Source: an uncultured Coriobacteriaceae bacterium (GTDB lineage Bacteria > Actinomycetota > Coriobacteriia > Coriobacteriales > Atopobiaceae). Taken from it: a DNA stretch of 64,000 nt. Positions within the stretch are counted from its first letter, which is position 1; each line of letters starts with the position of its first letter. Below the pieces are notes generated by a model that worked only from the letters and a program-made list of their open reading frames with translations, was not told where the DNA came from and ran no database searches. Below are positions 1-64,000 of the stretch, piece after piece. The position numbers were made by a program, and so were the translations under genes. The DNA is taken from positions 1-64,000 of the forward strand of contig CACZFB010000003.1 of the NCBI GenBank assembly GCA_902780305.1, written 5' to 3'.

Positions 1-89
1 GCGCTCACGGCGACGGCGCCGCCTATGGCGAGGGCCAGCGCGAGGCCGGCGACGACGGACTTGCGGGCGGTCTTGGTGCTCTTGGTCAT
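1..89 (-). CDS. N-terminus of a secreted protein (partial)
   Basis: Only the first 29 codons lie in the window; the gene runs off the left edge. The translation begins MTKSTKTARKSVVAG and continues into an Ala/Leu/Gly/Val-rich hydrophobic stretch, which is a typical n-region plus h-region of a Sec signal peptide. The start is chosen because AGAAAGGAAAAG lies just upstream of this ATG on the minus strand. The mature protein and its function cannot be seen. It is divergent from the large surface protein that starts at 541. Confidence 0.55.
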   Translation of the reverse strand, partial: MTKSTKTARKSVVAGLALALAIGGAVAVS

Positions 90-540
90 GGTCTTTTCCT
101 TTCTGTCGGGCCGCTCCCGTGCGGCCCCTGCCTTCTTGACTCACGCCCTTTACTACGCGCCCGCAGCGCGCCCGTCTCAGACTTTTTTGAGCGGCTTCCT
201 CCGGTGTCCGTTTGGGAAGAGGTGCCTGACCCCTTCCCGCAGGCAGGGCCTGGCCAAGCTGTGCAGGCAAGGGGGACCCTGACTGCCGATTCGCGAGGGC
301 GCGCCGTCTACCTGCGCCTTTGCAACGACGCCGCAGGCAGGGGCGCCCCAGCCTGCACAGCTAGCCCCACCCTTGCCTGCGTGGCCCTCGGGACGCGCCC
401 CTGGGAAAAGGGGTTTGGCCCCTTTTCTCACGCAGAGTTCCGTTCGTTGAGTCATCGTCTGGCCGGCACATGTTGCGCAACAGAAATGCGCGAATCGCCT
501 GTAGCTTGGGGCTACAGAACCCCAGGCGAAAGGAAGACGC
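90..540. other. Intergenic region with several palindromes
   Basis: I find no convincing gene here. It holds a copy of a dispersed sequence at 203-226 (GTCCGTTTGGGAAGAGG core, shared with 20902-20948 and weakly with 5601-5624). Inverted copies of GCAGGCAAGGG and CCCTTGCCTGC occur near 262 and 370. A family-A palindrome lies at 403-430. A perfect 12-base palindrome, TGTTGCGCAACA, lies at 471-482. A nested hairpin with outer arms CGCCTG/CAGGCG and inner arms CTGTAGC/GCTACAG lies at 497-528, just before the ribosome binding site of the gene at 541. The last two are candidate regulatory sites for that gene, by position only. Confidence 0.5.
403..430. terminator. Family-A palindrome (GAAAAGGGG...CCCCTTTTC)
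   Basis: Arms GAAAAGGGG and CCCCTTTTC flank TTTGG. This is the same element found at 8899, 14384, 33718, 37021, 47266, 47309 and 58674. This copy has GGG instead of TGA at its left end and is not attached to a visible stop codon. The A-tract/GC stem/T-tract layout fits a short bidirectional intrinsic terminator. Confidence 0.45.
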
Positions 541-3500
541 ATGTGTGCATACAAGAGGTCCTCTACACTTCGTTCGGTAGTGGTGGGCGTGCTCTCGCTC
601 GCGATTTCGGTGGGCGGGCTGCCCGCGCACGCGCTGGCCGAGGCGATTGAATCGTCGCAGGTTGAGGTGGATGCCCTGAGCGATGACACCTCGAACGAGT
701 CCAGCGTGGTCGACGGCCTTGCCGAGCAATCGATCGCCGCGCAGTCGGTCGTTGCCCAGGGCACCTATGGGTCGTGGAATTGGCGCGTTACCGATGACGG
801 CGCGCTGGTGATAGGCCAAAAGGAAGGTAACCCCGCCACCGTAACGAATCTGAACATGCCGTGGTATGACTATAGGGAAGCCATCACGTCGCTCTCGTTT
901 GAGCCGGGAACGAACGGCCTGCTCGTTTATCCCGGCGCGGAATCGTCCTACCTGGCCTATGCCTTTACGGGGCTTGAAAACCTCAAGACGGCTGACCTGT
1001 CCAACCTCAACACCTCCGACTGCATGAGCATGCGAAGTCTTTTTATGGACTGCCCAGCGCTGGAGTCGGTAAACCTGTCGGGGCTGGACACCTCGCAGGT
1101 AACCGATATGAGCGGCATGTTCTGTCGCTGTTATGCGCTCAAGTCGCTTGACCTTTCGGGTTTTGACACCTCCCGCGTCACCGACATGTACTGCATGTTC
1201 TATGGCTGCAGCGCGCTTACGGAACTCGACGTCTCGTCCTTCAATACCGCTCACGTCACCGACATGTGCAACATGTTCCGCGGGTGCTCGCAACTCGAGG
1301 AACTGGATCTCTCGTCCTTCAACACCCAGGCGGTTACCAGGTTCGCATTGATGATGGCCGAATGTCCGTCCCTTGCGGTTGTGGACGTGTCGGGTTGGAC
1401 GGCGGCGGAAGGCGTTGACTGCTCAGACATCTTTGCCGGCACGAACAACCTCCAGACCATCGTTATGGACGGATCGCTGGACCTTGCGCGCGTGTTTCCC
1501 AATGGCACGGGAGACATTGAGGTGGTTGGCGAGCATCCGTCGGCACCAACACCAACGCCGGAGCGCACGGATCTCTCGGGTGCCAGCGTGCGCGTGGACG
1601 GATGGACCTACGACGCGACCGAGCACACCGTGGCACCAGTCGTGGAGCTGGATGGCCGCGAGCTGGCGCGCGAAACCGACTACACCGTTAGTGGCGACGT
1701 GGTCGCTCGCGAGGCGGGGGAGTACACGGTGACCATAACGGGGACCGGTGGCTATGAGGGCACCGCCCAGGGCACGTATCGCGTGGAGCGCAAGGCCGTA
1801 ACCGTAACGCCAAACGACGCGTGCAAGACCGCCGGGCAGGCCGACCCCACTCTTACCGCCACCGTCTTGGGAACGTGTGCGGGCGAGACCGTGACCTACC
1901 AGCTCACCCGCGAGCAGGGCGAACAACCGGGAAGCTATGCCGTCACCGCACAAGGAGCTGCCGAGCAGGGCAGCTATGCGGTGAGCTTTGGCACGGGCAC
2001 GCTGGAGATTCGGGCTGCGTCGGCCAACGACCCGCAGCAGGGCTCGGTCCTGCAGGAGCTGCGCAACGACGTGGAGCTTGCGCGCCAGGCATACGAGGAG
2101 GCGGTGGCGAGCCACGGAGGCGCGGACGTGGACAGTGCAAAGACCACGCTGGAGGAGGCGCAGCGTCGTTACAACGAGGCTGTGGCGAGCCGGCGTGAGG
2201 CCCAAAACACCCTTGGGAGCGCCCAAGCAGAGCTGGAGGAGGCGACGGCCGCGCAGGAACAGGCCACCTCGGCGCTCGACCAAGCCACGACACACAAGGC
2301 CCAGGCAGACCAGGAGGTCGAGACGACCAGCCAGGAGCTTGCGGCGGCACAAGCCGACCAAGACGCGGTGGACGCGGCGTCGAATCAGCAGGCGGCCATA
2401 GCCGCGGGCCAAAAGCGCGTGAGCGAGGCGATCAAGGCAAAGGAGAAGGCCGACCAAAGTCTTGCCTCTGCCGACTACCGACAAGACCTGATGCGGGCAT
2501 ACACAGATGCCTACGACGAGCTGGTAACGGCGGCCCAGGGCAGCGTGGCCGACGCGCAGGAGGCAAAGGAGAACCCGTCCGGGTCCGCATGGAATCTCAA
2601 CAAGTACAACACCTCGCGCGGCACCTTGGGCTTCTTTGAGTACATGAACAAACCCACAGAGATTGACAACGGCGCTGGCGTGACCTATGCGCTCAACAGC
2701 GACGATCCTGCCATCGGCGAGCTCACGGGCACGCCCTACACTTACACGCACCGCAAGGGCACCTATTCCCGCACCATAGAGGTAACGCCCGCCTCCACCA
2801 CAGAGCTCACTCGATCTCCGGCTACGGGCAGGACGGTCCTCTCATACACCCAGCTGGGAGCAGAGGGGGATGCGACGAGCCTGGAGAGCATGCGGTTCTC
2901 TTTGGAGATTGCCAGCCTGTGTAACGCCTACCGAAAGAAGCACAACGAGACCTACGGCATGAGCCAGCATGGAGATACGGCCACAGACGAGCTGGAAGCC
3001 AGCCTGTCGTATCTGGAGCCCGTAATGCTGAGCGACTACCTTATGGCGCATGCCCAAACGCACGTGAACTTTTCCAGCAATGTGCAGGGCCATGCGGGAA
3101 ACTACGGCGCGCAGCCCCTGCACAGCGGCTCCGAGATTCTGGCCTGGGGCTACACGAACCCGTTTATTGGCTGGTACACCCAGGAACGGGCTATCTACCT
3201 TGCCGGTGTGGGCAACCCAAACGTAGACCCGCGCCTGTATGACGCCTCGACGTACGATGCGTACGCCGCCCAGCAATGGCAGGCGGCGGTGGGACACTAC
3301 CGTGCCGTCGTGGGCCAGCAGCACGACAACGACCGCCTCGCGGGTGTCGCGTGGAACACGCATTGGGGCACCTCAGGCATGGTGTTCTCGTCCAGCGCCA
3401 ACTCACGCTCCTTGCAGTACTTGGGCAACTACTACACGGTGACCGACTACTATCGTCGCTACATGAGCTACTACAACGCGGTGAAGGCCGCCGAGGCGGG

Positions 3501-5592
3501 CCATGTCAACAACGTGGAGCAGGCGGCATACGACCTGGCCGTGTCGCAGCTGGCACAGATTGAGCAGACGAGGCAGGAGTACGTCACGAAGCTCGAACAG
3601 AGCGTTGCGGCGTACGAGGCCGCCAAAAGCGCCCAGGAGCAGGCCGAGGCTGCGCTGGGACAGGCGCAGACCGCACTGGAGCAGGCGCAAGATGGCACCA
3701 TGGCCTCGAACCTCGATCCCACCGAGGTGCGAGAGCGACTGCGTGCCGCCCAGTCCGCGCACGACGCGGCCGTCTTGCAACAGACCGCCGCCCAGATGGC
3801 GCTGGGGGAGGCCACGCAGGCGGTGGATGCGGCGGCGGGACGTGCGACCGCAGCCCAAGGCGCGCTGGCGGCGGCCCAGGACGCACTTCGCGCGGCGCAA
3901 GGGGACGAGGATGCGGCAAGCGCTGCCCTCGATCAGGCACAGGCGGCCTACGACCAGGCATGTGGCGACGCGGCAGCCGTACAGGAGCAGGCGCATGCGC
4001 TTGCCGCGGCACGGGACGCCTTGGACGACGCGACGGACGTCTCGCATGCCCAGGTGGTGCACGTGGGGCAGAGGACCTATTCCGGTTGTGAGCAGTACCA
4101 GCCGGAGGCAGCGTTGTTGCAAACCGTGACCAAGGGCAACCGCTCCGAGACGTACGTGCTGTCGCAGGGAGCAGGCGGAGAGCTGGGGGTTGTGGCGACC
4201 TATGGCAACAACGTTCACGCCGGTACGGGCACGGTAACGCTTACGGCCGCAGGTGCCAAGGGATCCGGCACGTTTTGGGGCTCGAAGTCCGCTGAGTTCA
4301 CCATTGCCCGAGCCAAGGTTGACGACGTTACCGTGTTGCCCATCGCCTCGCGCACCTACGATGGCGCTCCACATGCCGCGCGTCCACAGGTGAGCTTTGC
4401 GGGCAGTGACCTGGTGGCCGGCAAGGACTACACGCTGTCGGGGGCGACGTCGGCCGTGAACGCGGGGAGCTATGAGGTCGTGCTTACCGGATTGGGCGAC
4501 TTTGAGGGAACGCGCACCATACCCTATACCGTGGCGCAAAAGGACGTCAGGGTGACTCCAAAGCCTGCGAGCAAGGCGTTCGGTGAGAAGGACCCGGCGC
4601 TCACTGCGCAGGTTACGGGACTCGTGGGAACGGACACGGTCTCCTACCGCCTCATGCGCGAGAAAGGCGAGTCTGCGGGAACCTATGCCATAACCGCCGT
4701 GGCCGATACGTCGCAGGGTAACTACGCGGTCACCTGCACAAGCGGCACATTCCGGATCGATTCAGCCTCGCTTGCGCAGGCAACCATTCCCTCCATGGCA
4801 CCGCAAACCTACACGGGAGGCGCGCTTGAGCCCCGGCCCGTGGTGCGCGTGGGCAACCGTACCCTGAACCTGGGTACCGACTACACGCTCTCGTATCGCG
4901 ACAATACCAACATGGGCATTGCGACCGTGACCATAACGGGCAAGGGTAACTACGCGGGTACGCGCGTTGCGACGTTTAACATCGTGTCGCCCACGCAGCC
5001 CGTGGCGCCCACGCAGCCCGCGATCCCCACAGGGACGACGATGGGTGCGGCGCCGACCGCACCGTCTCAGCCTGCCTCTGTGACCACTCCCGCGCCGCTG
5101 CCCCAACCACACGTCAGCTATCGCACCCACGTACAGCGCGTGGGCTGGCAGGATTACGTGGCAGATGGCGCCATGAGCGGCACGAGCGGACGTAGCCTGC
5201 GTCTTGAAGGCATCAACATACGGCTTTCCGACCTACCGTGTGCGGGTGGCATCCAGTACCGCACGCACGTCCAGCGCATTGGCTGGCAGGGCTGGCGTCG
5301 CGACGACCAGATGGCTGGCACTTCTGGACGCTCCTTCCGCCTGGAGGCGATAGAGATAAAGCTCTACGGCGAGCTCGCACAGAAGTACGACGTGTACTAC
5401 CGTATCCATTGCCAGCGCTTTGGCTGGATGGGCTGGGCCAAGAACGGCGAGCGCTCCGGAAGCGCCGGTTATTCTCGGCGCCTTGAGGGCATCCAGATCG
5501 TGCTCGTGCCCAAGGGCAATCCTGCGCCCGACGCAACGTATCTGGGCATCACCCAGCGCATTGCCGCCTGCTTCCGCCAGCGCGGGAAGTAG
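541..5592 (+). CDS. Large secreted BspA-like / CAP-like / ChW-repeat surface protein
   Basis: A 1683-residue exported protein. A signal peptide covers about residues 1-35. Residues about 90-270 carry BspA/DUF285-type repeats with a recurring pattern like LDTSQVTDMSGMF. Residues about 340-500 and 1260-1480 look like MBG/bacterial Ig-type modules (DYTLSG, GTGGYEGT). Two long Ala/Gln/Glu-rich coiled coils (about 500-660 and 990-1170) flank a middle domain (about 740-980) that resembles the CAP/PgrA surface-exclusion fold (CNAYRKKHN, GHYRAVVG). A Pro/Thr linker leads to three ChW repeats at the C-terminus (GW and SGRSLRLEGI-type cores). No LPXTG motif is present, so attachment may depend on the ChW repeats. 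The start at 541 follows AAAGGAAG. Adhesion or surface interaction is an inference from the modules; ligand unknown. Confidence 0.8.
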   Translation: MCAYKRSSTLRSVVVGVLSLAISVGGLPAHALAEAIESSQVEVDALSDDTSNESSVVDGLAEQSIAAQSVVAQGTYGSWNWRVTDDGALVIGQKEGNPATVTNLNMPWYDYREAITSLSFEPGTNGLLVYPGAESSYLAYAFTGLENLKTADLSNLNTSDCMSMRSLFMDCPALESVNLSGLDTSQVTDMSGMFCRCYALKSLDLSGFDTSRVTDMYCMFYGCSALTELDVSSFNTAHVTDMCNMFRGCSQLEELDLSSFNTQAVTRFALMMAECPSLAVVDVSGWTAAEGVDCSDIFAGTNNLQTIVMDGSLDLARVFPNGTGDIEVVGEHPSAPTPTPERTDLSGASVRVDGWTYDATEHTVAPVVELDGRELARETDYTVSGDVVAREAGEYTVTITGTGGYEGTAQGTYRVERKAVTVTPNDACKTAGQADPTLTATVLGTCAGETVTYQLTREQGEQPGSYAVTAQGAAEQGSYAVSFGTGTLEIRAASANDPQQGSVLQELRNDVELARQAYEEAVASHGGADVDSAKTTLEEAQRRYNEAVASRREAQNTLGSAQAELEEATAAQEQATSALDQATTHKAQADQEVETTSQELAAAQADQDAVDAASNQQAAIAAGQKRVSEAIKAKEKADQSLASADYRQDLMRAYTDAYDELVTAAQGSVADAQEAKENPSGSAWNLNKYNTSRGTLGFFEYMNKPTEIDNGAGVTYALNSDDPAIGELTGTPYTYTHRKGTYSRTIEVTPASTTELTRSPATGRTVLSYTQLGAEGDATSLESMRFSLEIASLCNAYRKKHNETYGMSQHGDTATDELEASLSYLEPVMLSDYLMAHAQTHVNFSSNVQGHAGNYGAQPLHSGSEILAWGYTNPFIGWYTQERAIYLAGVGNPNVDPRLYDASTYDAYAAQQWQAAVGHYRAVVGQQHDNDRLAGVAWNTHWGTSGMVFSSSANSRSLQYLGNYYTVTDYYRRYMSYYNAVKAAEAGHVNNVEQAAYDLAVSQLAQIEQTRQEYVTKLEQSVAAYEAAKSAQEQAEAALGQAQTALEQAQDGTMASNLDPTEVRERLRAAQSAHDAAVLQQTAAQMALGEATQAVDAAAGRATAAQGALAAAQDALRAAQGDEDAASAALDQAQAAYDQACGDAAAVQEQAHALAAARDALDDATDVSHAQVVHVGQRTYSGCEQYQPEAALLQTVTKGNRSETYVLSQGAGGELGVVATYGNNVHAGTGTVTLTAAGAKGSGTFWGSKSAEFTIARAKVDDVTVLPIASRTYDGAPHAARPQVSFAGSDLVAGKDYTLSGATSAVNAGSYEVVLTGLGDFEGTRTIPYTVAQKDVRVTPKPASKAFGEKDPALTAQVTGLVGTDTVSYRLMREKGESAGTYAITAVADTSQGNYAVTCTSGTFRIDSASLAQATIPSMAPQTYTGGALEPRPVVRVGNRTLNLGTDYTLSYRDNTNMGIATVTITGKGNYAGTRVATFNIVSPTQPVAPTQPAIPTGTTMGAAPTAPSQPASVTTPAPLPQPHVSYRTHVQRVGWQDYVADGAMSGTSGRSLRLEGINIRLSDLPCAGGIQYRTHVQRIGWQGWRRDDQMAGTSGRSFRLEAIEIKLYGELAQKYDVYYRIHCQRFGWMGWAKNGERSGSAGYSRRLEGIQIVLVPKGNPAPDATYLGITQRIAACFRQRGK

Positions 5593-5669
5593 TGCGCTAG
5601 GTTGTCCGCCAGGGAAGAGGTGCCTTTTCACGCTACCACTCGCCAATGGGCGATAGCGGCGCCGCGCAT

Positions 5670-5769
5670 GGGTAGACAGAGGGGACCGTCCCCCGAGTCT
5701 ACCTACCGCGGCAAAGCAACAGGTATGCGCACGGAGGCAGAATCGGGGGACGGTCCCCTCTGTCTACCC
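5670..5769. repeat. Family-B inverted repeat (GGGGAC-GTCCCC)
   Basis: Two 27-base inverted copies containing GTAGACAGAGGGGACCGTC (5670-5696 and 5743-5769) face each other across 46 bases. Each arm itself contains the GGGGAC/GTCCCC palindrome that recurs at 17374, 18329, 37688, 43310, 57226 and 61374. This copy has ACCGT/ACGGT where most others have ACAGT. No gene is visible inside. Confidence 0.7.
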
Positions 5770-5793
5770 CCTCAGCACACGGGTTTTGGCTCT

Positions 5794-5828
5794 AAATAAA
5801 AAAGGCGGGCGCCCTAGGAACGCCCGCC
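5794..5828 (-). terminator. Intrinsic terminator on the minus strand
   Basis: Arms GGCGGGCG (5804-5811) and CGCCCGCC (5821-5828) are followed on the minus strand by a T-rich tract (TTTTTTATTT). No minus-strand protein gene ends here, which is the main evidence for the non-coding RNA just upstream. Confidence 0.75.
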
Positions 5829-6155
5829 TCGCTATGTACATCTGCCGCCTCGTGCGGCACCTCTCTAGCCCGTTGGACTCACCCTCTTGGTTCCATCGAC
5901 GTTAATCGGAACGCTTTCCCTGCACAGCGCCGAGCCGTGGCGCTCTGGGTCCTGCGCGGCGGAGCCGGTGCTTCCATCTGTCGACTTCTAACTGACTTTG
6001 CGATCTCGTATCGCCTACGTTGGCCAGACTCTGCTCGGCCTCAAAGGAAAGACGGGACTCGCGACGCCGACCGCGGGATGCCCTGATGTATGGTTTCGCT
6101 GTTCACTGGCATCACCTCCTGGGTCGACCGCGTCTTTGTTGCGGTGGTTTTTGCT
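5797..6155 (-). ncRNA. Probable structured non-coding RNA with its own terminator
   Basis: Between two plus-strand genes, the minus strand carries a candidate promoter (-10 TATAGT at 6163-6168, -35 TGTACA 16 bases upstream), about 350 bases without a credible ORF, and then a strong intrinsic terminator. The RNA would contain clean hairpins: GCGAT/ATCGC at 6000-6014, AGCGCC/GGCGCT near 5925-5950, TGCCGC/GGCGGCA near 5840-5860, and GATGC/GCATC around 6080-6110. No minus-strand gene follows, so it is unlikely to be a riboswitch leader. I could not assign a family; tmRNA, RNase P and T-box hallmarks are absent. A purine-rich AGGAGGTGATG near the 5' end could start a peptide of about 23 codons, but this is unconvincing. 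RNA classes known from Actinobacteria, such as raiA RNA, are worth testing. Confidence 0.5.
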
Positions 6156-6350
6156 TGACTTAACTATAGCCGACCTCGTGCAAATGTACACGAATATATG
6201 GTCAACTAACCGCGAACGGCGCGATTGCGGGGGCAAGTGGCACAAAACTTTGTGTTACGCACAGGGTCGTGTTGGATTCGTAGATGTTTGGCTAACCACA
6301 CCCCTCGTGGGTACATACTTTTATGCGTTGAAACAAGACGGGGGTGCATT

Positions 6351-6938
6351 GTGGAAGACATCTATGGCAACCATCGCGATCGCATGCAGGAGACGCTCGA
6401 CCAGCTCGTCTCACGCGTAAAAACGCTGCGCGAGGAGATGTCGCAACAGACGGAGTTCGATCCCATCGAGCACATCCTGGCTCGCATCAAGTCCGACCAG
6501 AGCATGCGCGACAAGCTCCGTCGCAAGGGTTTGCCCCAAACTGCCGAGGCGGCGCTCTTCCAACTGCACGACGCGCTGGGCGTGCGCATCGTGTGCGGCT
6601 TTCTCAGCGACGTGTACGAGATGCGCGATCGGATTGCCGCCCAAACCGACTACACGGTCGTGGAGGAGCGAGACTACATTCGCCAGGCAAAGCCCAACGG
6701 TTACCGCAGCTACCACATGATTCTGCGCACGCAGGCGGGGTACTATGTGGAGGTCCAGCTGCGCACCATCTCTATGGACACCTGGGCGGCGCTGGAGCAT
6801 CACCTGCAGTACAAGAAGCCACACGTGGGCAACCAGCGGCTCATCGTGCAGGAGCTCAAGCGCTGCGCCGACGAGTTGGCCTCCACCGACGTTTCCATGC
6901 AAACGATCCGCGACATGATTTTGAATGAGAGGGACTGA
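6351..6938 (+). CDS. Small alarmone synthetase (RelA/SpoT-type GTP pyrophosphokinase)
   Basis: A 195-residue single-domain protein of the RelQ/RelP group, which makes (p)ppGpp from ATP and GDP/GTP. It has only the synthetase domain and no hydrolase, TGS or ACT domain. Visible family motifs are DPIEHILARIKS, DALGVRIVCGF, KPNGYRSYHMI and EVQLRTISMDTWAALEH. The start is taken as GTG at 6351, behind a GGGGG stretch; an internal ATG a few codons later (RMQETL) is the alternative. The stop overlaps the next start (TGATG), so it is translationally coupled to the two-component system behind it. Upstream there is a CACAAA/TTTGTG palindrome near 6240-6253 that could be an operator. Confidence 0.88.
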   Translation: MEDIYGNHRDRMQETLDQLVSRVKTLREEMSQQTEFDPIEHILARIKSDQSMRDKLRRKGLPQTAEAALFQLHDALGVRIVCGFLSDVYEMRDRIAAQTDYTVVEERDYIRQAKPNGYRSYHMILRTQAGYYVEVQLRTISMDTWAALEHHLQYKKPHVGNQRLIVQELKRCADELASTDVSMQTIRDMILNERD

Positions 6939-7621
6939 TGGCGACGAGGATTCTGCTTGCCGAGGACACGCGCGACCTCAACCGGGCCCTTACCACGGTG
7001 CTCGAGCACGAGGGGTACGAGGTCGTCTCGGCGTACGACGGCGAGGAAGCGGCAGACCTCGTGGCGCACCAGGGCTTCGACGGCATCGTGTTGGATATCA
7101 TGATGCCCAAGAAGGACGGCCTGGAGGTGTTGCGCGACCTGCGCGCCGACGGCGTGTACACGCCCGTGCTGCTGCTCACCGCCAAGGCGGAGGTGGACGA
7201 CCGGGTAAGCGGCCTGGACGCGGGTGCCGACGACTACCTTACCAAGCCCTTTGCCATGAAGGAGTTGCTTGCACGCGTGCGCTCCATGACGCGGCGCCGC
7301 ACCGACTACGCCGGGAAGAACCTCTCGTACGGCGACATCTCGCTGGACTCCGAGACCTTCGAGCTCTCGGCGGGAAACACGGTGCGTCTCTCGGTAAAGG
7401 AGTTCGAGCTCATGCAAATGCTGGTGCTCAACGCCGATCGCGACCTGTCCGGTGCCTTCCTCATAGGCCACGTGTGGCACAAGGAGCCGGATGCCGACCG
7501 GGAGACGGTGGACCTGTACGTCTCGTACCTGCGCAGCAAGCTCAAATGGGTGGGCTCGAGCCTTACCATTGGCTCCGCTGCCGAGGGATTTAGGCTGGTC
7601 GCGCGCGAGGATACGCAATGA
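6938..7621 (+). CDS. OmpR/PhoB-family response regulator
   Basis: A 227-residue regulator. The receiver domain (1-120) has the acidic pair near the N-terminus (LLAEDTRDLN), the phosphoacceptor Asp53 in VLDIMMPKKDG, and the switch residues in LLTAKAE and DDYLTKPF. The C-terminal winged helix (about 130-225) binds DNA. It overlaps the synthetase gene by one base and the kinase gene by four (ATGA), so the three form one transcription unit. The exported protein gene at 9042 is a plausible target, because a direct repeat lies in front of it (8930-8947). Confidence 0.92.
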   Translation: MATRILLAEDTRDLNRALTTVLEHEGYEVVSAYDGEEAADLVAHQGFDGIVLDIMMPKKDGLEVLRDLRADGVYTPVLLLTAKAEVDDRVSGLDAGADDYLTKPFAMKELLARVRSMTRRRTDYAGKNLSYGDISLDSETFELSAGNTVRLSVKEFELMQMLVLNADRDLSGAFLIGHVWHKEPDADRETVDLYVSYLRSKLKWVGSSLTIGSAAEGFRLVAREDTQ

Positions 7622-8901
7622 ACTCGACCGAGGTAAACGGCATACGGCGAAAGTTTATTATCATTGCCACGCTCTCGTTCTTCGTGGTCATCACGTTTAC
7701 CGCGGGCATGACGGCGCTGGCAAACCAGTACTCGTTGCGCACGCAGGCGGGGCATGCCTTGGAGCTTATTGTGCTCAACAACGGCGAGATGCCCGAGCCC
7801 ACCTCCAGCGCAAAGGAGCTGCATGCGACCGACCTGTTCGACGGCCTGTTTCCCGAGTTCACCTACTCCGCCCGGTACTTCTCGGTGCTGTTTAACGCGC
7901 AGGGCAACCCAGTGCGCGTGGACGTTAAGCGCGTGGCCTCGGTAAACGAGGCCGAGGCGTTGGGGTACGCGCGCGCGGCCATGCGCGCCTACCAGGAGAG
8001 CCTTACGGTCGCGATGCTGGACATGGGCCAGGCCGACACCTTTTTCTACAAGGTAAAGAAGCTCGACGACGGCAGGACCATCGTCGCCTTTTTGGACTGC
8101 TCGTTCCAGATGCAGGTTAATCGCGAGGTGGGAATAACGACGCTCATCGTGTGCGCCGTCAGCCTTATTGGCAGCTTTGTCCTGGTCGTGCTGCTGTCCA
8201 AGCGCGCGATTCGCCCCGAGATCGAGAATGCCCGCCGGCAAAAGCAGTTTATTACCAACGCGAGCCACGAGCTCAAGACGCCGCTGGCCGTGATTCGCGC
8301 CAACACCGAGGTCATCGAGATGCTGCAGGGGGAGAGCGAGTGGACCCAGTCCACCATGAGCCAGGTGGACCGCATGGACGGTTTGGTGCAAAACCTGGTG
8401 ATGATTGCCCGCGCTGCCGAGACCGAGGACCGCTCCGCCATGGGCGAGATTGACGTAGGCGATCTGGTTGTGCAAACGGTGGACCCGTTCCGCGCGCTCG
8501 CTCGTCAGGAGAACAAGGACCTAACATGCGAGGTTGACGGAGAGGTGCGCATGGTGGCCGACGCAAGCGCCATCCAGCAACTGTGTACCCTGCTGGTGGA
8601 CAACGCCATAAAGTACTGCGACGATGGGGGTAAGGTTGTGGTGGAGGTCTCGTCTCCTCGGCGTGATCGCGTTGCCCTTACCGTCTCGAACACCTTTGCC
8701 GAGGGGAAGAACGCCCAGTTTGGCAAGTTCTTCGAGAGGTTCTACCGAGACGACCAGGCGCACAGCGACGAGGGCGGCTACGGCATTGGCCTTTCGGTCG
8801 CCGAGAGCATTTGCACGCGCTATGGCGGCAGCATCAAGGCCTCCTGGAAGGGCGGCATGGCGGTGTTCACCTGTCAGCTGCGCGCCAACCAACGGGGCTG
8901 A
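7618..8901 (+). CDS. Sensor histidine kinase
   Basis: A 427-residue membrane kinase partnered with the regulator upstream. Transmembrane segments lie at about 13-36 and 172-196, with an extracytoplasmic sensor region of about 135 residues between them that I do not recognise. The dimerisation/phosphoacceptor box is NASHELKTPLAVIRAN with His about 217. The ATPase domain shows the N box (VDNAIKYCDDGG), an F-box-like FFERFYRDD and a G box (GYGIGLSVAESI). There is no clear HAMP domain, so the second transmembrane helix runs almost directly into the His box. The TGA stop is the first three bases of a family-A palindrome. The signal is unknown. Confidence 0.9.
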   Translation: MNSTEVNGIRRKFIIIATLSFFVVITFTAGMTALANQYSLRTQAGHALELIVLNNGEMPEPTSSAKELHATDLFDGLFPEFTYSARYFSVLFNAQGNPVRVDVKRVASVNEAEALGYARAAMRAYQESLTVAMLDMGQADTFFYKVKKLDDGRTIVAFLDCSFQMQVNREVGITTLIVCAVSLIGSFVLVVLLSKRAIRPEIENARRQKQFITNASHELKTPLAVIRANTEVIEMLQGESEWTQSTMSQVDRMDGLVQNLVMIARAAETEDRSAMGEIDVGDLVVQTVDPFRALARQENKDLTCEVDGEVRMVADASAIQQLCTLLVDNAIKYCDDGGKVVVEVSSPRRDRVALTVSNTFAEGKNAQFGKFFERFYRDDQAHSDEGGYGIGLSVAESICTRYGGSIKASWKGGMAVFTCQLRANQRG

Positions 8902-8927
8902 GAAAAGGGGTTTGGCCCCTTTTCTCA
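8899..8927. terminator. Family-A palindrome fused to the kinase stop codon
   Basis: A perfect hairpin with 12-base arms TGAGAAAAGGGG and CCCCTTTTCTCA around TTTGG. Its first three bases are the kinase TGA. AAAA before and TTTT after the GC stem suggest a bidirectional terminator. Confidence 0.65.
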
Positions 8928-8929
8928 GT

Positions 8930-8947
8930 TCTTACACTTCTCTTACA
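8930..8947 (+). promoter_or_regulatory. Direct repeat, candidate response-regulator site
   Basis: TCTTACA occurs twice, at 8930-8936 and 8941-8947, an 11-base (one helical turn) spacing. This is the usual arrangement for dimers of OmpR-family regulators. It sits about 95 bases upstream of the start at 9042 and directly after the two-component genes. No binding data are available. Confidence 0.45.
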
Positions 8948-9041
8948 ATTTGTTGGCAGTTGCACGAGGGATTTGGCCCGGGGTGTCCCCGTAAGATGTA
9001 GTCAACCAAAAGGTTGGAAACATTAACGGAAGGAAACCCTC

Positions 9042-10229
9042 ATGAAGACCAACATTACCATCGACACCAAGAAGGCCGCGATTGCTCTTGCCATCACCGG
9101 CGCACTGCTGGGCGGTTCCGCCCTCGCCATTACCGGCTCGGGTGCGATTGGAAAGCACCCGGCCCTGAGTCAGGCCCAGATTCAAGAGGCGGTTCGCACC
9201 GTAATCGCCGACGAGGGCGGGGGAACGAAGGCCGCAGCCGCCACAGACAACGGTGCAGTTGCCGACGAGTACGCACTGGCTGCGGACCAGGCACCCGCAA
9301 GCGCTGCCGACACGAGCCCCGCCGCGGCTGCCGCCGACGACGTCAGCGACTACGCAGACTACGGTACCGATGACTACGACGTGAGCGACTACGACATCGA
9401 CGACTACGATACCAGCGACTACGGCGACGGCACCGACGACCTGGGCGACGACTGGACGAGCGAGGGCTACGACGACAGCGATTACGGCGAGGGCAGCGAC
9501 GACCTGGACGACTACTGGGCAGACGACGATTACGACTACAGCAACTATGCGGACGACGACGCGTCGACCGAGGATGAGGCCACCGACGCCGATAACGAGG
9601 TGGATTACGACAACGACGATGTCAACGAGAACCAGGTTGCAGTAGTCGAGGAGGGTTCCGAGGAGCGGGCCGAGGAGGAGGCTGCCGAGGCTGAGGAGCA
9701 GAAGAAGGCCGAGGCCGAGAAGAAGGCCGCCGAGGCAGCTGCTAAGGCCGAGGCTGAGAAGAAGGCCGCTGAGGAGAAGGCTGAGGCCGAGCGCAAGGCC
9801 GCCGAAGAGGCCGCCAAGGCCGAGGCTGAGCGTGCGGCAAAGCAGGCCGCAAAGGAGGCCGAGGCGCGCGCCGCCCAGGAGGCTAACGCGGCAAACGAGG
9901 AGCGTGTGGCGGCTATGACCGGGCTTTCCGAGGCCAACCGCGCCAAGCTGGTAAAGCTCTACAACAAGCGTGACAAGCTCACCAGAGCCGGCAAGGACAT
10001 TCCCGAGGCGCTTCTCGCAAGCATCCAGAAGCTCGAGGCCAAGGCCGCCAAGGCCGCTCAAAAGGCCCAGGAAGCTCAGCAGGCCCAGCAGGCCCAGCAG
10101 GCCCAGCAGGCCCAGCAGGCTCAGGAAGCCCAGGCCTCCCAGCAGGCTCAGGCCACGCAGACCACCCAGCCGGCACCTGCCGCCTCCACCACCACACAGA
10201 CAAGCGAGACCGTGGTCGTGAGCGAGTAG
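9042..10229 (+). CDS. Exported low-complexity protein with Asp/Tyr-rich and coiled-coil regions
   Basis: A 395-residue protein with no recognised catalytic domain. An N-terminal hydrophobic helix (about 12-32) is a signal peptide or anchor. Residues about 110-205 are extremely acidic and Tyr-rich (DYDVSDYDIDDYDTSDYGD). Residues about 205-300 form an Ala/Glu/Lys coiled coil like TolA, and a Gln/Ala tail (about 345-375) is encoded by five tandem 9-base units near 10078-10122. There is no Cys and no sorting signal. The ribosome binding site is GGAAGG. It follows the two-component system and probably belongs to its regulon, given the direct repeat at 8930-8947. The acidic block could bind cations, but that is speculation. 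Confidence 0.75.
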   Translation: MKTNITIDTKKAAIALAITGALLGGSALAITGSGAIGKHPALSQAQIQEAVRTVIADEGGGTKAAAATDNGAVADEYALAADQAPASAADTSPAAAAADDVSDYADYGTDDYDVSDYDIDDYDTSDYGDGTDDLGDDWTSEGYDDSDYGEGSDDLDDYWADDDYDYSNYADDDASTEDEATDADNEVDYDNDDVNENQVAVVEEGSEERAEEEAAEAEEQKKAEAEKKAAEAAAKAEAEKKAAEEKAEAERKAAEEAAKAEAERAAKQAAKEAEARAAQEANAANEERVAAMTGLSEANRAKLVKLYNKRDKLTRAGKDIPEALLASIQKLEAKAAKAAQKAQEAQQAQQAQQAQQAQQAQEAQASQQAQATQTTQPAPAASTTTQTSETVVVSE

Positions 10230-10240
10230 CCAACAACGGT

Positions 10241-10306
10241 CAATCAAAAGGGGTTGCCCCCATCGATAGGTCGCGACCCATCGATGGGGGTTACCCCTTT
10301 CGATTG
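10241..10306. repeat. Family-C long palindrome
   Basis: A nearly perfect inverted repeat of about 66 bases: outer parts CAATC and GATTG, then AAAGGGGT and ACCCCTTT, then CCCCCATCGAT and ATCGATGGGGG, meeting at GGTCGCGACC. It follows the exported-protein gene. Related elements lie at 16304, 31681, 40436, 51242 and 55410. It probably acts as a terminator, though it has no clear T-run. Confidence 0.6.
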
Positions 10307-10481
10307 ACGCCAAAGCCCCTCTCGGTCGACCTTGTTTCAAAACATTCGCAATATCGTGCGCATTCCGTGGACTTTAACGTTTCTAATGCGAAAACTTGAC
10401 AAAAGCATGCTGCACGACAACCCATTTCGGCATACAATGCCTTCCAGTTTTTGTAAGTCCGAGTTATCGATTGGATGTGTC

Positions 10482-10721
10482 ATGCGCAAGATCAAGCAGT
10501 TCGACGGCAAGCGTCACGTCTACGATACCGAGAAGTCTACCGAGCTCGGTACGCGTGCCTTCGGCGAGTTTGGCGATCCCGCTGGTTACGAGGAGACCCT
10601 CTACCAGAACAAGCAGGGATTCTACTTCGTAATGGGCAAGGGTGGCGACCAGTCCCCCTACGCCGAGGGAGAGGACATCCGTCCCCTCTCTGAGGACGAG
10701 GCATCTGCCTGGCAGGCATAG
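10482..10721 (+). CDS. Small conserved-looking protein of unknown function
   Basis: A 79-residue cytoplasmic protein beginning MRKIKQFDGKRHVYDTEK. It contains a compact pattern (GEFGDPAGYEETLYQNKQG then FYFVMGKGGDQSPYAEGEDI) that looks like a small folded beta-rich domain rather than random sequence. I do not recognise the family with certainty. The start is the ATG at 10482; an in-frame upstream extension has no ribosome binding site. A weak promoter (-35 CTGCAC at 10410-10415, -10 TACAAT at 10433-10438, 17-base spacing) lies upstream. The inverted repeat at 10751-10787 separates it from the thioesterase operon. Confidence 0.6.
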   Translation: MRKIKQFDGKRHVYDTEKSTELGTRAFGEFGDPAGYEETLYQNKQGFYFVMGKGGDQSPYAEGEDIRPLSEDEASAWQA

Positions 10722-10750
10722 CATCGCTTACGCCTCGCGTTTTGCCATCT

Positions 10751-10787
10751 ACTTGGGCGCATGGCCACTACGGTCGTGCGCCCAAGT
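10751..10787 (+). terminator. Hairpin after the small unknown gene
   Basis: Perfect 11-base arms ACTTGGGCGCA and TGCGCCCAAGT around 15 bases, 30 bases beyond the stop codon. It is followed by CTTGT rather than a full T-run, so termination strength is uncertain. Confidence 0.45.
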
Positions 10788-10820
10788 CTTGTAAGGAGGG
10801 GTTCGGGAAGGGAGATTCGC

Positions 10821-11234
10821 ATGATTGGGGAGGACTGTCCCATAGCCGAGGTGCGCGAATACTTTGGCAACGACCGCTTTGCCACCGAGGCATGCGGTTG
10901 CGAGGTGCTGGAGGCGGGCCCTGGCCACGCGGTGTGCGCGTTTGACGTGGGTCCCATCCATCGCAACGCCCAGGGCAACATAATGGGCGGTGCAATCTTT
11001 ACGCTGGCGGACTTCGCGCTGGCAATTGCGTGTAACATTGGTGAGCACCCCACGGTGTCGGTGAGCAACACGATCGAGTTTATGAGCGCGGCACGCGGCT
11101 CGCGCCTCATTGCCACGTGTGACGCGCACAAGAGCGGTCGGTCGCTGGGCTTCTACACCGTGGACGTGCGCGACGAGCTCAACACGCCCGTGGCGCGCAT
11201 GAGTGCCACGTGCTTTAGACGTGCCAACGCGTAG
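10821..11234 (+). CDS. PaaI-like hotdog-fold thioesterase
   Basis: A 137-residue protein of the PaaI/YbgC-like hotdog superfamily, which hydrolyses acyl-CoA or related thioesters as a tetramer. The diagnostic core is RNAQGNIMGGAIFTLADFALA, with the NIMGGAIFTLAD box carrying the active-site Asn-x-x-x-Gly and acidic residue. The second half shows SVSNTIEFMSAA and a C-terminal beta-strand (YTVDVRDELNTPVARMSATC). The start at 10821 has AAGGGAG upstream. The helicase gene follows 51 bases later on the same strand. The substrate cannot be read from the sequence. Confidence 0.85.
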   Translation: MIGEDCPIAEVREYFGNDRFATEACGCEVLEAGPGHAVCAFDVGPIHRNAQGNIMGGAIFTLADFALAIACNIGEHPTVSVSNTIEFMSAARGSRLIATCDAHKSGRSLGFYTVDVRDELNTPVARMSATCFRRANA

Positions 11235-11285
11235 TTGGCCAAAGACGGGGCCTGCGACGGCAGGCGAGCGCATAGCGGAGGGCTG

Positions 11286-13406
11286 ATGGAACAGGACGCC
11301 ACGTTTATTGAGGAGCAGGAGCACCTCAACGAGGTCTACAACACCATCCTGGCGTTGCGAGACGAGCTTGCGCAGGAGCTCGAGGTGCACCAGGCCGAGA
11401 TGGCCCAGGACCTGCGCGACATGAGCGAGGAGCTGCGTCCCGACGTCGCCGGCATCGAGGCCGACGAGGCCATGGAGACCCTTGCCGCCATCGAGACGCT
11501 CAACAGCGTAATCGACGCGTACAACCAGCGGCGCGACTTTGCCATGGAGCGCATGCAGCGCGTGCTCGCGCTCATTCGCCAGCCGTACTTTGCCAAGGTG
11601 CGCCTGCAAATGCGTCCCGGCCGTCCCGCGCGCGACGTGTACATTGGCGCCGTGGGTCTTATGGACAACAGCCGCAACCCCATAGTCGTGGACTGGCGCA
11701 GCCCCGTTGCCGAGACGTACTACAAGCAGGAGAACGGCCCCACCTCGTTCGTGGTGGACGGGCGCGTGCGCAACGTGGTGCTCGAGCTGCGGCGGCAGTT
11801 CGACATCGAGCGCAACGTGCTGCGTATGTACTTCGACACCACGGTGGCAATCCAGGACTCGCTGCTTTTGGGCGCGCTCAAGCGGCATCACACGCAAAAG
11901 CTTCAGGCCATAACGGCCACCATCCAACGCGAGCAAAACGAGGTCGTTCGCCACGAGGACGTGGGGGCCCTGCTGGTAAGCGGCATCGCGGGCAGTGGCA
12001 AGACCTCGGTGCTGCTGCAACGCATCGCGTACTTGTTCTATCAGGAGCGCGAGCACCTGCGACCCGAGCAGGTAAGCCTGTTTACGCCCAACGCCGTGTT
12101 CGAGCACTACATCGACTCGGTGCTGCCCAGCCTGGGCGAGACGAACCCGCGCGTGTACACTTGGCGGACCTTCGTGGAGGAGCAGGGCCTAGGCGGCCGG
12201 GATGCGGGAGCAAACGCCGACCCCGCGTCGCTGCGCGCGCTGGAGGACGGCCTGCAAACGCTTGAGGTCGAGCTCGAAGACCTGCAGGACATTCGCATGG
12301 ACGGCGAGGTGCTGCTCAAGCCGAGCCAGATTGTCAGCGCGCTGCAAAAGTTCTCCCAGTTCCCGTTTGGTCCGCGCCGCCTCACGCTTACGCGAGACGA
12401 GTTGCACGACCGCCTGGAGCGGCGCTTCTCGACCCTCGCACGGCGAGAGGACCTGCAGGAGCGCATGCTGCTGCTGGACGTGGACGAGCAGAGCCAGATC
12501 TTTGGCGAGACCATAGACCCCTCCACCCAAAAGGAGGTCGTGGCATGCACCAGAACGTACGTGGAGCACCTGTTTGCCGGTGCGCACGACCTTATTGACT
12601 CCTGCGAGTGGCTACGCTTCGACCGCATTGGGTCGCGCATGCTGGGCGGCAAGTCGCTGAGCGCGTGCGAGTGGCTGTGGCTGCGTCTGGTAATGTGCGG
12701 CTACGGCGCAAAGGAGATACGCTACGTGTATATCGACGAGGTGCAGGACTACACGGTGGCGCAGCTCATGCTCCTCTCGCGGTTCTACTCTCGGGCGCAC
12801 TTCCTGCTGCTGGGCGATGCCAACCAGGCCATCGCCGAGGGAACGGCCTCCTGGGACCAAATTCGCAGCGTGTTCGCGGACGCATGCGGCGGTGTGGACG
12901 AGTGTGCTCTGCGCACGAGCTACCGTTCGTCGCCCGAGATAACCAACCTGTTTAGCAGCCTGCTTACCGAGGAGGAGCGCGGTACGCTCTCGTCGGTGCG
13001 CCGGGCGGGCGTGGAGCCGCGCATCGAGGCATTTGGCAATACGGACGCCTACGTGGCGGCGCTGCGGGAGGTTGCCGAGCAGGCGGCCGAGGCCGAGGGG
13101 CTTACGGCCATCGTGGCGGCGGACGGCCGACGGGTGAGCTGGCTGTCCAAGCAGCTGGGCGACCGGGTACGGGTGGTGCGCAAGAGCGACGTGCTGCCCG
13201 AATCCGGTGTGGTGCTGCTGGACCTGTCGTTGGCCAAGGGGCTGGAGTTCGACCACGTGGTGGTGCCCGATGCGCAGGAAGAGGTCTATGCAAACGTGCC
13301 GCTGGCTCGCAGACGGCTGTACACGGCAATCTCGCGTGCCATGCACGAGGTCACGATCTTCTCGCAGGGGCCGCTCACGCCGCTGCTGGGAGAGCAGGAG
13401 GGCTAG
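11286..13406 (+). CDS. HelD-like UvrD/Rep superfamily 1 helicase
   Basis: A 706-residue SF1 ATPase of the HelD type; HelD uses ATP to remove stalled RNA polymerase from nucleic acid. The N-terminal coiled coil (about 1-110) is typical of HelD and absent from UvrD. Helicase motifs in order: motif I GIAGSGKTSVLLQRI (about 235-250), Walker B YVYIDEVQDYTVAQLMLL (about 480), motif III LLGDANQAIAEG, motif IV SYRSSPEITNLFSS, motif V LAKGLEFDHVVVPDA and motif VI RRRLYTAISRAMHEV. The start has GGAGGGCTG upstream, whereas the longer reading frame lacks a ribosome binding site. Only two bases separate it from the exonuclease gene, so the two are co-expressed. Confidence 0.85.
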   Translation: MEQDATFIEEQEHLNEVYNTILALRDELAQELEVHQAEMAQDLRDMSEELRPDVAGIEADEAMETLAAIETLNSVIDAYNQRRDFAMERMQRVLALIRQPYFAKVRLQMRPGRPARDVYIGAVGLMDNSRNPIVVDWRSPVAETYYKQENGPTSFVVDGRVRNVVLELRRQFDIERNVLRMYFDTTVAIQDSLLLGALKRHHTQKLQAITATIQREQNEVVRHEDVGALLVSGIAGSGKTSVLLQRIAYLFYQEREHLRPEQVSLFTPNAVFEHYIDSVLPSLGETNPRVYTWRTFVEEQGLGGRDAGANADPASLRALEDGLQTLEVELEDLQDIRMDGEVLLKPSQIVSALQKFSQFPFGPRRLTLTRDELHDRLERRFSTLARREDLQERMLLLDVDEQSQIFGETIDPSTQKEVVACTRTYVEHLFAGAHDLIDSCEWLRFDRIGSRMLGGKSLSACEWLWLRLVMCGYGAKEIRYVYIDEVQDYTVAQLMLLSRFYSRAHFLLLGDANQAIAEGTASWDQIRSVFADACGGVDECALRTSYRSSPEITNLFSSLLTEEERGTLSSVRRAGVEPRIEAFGNTDAYVAALREVAEQAAEAEGLTAIVAADGRRVSWLSKQLGDRVRVVRKSDVLPESGVVLLDLSLAKGLEFDHVVVPDAQEEVYANVPLARRRLYTAISRAMHEVTIFSQGPLTPLLGEQEG

Positions 13407-13408
13407 CC

Positions 13409-14386
13409 ATGAACTTGCCTCAGGCAATAGAGCACGCAAACACGCTGGTAATCCCGGCGTTTTTGGCAGACGACCTAGCGCGCACAGCCGAGCGCGAGAA
13501 GAACGAGGAAGCCATCGGCCTACTCACGCAGGCGTGGATGGAGGCACCGCTGGGTGCCGAACCGTTCCACTTCGACCTCGTGCGGGGGCTCGCCGACCGC
13601 AACCGCGAGCTGTGCGACCTTATTGGTGTGAGCAAGTTGCGCGACGTGCGCGGCACGAGCCTCGCGCAGCGCCTGGCCGACGATGACATCCTTGCGGGCT
13701 GCGCGGCCTTACAGCACCGCGAGGTGTTGGCGGTACGTCGCAGCGCCGGGCCGGGCCTGCGTGACATGGGCGTGGCCTACGTCGAGGCGCCGGTGTCCGG
13801 CATGGTGGCCGGCGTGGACATCGAGACTACCGAGCGTTATCCCGACCGCGGCTACATTATTAACGTGGGTATGCAGTTTGTGCGGCTGGCTCCCAAGGGG
13901 AAGGCCAGCGCGTGGTGCGCGGCCTATTGCGGCCTGCCCGCGCAGTACGAGCAGGAGGGCGTCCCGCTTGCGCAGATTCACCACATCGGGTGGGGCGACC
14001 TGGCTGGGAAGAAGCCCTTTAGAGAGAATCGCGAGCTGCAGGCGGCGCTACTCAAGGCGATGGAGACCTACCCTTACCTGGCGCACAACGCCGCATTCGA
14101 GGACTCGTGGTTTATGCTGCACCTTAACGGTTATGCCGAGGGACGCAAGGCTGGGCGCATCGTGGTGGTGGACACGCGCGACATCTGCCGGCGTATCGAC
14201 CCCGAGGTTCGCACGCTGCCGCACGACTCCAAGCCGGCCGCGCTGGAAACCTGGGCGCGCCGTCGCAAGGTCCTCTCGGCAAAGCAGAAGGAGCGGCATT
14301 TGGGTCTGGACGACGTGGACCTCATGTTCCGCACCGTGCAGGCTGAGTTCGCCGAACGCAGTATGTTCGCCGACTCGCAAAACTGA
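13409..14386 (+). CDS. DnaQ-like DEDD 3'-5' exonuclease
   Basis: A 325-residue protein whose C-terminal two thirds carry an exonuclease fold. Visible catalytic elements are GVDIETTERYPDRG (Asp-x-Glu), YLAHNAAFEDSWFM (second Asp) and RHLGLDDVDLMF, which fits the His/Asp end of the DEDDh class. The N-terminal 130 residues are helical and unfamiliar. The start at 13409 has GGAGGGCTAGCC in front. It is immediately downstream of the helicase gene, which suggests shared work on nucleic acid, possibly at stalled transcription or damaged DNA; that link is inference. The TGA stop forms the start of a family-A palindrome. Confidence 0.8.
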   Translation: MNLPQAIEHANTLVIPAFLADDLARTAEREKNEEAIGLLTQAWMEAPLGAEPFHFDLVRGLADRNRELCDLIGVSKLRDVRGTSLAQRLADDDILAGCAALQHREVLAVRRSAGPGLRDMGVAYVEAPVSGMVAGVDIETTERYPDRGYIINVGMQFVRLAPKGKASAWCAAYCGLPAQYEQEGVPLAQIHHIGWGDLAGKKPFRENRELQAALLKAMETYPYLAHNAAFEDSWFMLHLNGYAEGRKAGRIVVVDTRDICRRIDPEVRTLPHDSKPAALETWARRRKVLSAKQKERHLGLDDVDLMFRTVQAEFAERSMFADSQN

Positions 14387-14412
14387 GAAAAGGGGCCAAA
14401 CCCCTTTTCTCG
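14384..14412. terminator. Family-A palindrome fused to the exonuclease stop codon
   Basis: Arms TGAGAAAAGGGG and CCCCTTTTCTC(G) around CCAAA. The opening TGA is the stop codon of the exonuclease gene. The last base of the right arm differs from the consensus. Confidence 0.65.
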
Positions 14413-14522
14413 GTCCGCGATAAACACACTTTCTTTCCATTCACGGCACATTTTGTTGCCGTTTGAAGGATAATGTCTTGTGTAGCGCTTAAAGTCCGCA
14501 ACGGAAGAACGGGAGCTTATTC

Positions 14523-15356
14523 ATGCACGAGGACCTTGCGGCCATAACCAGGCGCATGCGCGCCCACATAGTTGCCATGCTGGCGGAGGCGGGCTCGGGC
14601 CACCCGGGCGGCTCGCTCTCCGCCACCGATATCATCGCGACACTCTATTTTTCTCACATGAACGTCGATCCCAACAATCCCGACTGGGAGGACCGGGATC
14701 GATTTGTACTTGGTAAGGGACACGCCGCTCCGGCGCTCTATGCCGCGCTCGCGCTGCGTGGGTTCTTCCCCGAGGAGGACCTGCTCACCGTGCGCAAGAT
14801 TGGGTCGCACCTGCAGGGCCACCCCTGCATGAACACCACGCCCGGCGTGGACATGAGCACCGGCTCGCTGGGCCAGGGCCTCTCGGTGGCCAACGGCATG
14901 GCGCTGGCCGGCCGCATCGACCACAAGGACTACTACGTGTACTGCGTGATGGGCGACGGCGAGATCCAGGAGGGCCAGGTGTGGGAGGCCGCCATGAGCG
15001 CCGCCCACTACGGACTCGACCACCTCATCGCCTTCGTGGACCACAACGGCCTGCAGATCGACGGCTCCAACGACGACGTCATGCGCGTGACGCCCATCGC
15101 GCAGAAGTTCCGCGCGTTTGGGTGGAACGTGCTGGAGGTGGCGGATGGCCACGACCTTCAGGCGCTCGACGAGGCCGTTGCCCAGGCCAAGCGCAACGAG
15201 GGCACGCCCACGGTCATCGTGTGCGAGACCGTAAAGGGCAAGGGCGTCTCGTTTATGGAGAACGAGGTGGACTGGCACGGCGTCGCGCCCACCAAGGAGC
15301 AGGCGAAGGCCGCCCTGGCCGAGATCGAGGCGCCGGACGCGCCGGGCAAGGAGTGA
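14523..15356 (+). CDS. Transketolase, N-terminal (thiamine diphosphate-binding) subunit
   Basis: A 277-residue half-transketolase. It has GSGHPGGSLSATDI near the N-terminus, KGHAAPALYAAL, TGSLGQGLSVANGMALA, and the thiamine diphosphate motif MGDGEIQEGQVWEAAMSA ending in HNGLQIDGSNDDVM. With its partner it moves two-carbon units between sugar phosphates in the non-oxidative pentose phosphate pathway. It ends two bases before the C-terminal subunit gene. Split transketolases are common in Gram-positives and archaea. The ATG at 14523 is preceded by CGGGAGCTTATTC. Confidence 0.93.
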   Translation: MHEDLAAITRRMRAHIVAMLAEAGSGHPGGSLSATDIIATLYFSHMNVDPNNPDWEDRDRFVLGKGHAAPALYAALALRGFFPEEDLLTVRKIGSHLQGHPCMNTTPGVDMSTGSLGQGLSVANGMALAGRIDHKDYYVYCVMGDGEIQEGQVWEAAMSAAHYGLDHLIAFVDHNGLQIDGSNDDVMRVTPIAQKFRAFGWNVLEVADGHDLQALDEAVAQAKRNEGTPTVIVCETVKGKGVSFMENEVDWHGVAPTKEQAKAALAEIEAPDAPGKE

Positions 15357-15358
15357 GC

Positions 15359-16285
15359 ATGAACTCAGCAACTCGCGAGGCATACGGCGCGGCGCTTGCC
15401 GAGCTGGGCAACAAGAACCCCAACGTGGTGGCGCTCGACGCCGACCTGGCCGGCTCCACCAAGTCCGCCACCTTTGGCAAGGCGCACCCCGACCGCTTCT
15501 TCGACATGGGCATCGCCGAGGCCGACATGATTGGCACCGCGGCGGGCCTGGCGACCTGCGGCAAGATTCCTTTCGCGTCGTCGTTCGCCGTGTTCTGCAC
15601 CGGTCGCGCCTTCGAGCAGATTCGCAACTCGGTGTGCAACCCCGAGCTCAACGTTACGGTCGTGGGCAGCCATGCCGGCCCCAGCTGCGGCGAGGACGGC
15701 AGCTCGCACCAGGCCATGGAGGACATCGCCATTATGCGCGCGCTGCCCAACATGTGCGTGGTCGTGCCCGCCGACGACGTGGAGGCGTACGCGGCGACGC
15801 TCGCGCTGGGCGAGTACGTGGGTCCGGCGTACCTGCGCGTGGCGCGTCTGGCGAGCCCCACCATCCACGACGAGGACTACGAGTTCGACCTGCTGCGCGG
15901 AGACCTGCTGCGCGAGGGCGACGACGTTACCGTGGTGGCCTGCGGCATGATGGTCCCGCGCGCCCTGGAGGCTGCCGACCAGCTGGCTGAGCAGGGCATC
16001 TCGGCGCAGGTGGTCAACATGCACACCATCAAGCCCATCGACGGCGAGCTCCTGGAGGCATGCGCGCGCAAGACCGGCAAGGTCATCACCATAGAGGAGG
16101 GCTCCATCGTGGGCGGCCTAGGCACGGCGGTGGCCGAGGTCTTGTCCGAGCGCTACCCGGTGCCCGTGCGCCGCATTGGCGTCAACGACGTCTTTGGCAC
16201 CTCGGGCCCTGGCGCCGCCCTGCTGGACTACTACGGCCTCAACGCCGAGCACATCGTTAAGGTTGCACACGAGCTGTGCGACTAG
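15359..16285 (+). CDS. Transketolase, C-terminal subunit
   Basis: A 308-residue second half of the split transketolase, containing the pyrimidine-binding and C-terminal domains. Features seen: DADLAGSTKSATFGKAHPDRF, MGIAEADMIGTAAGLA with the catalytic Glu, SHAGPSCGEDGSSHQAMEDIA, and the C-terminal EEGSIVGGLGTAVAEVL. It starts two bases after the stop of the first half, so the two subunits should be made together. It also resembles the C-terminal half of DXP synthase, but the pairing with the upstream gene favours transketolase. Confidence 0.93.
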   Translation: MNSATREAYGAALAELGNKNPNVVALDADLAGSTKSATFGKAHPDRFFDMGIAEADMIGTAAGLATCGKIPFASSFAVFCTGRAFEQIRNSVCNPELNVTVVGSHAGPSCGEDGSSHQAMEDIAIMRALPNMCVVVPADDVEAYAATLALGEYVGPAYLRVARLASPTIHDEDYEFDLLRGDLLREGDDVTVVACGMMVPRALEAADQLAEQGISAQVVNMHTIKPIDGELLEACARKTGKVITIEEGSIVGGLGTAVAEVLSERYPVPVRRIGVNDVFGTSGPGAALLDYYGLNAEHIVKVAHELCD

Positions 16286-16303
16286 CGACTCGACCATGTA
16301 GTT

Positions 16304-16343
16304 GGCAGCCCATCGAAGGGGGTAACCCCTTTGATGGGCTGCC
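16304..16343. terminator. Family-C palindrome between convergent genes
   Basis: Outer arms GGCAGCCCATC and GATGGGCTGCC enclose GAAGGGGGT and ACCCCTTT. It lies between the convergent transketolase and membrane-protein genes and could terminate both. Confidence 0.6.
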
Positions 16344-16373
16344 GCTCGTTGGCTGGTCCGTAGCTAGCGGTAG

Positions 16374-17192
16374 CTAGCGGTCCTTAAACTGATCGCTGAA
16401 GTCCGACATCTCGCGCGCCCAGTCAGGCAGGTCCAACTTGCCGGCGTCCGAGATCCAGTCGCTCACGTCGCGGCGAAACTCCTTTTGGTAGCTCGCCCTC
16501 TTCTCGTCCACAACGATGTAGAGGTCCTCCTTGCCGTGCAACGCACGCGAGGCGCGCACAATAATGTGGGCGCTGAGGTATGCCACGCAGGCAAACGAGC
16601 CGATGGCCACGGTTACGTTGAGCATGGTAATAACAGATGGGTTGATGTAGGGCTTGAACTGCGCGAACATCGACGCCTGGAAGGCGTAGAGTGAGACGAG
16701 CGCCGTGGCGAGGTTTACCGACTTGCTGGCCGAGATCAGCGGGCTCTCCAGCTTGCGGTAACGCCACAGGTTGATGATGGAGATAATAAACGTATAGATG
16801 GTGAAGACGCCCACCACGAACACCATGTGGTCGGGGTACGCCTTTGCGGCACTGTTCCCGTTGTTTACCAACAGGCCAATGCCCAAGACAAAAAACGTGA
16901 GGCCCAGCAGCATGTAGCCGCATCGGCGGTATCGCCGCAGTTCCTCTCGGCCATCCTCGGCCTCGTTGCGAATGTAGTAGAGCAGGAGGACTCGGGTTAC
17001 GGTGAGCAGGATGTAGTACAGGGCCAGGACATCGAACCAGATGGACTTGCGCGTGAGGCCGATGAGCGCCTGGTACATGGAGTAGGTGAGGTTGACGCCC
17101 GTGGAGATGTGCACCGAGGCCTCGGCCCTAAACCACAGGTCGGTGCGATAGTCTTTGATAACTTTAAAGATGCGTTCGCGCACCTCACTCAC
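16374..17192 (-). CDS. Integral membrane protein of unknown function
   Basis: A 272-residue protein with about six transmembrane helices (roughly 33-75, 90-112, 123-146, 163-184, 192-214). The cytoplasmic N-terminus is basic (RERIFKVIKDYRTDLWFR), and a soluble C-terminal tail of about 50 residues is charged (GKEDLYIVVDEKRASYQKEF). I do not recognise the family. The start is GTG at 17192 with GATGGGAG upstream on the minus strand. A TATACT -10-like box lies at about 17232-17237. It is a single gene, divergent from the trmB-like gene. Confidence 0.7.
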   Translation of the reverse strand: MSEVRERIFKVIKDYRTDLWFRAEASVHISTGVNLTYSMYQALIGLTRKSIWFDVLALYYILLTVTRVLLLYYIRNEAEDGREELRRYRRCGYMLLGLTFFVLGIGLLVNNGNSAAKAYPDHMVFVVGVFTIYTFIISIINLWRYRKLESPLISASKSVNLATALVSLYAFQASMFAQFKPYINPSVITMLNVTVAIGSFACVAYLSAHIIVRASRALHGKEDLYIVVDEKRASYQKEFRRDVSDWISDAGKLDLPDWAREMSDFSDQFKDR

Positions 17193-17515
17193 GGCAATCT
17201 CCCATCCATGCGGTATGGGGATACTTATGGAGAGTATACATTTTGTGTTGTTCGCCTTGGCACAGCGCTAGACGGGCGGTAGGAAAAACGAGAAGAGGTC
17301 GGTTGGGGGTTGGTTGGGGGTTGCGCATACAAAGGGCGCTCGGCGGTCACGCCCGGCCCGCTCGGGTGTACGCGGGGGACAGTCCCCTGGACAAAGGGGA
17401 CAGTCCCCTGGACACAAGGGACAGTCCCCTGGACACAAGGGACAGTCCCTTGTGTCCCACCCGGTGTGCGACTCGGTTAGAATGGTGTTTCTTTGCGTCG
17501 GGGAAGGGAGTGTCC
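17193..17515. other. Divergent intergenic region with a tandem family-B repeat
   Basis: This 323-base gap lies between divergent genes. The left part probably holds the promoter of the membrane-protein gene. The middle is dominated by the repeat at 17374-17455. The right end has AATGGTGTTT and a GGGAAGGGAG ribosome binding site for the gene at 17516. I see no further gene. Confidence 0.5.
17374..17455. repeat. Family-B tandem array, four copies
   Basis: Four direct copies of GGGACAGTCCC separated by GGACAAA or GGACACAA spacers, with a period of about 21-23 bases. The last copy is inverted at its edge (CCCTTGTGTCCC pairs with GGGACACAAGGG). Each copy is itself a palindrome, so many alternative hairpins are possible upstream of the trmB-like gene. 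Confidence 0.75.
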
Positions 17516-18328
17516 ATGCATGGAATGCACGCGCGTCTGCCAAAGAATTTTGTGCTGGAGGAGCGTCTTGAGCGCTATGCTGGCGCCATCGAGCTCGAGC
17601 CCGCGCATCTGGCAGGCCAGTGGGCCATGGCGTGCGCCCCGTTGGGTCCCGACGGGGCCAGGCCGTTTGGAGAGGTGCGACTCGACCTTGGTTGCGGTAA
17701 GGGCGCCTTTATCGTCGAGGCGGCCCGTCGGGAGCCGGACGTCCTGTTTGTGGGACTGGACTTGGAGCCGCTGTGCATCGCCTATGCGGCGCAGCACGTA
17801 GCCGAGGCGGGCCTTGGAAACGCTGTTATCGTGCCCGGCAAGGGGTCGGACGTGTCTCGGGTGTTTGGCCTGGGTGAGCTGTCGTGCGTGTATGTGAACT
17901 TTCCTACGCCTTTTCCTCGCAAGCGCGAGGCGAGCAAGCGGCTGGTCATCTTGGAGCGCCTGCTGGAGTATCGGCAGGTTATGGCGCCGGATGCCACGTT
18001 GCGGCTGCGAACGGACAGCCAGCCCCTGCGCGACTTTGCACTTACGCAGCTGGAGCTTGCTGGCTACGAGGTGGTGTGGTCCAGCGATGACGAGCGCGCC
18101 CAGAGGCCTGACGAGCCCACCAGCGAATACGAGGAGCGCCTTTCCGAGCAGGGGGCCAGGGTCCTCAGCTTGTGGGCGACCCCTGGTCCCGCGCCGATCA
18201 ACCCCCATCAGACGGCACCGCTCAGCCTTGTGGACTACCTTCCCGACGACCTGTTTGCCGGCGGCTACGTGCCACACGGCATGGAACGCACGATAGAGAA
18301 CCTGCGCAATCGCACCCGCCGAACGTAA
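17516..18328 (+). CDS. trmB: TrmB-like tRNA (guanine-N7) methyltransferase
   Basis: A 270-residue Rossmann-fold methyltransferase expected to methylate G46 of tRNA using S-adenosylmethionine. The SAM motif is RLDLGCGKGAFIVEAA, followed by FVGLDLEPLCI. The family's substrate motif, usually written NFPDPWPKKRH, reads NFPTPFPRKREASKR here: the Asp is Thr and the Trp is Phe. The rest of the fold is in order (LRLRTDSQPLRDFALTQLE, then TSEYEERLSEQGARVLSL). The start is chosen at ATG 17516 because GGGAAGGGAG precedes it; the frame is open further upstream only through the family-B repeat. Functional as a class-specific variant, or altered specificity, are both possible. Confidence 0.72.
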   Translation: MHGMHARLPKNFVLEERLERYAGAIELEPAHLAGQWAMACAPLGPDGARPFGEVRLDLGCGKGAFIVEAARREPDVLFVGLDLEPLCIAYAAQHVAEAGLGNAVIVPGKGSDVSRVFGLGELSCVYVNFPTPFPRKREASKRLVILERLLEYRQVMAPDATLRLRTDSQPLRDFALTQLELAGYEVVWSSDDERAQRPDEPTSEYEERLSEQGARVLSLWATPGPAPINPHQTAPLSLVDYLPDDLFAGGYVPHGMERTIENLRNRTRRT

Positions 18329-18403
18329 GTGGTACAAAGGGGACAGTCCCCGGTATATAGGGGACAGTCCCCTGCATGCCGGGGACTGTCCCCCGCGTAC
18401 CAC
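18329..18403. repeat. Family-B composite palindrome
   Basis: GTGGTAC at the left pairs with GTACCAC at the right. Inside are three GGGGAC/GTCCCC palindromes, the third in inverse orientation (GGGGACTGTCCCC). It lies between the convergent trmB-like and glycosyltransferase genes and is likely to block read-through. Confidence 0.7.
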
Positions 18404-18434
18404 GGCGAGCAACCGCGCGTCGGCAGATGCCGGG

Positions 18435-19469
18435 CTAGTTGAACTTGAACAGGCGGTCGGCCAGGCGATAGAGCGAGATGGTAATCTTCTCGCCCACCGG
18501 CGTGCGCAGGTTGGCGCCCAGGCCAAGGATGCCCAGCCGGCAGCGGCGCCACATGCGGCGGTCGTACTCGTGCAGATCGCGCCACAGCTTGTCGAGGTTC
18601 TCTCGAGCGTCGGGCTGTTCGCTGAGCTTGGTGAACACCGAGCAGATGATCATCATAAGCAGGAAGTAGTTGACCATGTAGCTGCGCAGCTGCACGACCT
18701 CGATGTCCTGGTACAGGTGGTAGGACTCCATCATAATGCGCGTCACGCGCACCTGCTGGTCGATGCGGCCGGCCATTACCTTCTCGTTGACCGACTGGTC
18801 CTCGCGGCCAATAAAGTAGCGATAGAGGTCCACGTTGAGGTAGTACAGGTTCTTGCAGCGCGGCAGCGGCACCCATGCATAGATGTTGTCCACGTAGAAG
18901 GTGTGGGCGGGCAGGGGCACACCCTCGTCGCGCAGCACGGAGGTGCGATAGCACAGGGCGTGCATGAGCAGGTTTTGCGAGATGTGGAAGTGGCCGATCT
19001 CGCTCCAGCCAAACACGCGGTCCTCGGGCAGCACGTGGGCGTAGTCCACCACGTTTTGCGTGTTGTCCACCGTATGCTCGTATACGTAGTTGGTAATAAA
19101 CAGGTCTACCTGCGCGTTGGCTGCCTCGGTCTCGCGAATCTTGGCGAGCAGCATGCGCGTGGCGTCGGGGTCCACCCAGTCGTCGGAGTCCACAACCTTG
19201 TAGAAGGTGCCCTCGGCGTTTGCAAGTCCGGTGAGCACCGCCGTGCCGTGGCCACCGTTCTCCTGATGCACCGCGCAAATGACGTCGGGCAGCTTGGCGG
19301 CCCACGCATCGGCCTTGGCGGGGGTGTCGTCCTTTTGGGAGCCGTCGTCCACGATTACGATTTGAATGTCCGTGGCACCGTCGGCCCCGTCCAGGATGGA
19401 TTGGATGCAGTGGTCCATGTACGCTGCCGAGTTGTAGCAGGGAATGGCAAAGGTAATTATCTTGCTCAT
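18435..19469 (-). CDS. Family 2 glycosyltransferase
   Basis: A 344-residue GT-A fold enzyme. The N-terminus has IPCYNSAAYMDHCIQSIL and IVIVDDGSQKDDT (nucleotide-sugar binding), followed by VVDSDDWVDPDATRMLL with the metal-binding Asp-x-Asp. The C-terminal 120 residues are helical with hydrophobic stretches but no clear membrane span. It starts at the ATG behind AGAGAGGCACGC and lies 45 bases downstream of the deacetylase gene on the same strand, so both probably share a transcript and act on cell-envelope polysaccharide. Donor and acceptor are unknown. Confidence 0.85.
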   Translation of the reverse strand: MSKIITFAIPCYNSAAYMDHCIQSILDGADGATDIQIVIVDDGSQKDDTPAKADAWAAKLPDVICAVHQENGGHGTAVLTGLANAEGTFYKVVDSDDWVDPDATRMLLAKIRETEAANAQVDLFITNYVYEHTVDNTQNVVDYAHVLPEDRVFGWSEIGHFHISQNLLMHALCYRTSVLRDEGVPLPAHTFYVDNIYAWVPLPRCKNLYYLNVDLYRYFIGREDQSVNEKVMAGRIDQQVRVTRIMMESYHLYQDIEVVQLRSYMVNYFLLMMIICSVFTKLSEQPDARENLDKLWRDLHEYDRRMWRRCRLGILGLGANLRTPVGEKITISLYRLADRLFKFN

Positions 19470-19513
19470 GCGTGCCTCTCTGTGGGTAATTCGAGCTTTT
19501 GCCAGTATAGCGG

Positions 19514-20833
19514 TTACGCAAGCTCGGTGGGCCATGCGGCGTCGTTGGGCATCGCACTTCCATTTCCCACGGCGTCCAGCTTTATGCTGCTGTCGGACTT
19601 AAGCAGCTCCTCGACCGTCACAAAGGTGTATCCGGCGTCCTTCCAGGCGTCGATGATGCGCGGGAGCGCCTCGAGGTCCTGGTTGCGGTCGCCGCCGCCG
19701 TCATGCATAAGGATGACACTGCCGGGAGCCATGCCAATGGTGCAGTTTTGCACGATGGCGTCGGTGCCCGGGCGCTCCCAGTCCAGGGAGTCGTGCGTCC
19801 AGTACAGCGAGACGGACATCAGGCCGCCCGTTTTGAGCCATGTCTCCTCGTCGATGTCGCCGTAGGGCGGGCGCACGTAGCGCACGTCGGTGCCCAAAAC
19901 CTCCTTGAGGGCGTCGGCGGTGTCGCCCAGCTGGGCCTGCACGCCCTCGGCGTCCAGGGCAGTAAACTGCTGGTGGTCCCAAGAGTGCGAGAGGATCTGG
20001 TGCCCGGCGCCGGCCGCCTGCGCCACCACCGGCCCGCCATCGGCGAGCTGCTCGCCAATAACGCAGAATGACGCCTTAACGTTTTTCTCGGAAAGTATGG
20101 AGAGGTACGGCTCGGTAAAGTAGGTGGGGCCGTCGTCGAAGGTGAGCGCCACGAGCTTTTGGTTGTCGTCGGGGTGAATGTTCTGCGCCATGATTACGCA
20201 GTTTTGCGCCGGCTGGTCGCTCGTGCCGTTGGCGGTCTCGCCGGTCTCTTGTCCGTGCAGCACCTCGCGCTTGCCGGCCTTGCCCCACTGCAGCACGTAC
20301 TGCACCACGCCCTGCTGCACGTGGTCGCCCTTTTGGGCCGTGCCGTCGGCCACGCGGTACTCGAGCTTGGGCTGCTCGTCCACGACCTCGGAGGTGTGCG
20401 GCTCCATAACGTTGGCGCCGTCGGTAAACGCGATGCTCTCGTTGCCCACGAGCACGTGGCTCTTTGCCTGCTCGTAGGTGAGCTGGGTGCCGTTTACCGT
20501 GGCTCCGTAGGGGTCGCCCCCGTCGTCTTTGAGCACTTGTCCGGTAACGGCTACGTAGTCGCCGGGCTTTACCTGGGGCTTTTCGGACTGGAACAGCGTG
20601 TCCACCGTCGAGTTCTTAAACACGGTGCGTTGCTGGCCGTTAACCGAGACACTCACGGGCAGGTGGGTGTACAGGAAGAAACCTCCCACGCCGAGTCCTG
20701 CCAGCACCAACACCACAAGAATGGCGGCAATCGGGCCCTTGGAGCGGCGCTTGCGCGGCTTGGGCTGGGGTTGTTGCTGGGGGAGGGGCTGGGCAAAGTG
20801 AGCGCCCTGATGCGCGTTGCGTGTGCGTGCCAT
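19514..20833 (-). CDS. Membrane-anchored polysaccharide deacetylase (NodB domain)
   Basis: A 439-residue protein. A basic, Gln/Pro-rich cytoplasmic tail leads into one transmembrane helix (about 34-56), then an extracellular region of about 170 residues of unknown type, then a NodB domain (about 225-405). The metal-dependent motifs are present: TFDDGPT, HSWDHQ and RPPYGD, with a late LMHDGGG. It should remove acetyl groups from peptidoglycan or another wall polymer, often giving lysozyme resistance. The start follows AAAGGACGC. The glycosyltransferase gene lies downstream in the same direction. Confidence 0.88.
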   Translation of the reverse strand: MARTRNAHQGAHFAQPLPQQQPQPKPRKRRSKGPIAAILVVLVLAGLGVGGFFLYTHLPVSVSVNGQQRTVFKNSTVDTLFQSEKPQVKPGDYVAVTGQVLKDDGGDPYGATVNGTQLTYEQAKSHVLVGNESIAFTDGANVMEPHTSEVVDEQPKLEYRVADGTAQKGDHVQQGVVQYVLQWGKAGKREVLHGQETGETANGTSDQPAQNCVIMAQNIHPDDNQKLVALTFDDGPTYFTEPYLSILSEKNVKASFCVIGEQLADGGPVVAQAAGAGHQILSHSWDHQQFTALDAEGVQAQLGDTADALKEVLGTDVRYVRPPYGDIDEETWLKTGGLMSVSLYWTHDSLDWERPGTDAIVQNCTIGMAPGSVILMHDGGGDRNQDLEALPRIIDAWKDAGYTFVTVEELLKSDSSIKLDAVGNGSAMPNDAAWPTELA

Positions 20834-20901
20834 GATGCGTCCTTTGTTCGTTGTTGCTGCGTTTGCTGCGTGACAGCATTATGCCATATGAGTGCCCGGC
20901 T

Positions 20902-20948
20902 GCCCGCGGTGTCCGCAAGGTACCTCTTCCCAAACGGACACCGCGGGC
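20902..20948. repeat. Hairpin containing the GTCCGTTTGGGAAGAGG repeat
   Basis: Arms GCCCGCGGTGTCCG and CGGACACCGCGGGC flank a loop that contains the complement of TTTGGGAAGAGGTACC. The same GGTGTCCGTTTGGGAAGAGG sequence occurs at 203-226, and a divergent one at 5601-5624. It lies in the promoter region between the divergent deacetylase and DUF3825 genes. Confidence 0.55.
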
Positions 20949-21023
20949 AAAAGCAACCGCGGCTTCACCCGCTGGCGCTAAATGGTAATCTTAATAAACA
21001 CGCCCCCGAGCAAGGATGCCACC

Positions 21024-22667
21024 ATGCCCAACATCTCGCCAGAACATCAACTCTATTTGTATAAGTTGCTCGTGCGTGAGGTGGGTGTGGGCAAACAGAC
21101 CATGCTCGCGCGCGTTGAGGAGGTGCTCGACGCCGACGATGTGATGCCGCAGGACGTGGGTTGCGACAGCGTGCGCGAGCTGCTGGAGTCGCTGGGGGGT
21201 TGGGTGCGCCTTACGGTGTTCAAGAAGGGCCGCGTGTACGTGACGCTCATCGCCCAGCCTGAGTGGGATGCCCTGCTCGAGCGTGCTGAGCAGGGCAAAG
21301 AGAAGGTCGGCGGTGGCGGACCAAAATCGTGGAAGCGCCGGCGCGCGGGAAAGGCGTTGCGTCCCATAAAGCCCAAGCCGCGCAATCGACCCAAGCCCGA
21401 GGCAGAGCCCGAGCCGGCCGCCGAGTCCGAGCCGGCTGCCGAGCCCGAGCCGGTGGCTCCCACGCCGGTCCCTGCGCCGGCCCCCGAGCCGGCCCCCGAG
21501 CCCGAGACCGAGTCCGCACCCGAGCCCGAGCCGGCCCCCACGCCGGCCCCCGAGTCCGAGACGGAGCCGTCGCCCGAACCAACCCCGACCCCACAGCCCG
21601 TTGCGCGCGTGCCGGAGCCACCCCGCCGCTATCCTCAGCACTTTGCCAGCGAGGTGCTCTGTCACGACGCGGAACTCTCGGCACTCTATGGCGTGCTGCC
21701 GCTGGACGTCGACCCCATGGTGCTGCTCGAAGAGGACTGGCGTGTGGCGCGCTCTGCCGGCTCCTTCTCCCTGCGGGATGGTTTGGTGCGCTTCCCCCTG
21801 CGCTACTTGCGTTCGCCCGGAGGCGAGCCGGTGGAGGTGTGCATGCGCAGGCAGGTTGCGTCGCCATCCGGCAAGCAATGGGTGCTCGTCTCGGTGGGAG
21901 ATGGCACGGAGGAGTTGGGCCAGGTGGGCCTTGAGGGATTGCCCACCGCCGAAGAGGGTGCGTGGACGGACCTTTTGGGAGGCCGCGCGGTGCTGGTGAG
22001 TCCCGCGCGCACCTTTGCCCAAGACATCGCCACCGGTCCGTGGAACCTGCTGCTGGAGGAGCTGGCCGCATGTGCACAGCCCGAGGATTGGGGCGCCGAC
22101 CACTGGGCGCTGCGAGAGTATCTGCTGGTTACGTACTGCCGCATCCTACGAGAGAACAAGCTTGCCATAAGCGAGGATCGCTCGCATGCCGCCTTCGACA
22201 CGGGTCTGCTCACTCCGGCCGGTGAGCCCATCTACTTGCAGCTTTCGGCCCGAGACGACGACATTCCCTGGTCATTTGCGGGATTCTCGACGCATTCCGA
22301 AGACCTGAGTCCCCAGCCCGCCTCGTACGTGCTTTCGCTGGCGCATGTGGCGGTGGTGGACGAGGGGCGAATTGTGCTGGACCGCTCCCTAAGCCGCGAG
22401 TACGGAGAAGGATTTGCCGCGGACGTGGCCAAGGCCGTTGCCGCGGTGCGTCGGAGCTATCGTCTGTGCACGCCGGCATACGACCCCCAATCCAACACGA
22501 TGTGCCTGCTGGTGCCACTGGCCACAGAAGATGGCGCGCAGTCCCGCGCGCTCGTGCTGGAGGTACGGCCGGACGGCGAATGCGTCGCGCGTGCCGTCGC
22601 GTCCCCGCGGCGCGCCCGCGCCTGCGCGCGCGTCATTTCCTCCGAGCTGCCCAGCTGGCTGAGTTGA
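21024..22667 (+). CDS. DUF3825 protein with an OST-HTH/LOTUS-like N-terminus
   Basis: A 547-residue cytoplasmic protein. Residues 1-85 look like a small winged helix resembling OST-HTH/LOTUS (LYKLLVREVGVGKQTML, then SLGGWVRLTVFKKGRVYVTL). Residues about 120-200 are a long Pro/Glu linker built from repeated EPEP-type units. The C-terminal half fits DUF3825: LEELAACAQPEDWGADHWAL, LREYLLVTYCRILRENKLAI, AAFDTGLLTPAGEPIYLQL and WSFAGFSTHSEDLSPQP. DUF3825 is found with RNA-linked domains, so RNA binding or processing is a reasonable guess but unproven. The start at 21024 follows AAGGATGCCACC. It stands alone on the transcript. Confidence 0.7.
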   Translation: MPNISPEHQLYLYKLLVREVGVGKQTMLARVEEVLDADDVMPQDVGCDSVRELLESLGGWVRLTVFKKGRVYVTLIAQPEWDALLERAEQGKEKVGGGGPKSWKRRRAGKALRPIKPKPRNRPKPEAEPEPAAESEPAAEPEPVAPTPVPAPAPEPAPEPETESAPEPEPAPTPAPESETEPSPEPTPTPQPVARVPEPPRRYPQHFASEVLCHDAELSALYGVLPLDVDPMVLLEEDWRVARSAGSFSLRDGLVRFPLRYLRSPGGEPVEVCMRRQVASPSGKQWVLVSVGDGTEELGQVGLEGLPTAEEGAWTDLLGGRAVLVSPARTFAQDIATGPWNLLLEELAACAQPEDWGADHWALREYLLVTYCRILRENKLAISEDRSHAAFDTGLLTPAGEPIYLQLSARDDDIPWSFAGFSTHSEDLSPQPASYVLSLAHVAVVDEGRIVLDRSLSREYGEGFAADVAKAVAAVRRSYRLCTPAYDPQSNTMCLLVPLATEDGAQSRALVLEVRPDGECVARAVASPRRARACARVISSELPSWLS

Positions 22668-22788
22668 TCGTTACGACCGACGCCTACCCATGGGGGTAGC
22701 CCTCTTTGATGGGCGGACGTCCAAAACTCCCACAGCGCCCAAAGTGTGCTATAGTCGATGCCCGCAACAATCGAAAGCGTTTGGTTTA

Positions 22789-22827
22789 CAGGTGTTACTT
22801 GATAACCACCTTTAAAAAACAAGGAGG
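22789..22827 (+). promoter_or_regulatory. preQ1-I riboswitch
   Basis: P1 is AGGUG (22790-22794) pairing with CACCU (22807-22811), enclosing UUACUUGAUAAC. The loop bases CUUG (22798-22801) can pair with CAAG (22820-22823) in the A-rich tail UUAAAAAACAAGG. This gives the H-type pseudoknot of type-I preQ1 aptamers, and it matches the published Thermoanaerobacter type in layout (loop ending AUAACC, tail AAAACAAGG). CAAG leads directly into the ribosome binding site AAGGAGG, so ligand binding would hide the site and shut off translation of the transporter gene. A -10 box TATAGT lies at 22750-22755. Confidence 0.82.
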
Positions 22828-22834
22828 ATTTGTT

Positions 22835-23554
22835 ATGAAAAAAGCCCTCGCGGAGTTTGGTCGGCTGCTCAACACGGTTCCCCCCATCGTTCTTACCCTG
22901 CTGGTTCTCTCGGTGGTAGGCATGAACCTGCTGGCCAACAAGAGCATCAACACGGGCGTAGAGTGGCTTGCACTGGACTGTGGCATCCTGCTCTCGTGGC
23001 TCACGTTTCTCTCGCTGGACGTACTGACGCACTGCTATGGCCCACGGGCTGCCACGGCCATGTCGCTGGTGGCGCTGGCACTTAACCTCTTTATGGCGCT
23101 GGTGTTCTTTGTGGCAAGCTGCATATCGGGTGTGTGGGGCGAGAGCTTTGTGCCCGGTAGCGAGCAGATAATTAACGCCGCGCTTGACCACACGATCGGC
23201 GGCACGTGGTTTATCATCCTGGGCAGCTCCATTGCCTTTGCGGTGTCCTCGATTGTTAATAATTTTTTAAACTGGGGGATTGGCCAGCGCCTGGGAGGTC
23301 GCAAGGGCTTTGGAACGTTCGCGGTGCGCAGTTATGTCTCCACGTTCGTGGCGCAGTTTACCGACAATATGGTGTTTGCCCTGCTGGTGAGCCGCGTCTT
23401 CTTTGGCTGGACGCTGGTGCAGTGCGTAACCTGCGCCCTTACCGGCGCGCTGTTGGAGCTGGCGTTCGAGGTGTTCTTCTCGCCGCTGGGGTATCGCATT
23501 GCCCGTCGTCTCGATGCCGAGCACGTGGACGCGATGGCGGCGAAGGCGGCGTAG
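22835..23554 (+). CDS. VUT-family queuosine precursor transporter
   Basis: A 239-residue membrane protein with about six transmembrane helices, of the VUT (YhhQ/DUF165) family, which imports queuine or preQ precursors. Family features include LLSWLTFLSLDVLTHCYGP, an early conserved Asp in the membrane, and FAVRSYVSTFVAQFTDNMVF. The preQ1-I riboswitch directly upstream independently supports the substrate: when preQ1 is plentiful, translation should stop. The ribosome binding site AAGGAGG is ideal. Salvage rather than synthesis is implied, since no queC/D/E/F genes are in the window. Confidence 0.85.
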   Translation: MKKALAEFGRLLNTVPPIVLTLLVLSVVGMNLLANKSINTGVEWLALDCGILLSWLTFLSLDVLTHCYGPRAATAMSLVALALNLFMALVFFVASCISGVWGESFVPGSEQIINAALDHTIGGTWFIILGSSIAFAVSSIVNNFLNWGIGQRLGGRKGFGTFAVRSYVSTFVAQFTDNMVFALLVSRVFFGWTLVQCVTCALTGALLELAFEVFFSPLGYRIARRLDAEHVDAMAAKAA

Positions 23555-23604
23555 CGCGCTTCGCCTGCGGGCCAAGCGTTGTGCCGAGCGTTGGGGAGAA
23601 ACAC

Positions 23605-24255
23605 ATGAACGTCGTGGTAAGCGGAACGTCGAGCGGCATTGGCCGGGCCATCGCGTGGCGTTTTGCCAGGTCGGGGCACCGCGTGTATGGCGTGGACGTG
23701 CGCGGCGCCACGATTGGCCATCCGCGCTACACGCATTATGTGTGCGACATTCGAGACGAGTTGCCAAACGATTTGCCGGCGAGCCCCGAGGTTGTTATCA
23801 ACAACGCGGGAACCCTCGAGGAGGACGACGCCATCGCCGTAAACCTCGAGGCAACCATGCGCTTCTCGGAACACTTTTGCGCGAGTCCCACGCTGCGCTC
23901 GGTGCTGTTTATTGCCTCGGCGTCGGCGCGCAACGGTGCGGAGTTCTCGCGCTACGTTGCGAGCAAGGCGGGCATCGTGGGGTACATGAAATACCTGGCG
24001 CTGCAGCTTGCCAAGCGCGGCGTCACGTGCAACAGCATCTCGCCTGGTGGGGTAATAACGCCCTCCAACCGCCACATTCTGGAGAGCGAGGAGCTCTATG
24101 CGGCGGTTAAGGCCGAGACCCTCCTGGGCAAGTGGGCCCAACCCGACGAGATTGCCGACTTGGCGTACTTTTTAACTGTGCATAACCGCTCCATTACTGG
24201 CGAGGACATCCTCGTGGACAACGGCGAGATGCTCAAGTCCAACTTCATTTGGTAG
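23605..24255 (+). CDS. Short-chain dehydrogenase/reductase (SDR)
   Basis: A 216-residue classical SDR. The cofactor motif is GTSSGIGRAIAWRFA (TGxxxGxG type, with the Thr replaced by Ser-Gly at its start), followed by NNAGT, the catalytic Ser in FIASASARNGA and the YxxxK pair in YVASKAGI. The protein ends with ITGEDILVDNGEMLKSN, the usual FabG-like C-terminus. An acidic residue after the second strand (VDVRG) favours NAD over NADP. Shorter than the usual 240-260 residues. The start follows TTGGGGAG. It lies 50 bases after the transporter gene, but a shared role is not evident. Substrate unknown. Confidence 0.82.
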   Translation: MNVVVSGTSSGIGRAIAWRFARSGHRVYGVDVRGATIGHPRYTHYVCDIRDELPNDLPASPEVVINNAGTLEEDDAIAVNLEATMRFSEHFCASPTLRSVLFIASASARNGAEFSRYVASKAGIVGYMKYLALQLAKRGVTCNSISPGGVITPSNRHILESEELYAAVKAETLLGKWAQPDEIADLAYFLTVHNRSITGEDILVDNGEMLKSNFIW

Positions 24256-24257
24256 CT

Positions 24258-24294
24258 GCGTGGCACACGGGGGACAGGCCCCCGTGTGCCACGC
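24258..24294. terminator. Hairpin between convergent genes (family-B related)
   Basis: A perfect 16-base stem, GCGTGGCACACGGGGG against CCCCCGTGTGCCACGC, around ACAGG. It sits three bases after the SDR stop codon and in front of the convergent PurF-like gene. The core GGGGGACAGGCCCCC is close to family B. Confidence 0.7.
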
Positions 24295-24316
24295 GCAGTT
24301 GCAAGGCGATGCCGAG

Positions 24317-25738
24317 CTAGTCTCTGCCGGTCCAGCAGTAGGTGCAAATCTTATGGCGGTCGATGCCAATGGCCTCGAGCATGCCGTCGAGCGTTTGGAA
24401 GTTGAGCGAGTCGAAGCCCATCTCCTCGCAGATGGAACGCAGCAGGCAGGCACCACGCTCCGTGCTGCCATCGGCGTACTCGTCAATGTGCTCCTCGCCC
24501 TCATGGCCCTCCAGCTCGCGGATCTTGCGCCGCGCGATGAGCTCGTAGTCGGAGTTGGACCTGGAGAAGCTTAGGAACTTGCAGCCATACATTATGGGCG
24601 GGCATGCCGAGCGCATGTGTACCTGCGAGGCGCCGGCGCCATACAGGAAGTCGACCGTCTCGCGCAGCTGCGTGCCGCGCACAATGGAGTCGTCCACGAA
24701 CAGCAGCTTCTTGCCCGCGATAAGCTCGGGAACGGGAATCTGCTTCATCTTGGCCACCCGGTTGCGCACCTCCTGATTGGCTGGCATAAAGGAGCGCGGC
24801 CAGGTGGGGGTGTACTTTACGAAGGGGCGTGCAAAGGGCTTGCCCGACTCGGTGGCGTAGCCAATGCCGTGCGGCAGGCCGGAATCGGGTACGCCGGCCA
24901 CGTAGTCTACCTCGGGCAGCAGCCCGAGGGCCTTGTCGTGGCGGGCCATTATGGCACCGTTGCGGTACCGCATGACCTCCACGTTTTGCGTCTCGTAGTT
25001 GGAGTTGGGGTAGCCGTAGTACACCCACAAAAACGCACAGATGCGCATCGCGTCGCGGGGGGCCGAGAGCGTTTGATAGCCGTCGGCAACAATGCGTACG
25101 ATCTCGCCTGAGCCCAGTTCGTAGGCGTCCTCGTATCCTAGCTTGCCGTAGGCAAAGCTCTCGAAAGTCACGCAATAGCCGTCGTCGTCCTTGCCAATGA
25201 GGACGGGCAGGCGACCCATGCGGTCGCGCGCGGCGATGAGCGAGCCGTCTCGGTTCATGATGAGCAGCGTGAGCGACCCCTCGATCTGCTCCTGCGCGTA
25301 CTGGATACCTTCGAGCAGCGTGCTCTGCGTGTTGATGAGTGCTGCCACGAGCTCGGTGGTGTTTACATCGCCCGAGCTCATTGCCATGAACTGGTGGCCG
25401 ACGCCCGTAAAGGTCCGAATGAGCTGTTCGGCATTGGCGATTGCTCCTACTGTGGCGATGGCAAACACGCCCAGGTGCGAACGCACCAGGAGGGGCTGCG
25501 GGTCGGAGTCGCTGATGCAGCCGATGCCCGTGCAACCACGCATACTTGACAGGTCGCGCTCAAACTTCGTGCGGAACGGTGTGTTCTCGATGGAATGAAT
25601 CTCGCGGTTAAACGAGCCGTTGCCATCGCGCATAACCAAACCTGCGCGACGTGTTCCCAGATGAGAGTGGTAGTCAACGCCAAAAAACACGTCGAGCGTT
25701 ACGTCACGACGAGATGCGGCTCCAAAGAAAGCGCCCAT
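24317..25738 (-). CDS. PurF-like amidophosphoribosyltransferase paralogue with degenerate glutaminase domain
   Basis: A 473-residue protein aligned end to end with PurF. The phosphoribosyltransferase half is intact, with the PRPP loop LLFVDDSIVRGTQLRETV, and a CTYC near the C-terminus matches an iron-sulphur cysteine pair of Bacillus-type PurF. The glutaminase half is altered. The nucleophile Cys that normally follows Met is absent (MGAFFGAASRRD), and the usual HxRYST segment reads GIGCISDSDPQPL. The start is fixed by GGAGG seven bases upstream of the ATG, so the Cys is not lost by misannotation. It lies 19 kb from purE/M/N. It may use ammonia, need a partner, or have another role. Catalytic PurF is probably encoded elsewhere. 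Confidence 0.78.
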   Translation of the reverse strand: MGAFFGAASRRDVTLDVFFGVDYHSHLGTRRAGLVMRDGNGSFNREIHSIENTPFRTKFERDLSSMRGCTGIGCISDSDPQPLLVRSHLGVFAIATVGAIANAEQLIRTFTGVGHQFMAMSSGDVNTTELVAALINTQSTLLEGIQYAQEQIEGSLTLLIMNRDGSLIAARDRMGRLPVLIGKDDDGYCVTFESFAYGKLGYEDAYELGSGEIVRIVADGYQTLSAPRDAMRICAFLWVYYGYPNSNYETQNVEVMRYRNGAIMARHDKALGLLPEVDYVAGVPDSGLPHGIGYATESGKPFARPFVKYTPTWPRSFMPANQEVRNRVAKMKQIPVPELIAGKKLLFVDDSIVRGTQLRETVDFLYGAGASQVHMRSACPPIMYGCKFLSFSRSNSDYELIARRKIRELEGHEGEEHIDEYADGSTERGACLLRSICEEMGFDSLNFQTLDGMLEAIGIDRHKICTYCWTGRD

Positions 25739-25966
25739 GCAAATCCTCCGGCCTTCCGACCAATCGAACCACCATAGTATAGGGGAGCGTGCGGCAACGA
25801 GAACCCAAGTGGCACAACGCACACGTGGTGTTAACATGCCTAAACCTCCCAAATCTGCCCATCGCCGCGATTTGTGCGCGGAAGGTCGCGTCTGAAGGCG
25901 GTTGTGACGTCATTTTGCGGGCCGCTGGCAGCTTTGTGAGGGGGTCTGCAATCACGTGGGACGAAA

Positions 25967-26125
25967 TAGTGGGAAGAAGTTGAGGCCTTGTTCGTCTTTA
26001 TCTGGGATTTTACCGAGTTTTATGTCGCGACTTCCCACTAGCTAAAATAGCTAGTGGGAAGTCGCGACATAAAACTCGGTAAAATCCCAGTTGACGTCAC
26101 GCAATCCCTCAACTTCTTCCCACTA
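25967..26125. repeat. Symmetrical nested inverted-repeat element (MITE-like)
   Basis: The 411-base gap between the PurF-like gene and the first TreR-like gene holds this 159-base element. Perfect 18-base ends (TAGTGGGAAGAAGTTGAG at 25967-25984 and its complement at 26108-26125) are followed by 17-base unpaired spacers, then perfect 43-base arms (26002-26044 and 26048-26090) around AAA. Each half is itself bounded by TAGTGGGAAG and CTTCCCACTA, so it looks like two copies of a shorter element joined head to head. No ORF fits and no obvious target duplication flanks it. The rest of the gap (25739-25966) shows a possible minus-strand -10 (TATACT at 25776-25781) and nothing else I can identify. 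Confidence 0.8.
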
Positions 26126-26149
26126 ATTGAGCGTGAGCGCCCCCCATGG

Positions 26150-26869
26150 CTAGTAGCCGCGCACTGCGGTGTCGTTAAACGTGAAGAAATCCGGGCGGTG
26201 CCGGGATTGCGTAGACTCAAACATAACACCTTTGGCATTAAACGTGCGGTTGGTGACCACCGCCAGCAGGTCGAAGTCGAGCAAGTCGAGCGTTTCGCGG
26301 TCCCTGGGCGTGGCGTACTGCATGGAAATGGTGCGCTTGCTCGTGATGATTTCCATGCCAAGTACGTTTTCGGCATATGCATACACCGAGCGCTCGGCAA
26401 TCTGGGGCGTGAGACCAGGGAGTGTGGAGGCCAGGAAGTAGCTCTTGTCCCGAATGAGCGAAACGCCGTCAAACTCGCGCACGCGCTCCAGATAGATGAG
26501 CTCGTCTCCGGGGGCAAAGCCGATCTTTCCAGCAAGTGCCTCATCGGCAACCACATGCTCAAACGCCTTCACGCGGGTGCTTGCCGTGAGACCGTTGCGC
26601 GCCGCGGCCTCGGCAAAGGTCTCGATGTCTCCCAAAACGAAGTTTGCTCGCTGATGGGGCTGGTAGATAACCTTAACGCCCTTGCCGCGAATGGGTTGCA
26701 CGAAGCCATGAAGGCGCAGCACTGCAAGCGCCTTGCGCAGCGTGTTGTGTGAGCACTCGTACACCTCCACGAGTCGGTTTTCGGATGGGACAAACGATTG
26801 ATACGGATAGGTGCCCGCAATAATCTTGTCGCGCAAGTCCTCATATATTTCGTAGTAAATCTTCCTCAT
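26150..26869 (-). CDS. treR: TreR-like GntR/UTRA transcriptional regulator (copy 1)
   Basis: A 239-residue regulator. The N-terminal winged helix (1-75) is GntR type: YEDLRDKIIAGTYPYQSFVPS, then CSHNTLRKALAVLRLHGFV and RGKGVKV. The C-terminal UTRA effector domain (about 90-239) resembles TreR (GDELIYLERVREFDG, RDKSYFLASTLPGLTP). It probably represses the trehalose genes until trehalose-6-phosphate binds. It is divergent from the PTS gene and nearly identical in layout to the regulator at 29117. The ATG at 26869 is chosen because AAAGGAG lies five bases upstream; a GTG two codons earlier is possible. A GGTATT/AATACC palindrome at 26886-26900 may serve autoregulation. Confidence 0.85.
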   Translation of the reverse strand: MRKIYYEIYEDLRDKIIAGTYPYQSFVPSENRLVEVYECSHNTLRKALAVLRLHGFVQPIRGKGVKVIYQPHQRANFVLGDIETFAEAAARNGLTASTRVKAFEHVVADEALAGKIGFAPGDELIYLERVREFDGVSLIRDKSYFLASTLPGLTPQIAERSVYAYAENVLGMEIITSKRTISMQYATPRDRETLDLLDFDLLAVVTNRTFNAKGVMFESTQSRHRPDFFTFNDTAVRGY

Positions 26870-26885
26870 GTGCACTCCTTTCTGC

Positions 26886-26900
26886 GGTATTCAAAATACC
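26886..26900. promoter_or_regulatory. Palindrome upstream of treR copy 1
   Basis: GGTATT CAA AATACC, a perfect 6-3-6 inverted repeat, 17 bases in front of the regulator's start codon on the minus strand. Candidate operator by position only. Confidence 0.35.
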
Positions 26901-26913
26901 AAATAACTTGCAG

Positions 26914-26942
26914 TTGTGCGATTTTGCGCGAGGGGCCATACT
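26914..26942 (+). promoter_or_regulatory. Promoter of the trehalose PTS gene
   Basis: -35 TTGTGC (26914-26919), 17-base spacer, -10 CATACT (26937-26942). Transcription would start near 26949, just ahead of the inverted repeat at 26959-26983. Confidence 0.5.
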
Positions 26943-26958
26943 GAAAGTGTAAGCAATA

Positions 26959-26983
26959 ACTTATTCATGTTACGTGAATAAGT
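26959..26983. promoter_or_regulatory. Operator, 9-7-9 inverted repeat (TreR-like site)
   Basis: ACTTATTCA and TGAATAAGT are perfect inverted 9-mers around seven bases. A close relative (ACTCATTCA...TGGATGAGT, same spacing) lies in front of the second regulator and the hydrolase gene. The shared geometry and the two UTRA regulators suggest a TreR-type operator located just after the transcription start. Confidence 0.7.
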
Positions 26984-27010
26984 AGGCCACAAGGAAAAAG
27001 GGGAGGAAAC

Positions 27011-28993
27011 ATGGGCAAGTTCGAGAACGACGCGCGTGAGATGCTGCGTCTGGTGGGAGGCAAGGAAAACATTGCCGCCCTCACGCACTGCGTCACCCGC
27101 ATGCGCTTTACGCTGGTGGATCCCAGCATCGCCGACGTTCCGGCGATCGAAGCGCTTCCGTCTGCCAAGGGCAGCTTTACGCAGGCGGGCCAGTTCCAGG
27201 TGATCATCGGCAACGAAGTCGCCGACTTCTACGACGAGTTCGTTGCCATCAGCGGCATCACGGGCGTTTCGACCGAAGAGGCCAAGAAGCTCGCCGCGCA
27301 GCAAGGCAACCCGCTGCAACGTGCCATGGGCGCCATTGCCGAAGTGTTCGCGCCTCTCATTCCCGCCATCATCACTGGCGGTCTTATTCTTGGTTTCCGC
27401 AACGTGCTGGGAGACATGCCCTACTTTGGGCCCGAGGGCAATGCCACGCTCGCATCCATGAGCCAGTTCTGGTCGGGCGTCAACCACTTCCTCTGGCTCA
27501 TCGGCGAGGCCGTGTTCCACCTGGGCATTCCCGTGGGCATCTGCTGGTCGGTAACCCGCAAGATGGGCGGCACCGAGATGCTGGGCATCGTAATGGGCCT
27601 CACCCTCGTTTCGAGCCAGCTGCTTAACGCCTACGCCGTCGCTGGTGCAACCGAGGAGATCTGGGCCGAGTACAGCTGGGACTTTGGCTTCGCACAGGTG
27701 CACATGGTTGGCTATCAGGCACAGGTAATCCCTGCAATCTTGGCAGCGATTACCTTTAATTATCTGGAGCGGTTCTTCAAGAAGATAATACCCACCATCG
27801 TCCAGATGATCTTCGTGCCCTTCTGCTCCATCCTGCTCGCCGTTATGGCCGCTCACTTCGTGCTCGGCCCCATCGGCTGGGCTCTGGGCAGCGCCGTGTC
27901 CTCCGTCGTGAACGCAGGCATTACCGGCAGCTTCCGCGTAATCTTTGGCGCCATCTTCGGCTTCCTGTACGCCCCGCTGGTCATCACCGGTCTGCATCAC
28001 ATGACCAACGCCATCGACCTGCAGCTCATCGCCGACTTCGGCGGCACGATGCTGTGGCCCATGATCGCCCTCTCCAACATCGCGCAGGGCTCTGCCGTAC
28101 TCGCGATGTGCGTCCTGCAGAAGAAGGACGAGAACGCCGAGCAGGTGAACATCCCCGCATCCCTCTCCTGCTACCTGGGCGTAACCGAGCCCGCCATCTT
28201 TGGTGTTAACCTCAAGTTCATGTTCCCGTTCGTATGTGGCATGATCGGTTCCGCGTGCGCCGGCTTCCTCTCCTGCCTGTTCTCGTGCACGGCCAACGCC
28301 ATCGGCGTCGGCGGTCTGCCTGGCATCCTCGCCATGCAGCCGCAGTCCATGGCTCCCTACGCCCTGTGCATGCTTGTTGCCGTAGTCGTTCCGTTCGCGC
28401 TCACCTTTGTGGTTGGCAAGCGCCAGGGCGTCGACAAGGCCGCAGCGGCCGAGGGCGCCAAGGCCGAGGCCGCAGCCGCAGCCGCCGAAGCCGCAGCTGC
28501 AGCCGCAGCGGCGCTGCCCGCCCACGTAAACGCCGTGGACAACGCCACCACGCTCGCCGCCCCCATGGCCGGCGTGGCCGTGGACATGGCCGGCGTGCCC
28601 GACCCCGTGTTCGCTTCGCTCGCGATGGGCCGTGGCGTGGCCATCGAGCCCACCAACGGCGCTGTGTATGCGCCCGTGAGCGGTACCGTAACCATGCTCG
28701 CCGGCACCGGTCACGCAGTGGGCCTGCAGTCCGACGCTGGCGCCGAGATTCTCCTCCACATTGGCATCGACACCGTGGAGCTCAACGGTGGCCCGTTTAC
28801 TGCGCGCTGCGCTGCTGGTGACAAGGTCAAGGCGGGCGACATCCTCATGATGGCCGACTTGGCTGCAATCGAGGCTGCCGGTAAGCCCACCACCACCATG
28901 ATGATCGTTACCAACAGCGACGACTTCAAGACGGTCGAGCCCAAACTCGGTGCGTGCACGGCGGGTCAGGGAATCGTGGAGCTCGGAAAATAG
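27011..28993 (+). CDS. treP: Trehalose-type PTS permease, EIIBCA fusion
   Basis: A 660-residue phosphotransferase permease that imports and phosphorylates a sugar. EIIB (about 1-85) has the phospho-Cys in LTHCVTRMRF and the TreP-like SFTQAGQFQVIIGNEV. EIIC (about 105-470) has about ten membrane segments and the GITEPAIFG-like VTEPAIFGVNLKF. An Ala/Glu linker (about 478-500) leads to a glucose-type EIIA (about 520-655) with phospho-His in LLHIGIDTVEL. Bacillus TreP lacks the EIIA domain, so this version is self-contained. Trehalose specificity follows from EIIB similarity and the downstream GH13 enzyme. The ribosome binding site is GGGGAGGAAAC. Confidence 0.9.
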   Translation: MGKFENDAREMLRLVGGKENIAALTHCVTRMRFTLVDPSIADVPAIEALPSAKGSFTQAGQFQVIIGNEVADFYDEFVAISGITGVSTEEAKKLAAQQGNPLQRAMGAIAEVFAPLIPAIITGGLILGFRNVLGDMPYFGPEGNATLASMSQFWSGVNHFLWLIGEAVFHLGIPVGICWSVTRKMGGTEMLGIVMGLTLVSSQLLNAYAVAGATEEIWAEYSWDFGFAQVHMVGYQAQVIPAILAAITFNYLERFFKKIIPTIVQMIFVPFCSILLAVMAAHFVLGPIGWALGSAVSSVVNAGITGSFRVIFGAIFGFLYAPLVITGLHHMTNAIDLQLIADFGGTMLWPMIALSNIAQGSAVLAMCVLQKKDENAEQVNIPASLSCYLGVTEPAIFGVNLKFMFPFVCGMIGSACAGFLSCLFSCTANAIGVGGLPGILAMQPQSMAPYALCMLVAVVVPFALTFVVGKRQGVDKAAAAEGAKAEAAAAAAEAAAAAAAALPAHVNAVDNATTLAAPMAGVAVDMAGVPDPVFASLAMGRGVAIEPTNGAVYAPVSGTVTMLAGTGHAVGLQSDAGAEILLHIGIDTVELNGGPFTARCAAGDKVKAGDILMMADLAAIEAAGKPTTTMMIVTNSDDFKTVEPKLGACTAGQGIVELGK

Positions 28994-29031
28994 CGGCTTA
29001 GGGACGCAAACACGACCCTTCCTTTCCGGCA

Positions 29032-29068
29032 CGAGGGGGGCAAGCCTCGTCGAGGCCTGCCCCCCTCG
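29032..29068. terminator. Hairpin between treP and the second regulator
   Basis: CGAGGGGGGCA and TGCCCCCCTCG enclose an inner GCCTCG/CGAGGC stem, making one nearly continuous GC-rich hairpin between convergent genes. A T-run is weak (CGTTCTT). Confidence 0.65.
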
Positions 29069-29116
29069 CGTTCTTGGGATGCCGGGCACAAAGCCCGTAC
29101 TATGCAGGACCGTTCG

Positions 29117-29836
29117 TTAATAGCCCCTTACGGCGGTATCGTGGAAGGTAAAGAAGTCGGGACGATGACGGGATTGCGTGCACTCAATCATCACTCCCTG
29201 CTCGTTAAAGGTGTGGTTGGTTACCACGGCAAGCATGTTGAAGTCGAGCAGGTCCATAACGGCACGGTCGTCGGCCGTCGCGTAGTCGACGGTTACCGTA
29301 CGATTGCTCGTTACGATGCGCATGCCCAGCACGCCCTCGGCATACGCATACACGGAGTCCTCCGCAATGCGCGGGGTGAGTCCGGGAAACACCGAGGCCA
29401 AGAAGTAGCTCTTGTCGCGGATGAGTGCCTTCCCCTCGAACAGGCGCACGCGCTCGAGGTGCAGCAGCTCGTCACCGGTCATAAAACCGGTGAGTTCCGC
29501 AAGGGCCTCGTCGGCGACGACGTGCTCAAAGACGAGGGCCTGGGTCTGCGCCTCAAGGCCGTTGCGCGCCGCAGCCTCCTTAAACGTTTCGATGTCACCC
29601 AGCACGAAGTTCGCCCGACGCTCCGGGCGATAGATTACCAGCACGCCCTTTCCGCGAATCGGCTGGACGAACCCGTGCAGCATAAGCACCGAGATCGACT
29701 TGCGAATGGTGTTGTGCGAGCACTGGTACAGATGTATCAGCTGGCTTTCGGGCGGAATGTACGTTTGATAGCGATAGAACCCTTCGAGGATCTTGTCGCG
29801 CAGGTCCTCGTAGATCTCGTAGTAAATAGTTCGCAT
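29117..29836 (-). CDS. treR: TreR-like GntR/UTRA transcriptional regulator (copy 2)
   Basis: A 239-residue paralogue of the regulator at 26150. The two share the same start (YYEIYEDLRDKI), the same DNA-recognition region (CSHNT-RK, LHGFVQPIRGKGV) and the same end (RHRPDFFTF-DTAVRGY). The start is ATG at 29836, with GGAGG three bases upstream on the minus strand. It is divergent from the hydrolase gene, with the operator-like repeat at 29900-29924 between them. Two regulators bracketing one PTS gene suggests a duplication; they may bind each other's sites or have split the control of uptake and hydrolysis. Confidence 0.85.
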   Translation of the reverse strand: MRTIYYEIYEDLRDKILEGFYRYQTYIPPESQLIHLYQCSHNTIRKSISVLMLHGFVQPIRGKGVLVIYRPERRANFVLGDIETFKEAAARNGLEAQTQALVFEHVVADEALAELTGFMTGDELLHLERVRLFEGKALIRDKSYFLASVFPGLTPRIAEDSVYAYAEGVLGMRIVTSNRTVTVDYATADDRAVMDLLDFNMLAVVTNHTFNEQGVMIECTQSRHRPDFFTFHDTAVRGY

Positions 29837-29899
29837 AATCCTCCAGGAAGTGTTGGCACAGATAATGCACCTCTCGATGCGAGTATAGAGCTTCCCATC

Positions 29900-29924
29900 A
29901 CTCATTCATTTTACTTGGATGAGT
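29900..29924. promoter_or_regulatory. Operator, 9-7-9 inverted repeat (TreR-like site)
   Basis: ACTCATTCA and TGGATGAGT flank seven bases; one position is mismatched. It has the same layout as the site at 26959-26983 and extends into GAATGAG on the right. It lies between the divergent regulator and hydrolase genes. Confidence 0.65.
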
Positions 29925-29944
29925 GAATGAGAGGCGGTATTACT

Positions 29945-29974
29945 GCCCAAGCATATGCCTTGGGCTAATATAGT
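29945..29974 (+). promoter_or_regulatory. Promoter of the hydrolase gene with an overlapping palindrome
   Basis: GCCCAAG and CTTGGGC (7-7-7 layout, 29945-29965) cover the expected -35 region, and -10 TATAGT lies at 29969-29974. The palindrome differs from the TreR-like sites, so a second regulator may act here. It does not match a CcpA box. Confidence 0.4.
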
Positions 29975-30004
29975 TTTGGTAACGCAAAGAAGAAAGGAAC
30001 AAAG

Positions 30005-31672
30005 ATGGCGCGAGAGCTCACTCACCAGGAGCAGCTACTGGGTAACAAGGTGGTGTACCAGATCTATGTGCGGTCGTTTTGCGACTCCAACGGCGATGGC
30101 GTGGGCGATTTGGCGGGTATAACTTCCAAGCTCGACTACCTCGCCGAGCTGGGTGTCGACTGCGTGTGGATTACGCCGTTCTTTGTGAGCCCGCAAAACG
30201 ACAACGGCTACGACGTGGCCGACTACCGCGCCATCGATCCGCTGTTCGGCACGATGGCCGACTTCGAAGAGCTGGCGTGCGAGGCGTCGCGTCGTGGCAT
30301 GGAGCTCATGCTCGACATGGTGTTTAACCACACCTCAACCGAGCACGAGTGGTTTCAGCGCGCGCTTTCGGGCGACCCCACGTATCTTGCCTACTACAAG
30401 TTCGTGGATGCGGCCCCTGGTGCGACGGCCGCAGATCCCGGCGAGCCGCCCACCAATTGGGAGAGCAAGTTTGGCGGCAACGCCTGGGAGTACGTGCCCA
30501 GCCTCAACAAGTGGTACCTGCACCTGTTCGACGTGAGTCAGGCCGACCTCAACTGGGACAACCCTGCCGTTCGGGCCGAGCTGGCCGACGTGCTGCGCTT
30601 TTGGCGCGGTAAGGGCGTGAACGCGTTTAGGTTCGACGTGGTCAACCTCATCTCCAAGCCAGACACCTGGGAGAATGACGCCGAGGGTGACGGGCGTCGC
30701 TTCTACTCCGACGGCCCGCACATCCACGAGTTCCTGCAGGAACTCGTGCGTGAGGGCGGCATCGACGGCCTGCTTACCGTGGGCGAGATGAGCTCCACCT
30801 CACTGGAGAGTTGCATCGGTTACACCAACCCGACCCATCACGAGCTGGCGATGGCGTTCAACTTCCACCACCTCAAGGTGGACTATCAGGACGGCGACAA
30901 GTGGGCGCTTGCCCGACCGAACATCGCGGCGTTGCGCGACCTCTTTGTCACCTGGCAGGAGCAGATGACGGCAGGCGGCGGCTGGAACTCCCTATTCTGG
31001 TCCAACCACGACCAGCCACGTCCCAACTCCCGTTTTGGAGACACCGAGCGCTTTTGGTTCGAGTCCAGCACGCTGCTGCCCACGTGCACGCACCTCATGC
31101 GTGGCACGCCCTACATCTACCAGGGCGAGGAGCTGGGCCAGACCATTATGGACTTTGCCAGCATCGACCAGTACCGCGACGTGGAGTCGCTCAACTACTA
31201 CCGCATCCTGCAGGAGCGCGGGCATGCTGCCGAGGAGGCGTTTGCCATCGTGCGCGCACGCTCGCGCGACGACGGGCGCTATCCCATGGCGTGGGATGGC
31301 TCGCCCGCGGCGGGCTTCACGTCGGGGGAGCCGTGGATTGGCCTACCCGCCAACCACGAGCGCATTAACGTTGCCACCGAGAAGGACGACGAAGGCTCGG
31401 TGCTGGCCTACTTCATGCGGCTCATCCGCCTGCGCAAGGCCGAGGCCGTTATCCAGGCGGGCGACGTGCGGTTTGTGGATGCGGGCAACGACTGCGTTAT
31501 TGCCTACGAGCGCACGCTGGACGACACCCGCCTGCTCGTGCAGTGCAACTTCTCGGGCGAGGAGGTGCCGGCGTTGCCGACGGATGGCGGTGAGCTGCTG
31601 GTGGGCAACTATGCCCAGCCCGCCGCAAACGTGCTGGGTCCCTGGGAGGCCCGCGCCCACATCTGGCGTTAG
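30005..31672 (+). CDS. treA: Trehalose-6-phosphate hydrolase (GH13)
   Basis: A 555-residue alpha-amylase family enzyme that should split trehalose 6-phosphate into glucose and glucose 6-phosphate. Conserved regions seen: VVYQIYVRSFCDSNGDGVGD, DMVFNHTSTEHEWF, the nucleophile in FRFDVVNLISKP, the acid/base Glu in VGEMSSTS and SNHDQPR with the transition-state Asp. PTNWESKFGG and FNFHHLKVDY are the same as in Bacillus TreA, which supports phosphotrehalase over other GH13 members. The ribosome binding site is AGAAAGGAAC. The gene is expressed divergently from the second TreR-like regulator. Confidence 0.92.
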   Translation: MARELTHQEQLLGNKVVYQIYVRSFCDSNGDGVGDLAGITSKLDYLAELGVDCVWITPFFVSPQNDNGYDVADYRAIDPLFGTMADFEELACEASRRGMELMLDMVFNHTSTEHEWFQRALSGDPTYLAYYKFVDAAPGATAADPGEPPTNWESKFGGNAWEYVPSLNKWYLHLFDVSQADLNWDNPAVRAELADVLRFWRGKGVNAFRFDVVNLISKPDTWENDAEGDGRRFYSDGPHIHEFLQELVREGGIDGLLTVGEMSSTSLESCIGYTNPTHHELAMAFNFHHLKVDYQDGDKWALARPNIAALRDLFVTWQEQMTAGGGWNSLFWSNHDQPRPNSRFGDTERFWFESSTLLPTCTHLMRGTPYIYQGEELGQTIMDFASIDQYRDVESLNYYRILQERGHAAEEAFAIVRARSRDDGRYPMAWDGSPAAGFTSGEPWIGLPANHERINVATEKDDEGSVLAYFMRLIRLRKAEAVIQAGDVRFVDAGNDCVIAYERTLDDTRLLVQCNFSGEEVPALPTDGGELLVGNYAQPAANVLGPWEARAHIWR

Positions 31673-31680
31673 CAAGCGGA

Positions 31681-31752
31681 GGGGTGACCCTCGTTAATAT
31701 GCCGCTGGCGGCAATCAACGAGGGTTACCCCCTTTGATGGCTGCCAGCGGCT
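31681..31752. repeat. Family-C composite palindrome
   Basis: GGGGTGACCCTCGTT (31681-31695) pairs with AACGAGGGTTACCCC (31717-31731) with one G-T mismatch. Inside is GCCGC/GCGGC, and the inner GCCGCTGGC can alternatively pair with GCCAGCGGC at 31743-31751. It follows the hydrolase gene and probably ends its transcript. Confidence 0.6.
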
Positions 31753-31795
31753 ACCAACGCTGCTACAATCCGTAGTGTGTGCAAGGGGGTTATGC

Positions 31796-33703
31796 GTGGG
31801 TAGCAGACTAAAGAAATGGCTGGGCCTCGCCCGGAACAGCAAGTACGTGAGCGCGTTTCTCACGCGGGGCAACGTGCGTGCCGCCATATACATGTCGGTG
31901 ATCGTTATCGTGCTCGAGTGCTGGATGCTCAGTACGTTGGGACAAAACATCGTCCAGAGTGCCGCGGCGGGCAAGCCGCGCGACCTGCCTTGGATCGTGA
32001 GCCATGCCGCATGGTACGTGGGCCTTATTGCCATCGCCGCCGTGGTCCTTACGTACTGCATCCGCTTCGTGCAGGGCAAGGTAAAGAGCGGAAAGGTGGT
32101 CCAAGCGCTGCTCGTGCTGTTCTCGGTGGCGTGTTTGGTGTTTGGCGTGCACTTTGGCAACAACTCGTACATTAAGGGCGAGCAGGTACTGGCCTTCGCC
32201 ACCATGACGCTGTTCGTGTTTGGCATCCCAACGTGGCCGCCCATACCCGCGCTGGTGGCGTCGGCCATCACCTTTGGCGGCTTCTATGCCTACATCGACC
32301 ACAACGTGCCGGCAACCCTGGGTACGCAGGTCAACCTCTTTACGCTGTGGATTGCCACCTTCGTGGTCTCTTTGTCGTCCTATCACCAACGGTTGAGCGA
32401 GGCGAGCAAGGAGCGGGAGCTGGAGGAGACCAACAAGCGGCTGCGGCACATTGCTTCCTACGACGAGCCCACGGGCATCCCCAACATGCACACGTATCGT
32501 GGTGCCGTGGCCGTGCTGCTGGAAGGCATCGACGAGCTGGACACGCACTTTTCCGTCGTGTACATGGACGTGGAGAATTTTCAGGCCTACAACGGGCGCT
32601 ATGGCTTTGCTGCGGGCGACCATCTGCTGAGGGACTTTGCGCAAGGACTGCTTGAAGTGTTTGACAACGAGCTGGTGGCGCGCTTCTCGGACGACCACTT
32701 TGTGGCGCTGTGCGACACGGCCGTGGTGCCCGAGCGCGTGGAGTCTGCGCGCCAGCTGCTCAACAGCCTGCGCGGAGAAGTGCGCCTGCACCTTAAGGCC
32801 GGCGCGTACGAGCTCACGGACGAGCACGACGACGTGGGGCTGGCATGCGACAAGGCTCGCGTCGCCTGCAACCAAATTAAGCGGATGGCCGACAAGAGCC
32901 TGTGCATCTACGACGAGAAGATCGAGCTCGCGGTTACGCGCAAGCGCTACATCATCAACAACGTAAAGCGTGCCGTGAACGAGGGTTGGATTAAGGTGTT
33001 CTACCAGCCGGTGATCCGCTGCTCCGACGGTTCGGGGGAGCTGTGTGGCTACGAGGCGCTGGCGCGCTGGGACGATCCCACCTACGGGCTGCTTCCGCCC
33101 TTCGTCTTTATCGAGACGCTCGAGGAGCATCGCGAGATCGACAAGCTGGACCGCTGCATCATAGAGCAGGTGTGCCGCGACCTGCGCGCCGAGATTGACG
33201 CGGGCAAGCAGGTGGTTCCCGTGTCGCTCAACTTCTCGCGTCTGGATTTCGAGCTGTACGACGTGCCTGGCTTCTTGGACGAGATGGGGCACAAGTACAA
33301 CATCCCCAGCAGCCTGCTGGACGTGGAGATTACCGAGAGCGCCCTTACCCAGCAGATGCGGGAGCTGCAGAACACCATGGACTCGCTGCGCGAGGAGCGT
33401 TACTCGCTGTGGCTGGACGACTTTGGCAGCGGCTACTCGTCGCTCAATGTGCTCAAGGACTTCCAGTTTAACGTGCTCAAGATCGACATGGCGTTCTTGC
33501 GCGGGTTCCCCGGCAACAAGAAGTCCGGCCCGATCCTCTCGGCCATCGTGGATTTGGCCAAGGACCTGGGCCTGGTTACGCTGTGCGAGGGCGTCGAGAC
33601 GCTCGAGCAGTTTGAGTTCCTGCACTCCATTGGCTGCGACCGTGCGCAGGGCTACTACTTTGGCAAGCCCGACCCCGTCAAGCAGTTGCCCGCCGCCGTG
33701 TAA
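31796..33703 (+). CDS. Membrane protein with degenerate GGDEF and intact EAL domain
   Basis: A 635-residue protein. About five or six transmembrane helices (about 25-190) form a MASE-like sensor. A GGDEF-like domain (about 215-355) has lost its signature: the GGDEF position reads RFSDDHF, so cyclic-di-GMP synthesis is unlikely. The EAL domain (about 385-630) keeps its key groups: YEALARW, SLNFSRLDF, EITESAL, LDDFGSGYSSL, KIDMAF, CEGVET and QGYYFGKP. It should be a cyclic-di-GMP phosphodiesterase, perhaps allosterically controlled by GTP in the GGDEF part. The start is taken as GTG 31796 behind AAGGGGG. Confidence 0.85.
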   Translation: MGSRLKKWLGLARNSKYVSAFLTRGNVRAAIYMSVIVIVLECWMLSTLGQNIVQSAAAGKPRDLPWIVSHAAWYVGLIAIAAVVLTYCIRFVQGKVKSGKVVQALLVLFSVACLVFGVHFGNNSYIKGEQVLAFATMTLFVFGIPTWPPIPALVASAITFGGFYAYIDHNVPATLGTQVNLFTLWIATFVVSLSSYHQRLSEASKERELEETNKRLRHIASYDEPTGIPNMHTYRGAVAVLLEGIDELDTHFSVVYMDVENFQAYNGRYGFAAGDHLLRDFAQGLLEVFDNELVARFSDDHFVALCDTAVVPERVESARQLLNSLRGEVRLHLKAGAYELTDEHDDVGLACDKARVACNQIKRMADKSLCIYDEKIELAVTRKRYIINNVKRAVNEGWIKVFYQPVIRCSDGSGELCGYEALARWDDPTYGLLPPFVFIETLEEHREIDKLDRCIIEQVCRDLRAEIDAGKQVVPVSLNFSRLDFELYDVPGFLDEMGHKYNIPSSLLDVEITESALTQQMRELQNTMDSLREERYSLWLDDFGSGYSSLNVLKDFQFNVLKIDMAFLRGFPGNKKSGPILSAIVDLAKDLGLVTLCEGVETLEQFEFLHSIGCDRAQGYYFGKPDPVKQLPAAV

Positions 33704-33717
33704 CGTTTGCGGCAATC

Positions 33718-33746
33718 TGAGAAAAGGGGCCAAACCCCTTTTCTCA
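33718..33746. terminator. Family-A palindrome after the EAL gene
   Basis: TGAGAAAAGGGG, CCAAA, CCCCTTTTCTCA. Unlike most members it lies 14 bases beyond the stop codon (TAA) of the upstream gene. Confidence 0.65.
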
Positions 33747-33781
33747 AACCCCCTTTTCCCACGCTCGCGGAGGAAGATGCC

Positions 33782-35710
33782 ATGAGAAACACACGTTGCA
33801 AGAAGCGGTTTTGGGGAGTGTTGTGCGTGGTGCTGGGCGGTCTGCTCGCGCTGAGCATGCCCGCTACGGCTGGTGCGGCCGAGCAGGTAGAGGTCGTGCC
33901 CGAAGAGGAGGTTGCGATTGAGCCCGCCGTTGCGGAAGAGCCCGCCGCTGTGGAGGCGCAGGACGACGGCACGTGGAACAACTGGAACCATTCGGACAGC
34001 CTGCCCACGGACCCCGGTAGCTATAAACTCCAGACCAACGTGACCCTCACCAAAACGTGGATCGTTCCCTATGGTGGTGGTACCGTCCCCGTCAACCTCG
34101 ACCTCAATGGGCACACCATTACCTCGAATCAAGAAGGCGACGCTTCCGTAATACGCATCTCAAAGTCAGAGAACGGCGAACCCGCCAAGCTCGTCCTCTA
34201 TGACAGCGTCAATGTCGAGGGCACCATCACCCACGCGAATGGCAAGAGCGGCCCCGGCGTGGAGATCGGCGACGGCGGCGAGTTCGTTATGGAGGGCGGC
34301 TGCATTTCCGGTAACGTTGTGTCAGGTAGTATCGGCGGTGGTGGCGTGCACGTGGGGAGTGGCGCCTCGTTCACTATGAATGGCGGTGCCATCCAGAAAA
34401 ACAAGGCGGACTACGGCGGCGGCGTGTACGTGGGAAGTGGCGCCACGTTCACCATGAATGGCGGCACCATCCAGAACAATGGAAGTAAGGAGACCCTACG
34501 TGGCGGCGGTGTGTACGTGGGAAGCGGCGCCAGCGCCTACGGCCGGGCCGGAGGCACCTTCAACCTGGCCGGTGGCACCATTACAGGGAACAACGCCGCA
34601 ATAGGAGGCGGCGTTGCCGGCTATTGGCCCAATGAGAGCGATCCCGCGTATAGGATCTTTCTGTCTGGCAACCCCCGCGTGACGGACAACTATAACGAAC
34701 GCCCAAACTACGACACCAAGGGCAAGAACCTTTGCCTGGTGTGGCCAAAATCCAACGAGCGTCCTCTTGGCATCAGGGGGACCCTTGGGGAGGAGGCCAT
34801 AATTGGCATTTCGGTCATACGGGACGATTCCTATGCCGAGGGCCCTAACACGTCCTTTATCTATACCGACGGCGTCTTTACCAAAGAATACCGGGCAACC
34901 CAAGGCGACGACCCCTGGCACCACTTTACGAGCGACAATCCCAACCGCTCCGTGCTTTGGACGCCAGATGGCCAGGAGGCGCAGCTGACAACGCCGCGCT
35001 ACATAACCGTGGCACCGGACATTACGGGCGGCACGGTCAAGACGAGCAGAGACTTTGCCGCCGAGGACGAGACGATGGCCATCCAGGCGACACCCGACGA
35101 GGGTTGGGAGCTCGTGAGCGTAGCGGCCAAGGACGTCGATGGTAACGACATCGCGGTCAATGGTAACCACGAGTTCGTCGTTCCCGCGTCTAACGTGGTC
35201 GTCTCGGCGACGTTTAAAAAGAAGCCCGTGCCGACCACCCTACCCGCGCCTGCGAACATCCACGTTGCCTACACTGCCCACGTCCAGAGAAAGGGTGACC
35301 TGCCTGCCGTGAGCGACGGTGCGGTGGCTGGTACTACCGGCAAGTCGCGCCGCTTGGAGGCGATGGGCGTTACGGTGAGCGATGGCGGCATCGAGTACCG
35401 AGCCCACCTCCAGCGCAAGGGCTGGGGCGACTGGGTTGCCGACGGCGCGCAAGCCGGCACCACTGGCCAATCCCGGCGTCTCGAGGCCATGCAGCTGAGG
35501 CTCACGGGCAAGGCCGCAGCTGACGGCTACCACGTGTGGTATCGCGTGCATTCACAGACATACGGCTGGCTGGGCTGGACGTGCGACGGCGAACCGGCTG
35601 GCACCACCGGCATGTCCAAACGTGCCGAGGCCTACCAGGTGCTGGTGCTCCACGGAGACGCCAAGCCCACCGACTACGACGCATCGAAGCCAGCCTACCG
35701 AAGGAAGTAA
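33782..35710 (+). CDS. Secreted beta-helix protein with three ChW repeats
   Basis: A 642-residue exported protein. A signal peptide covers about 1-33 ([20 protein letters not shown]). Residues about 80-310 form a right-handed beta-helix with repeated [20 protein letters not shown]-type turns, as in polymorphic outer-surface and pectate-lyase-like proteins. A segment around 430-500 resembles an InlB/Flg-type strand domain ([16 protein letters not shown]). Three ChW repeats end the protein; the first has lost its GW ([11 protein letters not shown]), the third has [16 protein letters not shown]. No LPXTG. The start has GGAGGAAG upstream. It is paralogous in its tail to the proteins at 541 and 51328. 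Ligand unknown. Confidence 0.8.
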
Positions 35711-35823
35711 CCCCTCGGATTGGCTTCCACCGCAGACGGCCAGGCATACGCATCCGTCGCGACAAGCCCCAGACGACACGTGTTACCATGGACAGGTTCG
35801 TACCCACGCATCCGGGAGGTAGC

Positions 35824-37023
35824 ATGACCAAGATCGCGATGAAGACGCCGCTGGTCGAGATGGACGGCGACGAGATGACCCGCATTATCTGGAAGCTGAT
35901 TAAGGACGAGCTCATCGAGCCCTTTGTGGACCTTAAGACCGAGTACTTCGACCTTGGCCTGGAGGAGCGCGAGCGCACGCGCGACCAGGTGACGGTTGAC
36001 GCGGCGGAGGCCACCAAGCGTCTGGGCGTCGCGGTTAAGTGCGCCACCATTACGCCCAACGCCGCCCGCATGGACGAGTATCACCTCAGTGAGATGTGGA
36101 AGAGTCCCAACGGCACTATCCGCGCGCTGCTCGACGGCACCGTGTTTCGGGCGCCCATCGTGGTGCGCGGCATCGACCCGTACGTGCGAACCTGGAAGAA
36201 GCCCATTACCATTGCCCGTCACGCCTACGGTGACGTGTACAAGAACACGGAGCTGCGCGTGGAGGGGCCGGGCACGGTGGAGCTGGTGTACACGCCGGCC
36301 GACGGCGGTGACGAGAAGCGCGCGCTCGTGCACGACTTTGCGGGCGCGGGCGTGGCGCAGGGCATCCACAACTTGGACGACTCCATTGCCAGCTTTGCGC
36401 GCGCGAGCTTCAACTACGCGCTGGACACCAACCAAGACCTGTGGTTTGCCACCAAGGACACCATCTCCAAGACCTACGACCACCGGTTTAAGGACATCTT
36501 CCAGGAGGTGTTCGACGCCGAGTACCGCGCACGCTTCGAGGAGGCGGGCATCGAGTACTTCTATACCCTCATCGACGATGCCGTGGCCCGTGTGATTCGC
36601 AGCGAGGGCGGCTTTATTTGGGCGTGCAAGAATTACGACGGCGACGTGATGAGCGATATGGTGAGCACGGCCTTCGGCTCGCTGGCCATGATGACCTCGG
36701 TGCTGGTCTCGCCGGCAGGCTACTATGAGTTCGAGGCCGCGCACGGCACCGTGCAGCGTCACTACTACAAGCATCTGGCCGGCGAGCAGACCAGCACCAA
36801 CTCCGTGGCAACCATCTTTGCGTGGACGGGCGCGCTGGCCAAGCGCGGCGAGCTGGACGAGCTGCCCGAGCTGGTGGCCTTCGCGCGCAAGTTGGAGCAG
36901 GCCACCATCGACACCATCGAGTCGGGCGTGATGACGGGTGACCTCGCGGCCATTACCAGCCTGCCCAACCCCACCCGCGTGAGCACGCAGGAGTTTATCT
37001 GCGCCGTTGCCGAGCGTCTATGA
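35824..37023 (+). CDS. icd: NADP-dependent isocitrate dehydrogenase
   Basis: A 399-residue enzyme of the eukaryote-like dimeric NADP class, converting isocitrate to 2-oxoglutarate. It opens with [17 protein letters not shown], followed by the substrate-binding [19 protein letters not shown], then [27 protein letters not shown] with the metal-binding Asp residues, and [20 protein letters not shown] with the NADP-binding region. The start at 35824 follows GGGAGGTAGC; the open frame extends much further upstream without a site. Its TGA stop is the first codon of a family-A palindrome. Confidence 0.93.
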
Positions 37024-37049
37024 GAAAAGGGGCCAAACCCCTTTTCTCA
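37021..37049. terminator. Family-A palindrome fused to the icd stop codon
   Basis: TGAGAAAAGGGG, CCAAA, CCCCTTTTCTCA. The first three bases are the icd stop. It also lies just before the end of the convergent gene at 37067, so it can serve both. Confidence 0.7.
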
Positions 37050-37066
37050 CTTTCGATAGGGGAGCG

Positions 37067-37564
37067 CTACTCGGCGCTCTCCTCGAGCATCTTCGTGCTT
37101 ACGGCGTCGGCAAGGTCGACCACCTGCAGTGTCTTTCCCAACGGCGTAAGCACCTTGAGCAGGGTGTCCAGACGCGGGGAGTTGACGCGCGTCTCCAGGC
37201 GCGCGACCACCGGCTGCTTAACACCTGCCGCGGCTGCCAGCTTTGCCTGCGAGAGGCCACTCTGGTGGCGGGAATCAACCACCTCGGAAATAACGCGCGC
37301 GCACTCGGCATCCACCACGCTCACGCGCTGGCTCTCCTCGTAGATCTCCTTGCACCCCATGTCCAGCTCCTTGCCCCACGAGACTCCATAGCCCTCGGCG
37401 GCAAGCTGGGCAGAGAGGAAGAGCTCCTCGTCTTGGAGCGGGGCAAACTCGCTGCGCTTTTGAATAAGGGCGTCGATGTCCAGAAGACGTGTTTCGCCGT
37501 CCGCAAACCACACGAGGAGCGTAGACGGAACGAGCGGTTGTGCGGCAGCAATCTTTTTAAACAT
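37067..37564 (-). CDS. DUF2442-like domain fused to a helix-turn-helix
   Basis: A 165-residue protein. The first 85 residues resemble DUF2442 (TLLVWFADGETRLLDIDALI, AEGYGVSWGKELDMG), a small domain often encoded near toxin-antitoxin genes. Residues about 105-160 are an XRE-type helix-turn-helix (SGLSQAKLAAAAGVKQPVVARLET). The chosen ATG gives MFKKIAAAQ and has only a weak ribosome binding site; a TTG 78 bases upstream would add a hydrophobic stretch. The DNA upstream is AT-rich and unlike its surroundings. No toxin-like neighbour is present, so it may be an orphan antitoxin or a self-standing regulator. Confidence 0.65.
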   Translation of the reverse strand: MFKKIAAAQPLVPSTLLVWFADGETRLLDIDALIQKRSEFAPLQDEELFLSAQLAAEGYGVSWGKELDMGCKEIYEESQRVSVVDAECARVISEVVDSRHQSGLSQAKLAAAAGVKQPVVARLETRVNSPRLDTLLKVLTPLGKTLQVVDLADAVSTKMLEESAE

Positions 37565-37687
37565 TAAGTATCCAATCAAAAACAGAATTATGAGATGCGA
37601 TACGAAAATAATATATCCTAAGCAATCAAAAGATGCTAGCAAGATTTCCTATTGGTGTTTTTTAAACATGAGTTGAGTCTTTTCGGA

Positions 37688-37706
37688 CAAAGGGGACAGT
37701 CCCCCG
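37688..37706. repeat. Family-B half element
   Basis: AAGGGGACAGTCCCCC, a single palindrome of the family, followed by GATTACCACC, which resembles the GTACCACC edge of the complete copies. It lies in front of galK. Confidence 0.55.
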
Positions 37707-37849
37707 ATTACCACCCGGTCACGTTGCCGCAGCTTACGGCTCCGCTTGGCGGTCGTGGGCGCGGGCCAGACGACTTGCGTTACAGTTACATAAAACACGT
37801 TGCGTTCCGCGTGGCAAGGCGCGTGGTCGACCAAAGAGAGGAGCGGCAT

Positions 37850-39049
37850 ATGCCTGCACGAGCCGATTTTAAGGAATTGATCCCTGCGTTCGAGGATGCG
37901 TTTGGCGCCGTGGGCAACCGCCGGCTCTTGGCCGTGCGCGCACCTGGTCGCACCGAAATCGCCGGCAACCACACCGACCACGAGGGTGGCACCGTAATTG
38001 CCGCCGCGGTCGACCGCTACGTGGAGGGCATCTTCTCGCCGACGTCTGGCGGCCTGATGCGCGTGCAGAGCGAGGGATATGGCCTGGTCGAGGTGGACGT
38101 GGCGAGTACCGAGGCGCGCGACGACGAGCGCGGGACCACCGCATCGCTCGTGCGGGGCATGGCCGCGCAGTTCGCAGCGCGCGGCTATACCCCGCAGGGC
38201 TTCGACGCCTGCCTGCGCAGTGACGTGCTGGGCGGCTCGGGTCTCTCGAGCTCGGCTGCCTTCGAGTTGGAGCTGGGACAGGCCCTCAACGCGATGTGGG
38301 CCGACGGCAGCATTGCTCCGGACGAGCTGGCAATGATGGCACAGCGCGCCGAGCGTGAGTGGTTTGGCAAGCCGTGCGGCCTCATGGATCAGGCCGCGGT
38401 GGCGCTGGGGGGCGTGCAGCACATGGACTTTGGGACGCCGGGCGTCCTTGCCGCCGAGCCGCTGGACTTCGACTTCGCCGAGCACGGCTATGCCATCTGC
38501 ATCGTGGCGGTGGGCGCCGACCACGCGGCGAACATCGACGACTACGCGGCAGTTCCCGGCGAGATGCAGGCCGTGGCGCGCGAGTTGGGCGCAGACGTGC
38601 TCAGCGAGGTGCGGGTGGAGGACGTGCTGGCTGCCATGCCCAAGATTCGACAGACCCTGGGCGATCGCGCGGCCCTACGCGCCCTGCACTATTATCAGGA
38701 GGACTGGCTGGTAACGGCGCGAGCCAACGCATTGAAGGCGCAGGACCTGGACCGGTTCCTCGAGCTCACCAGATTCTCGGGCGAGAGTTCGGCCATGTTC
38801 CTGCAAAACGTGAGCATCGGCGGCTCTGCGGAGCAGCCCTCCATGCTGGCCATCGCCCTGGCCAGCAGCCTGCTGTGCGGTCGGGGCGCCGTGCGCGTGC
38901 ACGGCGGCGGCTTTGGCGGCACCATCCAGGCTTTTGTGCCGCTCGATGCCGTCGAGGAATTTGTCGCGGGCATGGACGCGGTGTTTGGCGAGGGCGCCTG
39001 CGGCGTGTATGGCGTGGATCACGAGGGGGCAAAGGCATGGTGGATGTAG
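37850..39049 (+). CDS. galK: Galactokinase
   Basis: A 399-residue GHMP kinase that phosphorylates galactose at C1 with ATP. The galactokinase signature is RAPGRTEIAGNHTDHEGGTV, with the common GRxExxGxHxDY ending in His-Glu. The ATP loop is VLGGSGLSSSAAFELELG, and the C-terminal GHMP motif is VRVHGGGFGGTIQAFVP. A conserved PCGLMDQAA is present. The ribosome binding site is AGAGAGGAG. It overlaps galT by 13 bases, so translation of the two is coupled. galE and a galactose transporter are not in the window. Confidence 0.92.
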   Translation: MPARADFKELIPAFEDAFGAVGNRRLLAVRAPGRTEIAGNHTDHEGGTVIAAAVDRYVEGIFSPTSGGLMRVQSEGYGLVEVDVASTEARDDERGTTASLVRGMAAQFAARGYTPQGFDACLRSDVLGGSGLSSSAAFELELGQALNAMWADGSIAPDELAMMAQRAEREWFGKPCGLMDQAAVALGGVQHMDFGTPGVLAAEPLDFDFAEHGYAICIVAVGADHAANIDDYAAVPGEMQAVARELGADVLSEVRVEDVLAAMPKIRQTLGDRAALRALHYYQEDWLVTARANALKAQDLDRFLELTRFSGESSAMFLQNVSIGGSAEQPSMLAIALASSLLCGRGAVRVHGGGFGGTIQAFVPLDAVEEFVAGMDAVFGEGACGVYGVDHEGAKAWWM

Positions 39050-40425
39050 CGCAGAAGCTCGTTGCGTACGCGATCGAGCGTGGGCTCGTCGAGCCAATCG
39101 ACCGTACGTGGGCATACAACCGGGTACTTGAAGCCGTGGGCGCCTTCGGCCCGGTTCAAACAGAGGCCTGCGAAGACGACATCGACTCCCTGCTTGCGGC
39201 GCTGTCCGAAGTCGCCGTGGCAAATGGCCAGGTGGAGGACTCTGCGGGCGGTCGCGACCGTGCGGCCATGCGCGTGGCGGGAACCATCACGCCCGCTCCG
39301 TCGGTGGTCTCGGCGCGTTTTTGGCAGGCATACAACGAGGCCGGACCACAGGCGGCCACCGACTGGTTCTATGAGCTGTGCGGCGACGTCAACTACGTGC
39401 GGCACGCCGCCATCGCGCGCAACCTTGCCTGGACGTGTTCCACGAGCTGGGGCGACCTGCAAATTACCATCAACAAGTCCAAGCCCGAGAAGGACCCGCG
39501 CGACATCGCCGCAGCCGGCAAGGCACTGCCAGGCGAGGCGTATCCCGCGTGCCAGCTGTGCGTGCAGAACGAGGGATACTCGGGGCGTCCCGCCGCGCTG
39601 GGCGGCGGACATCCCGCGCGGCAGAACCTGCGCATCGTGCCCGTGGAGCTGGGCGGGGAGCGGTGGGGCTTCCAGTACTCTCCCTACGCGTACTTCAACG
39701 AGCACTGCATTGCCATGAGCAGCGAGCATCGGCCCATGCATGTGGACCGCGCCGCTCTGGGCTGCTTGCTGGACTTCGTGGACCAGCTGCCGCACTACTT
39801 CGTGGGCTCCAATGCCGACCTGCCCATCGTGGGCGGCTCGATCCTCTCGCACGACCACTTCCAGGGCGGGCGTCACGAGTTTCCCATGGACCGTGCCGAG
39901 GAGCTCGACGAGTTCGTCATGGCCGGTTACGAGGGTGTGTCGTGCTTCGTGCTGCGCTGGCCCCTCTCGGTGCTGCGCCTGCGTGCCGAGGACCGAGATG
40001 CCCTGCTCGACGCGGCGGACCACGTGTTGAGTGCGTGGCGCGCGTGGAGCGACCCGGCGGTGGGCGTGGTTGCCCACGACGCCGACGGCACGCCGCACAA
40101 CACGGTAACGCCCATCTGCCGCCGTCGCGGCGAGGCGTACGAGCTGGACCTCGCGCTGCGCTGCAACGTTACGAGCGACGAGCATCCCCTGGGCGTGTTT
40201 CATCCGCACGAGGACAAGTGGCACGTAAAGAAGGAGAACATCGGCCTTATTGAGGTGATGGGCTTGGCCATCCTGCCGCCGCGCCTGGAGGCCGAGCTGG
40301 ACGCGGGTCGCCTGACGCGCGACCAGATTGGCCACGTGTTTGCCGCCGTGCTGGAGGACGCCGGCGTGTTCAAGTGGGACGACGCCGGCCGCGCCGCCCA
40401 GGCTCGCTTCGTGGCGTCGCTGTAA
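39037..40425 (+). CDS. galT: UDP-glucose-hexose-1-phosphate uridylyltransferase, type 2
   Basis: A 462-residue GalT of the Gram-positive type 2 family, which transfers UMP between glucose 1-phosphate and galactose 1-phosphate. The family is recognised by its length and by CQLCVQNEGYSGRP, RWGFQYSPYAYFNEHCI and GGSILSHDHFQGGRHEFPM, with the His-x-His nucleophile region. The start is the ATG at 39037, within the end of galK, behind GAGGGGGCAAAGG. Long open frames upstream are an artefact of galK. Downstream is the family-C palindrome at 40436. Confidence 0.92.
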   Translation: MVDVAQKLVAYAIERGLVEPIDRTWAYNRVLEAVGAFGPVQTEACEDDIDSLLAALSEVAVANGQVEDSAGGRDRAAMRVAGTITPAPSVVSARFWQAYNEAGPQAATDWFYELCGDVNYVRHAAIARNLAWTCSTSWGDLQITINKSKPEKDPRDIAAAGKALPGEAYPACQLCVQNEGYSGRPAALGGGHPARQNLRIVPVELGGERWGFQYSPYAYFNEHCIAMSSEHRPMHVDRAALGCLLDFVDQLPHYFVGSNADLPIVGGSILSHDHFQGGRHEFPMDRAEELDEFVMAGYEGVSCFVLRWPLSVLRLRAEDRDALLDAADHVLSAWRAWSDPAVGVVAHDADGTPHNTVTPICRRRGEAYELDLALRCNVTSDEHPLGVFHPHEDKWHVKKENIGLIEVMGLAILPPRLEAELDAGRLTRDQIGHVFAAVLEDAGVFKWDDAGRAAQARFVASL

Positions 40426-40435
40426 CCCCGCACCC

Positions 40436-40468
40436 GCCCAGCAAAGGGGGTTACTCCCCTTGCTGGGC
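40436..40468 (+). terminator. Family-C palindrome after galT
   Basis: GCCCAGCAAAGGGG and CCCCTTGCTGGGC around GTTACT. It lies ten bases after the galT stop and in front of the TATAAT box (40474-40479) of the next gene. Confidence 0.65.
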
Positions 40469-40514
40469 GAGCCTATAATGATGGCGTGATTCCCGCAAAG
40501 AGAGAGGAACGACG

Positions 40515-41489
40515 GTGAGCAAAGAGAAGAGCCTGCATGCGGCCAGCGGTTGGTTGATGTTGCTTGTGGTGGTGTTTGGCTACATTGCCTCGCTGCTGGT
40601 AATGTTCTTTGGGTTTATCGCATTCGTCATGTGGACCGACTTCCCGCGCAGGGGGGCCAACCCATTCCCCGTCATCCTGCTGGGCCTGTTGCTGTTTGTG
40701 GCGACCTCCATCGCCCGCCGGGGTTTCTTTACGCTGCAGCCCGGCCAGGCGCGCGTGTGCGTGCTGTTTGGCAAGTACGTGGGAACCGTGCGTGACGACG
40801 GGCTCAAGTGGGGCAACCCGTTTTATGCCAAGAGCCTGGGCATCTCGAGCAATGCCGGCGGCAACACCAAGGTGCACCAGCACGACTCCAAGATTTCGGT
40901 CCGCGCGCGCACGTACACGGGCGAGCGCATAAAGGTAAACGACAAGATGGGCAACCCCATCGAGATCGCAACCGTTATCGTATGGCATGTGGCCGACACG
41001 GCAAAGGCCCTGTTCGACGTGGACGATTACGAGCTCTACGTGGAGATGATCACCGAGACGGCCTTGCGTCACGTGGCTTCGCTCTATTCGTACGACCACA
41101 TGGCCGACGACGACGCCAACGCCGATGCCATTACGCTGCGCACCAACATTGAGGAGGTGAGCGAGGCGCTTCAGGCCGAGCTCTCGCACAAGCTCGAGGT
41201 GGCCGGCGTGGAGGTGGAGGACGCGCGCCTTACCCACCTTGCCTACGCGCAGGAGATCGCGCAGGCCATGCTGCGGCGCCAGCAGGCCGAGGCCATCATT
41301 GCCGCACGTAAGAAGATCGTGGAGGGTGCCGTGGGTATGGTGGACATGGCGCTCTCGCAGCTCTCGGACGGTGGCGTGGTGGACTTCGACGACGACCGCA
41401 AGGCCACCATGGCGTCCAACCTCATGGTGGTACTGTGCGCCGATTCCGAGGCGCAACCCGTAATCAACACGGGCACGCTTCAGCAGTAG
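40515..41489 (+). CDS. SPFH/band-7 membrane protein
   Basis: A 324-residue stomatin/flotillin-like protein. Two hydrophobic segments lie at about 12-42 and 50-66, followed by an SPFH domain (about 70-260: FTLQPGQARVCVLFGKYVGTV, GNPIEIATVIVWHVAD, HKLEVAGVEVEDARLTHLAYA) and a helical QQAEAIIAARKKIVEGAV. Such proteins scaffold membrane microdomains. The start is GTG at 40515 behind AGAGAGGAAC; a perfect TATAAT lies at 40474-40479. It stands between the gal genes and a polytopic membrane protein on the same strand. Confidence 0.88.
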   Translation: MSKEKSLHAASGWLMLLVVVFGYIASLLVMFFGFIAFVMWTDFPRRGANPFPVILLGLLLFVATSIARRGFFTLQPGQARVCVLFGKYVGTVRDDGLKWGNPFYAKSLGISSNAGGNTKVHQHDSKISVRARTYTGERIKVNDKMGNPIEIATVIVWHVADTAKALFDVDDYELYVEMITETALRHVASLYSYDHMADDDANADAITLRTNIEEVSEALQAELSHKLEVAGVEVEDARLTHLAYAQEIAQAMLRRQQAEAIIAARKKIVEGAVGMVDMALSQLSDGGVVDFDDDRKATMASNLMVVLCADSEAQPVINTGTLQQ

Positions 41490-41583
41490 GCGTGTGGGGC
41501 GTGGGCCTGCAGGAACGGGCCAGTTGGGTGGACCTGCCGGAGCGGACCCGCCTCTTGCCTGCGCTACGGGAGGACGTGGACGT

Positions 41584-43305
41584 ATGAGAAGAATCGGCAT
41601 GTTTGCCATGCGTGCGGCTTTGGCGTGCTTTGCGTGTGTCGTCGTGCTCCTTGCGCTTACGGCGGCCATAAGTACCGCCCGCATGGAGGTGCTTGCCTCC
41701 GAGCACACCTACCATCTACCCGACAGTCCGATTGCCAACGTCGCGTTTGTCGCGGCGCTGGTGGCGGTGCTGTGCGTCGTGGCTCGGGGTCCGCGCCTGG
41801 CTCGTCTGCGCACCTGGCTCGTGTCGGATAAGGGCTTTTGCGTGGCGAGGGTGGTGTTGCTGGCGTTGGTGTTTGCCAGTGCGTGCGTCTGGCTGCTCGC
41901 GTTGCGTCCGTTGCCGGTGGCCGACCAGTGGAGCGTGCTGCGCGTTGCGCGCGCCTCGTTGGCAGGGGACTGGAGCGATGTTGGCAGGGGAGGGTATCTC
42001 TCGGCCTATCCTTTTCAAGTGGGCATCGTGTTGGTGCTGCGCTGCTTCGTGGCGGTCTTTGGCGACCATGCCGAGCTGGCGTTCCAGCTCTCCAACGCCG
42101 TGGCGCTCGTGGTGTCCTACGTTTCGCTGGGCGATCTGCTCCAACGCTTTGGTGCCGGACGGCTCCAGCAGCTCGCCCTGCTCGCGTCTGGCCTTGTGTT
42201 CTTTCCGCTTACGCAGTACGTGGCGTTTGTGTACGGAACGCTGTGGGGACTTGCGCTGATCACGCTGGCCATGCGGTTTGAGCTGGACTTCCTGCGTGCG
42301 CCGCGCGTGCGCTACGCCGTGTTGTGTGCAATCGCCCTGTTCTGCTCGCTGACGTTTAAGGAGAACTACAAGATCTGTGCCATCGCCATGGTGCTGGTGG
42401 CCCTGCTCGAGCTCGTGCTTTCGCGCAAGGTGGCGATCGTGGGTCTGCTCGCGGCGATTGTCGTGGCGCTGGTTGCCCAGTCGGTCGCTCCGCGCGCCTA
42501 TGTGGAGCGGGCGTCGGGCATGCGGGTCGCCGAGGGCGTCTCGTCCTGGAGCTACCTGGCCATGGGGCTGCAGGAGGTATACGCCGATTGTGGTTGGTAC
42601 TCGGACTACAACCTTGCCACGTATCGTGCGGCGGGCGACGACGCGCAGGAGCAGGCGCGCGTGGCCAAGGAGGAGTTTGCACGACGGGCGCAGGAGCTGG
42701 CCGCTCATCCGCAGGCCGCGCTGCGGTTCTTCGTGCGCAAGATTGCCTCGCAGTGGAACAACCCCACCTTTCAGGGTGCGTGGATCGCGCAGGTGAGCGA
42801 TCCTGCGCGGCCGGTTGAGGGCCTGGGAGCGCGGCTGGTGGGCAGGACGGCCACGGACGTCTCGTATGCGTATCTCAACCTAGTGCAGTTTGCCCTGCTT
42901 GTTGGGGCGTGCGCATGGGTCGTGCTGCAGCGTTGGGGCGACGAGCGTGCGCGCCCCGCGCTTCTGCTGGCGGTTGCCTTCGTGGGTGGGTTCTTGTGCC
43001 ATGTGTTTTGGGAGGCCAAGGCGCAGTATACCCTGCCCTATTTCGTACTGCTGCTGCCCCTGGCTACGATGGGCTATGCCCGAGTGGTGCGGGCGGTGTG
43101 CGCGCTGCGCGCCCGACCGCACGAATGGCGAGAGGCGCTGCGCCGTGGCGTGGCCGCGCACAGGCCGGCGGTCGTTTGCGTGGCGGTGACCTGCGTGCTC
43201 TTTGCGGTGTGCTGCGCGTGTGGCGCGGCCGCCTATCTCACGCTGGACGCCGCCGGATACCAGTGGTACGTGGCCTCGAATCCCGTCGCGAACCTTCTCA
43301 CATGA
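41584..43305 (+). CDS. Polytopic membrane protein, glycosyltransferase-like (GT-C fold candidate)
   Basis: A 573-residue protein with roughly 11-13 transmembrane helices. The first extracytoplasmic loop contains PLPVADQWSVLRVARA, with an acidic residue after the first span, reminiscent of the Asp of GT-C mannosyl- or glucosyltransferases. A later loop (GWYSDYNLATYRAAGDDAQEQ) and the soluble middle (about 320-410) are unfamiliar. The C-terminus is short. The start at 41584 has GGGAGGACG at a longer distance than usual (about 10 bases). I cannot assign a substrate. The gene is followed by the large repeat array. Confidence 0.65.
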   Translation: MRRIGMFAMRAALACFACVVVLLALTAAISTARMEVLASEHTYHLPDSPIANVAFVAALVAVLCVVARGPRLARLRTWLVSDKGFCVARVVLLALVFASACVWLLALRPLPVADQWSVLRVARASLAGDWSDVGRGGYLSAYPFQVGIVLVLRCFVAVFGDHAELAFQLSNAVALVVSYVSLGDLLQRFGAGRLQQLALLASGLVFFPLTQYVAFVYGTLWGLALITLAMRFELDFLRAPRVRYAVLCAIALFCSLTFKENYKICAIAMVLVALLELVLSRKVAIVGLLAAIVVALVAQSVAPRAYVERASGMRVAEGVSSWSYLAMGLQEVYADCGWYSDYNLATYRAAGDDAQEQARVAKEEFARRAQELAAHPQAALRFFVRKIASQWNNPTFQGAWIAQVSDPARPVEGLGARLVGRTATDVSYAYLNLVQFALLVGACAWVVLQRWGDERARPALLLAVAFVGGFLCHVFWEAKAQYTLPYFVLLLPLATMGYARVVRAVCALRARPHEWREALRRGVAAHRPAVVCVAVTCVLFAVCCACGAAAYLTLDAAGYQWYVASNPVANLLT

Positions 43306-43309
43306 CGCT

Positions 43310-43344
43310 GGTGGTACGCGGGGGACTGTCCCCTGCGTACCACC
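43310..43344. terminator. Family-B palindrome after the membrane-protein gene
   Basis: GGTGGTACGCGGGGGAC and GTCCCCTGCGTACCACC around a single T-centre, a nearly perfect stem starting 4 bases after the TGA stop. Confidence 0.7.
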
Positions 43345-43350
43345 GAGCCG

Positions 43351-43638
43351 TTACGTTCTGCTGGAATCTTGAGTCGTGGCGAGGCGTCTGCCGAGAATTA
43401 AAGTCGTGGCACAAAATCTGTCGAGAATTAAAACCGTGGCACAAAGTCTGCTGGGCTTCCAAGCTGTGGCGCCACGGCTACGAATCCCAGCAGATTCCGT
43501 GCCACGGCGCGCAATCCCAGCAGACGCACCCCGCGCCCGTGCCACGGCGCGCAATCCCAGCAGACGCACCCCGAGCCCGTGCCACGGCGCGCAATCCCAG
43601 CAGACGCACCCCGCACCCGTGCCACGGCGCGCAATCCC
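43351..43638. repeat. Palindromic tandem array, 30-bp and 40-bp units
   Basis: Left side: four direct units of exactly 30 bases, each ending in GTGGC (at 43376, 43406, 43436 and 43466), with an inner consensus near TCTGYCGAGAATTAAA. The array then turns over at GTGGC|GCCAC (43466-43475). Right side: one inverted 30-base unit, then three nearly identical inverted 40-base units (starting 43501, 43541 and 43581, each GCCACGGCGCGCAATCCCAG plus CAGACGCACCCCG), then a truncated unit. The 40-base units contain a 10-base insertion relative to the 30-base ones. It is not coding (40 is not a multiple of 3) and not CRISPR (no unique spacers). It ends about 70 bases upstream of purE. Confidence 0.85.
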
Positions 43639-43707
43639 GTCCACACCGCTCTATTGTGCCGTTCGTTGTCGTATACTGGACAATCATTCGCGCTTGAGGA
43701 GGTAAAC

Positions 43708-44169
43708 ATGGCAGAGCAACCGCTGGTGGGCATAATTATGGGCTCGGCGTCCGACATGCCTGTAATGGAGGCATGCACGGCGCAGCTGGAGGAGTTCGGC
43801 GTGCCGTACGAGCTGATCATTGCGTCTGCGCATCGCAATCCCGCCAAGGTGCACGAGTGGGCGAGCACCGCGGCAGACCGTGGCCTGCGCGTGATCGTTG
43901 CTGCGGCGGGCAAGGCGGCCCACCTAGGCGGCGTGGTTGCGGCATACACGCCGCTCCCCATTATTGGCGTGCCCATAAAGACGAGCGACCTGGGCGGCAT
44001 GGATTCCCTGCTGTCCATGGTGCAGATGCCTTCGGGCGTGCCGGTGGCGTGCGTCGCCATAAACGGCGCGAAGAACGCCGCAATCTACGCGACGCAGATC
44101 CTGGGCGCTCAGGATCCGGCGTTCCGACAAACTATCGAGACGTTCAAGGCCGGCATGGCCCAGGCGTAA
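43708..44169 (+). CDS. purE: 5-(carboxyamino)imidazole ribonucleotide mutase
   Basis: A 153-residue class I PurE, which converts N5-CAIR to CAIR in purine synthesis. The active-site stretch is [16 protein letters not shown], then [15 protein letters not shown] with the catalytic His, and [20 protein letters not shown]. The ribosome binding site is GAGGAGG. It is the first gene of a purine group, followed 10 bases later by the sortase gene. purK is not adjacent. Confidence 0.95.
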
Positions 44170-44179
44170 GGAGACACAC

Positions 44180-45466
44180 ATGGCCAAGCATATGGCGCCC
44201 GTGCCCGACTCGTGGTCCGACGACGCGGCCGACGTGGAGCAGACGCAGGTAAGCGCAGAGCCGGCCCCCGAGCCCGCGCCCGAGCCCGACCCGGCGCCCG
44301 AGCCCGACCCGGCGCCCGAGCCCGACCCGGTGCCCGAACCCGACCCGGCGTCCGCGCCCGAGCCGGCCCCCGACCCAGACCCGGCAGTCCAGACCCCGGC
44401 CAACACAGACGGCAAGAAGCCGGCCAAGCGCAGCAACCTGGTGTCGAACCTGCTCATCGTAGTGGGCGTCGCGCTGCTGGTGGTGGCTGGCGTCATCTTC
44501 TTCAACAACCAACGCAATTATCAAAAGATTGACGAAGAGAACGAGCGTGTGGCCGAGTACGTTAAGCTGACCGACGATGGCGAGCAGCCGCCCACGGTGG
44601 ATTGGGAGGCACTCAAGGCCATGAACTCCGACGTGGTAGGCTGGCTGCAGGTGCCCGGTACCGTGGTCAACTACCCCGTGTTCCAAAGCGGCGACAACGA
44701 CTACTATCTCTCGCACGCTCCCGACAAGAGCGAGAGCATTGGCGGCTCGGTGTTTCTGGATGCCGAGAACACCAAGCCAGGCATGGTGGACACCCAAAGC
44801 ATCGTGTACGGGCACCACATGCGCAACGGCTCGCAGTTTAAGCAGATTGCCGACATGGAGAACCAGGAGCTCTTCGACGGCGTCAAGACGGTATGGTACG
44901 TAACCGAGAACCAGCCGTACGAGCTGGCGCCGCTGTTCGTGTACTACACCAACGAGGAGGACACCGACGTCCGACAGTTCTCGTTCGACAAGGACGCCGA
45001 CTTCAGGGCATATCTTAAGAAGTACCTGGGCGAGGCGCGTGCCAAGCGCTCCGACATCGACCAGGTGCTGGGTTCGGTGCGCCACATCTTTACCCTCTCT
45101 ACCTGCAACTACGAGGATGGCTACGGCCGTACGCTGCTGGTGTGCGCGCCCAAGAGCGAGATTCCCGGCATGGAGGAGTACGACGCCGCGGCCGCGCAAA
45201 AGGCGGCCGACGAACAGGCGGCCAAGGAGAAGGCCGAGCAGGAGAAGCAGCGCGCCGAGGAGCTGGCGGAGCAAAAGCGGCTCGAGCAGGAGCGTCTGGC
45301 ACAGGAGGACCAGGAGCGGCTCGATGCCGAGCGGGCGGCACAGGAGGATGCGGCCGGCACGATGCAGCCCAGCGATGGCGCAGCCCCCGCAGCCCAGACG
45401 ATCACCCAAACGGAGGGTGGCATGCAGGAGGAAGAGGGCTCCTCGACGGTGGTCGAGGGGGCATAG
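44180..45466 (+). CDS. Class B sortase with Pro/Glu head and coiled-coil tail
   Basis: A 428-residue sortase, much longer than usual (about 220-250). The cytoplasmic head (about 25-72) is made of EPDP-type repeats. One transmembrane helix lies at 87-108. The sortase fold (about 125-335) is class B: VGWLQVPGTVVNYPVFQ, the catalytic His in YGHHMRNGSQF (about 211), Cys in LSTCNYEDG (about 309) and Arg in GYGRTLLVC (about 316). A Glu/Ala/Gln coiled-coil tail of about 90 residues follows, which is unusual. It lies between purE and purM on the same strand, 10 bases after purE. No NPQTN or LPXTG substrate is visible nearby. Confidence 0.9.
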   Translation: MAKHMAPVPDSWSDDAADVEQTQVSAEPAPEPAPEPDPAPEPDPAPEPDPVPEPDPASAPEPAPDPDPAVQTPANTDGKKPAKRSNLVSNLLIVVGVALLVVAGVIFFNNQRNYQKIDEENERVAEYVKLTDDGEQPPTVDWEALKAMNSDVVGWLQVPGTVVNYPVFQSGDNDYYLSHAPDKSESIGGSVFLDAENTKPGMVDTQSIVYGHHMRNGSQFKQIADMENQELFDGVKTVWYVTENQPYELAPLFVYYTNEEDTDVRQFSFDKDADFRAYLKKYLGEARAKRSDIDQVLGSVRHIFTLSTCNYEDGYGRTLLVCAPKSEIPGMEEYDAAAAQKAADEQAAKEKAEQEKQRAEELAEQKRLEQERLAQEDQERLDAERAAQEDAAGTMQPSDGAAPAAQTITQTEGGMQEEEGSSTVVEGA

Positions 45467-45570
45467 CACCCGTAGCTCGAATGCAAGTGCGCCCCGGCCA
45501 GCAGCCGTGGGCGCGCAGCTCAATTGGCGGCGCATTCGCCGCGTTGGCATGCGCCAAGAGAGGATGAATC

Positions 45571-46632
45571 ATGACCGATCACGTAACGTACGCCGATGCC
45601 GGCGTGGATGTGGACGAGGGCGCCCGCGCGGTGGACGCCATCCGGGAGTCCGTGGCCGCCACGATGCGGCCCGAGGTGCTTGGTGGCCTGGGCGGCTTTG
45701 GCAGCTGCTTCTCGGCCAAGGCGCTCAAGGACATGGATGACCCCGTGCTGGTAAGCGGCACCGATGGCGTGGGCACCAAGCTCGCCATCGCCCAGCTGCT
45801 GGACCGCCACGATACGGTGGGCAAGGACCTGGTGGCCATGTGCGCCGACGACGTGGTGGTGGTTGGCGCGGAGCCGCTGTTCTTCCTGGACTACGTGGCC
45901 GTCGGCAAGCTCAAGGCCGAGTCCATGGCCCAGATCGTGGGTGGTATCGCCGCGGGCTGCAAAGAGGCGGGCTGCGCGCTGGTGGGCGGCGAGATGGCCG
46001 AGCATCCCGGTGTGATGGCGGCTAACGACTACGACCTCGCGGGCTTCGTGGTGGGCGTGGTGGACCGCGCGCACATGATCGGCCCGGAGCTGGTGCGCGA
46101 GGGCGACGTGATCTTGGGCATTCCCAGTTCGGGCATCCACTCCAACGGATACTCCTTGGTGCGCAAGGTGGCCATCGAAGGTCGCAGCGTGGAGGAGCTG
46201 TGCCAGCCGTTGCCCGAGCTGGGCGGCGAGTCGCTGGCCGATGCGGTGCTGCGTCCTACGACGATCTATGCGGGTGCGCTGGTCCGCGCGCTTCGTGCGG
46301 GTGTGCCCATACACGCCATGGCCCATATTACCGGCGGTGGCATTACCGAGAATCTCAATCGGGCGCTGCCCGCGCATCTGGACGCGGTGGTGGACCGTGG
46401 TGGCGAGGACGGGCCGGCGTGGCAGGTGCCGCCCGTGATCGCCTACATGGTGCGTGCCGCAGGCCTGACGCCCGACGAGGCATATAAGACGTTTAACATG
46501 GGCGTGGGCATGAGCGTGCTGTGCGCGCCCGGCGACGCCGAGTCCGTGCAGAGCGCGCTAGCCGAGCAGGGCCTTGCCTCCTTCGTTATGGGCGAGGTCG
46601 TGGCCGGCACCGGCAAGGTCGTCTATCGCTAG
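45571..46632 (+). CDS. purM: Phosphoribosylformylglycinamidine cyclo-ligase (AIR synthetase)
   Basis: A 353-residue ATP-dependent ligase that closes the imidazole ring. It begins TYADAGVDVDEGARAVDAI, then GGFGSCFSAKAL, SGTDGVGTKLAIAQ with the ATP-binding loop, MCADDVVVVGAEPLFFLDY and CALVGGEMAEHPGVM. The late segment is HITGGGITENLNRALP. The ribosome binding site is AGAGAGGATG. The 104 bases between the sortase gene and purM contain no obvious terminator. Confidence 0.95.
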   Translation: MTDHVTYADAGVDVDEGARAVDAIRESVAATMRPEVLGGLGGFGSCFSAKALKDMDDPVLVSGTDGVGTKLAIAQLLDRHDTVGKDLVAMCADDVVVVGAEPLFFLDYVAVGKLKAESMAQIVGGIAAGCKEAGCALVGGEMAEHPGVMAANDYDLAGFVVGVVDRAHMIGPELVREGDVILGIPSSGIHSNGYSLVRKVAIEGRSVEELCQPLPELGGESLADAVLRPTTIYAGALVRALRAGVPIHAMAHITGGGITENLNRALPAHLDAVVDRGGEDGPAWQVPPVIAYMVRAAGLTPDEAYKTFNMGVGMSVLCAPGDAESVQSALAEQGLASFVMGEVVAGTGKVVYR

Positions 46633-46659
46633 GTGACGAGCGGCTAAGGAGGGCCAAAC

Positions 46660-47268
46660 ATGAGCATTCGGCTAGGCGTGCTCCTCTCGGGATCGGGCAC
46701 CAACCTGCAGGCCATTATCGACCGCATTGAGAAGGGGACGCTCGACGCCACCGTGGAGCTGGTGGTCTCGTCTCGGCCCGACGCGTATGGTTTGCAGCGG
46801 GCGCAGCGGCATGGGCTGCAAACGCTTACGCTCTCTAAGGAGCTGTATGCGGACCCGTTTGTTGCGGACGAGGTGATCGCGACGGAGCTCAAGCTGCATG
46901 ACGTGGACTACGTGGTGATGGCGGGATACATGCGCATGGTGCATGCGCCCATCCTGCAGGCGTTTCCCAACCGCGTGGTAAACCTGCATCCCGCCCTGCT
47001 GCCCAGCTTTAAGGGTGCCCATGCCATTCAGGACGCGTACGATTACGGCGTAAAGGTTACCGGTGTTACCGTGCACTTTGCCGACGACCAGTACGACTGC
47101 GGCCCCATCATCGCGCAGGAGGCGCTGGTGGTGGAGGAGGGCTGGACGGTCGACGAGCTCGAGGAGCACATCCACGCCATCGAGCACCGCCTGTATCCCA
47201 ACACCATCCAGCTCTTGGCCGAGGGTCGCGTCCACGTACAAGACAATGGCACCGTCGCCGTGGACTGA
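46660..47268 (+). CDS. purN: Phosphoribosylglycinamide formyltransferase
   Basis: A 202-residue folate-dependent enzyme of the third step of purine synthesis. Key features are LLSGSGTNLQAIIDRI, MAGYMRMVHAPILQAFPNRVVNLHPALLPSFKG with the catalytic Asn-x-His, and GVTVHFADDQYDCGPIIAQEA with the catalytic Asp. The ribosome binding site is AAGGAGGG. Its TGA stop is the start of a family-A palindrome, which closes the purine group. Confidence 0.95.
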   Translation: MSIRLGVLLSGSGTNLQAIIDRIEKGTLDATVELVVSSRPDAYGLQRAQRHGLQTLTLSKELYADPFVADEVIATELKLHDVDYVVMAGYMRMVHAPILQAFPNRVVNLHPALLPSFKGAHAIQDAYDYGVKVTGVTVHFADDQYDCGPIIAQEALVVEEGWTVDELEEHIHAIEHRLYPNTIQLLAEGRVHVQDNGTVAVD

Positions 47269-47294
47269 GAAAAGGGGCCAAACCCCTTTTCTCA
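47266..47294. terminator. Family-A palindrome fused to the purN stop codon
   Basis: TGAGAAAAGGGG, CCAAA, CCCCTTTTCTCA. The first three bases are the purN stop codon. Confidence 0.7.
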
Positions 47295-47308
47295 CTTTTG
47301 CGCCAAAC

Positions 47309-47337
47309 TGAGAAAAGGGGTTTGGCCCCTTTTCTCA
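47309..47337. terminator. Family-A palindrome fused to the stop of the TPM gene
   Basis: TGAGAAAAGGGG, TTTGG, CCCCTTTTCTCA. Read on the minus strand, its last three bases (TCA at 47335-47337) are the TGA stop of the TPM-domain gene. Together with the copy at 47266, two elements in opposite orientation sit 14 bases apart between convergent genes, each attached to its own gene. Confidence 0.7.
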
Positions 47338-48099
47338 GAAGCTGTGGCTGCCGCCTCCGCCACCGCCTCCGCCACCACCGCCGCCACCGCCACCGCCGCC
47401 GCTGCGGGAGGAGCGATGATAGGTGTGGCGGCTGGTGACCACGGGGTCGAGCTGCACGATGGTGGGCAGCTCCGCCATGCCGCGCATGCTCTGGGAGCTC
47501 GCACGTTGTTGCATCACCTTGGCGCGTGAGCGGTACAGCACAAAGAAGTTGATGAGCACGCCGCCAATGATGGCGACCAAGAAGTTGGTGATGTGCCTCA
47601 TGGGGTTCGCGATGGTGCCGCCCTTGCAGCGGGCGAGCATCTGCGAGAGGGCGTCATCGGCGCAGCCGTAGTAGTCCTTCCTGGTGGCCTTCTTGTACAC
47701 GTTGTCCGTAATGGCACGTCCGTCTCGCTCGGACACGTACTTGAGCCCGGCGTCGTTGGCATACACGCACACCTGACGGTTGTGCATGTCGATGATAAAT
47801 GCTACCGCGGGGTCGGTCCCGTAGTGCTGCCTCATGTAGCTTTTGGCAAAGACCTTTACGTCGCTCGTCTCTTCGTCGGTCGTTACGAACGCAGCGTCCA
47901 GGTACTCCGAGAACTCGGCGTAGTCTTTTTTCAGCCGCCTGCGTTCGGCGGCGGTAAGCAGCTCGGCCTGGTCGTCCACGGTAAACGATCCCTTGGCATG
48001 GGCAACGCGGGGCGCAACGCCCGCAAGCAGGACAAGGCACAGGCCCAGCAAAAGGGCGGTGCCAAAGGTGGCAAACCAACCGAATCGCGCGTGTCTCAT
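47335..48099 (-). CDS. TPM-domain (YgcG-like) membrane protein with polyglycine tail
   Basis: A 254-residue protein. A signal peptide or anchor covers about 8-35. The TPM domain (about 38-165) begins VDDQAELLTAAERRRLKKDY and continues with AAFVTTDEETSDVKVFA and VAFIIDMHNRQVCVYANDAG; TPM domains have been linked to acid phosphatase activity and membrane protein repair in plants. A membrane helix follows at about 188-206. The tail is a run of about 17 glycines and ends SHSF, as in many YgcG homologues. Start and stop of the two genes overlap by four bases (ATGA) with the zinc-ribbon membrane gene upstream, so they are co-translated and probably form a complex. Confidence 0.82.
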   Translation of the reverse strand: MRHARFGWFATFGTALLLGLCLVLLAGVAPRVAHAKGSFTVDDQAELLTAAERRRLKKDYAEFSEYLDAAFVTTDEETSDVKVFAKSYMRQHYGTDPAVAFIIDMHNRQVCVYANDAGLKYVSERDGRAITDNVYKKATRKDYYGCADDALSQMLARCKGGTIANPMRHITNFLVAIIGGVLINFFVLYRSRAKVMQQRASSQSMRGMAELPTIVQLDPVVTSRHTYHRSSRSGGGGGGGGGGGGGGGGGSHSF

Positions 48100-49691
48100 G
48101 ACGCCACCTCCTTGCGGTCGAACAGCTTGGGTAGGGGTCGCGTGGTCGTGAGGTTGTACACCCGAAGCATCGCGACAGACGAGACGATGAGGCCCACGAT
48201 GCACACGATGTCACCCAGGTAGTACCAGATGTCGTCGACGGGCCCCACCAGGATGATTGCGGCGTTTACCAGCACAGAGAGCAGCAGGACGCCAATCGCC
48301 ACGGGCGCGTTCCACTCCTTCATCTCCTTGTGCCACTGCGCCACGCGAATCGTTACGAACACGGCCAGGGCCAGAGTAAGCAGCGGGGCGACCTTCATAA
48401 GCAGCGAGCGATGCACGTCGAAGGTCCGGTCGATGTCTATGGGGCCGGCGCCTCCCATCCGCGCTGCACGTGCCGAGTTTGCGATCAGCCACAGCACGAT
48501 CGGGAGCAGGAAGCCCAGAAGGATGGGCCATACGTTCTTGAACTTTACCGACTTGCGGGTGCGTTTTTTGGGATCCTCGTTGAGGCCATCCTTGTTCGTC
48601 CAGCCCTTGTCGTGGGCGTGGGTCTGCGTTGCGTACACGCGCTTGGCGCTCGTGTGGATGCCCCATGCCATGAGTGTCGCCGCCACAAAGCTCAAAAACG
48701 CCGTGAGTCCCGGTGTCATGTGCACGGTAAGCTCCAGCACCACGAACAGCAGGGCGCTAATTGCCGCGCTGCCCAGCGCAAACGTGCGAATGTTGATGGG
48801 CAGGTCCGAGACCACCTGACCCGATTCGCCGTTTACTACGGCATAGGCCACGCGGTCGTCCTTGCGCCAGGTAAGAAACCAGAGCGGAAACAGGATGGGG
48901 TGGTGGCCGGTGACAGTGGTTGGTACGTGTGACTTGTCGGTGAGCGGAATGCCGTGACGCTGCTTGGTCAAGTCGCCAATCTCGCTGATCATGTCCTGCT
49001 CGGCCTGGGCCTGCGCGTCCTCGTAGTACAGCTCGGCCGGCGTGGTGGATGAGTCGGCGTAGTAGCCAGCAAGATAGCCCGGGCTAAAGGGCACCTCACG
49101 TTCCACGTTAAAGGGCAGGCAGCGCGCCGAGATCTCGTCGTCCAGGTACTTGCTCGCGTCGAAGGGAGTGCCGTGCTGGTAGGTGCCGTCGAGCTCCACA
49201 TCGATGCGGTACTTGGTGACGGTGGTGTCGTTGCCGTGCGTCTCGGAGGTCTCGCCAATAATGCTGGGCTCGTCGAAGGTCGCGTCGTACTGGTAGAAGG
49301 GCATGTAGATGCCCGTGAACTTTTGAATGTGGTCGGGATCCTTAAACTCCTTGTGCAGGTAGGGCACGCGCTTTACATAGGCGCCGTAGGCCTCGGCGCA
49401 CTGGTCCTTGCTCACCTGGAAAGGAATGATCTTCTCGGCGTTAAAGCCGGAGCCCGGCTGGGCAACGAGGCTCTGCCCGCCGCAGTAGGGGCAAAAGCCA
49501 ACCAGGGACTCGTCCGTACCCTCCAGCTCCGCGCCACAGCTCTGACAGGTGATGGCCGTGGTCACGATTGCCGCATCCCGAATAATGGTGCTTTGCGGGT
49601 CGAAGGTGCTCTCGCAGTGCTCGCAGCGCAGCAGCTGCGACGATGCGTCGAACACGAGGTTGCCGTTGCAGTTGGCGCAGTGAAATCCCAT
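48096..49691 (-). CDS. Zinc-ribbon membrane protein
   Basis: A 531-residue protein. The N-terminus carries two zinc-ribbon pairs (CANC with CEHC, then CQSC with CPYC, about residues 5-72). A soluble domain follows (about 80-290) containing VSKDQCAEAYGAYVKR, TGIYMPFYQYDATF and a HGTPFDASKYLDDE segment. The C-terminal half has about six transmembrane helices. I recognise the arrangement (zinc ribbon, soluble module, membrane part, partner TPM protein) but know no established function. The ATG at 49691 has AAGGGGTGGG upstream, and the gene overlaps the TPM gene by four bases. Confidence 0.72.
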   Translation of the reverse strand: MGFHCANCNGNLVFDASSQLLRCEHCESTFDPQSTIIRDAAIVTTAITCQSCGAELEGTDESLVGFCPYCGGQSLVAQPGSGFNAEKIIPFQVSKDQCAEAYGAYVKRVPYLHKEFKDPDHIQKFTGIYMPFYQYDATFDEPSIIGETSETHGNDTTVTKYRIDVELDGTYQHGTPFDASKYLDDEISARCLPFNVEREVPFSPGYLAGYYADSSTTPAELYYEDAQAQAEQDMISEIGDLTKQRHGIPLTDKSHVPTTVTGHHPILFPLWFLTWRKDDRVAYAVVNGESGQVVSDLPINIRTFALGSAAISALLFVVLELTVHMTPGLTAFLSFVAATLMAWGIHTSAKRVYATQTHAHDKGWTNKDGLNEDPKKRTRKSVKFKNVWPILLGFLLPIVLWLIANSARAARMGGAGPIDIDRTFDVHRSLLMKVAPLLTLALAVFVTIRVAQWHKEMKEWNAPVAIGVLLLSVLVNAAIILVGPVDDIWYYLGDIVCIVGLIVSSVAMLRVYNLTTTRPLPKLFDRKEVAS

Positions 49692-49856
49692 GGCCCACCC
49701 CTTTGCACAGATTGCCGTACCAGCATGTTTAGAGCATACCGCTTGTGGGTGATGGATGGCACGTGGGCTCCCCCAACGGCAGGGCCTGCCGGGTGCGCCG
49801 GGGATGCGCAGCGGTGTGGCTGGCGTGGGCGCTGGCGTGGGCGCTGGCGTGGGTGC

Positions 49857-49980
49857 CCACATTAAGTGCGAAGATCGTTTTACTGCAAAAGTTGATGTTT
49901 TTGAGAAAACCGCAGGTCAGAGGCTTGTCGCCTTCGAGCGACCCGGTGGGCAGGGCTAGAAATCTTCGCACTTAATGTGG
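49857..49980. mobile_element. 124-bp terminal-inverted-repeat element, copy 1
   Basis: The ends CCACATTAAGTGCGAAGAT (49857-49875) and their exact complement (49962-49980) form a 19-base terminal inverted repeat, 20 with the next C/G pair. The interior contains CGTTTTACTGCAAAAGTTGA and GCAGGGCTAGAA. A second copy in the same orientation, with about six differences, lies at 51101-51224 on the other side of a DUF559-type gene. A 12-base tandem repeat (GGGCGCTGGCGT, about three copies, 49818-49852) abuts the left end. An open frame of about 38 codons across the element on the minus strand has no ribosome binding site. Confidence 0.8.
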
Positions 49981-50021
49981 GGGATGTTGGAAGTCGGCAG
50001 TGGGCGTCGATTCTGGCGCAT

Positions 50022-50993
50022 CTACGAGAACCCCAGCAGCTCGGTGGGGTTCGTGGCGTAGCGTCGCAAGCGCGTTTGATACGCCACGCGTGCGGTCCAC
50101 TGCTCGTCGGAAATCGGTTCGAGCGCCTGCCCGATGCTGCTCGCAACAATCGATGCCACGCGCTCGATTTGTCGTGGGGCGTTCATGTGCTTGCTGGTAA
50201 CAGTAATCACGCGATATCCCAGCTCGGCAAGAACGTCTCGGCGTAGGGCATCCTGCGCGATGCGTGCGGATGCCAAATGATGCGCATCGCTGTCGTACTC
50301 AATGGCCACGCGCTCGTCGTTCCACAGCAAATCAGGCGTGATGGTGTCGAAGTCCCAGTACTTGCGCGCCGTGCCCTCAACGGGAATGGGATGGTTGAGC
50401 TCGGGCGCTCTCAGGCCAAAGCCGCCACGATCGGGCGGCTCGTGCAGCATGAGCGCAAGGGCTGCTTCCATAGGAGACGCCGCTCCCGCAAGCACGCGCG
50501 GAGCCACCAACAGTGCCTTGCGCTTCCCGCGAACACGCCCGAGCTCCATAGCCGTCTGGCGTAACACCTCGGGCGTGCAGGTCTGCTCACGCTCAAACAA
50601 CGTGCCGGCGGGGCTTATGCCATACCGTCCACACAGCTCCATACCCAGCATCAGCAAGCGTTCCTCGTCTAGCAGGTTGCCCATCTGCACGAACGCCAGC
50701 TCGGGTCCGCAGCAAAAGATGCCTCGGTCCATGCGGACGGCGTTAAAGGTAAACGAGCTAGGAGCAAAGAGGTGACACTTGGTTATTGAGGAGGGGCGAC
50801 GGCTATCGCGCATGGATACGACCAGGTGTAGCGGGCGCGTGAGGTCCATGATGGCCTGCGCGTGCCGCTGGAGCTTGGTGTGGCTGGCCTCTATGGAGAG
50901 GGGAGGCAGCGCGTAGCGCTCGGATAAAAGCGCTGTGTTCGTGTTGTGCCGCAGCCATTCCACGGCCGTGCCGTAGCCCAGTAGATATGCCAT
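50022..50993 (-). CDS. DUF559/Vsr-like nuclease-fold protein
   Basis: A 323-residue protein. The C-terminal 120 residues look like a DUF559 or Vsr-type PD-(D/E)XK endonuclease domain: PDLLWNDERVAIEYDSDAHH with Asp and Glu/Asp in the right places, then RRDVLAELGYRVITVTSKHM. The N-terminal 190 residues are unfamiliar; they include LLSERYALPPLSIEASHTKL and a possible transcription-factor-like or AbiEi-like helical part. The start at 50993 follows AAGGGAGAAGATC; a longer frame runs back into the 124-bp element and lacks a ribosome binding site. The gene is bracketed by two direct copies of the element, 41 and 107 bases away. It may move with, cut at, or merely sit beside them. Confidence 0.6.
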   Translation of the reverse strand: MAYLLGYGTAVEWLRHNTNTALLSERYALPPLSIEASHTKLQRHAQAIMDLTRPLHLVVSMRDSRRPSSITKCHLFAPSSFTFNAVRMDRGIFCCGPELAFVQMGNLLDEERLLMLGMELCGRYGISPAGTLFEREQTCTPEVLRQTAMELGRVRGKRKALLVAPRVLAGAASPMEAALALMLHEPPDRGGFGLRAPELNHPIPVEGTARKYWDFDTITPDLLWNDERVAIEYDSDAHHLASARIAQDALRRDVLAELGYRVITVTSKHMNAPRQIERVASIVASSIGQALEPISDEQWTARVAYQTRLRRYATNPTELLGFS

Positions 50994-51100
50994 GATCTTC
51001 TCCCTTGGGCTCGTTGCGTCCGAGTCGCCCGCATCGGATGGCCATTGTAACCCGTTTGGGAGCGGCGATGCCGCGATTGGCGCGGTGTGCCAGTGGATTG

Positions 51101-51224
51101 CCACATTAAGTGCGAAGATCGTTTTACTGCAAAAGTTGATGTTTGTGAGAAAACCGCAGGTCAGGGGCTTGTTGCCACCGAGCGACCCGGCGGGCAGGGC
51201 TAGAAATCTTCGCACTTAATGTGG
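51101..51224. mobile_element. 124-bp terminal-inverted-repeat element, copy 2
   Basis: Same length, same orientation and same 19-base ends as the copy at 49857-49980, with about six base differences between them. It lies upstream of the DUF559-type gene, so any promoter for that gene must lie inside the element or in the 107 bases after it. It is followed by the family-C palindrome at 51242. Confidence 0.8.
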
Positions 51225-51241
51225 GGGTGTCCGCTCAGGCG

Positions 51242-51315
51242 CGCCTATCGATGGGGGTGACCCCCTTTGATATGCCACGTGCGGCAATCAAAGGGGGTCA
51301 CCCCATCGATGGGCG
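51242..51315. repeat. Family-C long palindrome
   Basis: CGCCTATCGATGGGGGTGAC and CCCCATCGATGGGCG at the edges pair with few mismatches; CCCCTTTGATATGCC and GGCAATCAAAGGGGG form the inner part. Total about 74 bases, lying between the second 124-bp element and the end of the ChW gene. Confidence 0.65.
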
Positions 51316-51327
51316 CTCGGCCCCGTA

Positions 51328-54300
51328 CTACTTTGATACGACCTGCAGGTCCAGGGCTTCCAGGCGCAGCGACCGTCCGGAAGTGCCGGCATCGGCGCCG
51401 TCGCTTACCCACGCGCCCCAGCCCACGCGCTGCGAATGCGCGCGGTAGCGCACCGAGAAGTGCTCGGCCAGTTCGCCGGTAAGCCGCACGCGCACGGCCT
51501 CGATCCGCCTGCTCTGCCCCACGGTGCCGGCCCGCGCGCCGTCTGCCGCCGCAGGCATCCAGCCGCGACCCTGTACGTGGACCTCGTAGGCAATGCCGCC
51601 CGCATAGGGCTGGTTGGGCAGGCTCAGCCGCAGCGCTTCCAGGCGCCGGCCCTCACCGGTGGTGCCAATGCGTAGCGTCGAGCGGTTGCCGGTCCAGCCG
51701 CGCCCCTGCACGTGCACGTTGGCGGTGGCGGCGCCCACATAGGCGGGCTTCTGGTCGTCGTAGCCCTCGGGCGTCTGTCCCTCGGGCAGCACCACGACCT
51801 CGTAGGCCTCCAGCCGCTTGGAGAGACCCGCCGTGCCGGCAGGCTCACCATCGCATGCCCAGCCCAGCCAGCCGTATCCCTGCGCATGCACGCGATACCA
51901 CACGCTCTGGCCGCTCGTGCCCGATAGGCGCATCTGGATGGCCTCGATTCGCCGACTCTGCCCGGTGGTGCCCGACAGCTGACCGTCTCGAGCCCATGAG
52001 CTCTCCCAGCCAGCGCGCTGCACGTGCGAGCGGTACTCGATGGAGCCCGTGTCCACCGTGGCCGCAATCGCCTCCAGCCGGCGACTCTGCCCGGTGGTAC
52101 CGGCAGTAACCCCGCCGCTCACGGCTGGCAGGTCGCCCTTGCCCTGCACGTGTGCGGCGTACGAAACCGTCGCGTTCCACTGGGCGTACAGGTCCACGGT
52201 GTGGTCTTGCTCGACAGCCTTGGCGGTGGCCTCGTCGTTGAGGTCGACATGATCCAAGACCGTCAGGTAGTTGTCTCGGCTGGGCAGCCCCAGCTCCTGC
52301 GGCGTCACCTTGGCACCCGTCGCAAAGTTCTTGCCCGAGCCGTCGGGCTTGGTGTTCCAGGCCACGATGCTGCGTCCGGCCAGCTTGGCGTCGCCGTCGT
52401 CCTCGTCGAAGCCATAGACGCCCAGGCGGTCGCCGTCAACCACCTGCTGCTCGGCCATCACGTACGTGTCGCCGGCGTTGCGGTTCGCGTGATAGTTGAT
52501 GCCGTACACGGCCTCGTCGTACCACAGGCCGTACAGGTCCACGACCTCGCCGTCCGGCAGCTCCTCGTACGACAGATCGCCCTCGGCGGGATACGCCGTG
52601 CTGTTGCCGTTTGCGTCGGCCTTCGTGGCCCATCCCCCAAAGGTAAAGCCCGGACGCTGCGGCAGCTGGTCACCGTAGGCGATCACGCCAAGGGCTTTCG
52701 CGTCGTAGCCATCGGGCAGGGTCGTGTCCGTCAGGAATTGAGAGCCGCCTTCGAAGATTTCGAGTTGCAGCACCTTTTGGTCCTTGACATACGGCGCGGA
52801 CTCGTCCACGTTCGCCCAAAGATGCACGTGCTTGACGGGGAGCATCGTGGTGTTTGCCACGAGGACAATCTCCCGGGGGTCGGTGTTCTCAACCACGTGG
52901 TCGGCCGTCACGTTGTCGCGTATCGTCTGGCCGTCGCCGTTTAGCATCGTCCATCCGGTAATCACGGTGCCTTCGTTTATCAGCTTGTTCTCCAGCGCCA
53001 TGGTGCCCAGGATGTCGCCGTCGCGACGTGTGCCCATGGCTATGGATCCACCGTCTATGCGCACGGTAAGGTTGTGCTCGGTGCCTTCGAGATGCGTCTT
53101 GCCTGGAATCGCCTCCCCAACCTTAAACTGAGAGAACCACGCCAGCGACTGCTGCGGCCAGTGCGAGGCCGCCACGGCACCGCCCGCCTTGGCCATGGTG
53201 AGCGCATGGTAGAAGTTAAAAAGCCCCATGTCCTGCTCACCTTTGTAGAAGCCGAGGAAGATCTTGGCGACTGCGTTGGAGGCCTCGTTGAGGGCGTCGG
53301 CATCGTAGGTCATGCCTAGGTCGCCCAAGGTGGGGCCAAGCGTGCGTTGCGTGAAGTCGGCCACGATGTCCTGCTTGTCGAGCACCAGCGTGGACGCCAA
53401 AGACGCCAGCAGCCTACCTAGCTGCGTGTTGGAGGTGGAGGCTCCCAGCTCGTCCACGGGGTTGTCGTCGACGGCCAGGGCAATGCCGTCGGCAAGCATG
53501 GCGGTAAGCGCTTCTTGGGCCTTGGCGCTCATAATGGTGTTCAGCTTGGCGCGCCTGTCCACGGTCGGTCCCATGGTCCACGCCATCAGATTCTCCAGGG
53601 GTTTCTCGAACTCCTGCGCGTACTTTTGCCGGTTAGCGGCTGCGGTGCCGTCGGCATTGTCGAAGCCTGCCGAGACGAGCAGGAACCGGAAGAACTCCTC
53701 GTAGTACCTGCCCTGGTTATAGGCCAGCTCCTTGCCCTGGCTCACGTACTTGTTGCCCTCGCCCTCGGTGTCGTACGAGATGGTAAACAGCGGCGGGTTC
53801 TCGGTCTTCATAAAGCGCTTGTTCTTGGGCAGCAGCTTGTTGAGCTGGTGGGCCAGCTTCTTGAGGCCGTTGGTTGCCACGCTCGTCTTCGAGAAGTACC
53901 GCTGACGGAACAGACTTGCCGTAAAGGCCGTGCCCGGGTCGATCTCGCGCAGGTTGGCAACCATGCGGTTAACGGCCTCGGCGCGCAGGCCAATCTGCTG
54001 GTCACGCTGGTGCAGCGCGTCGGCTGTGTTGTACGTGCCGGTTATGTCGTGGTCGTGAGAGTAGCCGTAGCGGCCAAAGCCCCACCAGTCCATGATGATC
54101 TGTGGGAACCAGTCGTCTGGGTTGATGAGGTTGTGAAAGCCCACCATGAGGCCCTCGTTGGCCGCCGCGTCTTGGGCGTCGGTGGCCGTGGGGCAGTTGA
54201 CGGCGTAGCAGTAGACGTCGTCGTTCGAGAAGTGCACGTTGGTGTCGATGTAGTCGGTGGGGAAGCTCACGCTGGCGGTGTAGCGCTTCTCTGTCGGGGA

Positions 54301-55273
54301 ATAGTTGGCGCCTTTCACGGTGTGGCCCTCGTTGTAGGAGTCGTTGTAGGGTTTGTATGGCTGGTTGCTAGGGTTCCGCTCATAGATCCACTTGTTGATC
54401 CAGCCCAACGCCATGTTGACGGCGGTGCCGCCGCGGCAGTAGCCGCTGCCCCAGATCTTTACGTTATCAACGCCGTTCGTGTGCTTCTGAATGTACGGCA
54501 TGATAAACCCGAGCACGCCGTCACGTGCCTCTTGGAAGCCCGTGGCGTCTCCGCTGGCACCCACGCGCATGTTTAGGCCCCACTCCTGCTCGTATCCGCC
54601 GCCGCGGCCAGCCACCACAAACAGGCGGTAGGTCTGATTGCCGCCGTTCTCGTTAACCGTGATGTCCTTGTATCCGATGGCCACGCCAATGTTGGACTTG
54701 GTGACGGGCTTGTAGTTGTAGCCGTCGTTTACCGACACGTCCTTGCAGCCAATCTGCTGCAGGAAGGACTTGATGTTCTTGGCCTTGGCCGCGTAGTTTG
54801 CGTCCGTAGTCCGTGCCCTCCTCGTTGGAGTTGTCAGCAGCGGAGGCCAGGCACACCGACGCGTAGGCCAGATCGTCGTTGTAGGTGCCCGCCTTGTTCG
54901 CAAAGAAGTTGTCGCTGTAGGTGCACTGGGCGTACACGTCCTTGTACATGTTGGCCTCGGAGGGCAGGCCCACGTTTACCACGATTCCGTCGTTCGTTGC
55001 CTGCGTGTCGGTATCCTGCACCTGTACGGCCTGCTCTTGGTCGGTCGGCTCCTGCGCGACGGTCGCACCCTCGTCGCCCTGCGCCTCCACCACAACCTCG
55101 TCGTTGGGCGTGGTCTCCTCAACGGGTTCGACCTCTTGTGTGGGCTGCGGCGTCACTTCCTGGCTGGCGGAGGCCTGCGTTGGGCCTGCGGCGAGCAATA
55201 CGCCCAGCAGGAGCAGGACCGTCGCAAGGGGTAGGGCAAACCAGTGGCGCCGACTGACCGTGGTGCGTTTCAT
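51328..55273 (-). pseudogene. Secreted lipase-fold / InlB-B / six-ChW protein, frameshifted by a 7-bp repeat
   Basis: Two reading frames join into one protein of about 1310 residues. The first (from ATG 55273) has a signal peptide (FALPLATVLLLLGVLLAAGP), an acidic linker and VCLASAADNSNEEGTD. The second continues ANYAAKAKNIKSFLQQIG to the end. The break is at two tandem copies of a 7-base unit, GTCCGTA and GTCCGTG (54802-54815); removing one copy restores a single frame. The body holds an alpha/beta-hydrolase-like core (KIWGSGYCRGGTAVNM), a long helical part, InlB-B/Listeria-Bacteroides-type repeats (FTFGGWATKADANG, VVDLYGLW) and six ChW repeats in two triplets. No LPXTG. It may be a true mutation, a phase-variable switch or a sequencing error. 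Confidence 0.75.
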
Positions 55274-55409
55274 GACCATCACCCGTCTCTGTAGGAAACG
55301 ACTCGTTTAATGCGTTGTACGCGATTTGTCGTCTTGGCCCATCACCAATCAACGCGCTCGCCACCGCGCCGGTAGCCGCGCGTTACTTACGGGCTGGCCA
55401 GAATGTGCC

Positions 55410-55443
55410 GACCTATCAATGGGGGTATCCCCTTCGATAGGTC
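55410..55443. repeat. Family-C palindrome
   Basis: GACCTATCAATGGGG and CCCCTTCGATAGGTC around GTAT. It lies in the 327-base divergent gap between the frameshifted ChW gene and the Nif11-like gene. The remainder of that gap is relatively AT-rich, with a TATAGT -10-like box at 55573-55578; I see no other gene there. Confidence 0.65.
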
Positions 55444-55600
55444 ACTGCCCGCTATCGATTTACGTGGCATGTGGCCAGCCTGTGAACGAGTGACAACGCA
55501 TCATAATTGAAACAGGCTGTCTTGTGAGTGACTTTAGCTGCTCGTTGTGGCATGATGTGGTTAAGTAGGTCATATAGTTAAGCATAAGGAGAATAGGGCT

Positions 55601-55912
55601 ATGGGCAAAAGTGAAGAACTGCAGCGCATGGAGCGCGACCTGAGTGAACAGCCGGAGCTGCGGGAAAAACTGTACACGGATATCAAGCGCATCGCCGATG
55701 CCGGGGAAGCGGCATCCAACGGGGAAGCCGTGGCGAAGGCCGCTGCCTCCCTGGGCTATACGATCGCCCCGGAAGAACTGGAACGCACGGCAGCCGACGT
55801 TGCGGAACTGAGCGAGAGCGATATGGAACAGGTAAGCGCCGGAAACTTCTTCGCCGACTTGGAAGAGGTTCTGAGGAGGATCTTCGCAGACGACAAGAAG
55901 CCCAAGAAGTAG
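55601..55912 (+). CDS. Nif11-like leader peptide (possible RiPP precursor)
   Basis: A 103-residue charged protein. The central pattern (EAASNGEAVAKAAASLGYTI, then APEELERTAADVAELSESDM ending EQVSAGN) matches the Nif11-type leader, in which a helical leader ends in a Gly-Gly-like or Ala-Gly cleavage site before a core peptide. The putative core after SAG would be about 22 residues, amphipathic and lysine-rich at its end, with no Cys, Ser or Thr, so lanthionine or thiazole chemistry is unlikely. Codon use favours GAA for Glu, unlike neighbours, which use GAG. No modification enzyme, peptidase or ABC transporter is nearby. The ribosome binding site is AAGGAG, and a strong terminator follows at 55985. 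It could instead be a small regulatory protein. Confidence 0.6.
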   Translation: MGKSEELQRMERDLSEQPELREKLYTDIKRIADAGEAASNGEAVAKAAASLGYTIAPEELERTAADVAELSESDMEQVSAGNFFADLEEVLRRIFADDKKPKK

Positions 55913-55984
55913 CACAATCTGACCTCGTCGGAACCTGTGGCTGCCCGAGGCACATGCTGGTTCATCTCATACTTGCTCCACGAA

Positions 55985-56009
55985 GGGCTGCGAATAGCAG
56001 CCCTTTTTT
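55985..56009 (+). terminator. Intrinsic terminator of the Nif11-like gene
   Basis: GGGCTGC and GCAGCCC around GAATA, followed by six Ts. A classical strong terminator, located 72 bases after the stop codon. Confidence 0.85.
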
Positions 56010-56020
56010 AGTCTCTAGGC

Positions 56021-57178
56021 TCAGGAATGTGTGAGGAGACAAACGGTCTCGACGTGTTTGGTGTGAGGGAACATGTCCACCGGCGTAATGCGCTCCACGC
56101 GATAGCCCAGCTTGCGCAGCTGGTCCAGGTCGCGTGCCTGCGTGGTGGGGTTGCACGAGACGTAGCTGATGCGCGCGGGCGCGAGCTTGGCGAGGCCTGC
56201 CAAGAACTCTGGGGTGGAGCCAGCGCGAGGCGGGTCGAGCACCGCGAGGTCGAAGGAGGCGTGGCTCTGGTCGGCCATCCAGGCGGTGGCGTCGGCGCAC
56301 GCAAACGTGCAGCGCTGCGCCACGCCGTTGGCGCGCGCGTTGCGCCTGGCGCAGCCCACCGCCCCCGAAACCTGCTCGACGCCCACGACCTCCAGCTGCG
56401 GGTTGGCGTGCGCCGCGCATACGCCAATGGTGCCCGTGCCGCAGTACGCGTCCAGCAGCCGGTTGGCGTCCGTAGCATGCTCCAGCGCCAGCGTGTACAG
56501 GCGCTCGGTTTGCTGCGGGTTCGTTTGATAAAAACTCGTGGGGCCTATCTCGAAGGTGCAGCCCAGCAGTTGGTCGTGCATAACACCCGGGCCAAACAGC
56601 ACGTTGTTGCGATTGCCCAGCATGGCGTTGGTGCGACGCTGGTTGACGTTTTGCACCACGCTCGTAAGGCGCGGATGGCGCTTGCGCAGGCGCCGCACGA
56701 ACTCCGCGGCGTGCGGGAGCTTGGGGCCGGCCGTCACCACGGTAAGCAACGTCTCGTTGGTGGCGTATCCGCAGCGTACGATGGCGTGGCGCAGCAGGCC
56801 GCGGCCGCTGTCCTCATGATAGGCGGGAATGTGCAGCGCGTCGGCCACGCGGGCCACGTCGCACAGGATCTCGCGGGCGCCTTCGGCCTCCACCAGGCAG
56901 TGGGCGCAGTAGGCAATGCGATGAGACCCCCGTTCGAAGAAGCCGCAGCGCATGCGCTTGCCGGGGGCAAACGGCGTGGCGGCCTTGTGCCGATAGGCGA
57001 GGGGCCGCTCCATGCCTACGATGGGCGCGAGCTGCGCCCCGTCCTGCTCGACGACGTGGGCAAACAGCTCCTCCATGGCCCGCTGCTTGCGTTGGAGCTG
57101 CAGCTCGTACGGCACGGCGAGCAGCTCGCACCCGCCGCACTTCTTGGCATATTGGCATGTGTACGTCTTGTATCCCAT
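56021..57178 (-). CDS. RlmD/RumA-type RNA (uracil-5-)-methyltransferase
   Basis: A 385-residue enzyme of the TrmA/RlmC/RlmD family, which adds a methyl group to C5 of a uridine in rRNA or tRNA. An iron-sulphur cluster motif opens the protein: TCQYAKKCGGCELL (Cys-x5-Cys-x2-Cys), with a further CAHC at about 95. The SAM motif is LLDAYCGTGTIGVCAA, then VLDPPRAGSTPEFL, and the catalytic Cys lies in ISYVSCNPTTQARDL. The N-terminal TRAM domain of many homologues is missing. The start at 57178 has only a weak ribosome binding site; open frames upstream run through the family-B repeat. RlmD versus RlmC cannot be told here. Confidence 0.88.
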   Translation of the reverse strand: MGYKTYTCQYAKKCGGCELLAVPYELQLQRKQRAMEELFAHVVEQDGAQLAPIVGMERPLAYRHKAATPFAPGKRMRCGFFERGSHRIAYCAHCLVEAEGAREILCDVARVADALHIPAYHEDSGRGLLRHAIVRCGYATNETLLTVVTAGPKLPHAAEFVRRLRKRHPRLTSVVQNVNQRRTNAMLGNRNNVLFGPGVMHDQLLGCTFEIGPTSFYQTNPQQTERLYTLALEHATDANRLLDAYCGTGTIGVCAAHANPQLEVVGVEQVSGAVGCARRNARANGVAQRCTFACADATAWMADQSHASFDLAVLDPPRAGSTPEFLAGLAKLAPARISYVSCNPTTQARDLDQLRKLGYRVERITPVDMFPHTKHVETVCLLTHS

Positions 57179-57225
57179 GCGCTTCAGTGTAGCGCATCGC
57201 CTGTTGCGTTGCCCGCTTGGGGCGG

Positions 57226-57300
57226 GTTGTACAAAAGGGACAGTCCCCTGTACAAAAGGGACAGTCCCCTGTACACAGGGGACTGTCCCTTTTGTACAAC
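57226..57300. repeat. Family-B composite palindrome
   Basis: GTTGTACAAAAGGGAC and GTCCCTTTTGTACAAC form the outer stem; two direct copies of AAAGGGACAGTCCCCTGTAC and one inverted CAGGGGACTGTCCC lie inside. It sits between the divergent RlmD-like and lipoprotein genes. Confidence 0.75.
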
Positions 57301-57414
57301 GAAACTGAAGGTTGCTTAAGGCATGTGGACAGTTAGGCGCTTTAAGCGGGTTTAAAGTTTGGGGCCGTATGCTAGCGCCAACGTGAAACACGCGCTCTTT
57401 GGAGGTGTCTTCAA

Positions 57415-58653
57415 ATGAAGAAGACGAATGCAGTAGCGAAGACGTATGCAAGCAAGGCATGCACTGCCATGCTGGCGGCAGTGCTGGGACTCGGACTCGT
57501 GGGCTGTGGGTCCGGAAACACGCAGGCGAACCAGTCGGGCGCACAGGCCGCACAAACGGTAACCAGCTCGGCGATCGCAACCAGCGCCCAGAGCGATTCG
57601 AGCGCGGCCAGCGTCGAGTCGGGCGACGTCTACACCGAGCGCGACCTCGAGCAGACCGCCGACCTCTCTGGTGCCACCAAATACACCCTGGAGAACGGCA
57701 AGGACATAACCATTACCGAGGAAGGCGTGTACGTGCTCAGCGGCACGGCCACCAACGCGACCGTTACCGTTAACGCCGACGAGAACGCCAAGGTCCAGCT
57801 GGTGCTTGACGGCGTGTCCCTGCAAAACGAGACCGCTCCAGCCATCTATGTGCTCTCGGCCGACAAGGTGTTCGTTACCACGACCTCGGGTAGCACCAAC
57901 AACCTGACCGTTACCGGCACGTTTGCCGCAGACGGCCAGACGAACGTGGACGGTGTGATCTTCTCGAAGGCCGACCTGGTGCTCAACGGCCAGGGCACGC
58001 TCTCGGTAACGTCCTCCGACAACGGCATCGTCTCGAAGGATGACCTCAAGGTGACGGGAGGCACGTACTCCGTGTCGTGCGACGGCGACGCGCTGCAGGC
58101 CAACGACGGCGTGTACGTGGCCGGAGGCAGCTTTGAGCTCGTAACCGGCAGCGACGGCATCCAGGGCGATGCGCGCGTGCAGATTGACGGCGGCGCCCTC
58201 AACATTACCGGCGCCGAGGGCATCGAGTCCACCTACGTGCAAATCAACGACGGTACGGTGTCCATTAGCGCCAGCGACGACGGCATCAACGCGACGCAGA
58301 AGTCCGAGCAGGCAACCCAGACGCCCACCATCGAGATAACCGGCGGCACCGTAACCGTGGGCATGGGCTCGGGCGACACCGACGCGCTCGACGCCAACGG
58401 CAACCTGCTGATCAGTGGCGGCAAGGTGGACATTACCGCGCAGTCCGCGTTCGACTACGACGGCAAGGGCGAGCTGACTGGCGGCGAGGTGTACGTTAAC
58501 GGCGAGCAGGTTACCAGCATCGAGAACTCCATGATGATGGGCGGCGGTGGCGGCGGCCACATGGGCGGTCGCATGAACAACATGAGCGACATGGGCGACA
58601 TGGGTGAGATGCCCCAAGGCGGCCCCATGGGCCGGTCCAGTCAGACGGCATAG
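57415..58653 (+). CDS. Beta-helix carbohydrate-binding lipoprotein (DUF4353/Cthe_2159-like)
   Basis: A 412-residue exported lipoprotein; the lipobox is GLGLVGCGSG with the lipidated Cys at about 31. A Ser/Ala/Gln linker follows. Residues about 75-375 are a parallel beta-helix with repeated NGTVSISASDDGINAT-type turns and Asp-rich rungs (SSDNGIVSKDDLKVTGG, GSDGIQGDARV) that fit the calcium-dependent polysaccharide-binding Cthe_2159 (DUF4353) family. The tail is Gly/Met/His-rich (MMMGGGGGGHMGGRMNNM), which could bind metals. The ribosome binding site is GGAGG at 57403. It lies between rRNA-modification and DNA-repair genes with no functional link. Confidence 0.78.
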   Translation: MKKTNAVAKTYASKACTAMLAAVLGLGLVGCGSGNTQANQSGAQAAQTVTSSAIATSAQSDSSAASVESGDVYTERDLEQTADLSGATKYTLENGKDITITEEGVYVLSGTATNATVTVNADENAKVQLVLDGVSLQNETAPAIYVLSADKVFVTTTSGSTNNLTVTGTFAADGQTNVDGVIFSKADLVLNGQGTLSVTSSDNGIVSKDDLKVTGGTYSVSCDGDALQANDGVYVAGGSFELVTGSDGIQGDARVQIDGGALNITGAEGIESTYVQINDGTVSISASDDGINATQKSEQATQTPTIEITGGTVTVGMGSGDTDALDANGNLLISGGKVDITAQSAFDYDGKGELTGGEVYVNGEQVTSIENSMMMGGGGGGHMGGRMNNMSDMGDMGEMPQGGPMGRSSQTA

Positions 58654-58673
58654 CCAAGGGAGAGGGGCCAAAC

Positions 58674-58702
58674 TCAGAAAAGGGGTTTGGCCCCTTTTCT
58701 CA
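58674..58702. terminator. Family-A palindrome fused to the exonuclease III stop
   Basis: TCAGAAAAGGGG, TTTGG, CCCCTTTTCTCA: the left end has TCA in place of TGA. Read on the minus strand, the last three bases (58700-58702) are the TGA stop of the exonuclease III gene. It lies between convergent genes. Confidence 0.7.
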
Positions 58703-59491
58703 GTTGAGGGCGATGGTGAGCTCCACGGGACAGTGGTCCGAGCCGTACACCTCGCTGAGGATGCTGGCACCCGTTACCTGGTCGGCAATCGAGTCGCTTA
58801 CCAAGAAATAGTCGATGCGCCAGCCGGCGTTGTTCTGCCGCGCGCGGAACCGGTAGCTCCACCAGCTGTAGGCGCCCTCCAGGTCGGGGTGCCGCGCGCG
58901 GAAGGTGTCCTGGAAACCGGCGTCCAGCAGCTTGCCAAAGCTCTCGCGCTCCTCGTCCGAGAAGCCCGCGTTGCCGCGGTTGGGGCCAGGGTTCTTGAGG
59001 TCGATCTCCTCGTGTGCCACGTTAAAGTCTCCGCAGGTGATCACCGGCTTTTGGGCGGCGAGCTCGCAGAGAAACTCCCGGTAGCGCTCGTCCCACGTCA
59101 GGCGCGTGTCTATGCGCTTGAGCTCGTTTTGGGCATTGGGCGTGTACACGTTCACGAACCAATAGCGCTCGAACTCGAGGGCGCACACGCGACCCTCGTC
59201 GTCGGCGACCTCGCACCCAATGGTGCGCAGGACCTGCAGCGGCTCCTCTCGGCTGAACACGGCGGTGCCTGAGTAACCCTTGCGCTCGGCAAAGTTCCAC
59301 GTTTGGGTGTATCCGGGGAAGTCCAGGCCCAGCTTGGCGCGCTGATCGTCCTGGAGCTTGGTCTCCTGAATGGCAAAGACGTCGGCGTCGAGGGCGCAAA
59401 AGACGTCCGTAAAGCTGGGGTCCTTCTTGAGGACGGCGCGCAGGCCGTTAACGTTCCACGAGACGAGACGCAACTCTTGGGTGCTGGACAT
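58700..59491 (-). CDS. xth: Exodeoxyribonuclease III
   Basis: A 263-residue AP endonuclease/3'-5' exonuclease of the ExoIII/ExoA family, which cuts at abasic sites in DNA. Motifs in order: LVSWNVNGLRAVLKK with the metal-binding Asn, FAIQETKLQDDQR with the catalytic Glu, YVNVYTPNAQ-like FVNVYTPNAQNEL, ITCGDFNVAHEEIDLKNP, the Trp/Arg-rich YSWWSYRFRARQNNAGWRID, and the final SEVYGSDHCPVELTI. The ribosome binding site is GAAAGGAAACG. It is the middle of convergent and tandem neighbours; the patatin gene upstream reads the same way but is not closely linked. Confidence 0.94.
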   Translation of the reverse strand: MSSTQELRLVSWNVNGLRAVLKKDPSFTDVFCALDADVFAIQETKLQDDQRAKLGLDFPGYTQTWNFAERKGYSGTAVFSREEPLQVLRTIGCEVADDEGRVCALEFERYWFVNVYTPNAQNELKRIDTRLTWDERYREFLCELAAQKPVITCGDFNVAHEEIDLKNPGPNRGNAGFSDEERESFGKLLDAGFQDTFRARHPDLEGAYSWWSYRFRARQNNAGWRIDYFLVSDSIADQVTGASILSEVYGSDHCPVELTIALN

Positions 59492-59542
59492 GGCGTTTCC
59501 TTTCGGTTGGGGGACGTGCGTGACGGCGGTGCGGACCCGCCC

Positions 59543-60517
59543 CTAGCGGTCTTCTCGCAAAAAGACGTGGCTGGAGCTGCCGAGGACCGGGCGCTGGGGG
59601 ACGGGTCGGGTGCGCGGCCCGGCGGTGGGAGAGCCAAACAGAAACTCTCGCCAGCGGGGCAGCTCCCGCAGCGCCTGGGCATGACCCATGTGGAACGACT
59701 CCTCCAGGCGGTCCACGTCGAACGTGGTGCTCTCCACGGGCATGACGTCGGGCCGCACGATGAGGCAGCGGCCCTCGCGCGCGAGCTGCTCAATGCGGTC
59801 CATCTCGGCGTTGTAGCGCTCCGCTCGGGTGAGCAGGGCCTCGCGCAGGAACGGGTAGTCCCTGGTGAGTCGCAGGATCACCTGCGTGGCCACGGGTGAG
59901 AAGGGCTGCTTAACGTATCCCGCGACGCGCGTGGTGAGGAACAGGAACTTGTCGTAGCCGGCCTCCTCCGCCATCCACAGCGGAAGGCCTGCGCCCCTGC
60001 CCATGCCACCGTCCATCATAACCTGGCCGTCGACCTCGATGGGATTCATCAGCCAGGGGAGGGTGGAGCTCGCCCGCACGCGGTCGATAAGGTCCTCCAC
60101 GCAGGAGACGTCCTGCCTGCCCCACGTTACGGTCCTGCCGGTGTCGCGCTCGAAGGACTGGATGCGAAACTGCGCGGGGTTGGCGGCAAAGGTGTCCCAG
60201 TCGTAGGGGGCCGTGCCGTCGGCAATGATGCCGCGGTAGCAGTAGTCGCCGTTTATGTAGCCGTTGCCCTTGAGCGCCTGCATCTTGCCGCCGGCCTGGG
60301 GCAGGGTGGCGAGTTGGGTAAACGCCCAGTGCGTGCGCCACTGATCGCGCGAGAGGTAGTTAACGGTGTTGCTGGCACCGGCCGACAGGCCGCATACGAA
60401 GGGGAAGTAGATGCCCTCTTCGAGCAGCGCGAGCGCCATGCCGGCGGTGTAGCCGGCGCGATAGCCGCCGCCCTCGAACACGAGGGCGCAGTTGGGCACG
60501 TTGGTGGTGAGTTCCAT
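59543..60517 (-). CDS. Patatin-like phospholipase
   Basis: A 324-residue serine hydrolase. The oxyanion loop is VFEGGGYRAGYTAG, the catalytic Ser lies in CGLSAGASNTV (GxSxG), and the catalytic Asp in MMDGGMGRGAGLPL (Asp-Gly-Gly). This is the RssA/YjjU-type single-domain arrangement, acting on lipid acyl esters in the cytoplasm or at the membrane. The Arg/Pro-rich tail (about 295-324) is poorly conserved in appearance. The start at 60517 follows GAAAGGACC on the minus strand. Confidence 0.88.
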   Translation of the reverse strand: MELTTNVPNCALVFEGGGYRAGYTAGMALALLEEGIYFPFVCGLSAGASNTVNYLSRDQWRTHWAFTQLATLPQAGGKMQALKGNGYINGDYCYRGIIADGTAPYDWDTFAANPAQFRIQSFERDTGRTVTWGRQDVSCVEDLIDRVRASSTLPWLMNPIEVDGQVMMDGGMGRGAGLPLWMAEEAGYDKFLFLTTRVAGYVKQPFSPVATQVILRLTRDYPFLREALLTRAERYNAEMDRIEQLAREGRCLIVRPDVMPVESTTFDVDRLEESFHMGHAQALRELPRWREFLFGSPTAGPRTRPVPQRPVLGSSSHVFLREDR

Positions 60518-60617
60518 GTGGTCCTTTCGTTTGTCAGGACGTAAGAATACTACGAACTGACGCTTCCGCGCTCGTCCATGTGCGGCGGCGGTACAATGTT
60601 GCAAAAAGGAGGTTGCC

Positions 60618-61355
60618 ATGGCACAGACAATTACGGATGCCCGCGAGGCGGCTCAGGAGCTCCAAAGGCGTGTTGAGGCAGCACGGAGCGTGGTGTTCTT
60701 TGGCGGGGCCGGGGTGAGCACGGCCAGCGGCATTCCGGACTTCCGCTCGCCCGACGGCCTGTATCATCAACAGTTTGCCTATCCGCCCGAGACGATGCTC
60801 TCGCGCAGCTTTTACGACACGCACAAGGAGGAGTTCTTCGACTTCTATCGCTCGCGCATGATTGCCTTGGACGCAAAGCCGTGTCAGGCCCACATAAAGC
60901 TCGCGGAGCTGGAGGCGGCCGGCAAGGTGAGCGACGTGGTGACGCAAAACATCGACGGCCTGCACCAGCTGGCGGGGTCCAAGCGCGTGTGGGAGCTGCA
61001 CGGCTCGGTGCACCGCAACATCTGCCGTCGCTGCGGCCACGTGCACTCGGCCGAGTGGGTGCTGGGCACCACGGGCGTCCCGCGCTGCGAGAAGTGCGGC
61101 GCCGAGGTAAAGCCCGACGTGGTGCTCTACGAGGAGGGCCTGGACGACCGCGTTATTACCGGCGCCGTTCGTGCCATCGCGTCGGCAGACCTGCTCATAA
61201 TTGGCGGCACGTCTTTGGTGGTGTATCCGGCAGCTGGCCTGGTGCAGTACTTCCGGGGCCGTGACCTCGTGATTTGCAACCTGCAGCCCACGCCGCAGGA
61301 CGCCTCGGCCGACCTCGTGCTGGCGTGCGACATCGCCCAGGCGTTTGCCTGGTAG
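60618..61355 (+). CDS. cobB: NAD-dependent protein deacylase (sirtuin)
   Basis: A 245-residue class U/III-like bacterial sirtuin that removes acyl groups from lysine using NAD. The motifs are GAGVSTASGIPDFRSPDGLY, TQNIDGLHQLAG with the NAD-binding Asn/Asp, and the catalytic His in ELHGSVHRNICRRCG. The zinc Cys pairs are CRRC and CEKC. The late segment is IIGGTSLVVYPAAGL. The ribosome binding site is AAGGAGG. It is divergent from the patatin gene. The residues just after the GAGVS loop do not carry the Tyr/Arg pair used by desuccinylases, so deacetylation is the simpler guess. Confidence 0.9.
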   Translation: MAQTITDAREAAQELQRRVEAARSVVFFGGAGVSTASGIPDFRSPDGLYHQQFAYPPETMLSRSFYDTHKEEFFDFYRSRMIALDAKPCQAHIKLAELEAAGKVSDVVTQNIDGLHQLAGSKRVWELHGSVHRNICRRCGHVHSAEWVLGTTGVPRCEKCGAEVKPDVVLYEEGLDDRVITGAVRAIASADLLIIGGTSLVVYPAAGLVQYFRGRDLVICNLQPTPQDASADLVLACDIAQAFAW

Positions 61356-61373
61356 TGTCTGCGCGAGGCTCTG

Positions 61374-61430
61374 GGTGGTACAAAGGGGACAGTCCCCCTG
61401 CATACCGGGGACAGTCCCCCGCGTACCACC
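61374..61430. repeat. Family-B composite palindrome
   Basis: GGTGGTAC at the left pairs with GTACCACC at the right; two direct GGGGACAGTCCCC palindromes lie inside. It starts 19 bases after the sirtuin stop. Confidence 0.75.
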
Positions 61431-61523
61431 TCATGCCGCCAACGTGCGAAAACGCGTCCGGATTTTGCGGTCTGGCAAAAACGCGCTACAATTGCTGCAT
61501 TGCTGCTCAAACGAAGGACAGGC

Positions 61524-62957
61524 ATGCTAAGAGACAGCTATACCACATGGCGTTGCAACACCCATGAGCTATCGCTCATGAGGCCGCGCATCATGGGCAT
61601 TCTTAACGTCACCCCCGACTCGTTCTCCGACGGCGGGCAGACGTTTGACCCCGATGCGGCGATTGCGCGTGGCATGGAAATGCTCGACGAAGGTGCCGAC
61701 ATCGTGGATGTAGGTGGCGAGTCCACCCGTCCCGGCGCCGTACCCGTGTCGGCCGCAGAAGAGCTCGAGCGCATAACCCCCGTGGTAAGGGCGCTGTGCA
61801 AGCGTGGGGTTATCGTGTCGGTGGACACGCGCCACGCGGAGGTGGCGAGCGCCTGCCTGGAGCTTGGCGCCTCCATCATCAACGACGTGTCGGGCTTCAC
61901 CGACCCCGCCATGGTGGACGCCGTGCTGGAAAGCGACTGCGGTCTGGTCATCATGCATTGGAGCCAGAAGACGGGCGTGGGATCGCGCAAGTCGGTGCAG
62001 CTCTATGCCAACCATCCGGCGCGGCGCATGGTACCCAGCGCACGGCGCTTCCCCCTGCCCGACGAGGCGCCGCTCATGCGAGAAGTGATGGGCTTCCTGG
62101 GTGACCAGGCCCGCATGCTCATGCGGGCGGGCGTGTCGCACGACCGCATTTGCGTGGACCCCGGCCCTGGCTTCGACAAGGACACCGACGAGGACGTAAT
62201 CATTCAGCGCAACACCAAGAAGCTGCTCTCCATGGGCTATCCCGTCCTCACGGCGGTCTCGCGCAAGCGCTTCGTGGGCGCCATTAGTGGCACAGGCGAG
62301 CCGCTCGACCGCGACGCGGCGACGTTGGGCACCTGTCTCGCGGCCATCTCCAACGGCAGCAGGCTGCTGCGCGTGCACGACGTGGCGGCTGCCTTCCAGG
62401 CGGTGAGCTCCTACTGGTGCGCCTCGAGGACCGACGCGCGCCAAGCGTTCGTCTCTTTGGGCTCCAACGTGGGCGATCGCATGGGATACCTCGCTCGGGC
62501 AGTGCGCCTTATTGACAAGCTCCCGCTCACCTGCGTTACGGCGGTGAGCAACGCCTACGAGACCGAGCCCGCCTACGGCATAGCCACGCCAGTCGCCAAT
62601 GCGGTTGCCGAGATTCACACCGAGCTGCACCCGCTCGTGCTGCTCGATCGGCTGCTGGAGGTCGAGAATGCCCTGGGGCGCATTCGCGATCCCAAGGCGG
62701 AAGGTCACGCCCCGCGCACCATTGACTGCGACCTGTGCTGGGTCGAGGGCGAGGAACATCATGGCAAGCGCCTGGAGCTGCCGCATCCCGGTTTGGGCGA
62801 GCGAGACTACGTGCTGGTTCCCATGGAAGACCTCATGCCCGATCCGGTTCGGTTCCTCACCCACGCGGGCGTGGAGGTGTTCGAGGTGGAGGACCGCGTT
62901 GGACACGTGCTTGCCGAGCTGGGCCCGGTGACGTGGGAAGACGAGCAAGAGGCATGA
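61524..62957 (+). CDS. folP-folK: Fused dihydropteroate synthase - HPPK
   Basis: A 477-residue bifunctional folate enzyme. Residues about 15-300 are dihydropteroate synthase: MGILNVTPDSFSDGGQTF, DVGGESTRPGAVPVSAAEEL, ASIINDVSGF, CVDPGPGFDKD and a late TAVSRKRFVGAI. Residues about 312-465 are 6-hydroxymethyl-7,8-dihydropterin pyrophosphokinase: FVSLGSNVGDRMGYLARAV, AYETEPAYG, and PRTIDCDLCW, LPHPGLGERDYVLVP. The FolB domain that often accompanies them is not part of this protein. The start at ATG 61524 follows GAAGGACAGGC. The next gene overlaps it by four bases. Confidence 0.93.
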   Translation: MLRDSYTTWRCNTHELSLMRPRIMGILNVTPDSFSDGGQTFDPDAAIARGMEMLDEGADIVDVGGESTRPGAVPVSAAEELERITPVVRALCKRGVIVSVDTRHAEVASACLELGASIINDVSGFTDPAMVDAVLESDCGLVIMHWSQKTGVGSRKSVQLYANHPARRMVPSARRFPLPDEAPLMREVMGFLGDQARMLMRAGVSHDRICVDPGPGFDKDTDEDVIIQRNTKKLLSMGYPVLTAVSRKRFVGAISGTGEPLDRDAATLGTCLAAISNGSRLLRVHDVAAAFQAVSSYWCASRTDARQAFVSLGSNVGDRMGYLARAVRLIDKLPLTCVTAVSNAYETEPAYGIATPVANAVAEIHTELHPLVLLDRLLEVENALGRIRDPKAEGHAPRTIDCDLCWVEGEEHHGKRLELPHPGLGERDYVLVPMEDLMPDPVRFLTHAGVEVFEVEDRVGHVLAELGPVTWEDEQEA

Positions 62958-63466
62958 GGCTGCGTCTAAGTCCGAGCGTGGGCATGTATCAGATGGTGGC
63001 TATTCCGCACGTGGTTGCCTTGGGCGTTTGCGACGCGTTGCCCCAAGCGTGGATCATGTGGCCTCATACCGTGGTTGACGCGTCCTCAGGCGAGCCGCTT
63101 GTACACATACACACGCAGGCGGGTTACGACAAGGGCATGTTCGCCAACGTGGAGCTCGATGTGGGCGACGATGTTGCGGCACGCGTCGAGTCCGCCATAC
63201 GGCAACGGGTCGACGCATGGGTGGCTGACCTGGCTGGCAGGCCCGCCCTGGCACCGCTAGCGCCAGTGCTTGGCGACTACGCCAACCGCCTTGTACATTT
63301 GGGGAGCAGGGTCGTCGTGCTGTACCCCAACGGCATGGTGCGCGCTCGGGGCACCTTTGCGGGGGTGGACGTGTGGGGACGTGCGACCGTGCGCCTTGCT
63401 GGCGGAGAAGAGCTGGAGTTTCCGCCCGAGCGGTACCGCATTGCGCCCGATGACCAAAGGGGGTAA
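62954..63466 (+). CDS. BirA-like biotin-protein ligase fragment (C-terminal half)
   Basis: A 170-residue protein that reads like the second half of BirA without the first. WPHTVVDASSG stands where biotin ligases have the WPND motif, and the C-terminal part (GSRVVVLYPNGMVRARGTFAGVDVWGRATVRL) matches the BPL C-terminal SH3-like domain. The catalytic GRGR loop and helix-turn-helix are absent, so it is unlikely to make biotinyl-AMP by itself. The start overlaps the folP-folK stop (ATGA), so it is translated as a unit. It ends next to coaX, a usual partner of birA, but in the opposite direction. A degenerate gene or a domain with a new role are both possible. Confidence 0.55.
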   Translation: MRLRLSPSVGMYQMVAIPHVVALGVCDALPQAWIMWPHTVVDASSGEPLVHIHTQAGYDKGMFANVELDVGDDVAARVESAIRQRVDAWVADLAGRPALAPLAPVLGDYANRLVHLGSRVVVLYPNGMVRARGTFAGVDVWGRATVRLAGGEELEFPPERYRIAPDDQRG

Positions 63467-63486
63467 CCCTTCGGACACCTTGGCGT

Positions 63487-64000
63487 CTATGTGTTGTGCT
63501 GCCATTCCCAGATCTCGCGGATGCCGCGCAAGGTGAGGTCGGGGTCGATTGCGTCGAACAGGTCGGTTGCGGCGCTTACGGTGCGCGCGAGGCCACCGGT
63601 GCCCACCACGGTGGCGTCCGGCTCGCCAAGCTCGTCCTTGATGCGGGCCACAAGGCCCTCTGCCTGCGCGGCCGCCCCAATAACCAAGCCGGCCTGCAGC
63701 GCTGCCTCGGTACCGTCTCCCAAGGCGTGGTCGGGAGCCTCGATGGGCACGCTCGCTAGCTTCGCGGCGCGCGCAAAGAGTGCGTCGGCCGAAAGGATGA
63801 GACCGGGGCCGATGGTCCCCCCTCGATAGGTGCCCGAGCGATCCACCACGTCGATGTTGGTGGCGGTGCCAAAGTCGACCACGATTACAGGCGCACCGTA
63901 GCTGCACACGGCCGCCACCGCGTTGGCAATGCGGTCGGCCCCCACCTTCTTGGGGTTCTGCACGCCCAGCCGCATGCCGCAGCTTGCCCCTGGGCCCACG
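63487..64000 (-). CDS. coaX: Type III pantothenate kinase (partial)
   Basis: The C-terminal 171 residues of a CoaX enzyme, which phosphorylates pantothenate at the start of coenzyme A synthesis; the N-terminus lies beyond the right edge. Seen: NPKKVGADRIANAVAAV, VIVVDFGTATNIDVVDRSG with the phosphate-binding loop, YRGGTIGPGLILSADALF, and GLVIGAAAQAEGLVARIK and VVGTGGLA near the end. It is convergent with the BirA-like gene. A weak family-C sequence (AAAGGGGGTAACCCTT, 63458-63473) lies between them. Confidence 0.93.
   Translation of the reverse strand, partial: VGPGASCGMRLGVQNPKKVGADRIANAVAAVCSYGAPVIVVDFGTATNIDVVDRSGTYRGGTIGPGLILSADALFARAAKLASVPIEAPDHALGDGTEAALQAGLVIGAAAQAEGLVARIKDELGEPDATVVGTGGLARTVSAATDLFDAIDPDLTLRGIREIWEWQHNT

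Follow-up and report, generated by a model that had tools for sequence, protein, structure and literature searches.

A Vsr/EDxHD-type nuclease gene bracketed by inverted-repeat elements points to a RAYT/REP-like pairing of enzyme and repeat in Coriobacteriia

To our knowledge, repetitive palindromic elements of the kind considered here have so far been associated with a single class of enzyme, the Y1 RAYTs. RAYT genes are known to have REPs or long terminal inverted repeats (TIRs) at their flanks, a REPtron whose RAYT has long flanking TIRs being termed a TIRtron, and the proposed function of these enzymes is REP mobilisation (PMC3733652, PMC8266576). We analysed a locus within a 64,000-nucleotide stretch of DNA (the window) which resembles such systems in several ways: one enzyme gene has short palindromic or TIR elements at its flanks, non-autonomous copies are dispersed, a genome contains several families with a separate enzyme for each, and doublets occur (PMC3733652; PMC8266576). 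It differs from them in its enzyme, which is of Vsr/EDxHD type and not a Y1 HUH tyrosine transposase (PF01797) as RAYTs are, and in its elements, which have a common central core and paralogue-specific TIRs and no GTAG at the foot of the palindrome.

Four other described systems invite comparison with the locus. The EDxHD homing endonuclease I-Bth0305I, described as a dimer that occupies nearly 60 bp of target DNA (PMC3943268), has a similar nuclease fold and the same E-D-x-H-D residues, but the gene described here is free-standing beside or between complete elements, the elements are dispersed and no intron or intein was seen. The Vsr mismatch endonuclease has a related fold (1vsr, Foldseek), whereas the present nuclease carries an extra N-terminal domain of ~170 residues and belongs to a set of repeat-associated genes. 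As short dispersed units with perfect terminal inverted repeats the elements are like MITEs and insertion sequences, but neither a target site duplication nor a transposase bearing these ends was seen. Integron gene cassettes (attC) have conserved end boxes, whereas the conserved core of these elements is central. No description of this nuclease-repeat pairing was found in the literature searched, a body of work from which subscription journals were mostly absent.

The window derives from a draft genome (3.19 Mb, 133 contigs). The nuclease gene (50022..50993, minus strand, 323 aa), whose chosen ATG start is supported by alignment, lies between element copy 1 (49857..49980, plus strand) and element copy 2 (51101..51224, plus strand, same orientation), both 124 bp in length and organised as TIR-spacer-central core-spacer-TIR. 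A preliminary description of this DNA had reported paired 124-bp repeats with 19-base terminal inverted repeats lying 41 and 107 bp from the gene, and these features proved exact: the copies are in direct orientation and 95% identical, both gaps were confirmed, and the inverted repeats are perfect in all four arms (copy 1, 49857..49875 on the plus strand and 49962..49980 on the minus strand; copy 2, 51101..51119 on the plus strand and 51206..51224 on the minus strand), the 19-nt end sequence CCACATTAAGTGCGAAGAT having 0.01 chance occurrences expected in the window. That description missed the central core, which is present near the dyad of each element as GCAGGTCAG, a variant of GCWGGTAGA (49912..49920 in copy 1 and 51156..51164 in copy 2, both plus strand). 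Its observation that a transposase is lacking is correct for the cassette; elsewhere the genome contains two Y1 (RAYT-type) genes, both flanked by other repeats.

Pfam returned only MTES_1575 (1.8e-6) and DUF559 (0.0099) for the window protein, both sub-threshold. An AlphaFold model using 73 aligned sequences was confident (pLDDT 96.1, pTM 0.93) and its top Foldseek match in the PDB was the catalytic domain of I-Bth0305I (3r3p; prob 0.97 but E=0.074), further matches including Vsr (1vsr) and TnsA, while a profile search of PDB sequences again placed I-Bth0305I first (E=0.011). These structure matches give moderate support to a Vsr-like fold, in which an N-terminal domain (residues ~1-170) would be followed by a Vsr/DUF559/EDxHD-like nuclease domain (residues ~171-290). 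Residues E119, S173, P174, E176, G190, G191, N200, D221, E232, Y233 and H239 are invariant in 73 homologues and D248 is nearly so (at least 90%); the E-D-x-H-D pattern (E176, D221, H239 and D248) is therefore present within the predicted nuclease domain, which also contains E232, and the active site is conserved, evidence against a role in DNA binding that is purely structural. The nuclease core proposed from the sequence at the outset is thus present in the predicted fold. Searches of PADLOC and of phage records gave no match for the protein. Its nearest named homologues are from Atopobiaceae MAGs, several of ruminant-gut origin.

The nuclease family was found in 132 of 140 family genomes, often with ~10 copies each. 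The analysis drew on 123 loci, of which 109 were non-redundant and 80 came from named genomes, nearly all Coriobacteriia, with Gordonibacter and Adlercreutzia isolates represented; these loci share descent and are not independent events, and many of the genomes are draft MAGs. A sensitive test looked no farther than 300 bp from either gene end for inverted repeats with a long loop, requiring an arm score of 13 or more, a loop of 40 or more and a span of 80-240; it detected an element at 73 of 108 non-redundant nuclease genes compared with 6 of 176 neighbouring controls, the control genes having been taken from around the 80 loci in named genomes. The repeat thus flanks the enzyme gene as in RAYT-REP systems, and the prospect raised in the preliminary description that homologues might mostly lack elements was not realised. 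About one third of the homologues had no element detectable by this test, whose fixed thresholds miss those that are degenerate or farther off. At a 61% identical homologue in genome G001 the elements lie farther out than the detection reach, and the flanks of the window locus are not common to that genome. Alignment of left with right flanks (score at least 50) detected repeats at 32 of 106 non-redundant nuclease loci and at 1 of 217 neighbouring genes, the latter a redundant set. Within the window's own genome ~9 of 14 nuclease paralogues have elements. At many nuclease genes an element is present on one side and not on the other, and where copies bracket the gene their orientation is direct at some loci and inverted at others.

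The ends of the elements were found to vary with the enzyme. At the 39 non-redundant loci where the inverted-repeat elements of the two sides match, TIR similarity correlated with protein identity (r=0.69; Mantel test, 0 of 2000 permutations), and for pairs of proteins 45-60% identical the TIR similarity was 0.63 as against 0.15 for the interiors, a value equal to background. AAGTGCG(A/T)A ends are common to the window's clade while the TIRs of distant relatives are unrelated. Partial correlations of specificity with the two protein domains (0.26 and 0.36) singled out neither. Three syntenic nuclease loci are shared by the single-contig genomes of two sister species, G074 and G075, with flanks 85-89% identical (at the third locus on one side only); the nucleases are ~50-70% identical and the ends of the adjoining elements are completely different in each pair, the G075 element of pair 365/366 having been recognised by eye. 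In pairs 374/375 and 365/366 the protein windows 161-240 rank with those that diverge most. That the end sequences change with the enzyme points to an undescribed enzyme-plus-repeat system, and from these comparisons it is well supported that each TIR would be recognised by its own nuclease. The earlier proposal of nuclease action at the repeats, in the manner of RAYTs and REPs, likewise gains good support from adjacency, covariation and joint divergence in the sister species.

Copies with the same ends also occur away from the nuclease genes. Seven further elements in the window's genome, overlooked in the preliminary description, carry the window ends (six of 124 bp and one of 108 bp), with interiors unrelated to those of the bracketing pair and a core reading GCAGGTAGAYGG as against GCAGGTCAGRGG in the pair; because core and interior differ, the bracketing pair is not the direct source of these solo copies. 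The window end sequence was present in 2 of the 140 family genomes, namely the window's own and that of one sister species, whose single copy is a relic orthologous to one of the seven (94.7%, 1.4 kb). Dispersed enzyme-specific solo copies, a feature of RAYT-REP systems, were found for four TIR families of the window's genome: F1, that of the window gene; F2, of the C13 paralogue; F3, of the C28 paralogue (one side); and F4, of the C5 paralogue. Solo elements of G075 also have the same ends as its nuclease-linked elements. G001 contains ~18 highly conserved units with ends AGTGTACATTCTGCC, many of them in doublets 106 bp apart (L325-L343), to which no nuclease could be assigned. The window TIR pair was absent from the viral contigs. 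At L171, L173 and L174 solo elements adjoin genes that we called by inspection as AAA-ATPase/PDDEXK-type, another abundant paralogue family here; these were considered as bracketed genes and rejected, their relatives being without core-bearing elements.

Many elements have in common the motif GC(A/T)GGTAGA near their midpoint. GC(A/T)GGT fell within the central 36 nt of 30 of 74 elements as against 1.6 (maximum 4) in shuffles, and a search of the window's genome with the core alone gave 29 matches compared with 4 for controls, and most of the matches fell within inverted-repeat elements, which represented four or more TIR families. Across the AAGTGCG clade the core for the most part keeps a fixed offset from the dyad (left minus right, -7 or -8) despite unrelated spacer sequences. 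The window copies read GGTCAG in the core, and GTAG sits inside the core of many elements; the CWGG within it is, speculatively, reminiscent of the Vsr site. A reading of the elements as hairpins or RNA structures was rejected because the core falls in an apical loop in 3 of 51 cases, the interiors have no common fold and changes in the TIR arms are not compensatory; Rfam gave no meaningful match for the element. Beyond the window's genus the core was mostly not an element-specific marker, 4 of 31 sampled matches being centred in inverted repeats while others follow tRNA genes or stand in different surroundings. At L311, L318 and L323 it lies directly 3′ of a tRNA gene inside a terminator-like hairpin. 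The core AAARSCGCAGGTAGAYGGC occurs in 17 viral contigs, where it may be an integrase site, several copies lying right beside tyrosine-integrase-like genes (L395, L398, L400, L402, L406 and L408), and L401 and L409 have two direct core copies ~55 bp apart. A CRISPR spacer near position 1500 of L316 (repeat GTCGCGCCCCGTGCGGGGCGCGTGGATTGAAAC) contains AAAGCGCAGGTAGATGG, and no protospacer for it was found in the viral contigs.

On contig C30 of G028 (L387:819-2448) a RAYT gene lies between two direct 149-bp elements that are 95% identical and have hairpin ends and a central core as in the nuclease-linked elements. One kind of element thus stands beside two unrelated enzymes.

On balance we lean towards a REPtron-like two-part system in which a Vsr/EDxHD-type nuclease recognises and spreads its own element. 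In many nuclease clades the gene has a TIR-core-TIR element particular to that clade next to it, at one end or at both, and for several clades solo copies of the element occur at other genomic positions. In such a system nuclease subunits would bind the two TIRs as half-sites, the conserved catalytic domain would cut at or near the central core, and break repair or strand exchange would place copies of the 0.1-0.2 kb element at further intergenic positions; solo elements would then be non-autonomous passengers and the gene would ride between or beside elements. That the nuclease cuts at the core and that the element is dispersed we infer from the conservation of the active site, the geometry of the elements, the scatter of their genome-specific copies and the resemblance to RAYTs. 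The system is probably mobile. Several findings argue against it. The bracketing pair is not the direct source of the solo copies, the AGTGTACATTCTGCC family has no assigned nuclease, about a third of the homologues are without a detected element and specificity could not be tied to a single protein domain. In addition no clean empty site, target duplication or insertion event was found in the genomes compared, nor was a target duplication seen by eye at the nine copies in the window's own genome, which also counts against it. We know of no strand-transfer chemistry for a hydrolytic nuclease. The preliminary description had further proposed that the gene and its flanks may move together, for which no support was found: the corresponding locus in the sister genome G006, which lacks the cassette, was considered as a clean empty site and rejected because another module, called by inspection as PIN-type, occupies the cassette's place. 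More tentatively, and with somewhat less confidence than in the two-part system itself, we propose that a Vsr/EDxHD-type family became a mobiliser of REPIN-like elements independently of RAYTs, as a nuclease-driven route for the dispersal of palindromic DNA, enzyme and TIR having co-diversified throughout Coriobacteriia around a core that RAYTs can also serve.

The main rival is homing into solo elements, whereby the nuclease would cut the core of a solo element and repair would copy in an element-gene-element cassette; the bracketing elements would then be the duplicated target and the solo elements empty or emptied targets. The nearest solved fold, that of the I-Bth0305I catalytic domain, fits this reading, as do the target of nearly 60 bp on which the I-Bth0305I dimer sits (PMC3943268) and the position of the core near the dyad between two half-sites. 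Bracketing copies in both direct and inverted orientation are however unexpected from simple homing, and with the completely different interiors of bracketing and solo elements and the many genes with a one-sided element they leave homing unlikely in our judgement. Still lower in probability we place a regulatory role, in which the protein would bind the TIRs as operators or the elements would act as insulating terminators, the nuclease domain being otherwise used and mobility incidental. The intergenic position of the elements near gene ends would suit such a role, as would TIRs that look like paired binding sites and vary without compensatory change, but dispersed copies lie distant from the gene, elements occur downstream of it too, the catalytic residues are invariant and another genome has a RAYT next to an element of this kind.

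The core might alternatively be an attachment or arm site of a tyrosine recombinase, the nuclease genes being cassettes moved through it. Viral copies of the core stand beside genes ending like tyrosine integrases (the nearest at 7 to 105 bp), and of six genes of this type four match a Pfam integrase domain; in some hosts the core directly follows a tRNA gene on its 3′ side. We nevertheless consider this improbable, as it leaves the covariation of TIR and nuclease unexplained, the viral copies mostly have no centred inverted repeats and the window TIR pair is absent from viral contigs. A function in defence or addiction, the nuclease cutting invading DNA and the elements marking or protecting the host, would accord with a solitary and diverse nuclease family of many copies per genome and with the core inside one CRISPR spacer. 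Set against the lack of a PADLOC match for the window protein, of a protein match in phage records and of the TIR pair in viral contigs, and with no partner methylase noticed, it appears highly improbable.

If the REPtron-like two-part system is correct, an unrelated nuclease has entered the same genomic relationship as RAYTs and systems of this kind have arisen on more than one occasion. It would also offer a function for solitary DUF559-type nucleases, which occur in many copies per genome without explanation, and the covarying enzymes and end sequences would form a ready set for learning a sequence-recognition code.

The window contains other repeats. A second palindromic repeat (GATGGGGGTGACCCCCTTTGAT...) at 51241-51316 lies 16 bp from element copy 2, and REP-like hairpins resembling it recur in the window's genome. 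The palindromic repeat at 47263-47339 is present in high copy at many places in the genome, and the RAYT of contig C65 (L388) is flanked by a hairpin of this type, TGAGAAAAGGGGTTTGGCCCCTTTTCTCA. The large gene at 51328-54903 probably encodes a secreted protein with repeated GW-type motifs (VHVQGRGW) and has many relatives genome-wide.
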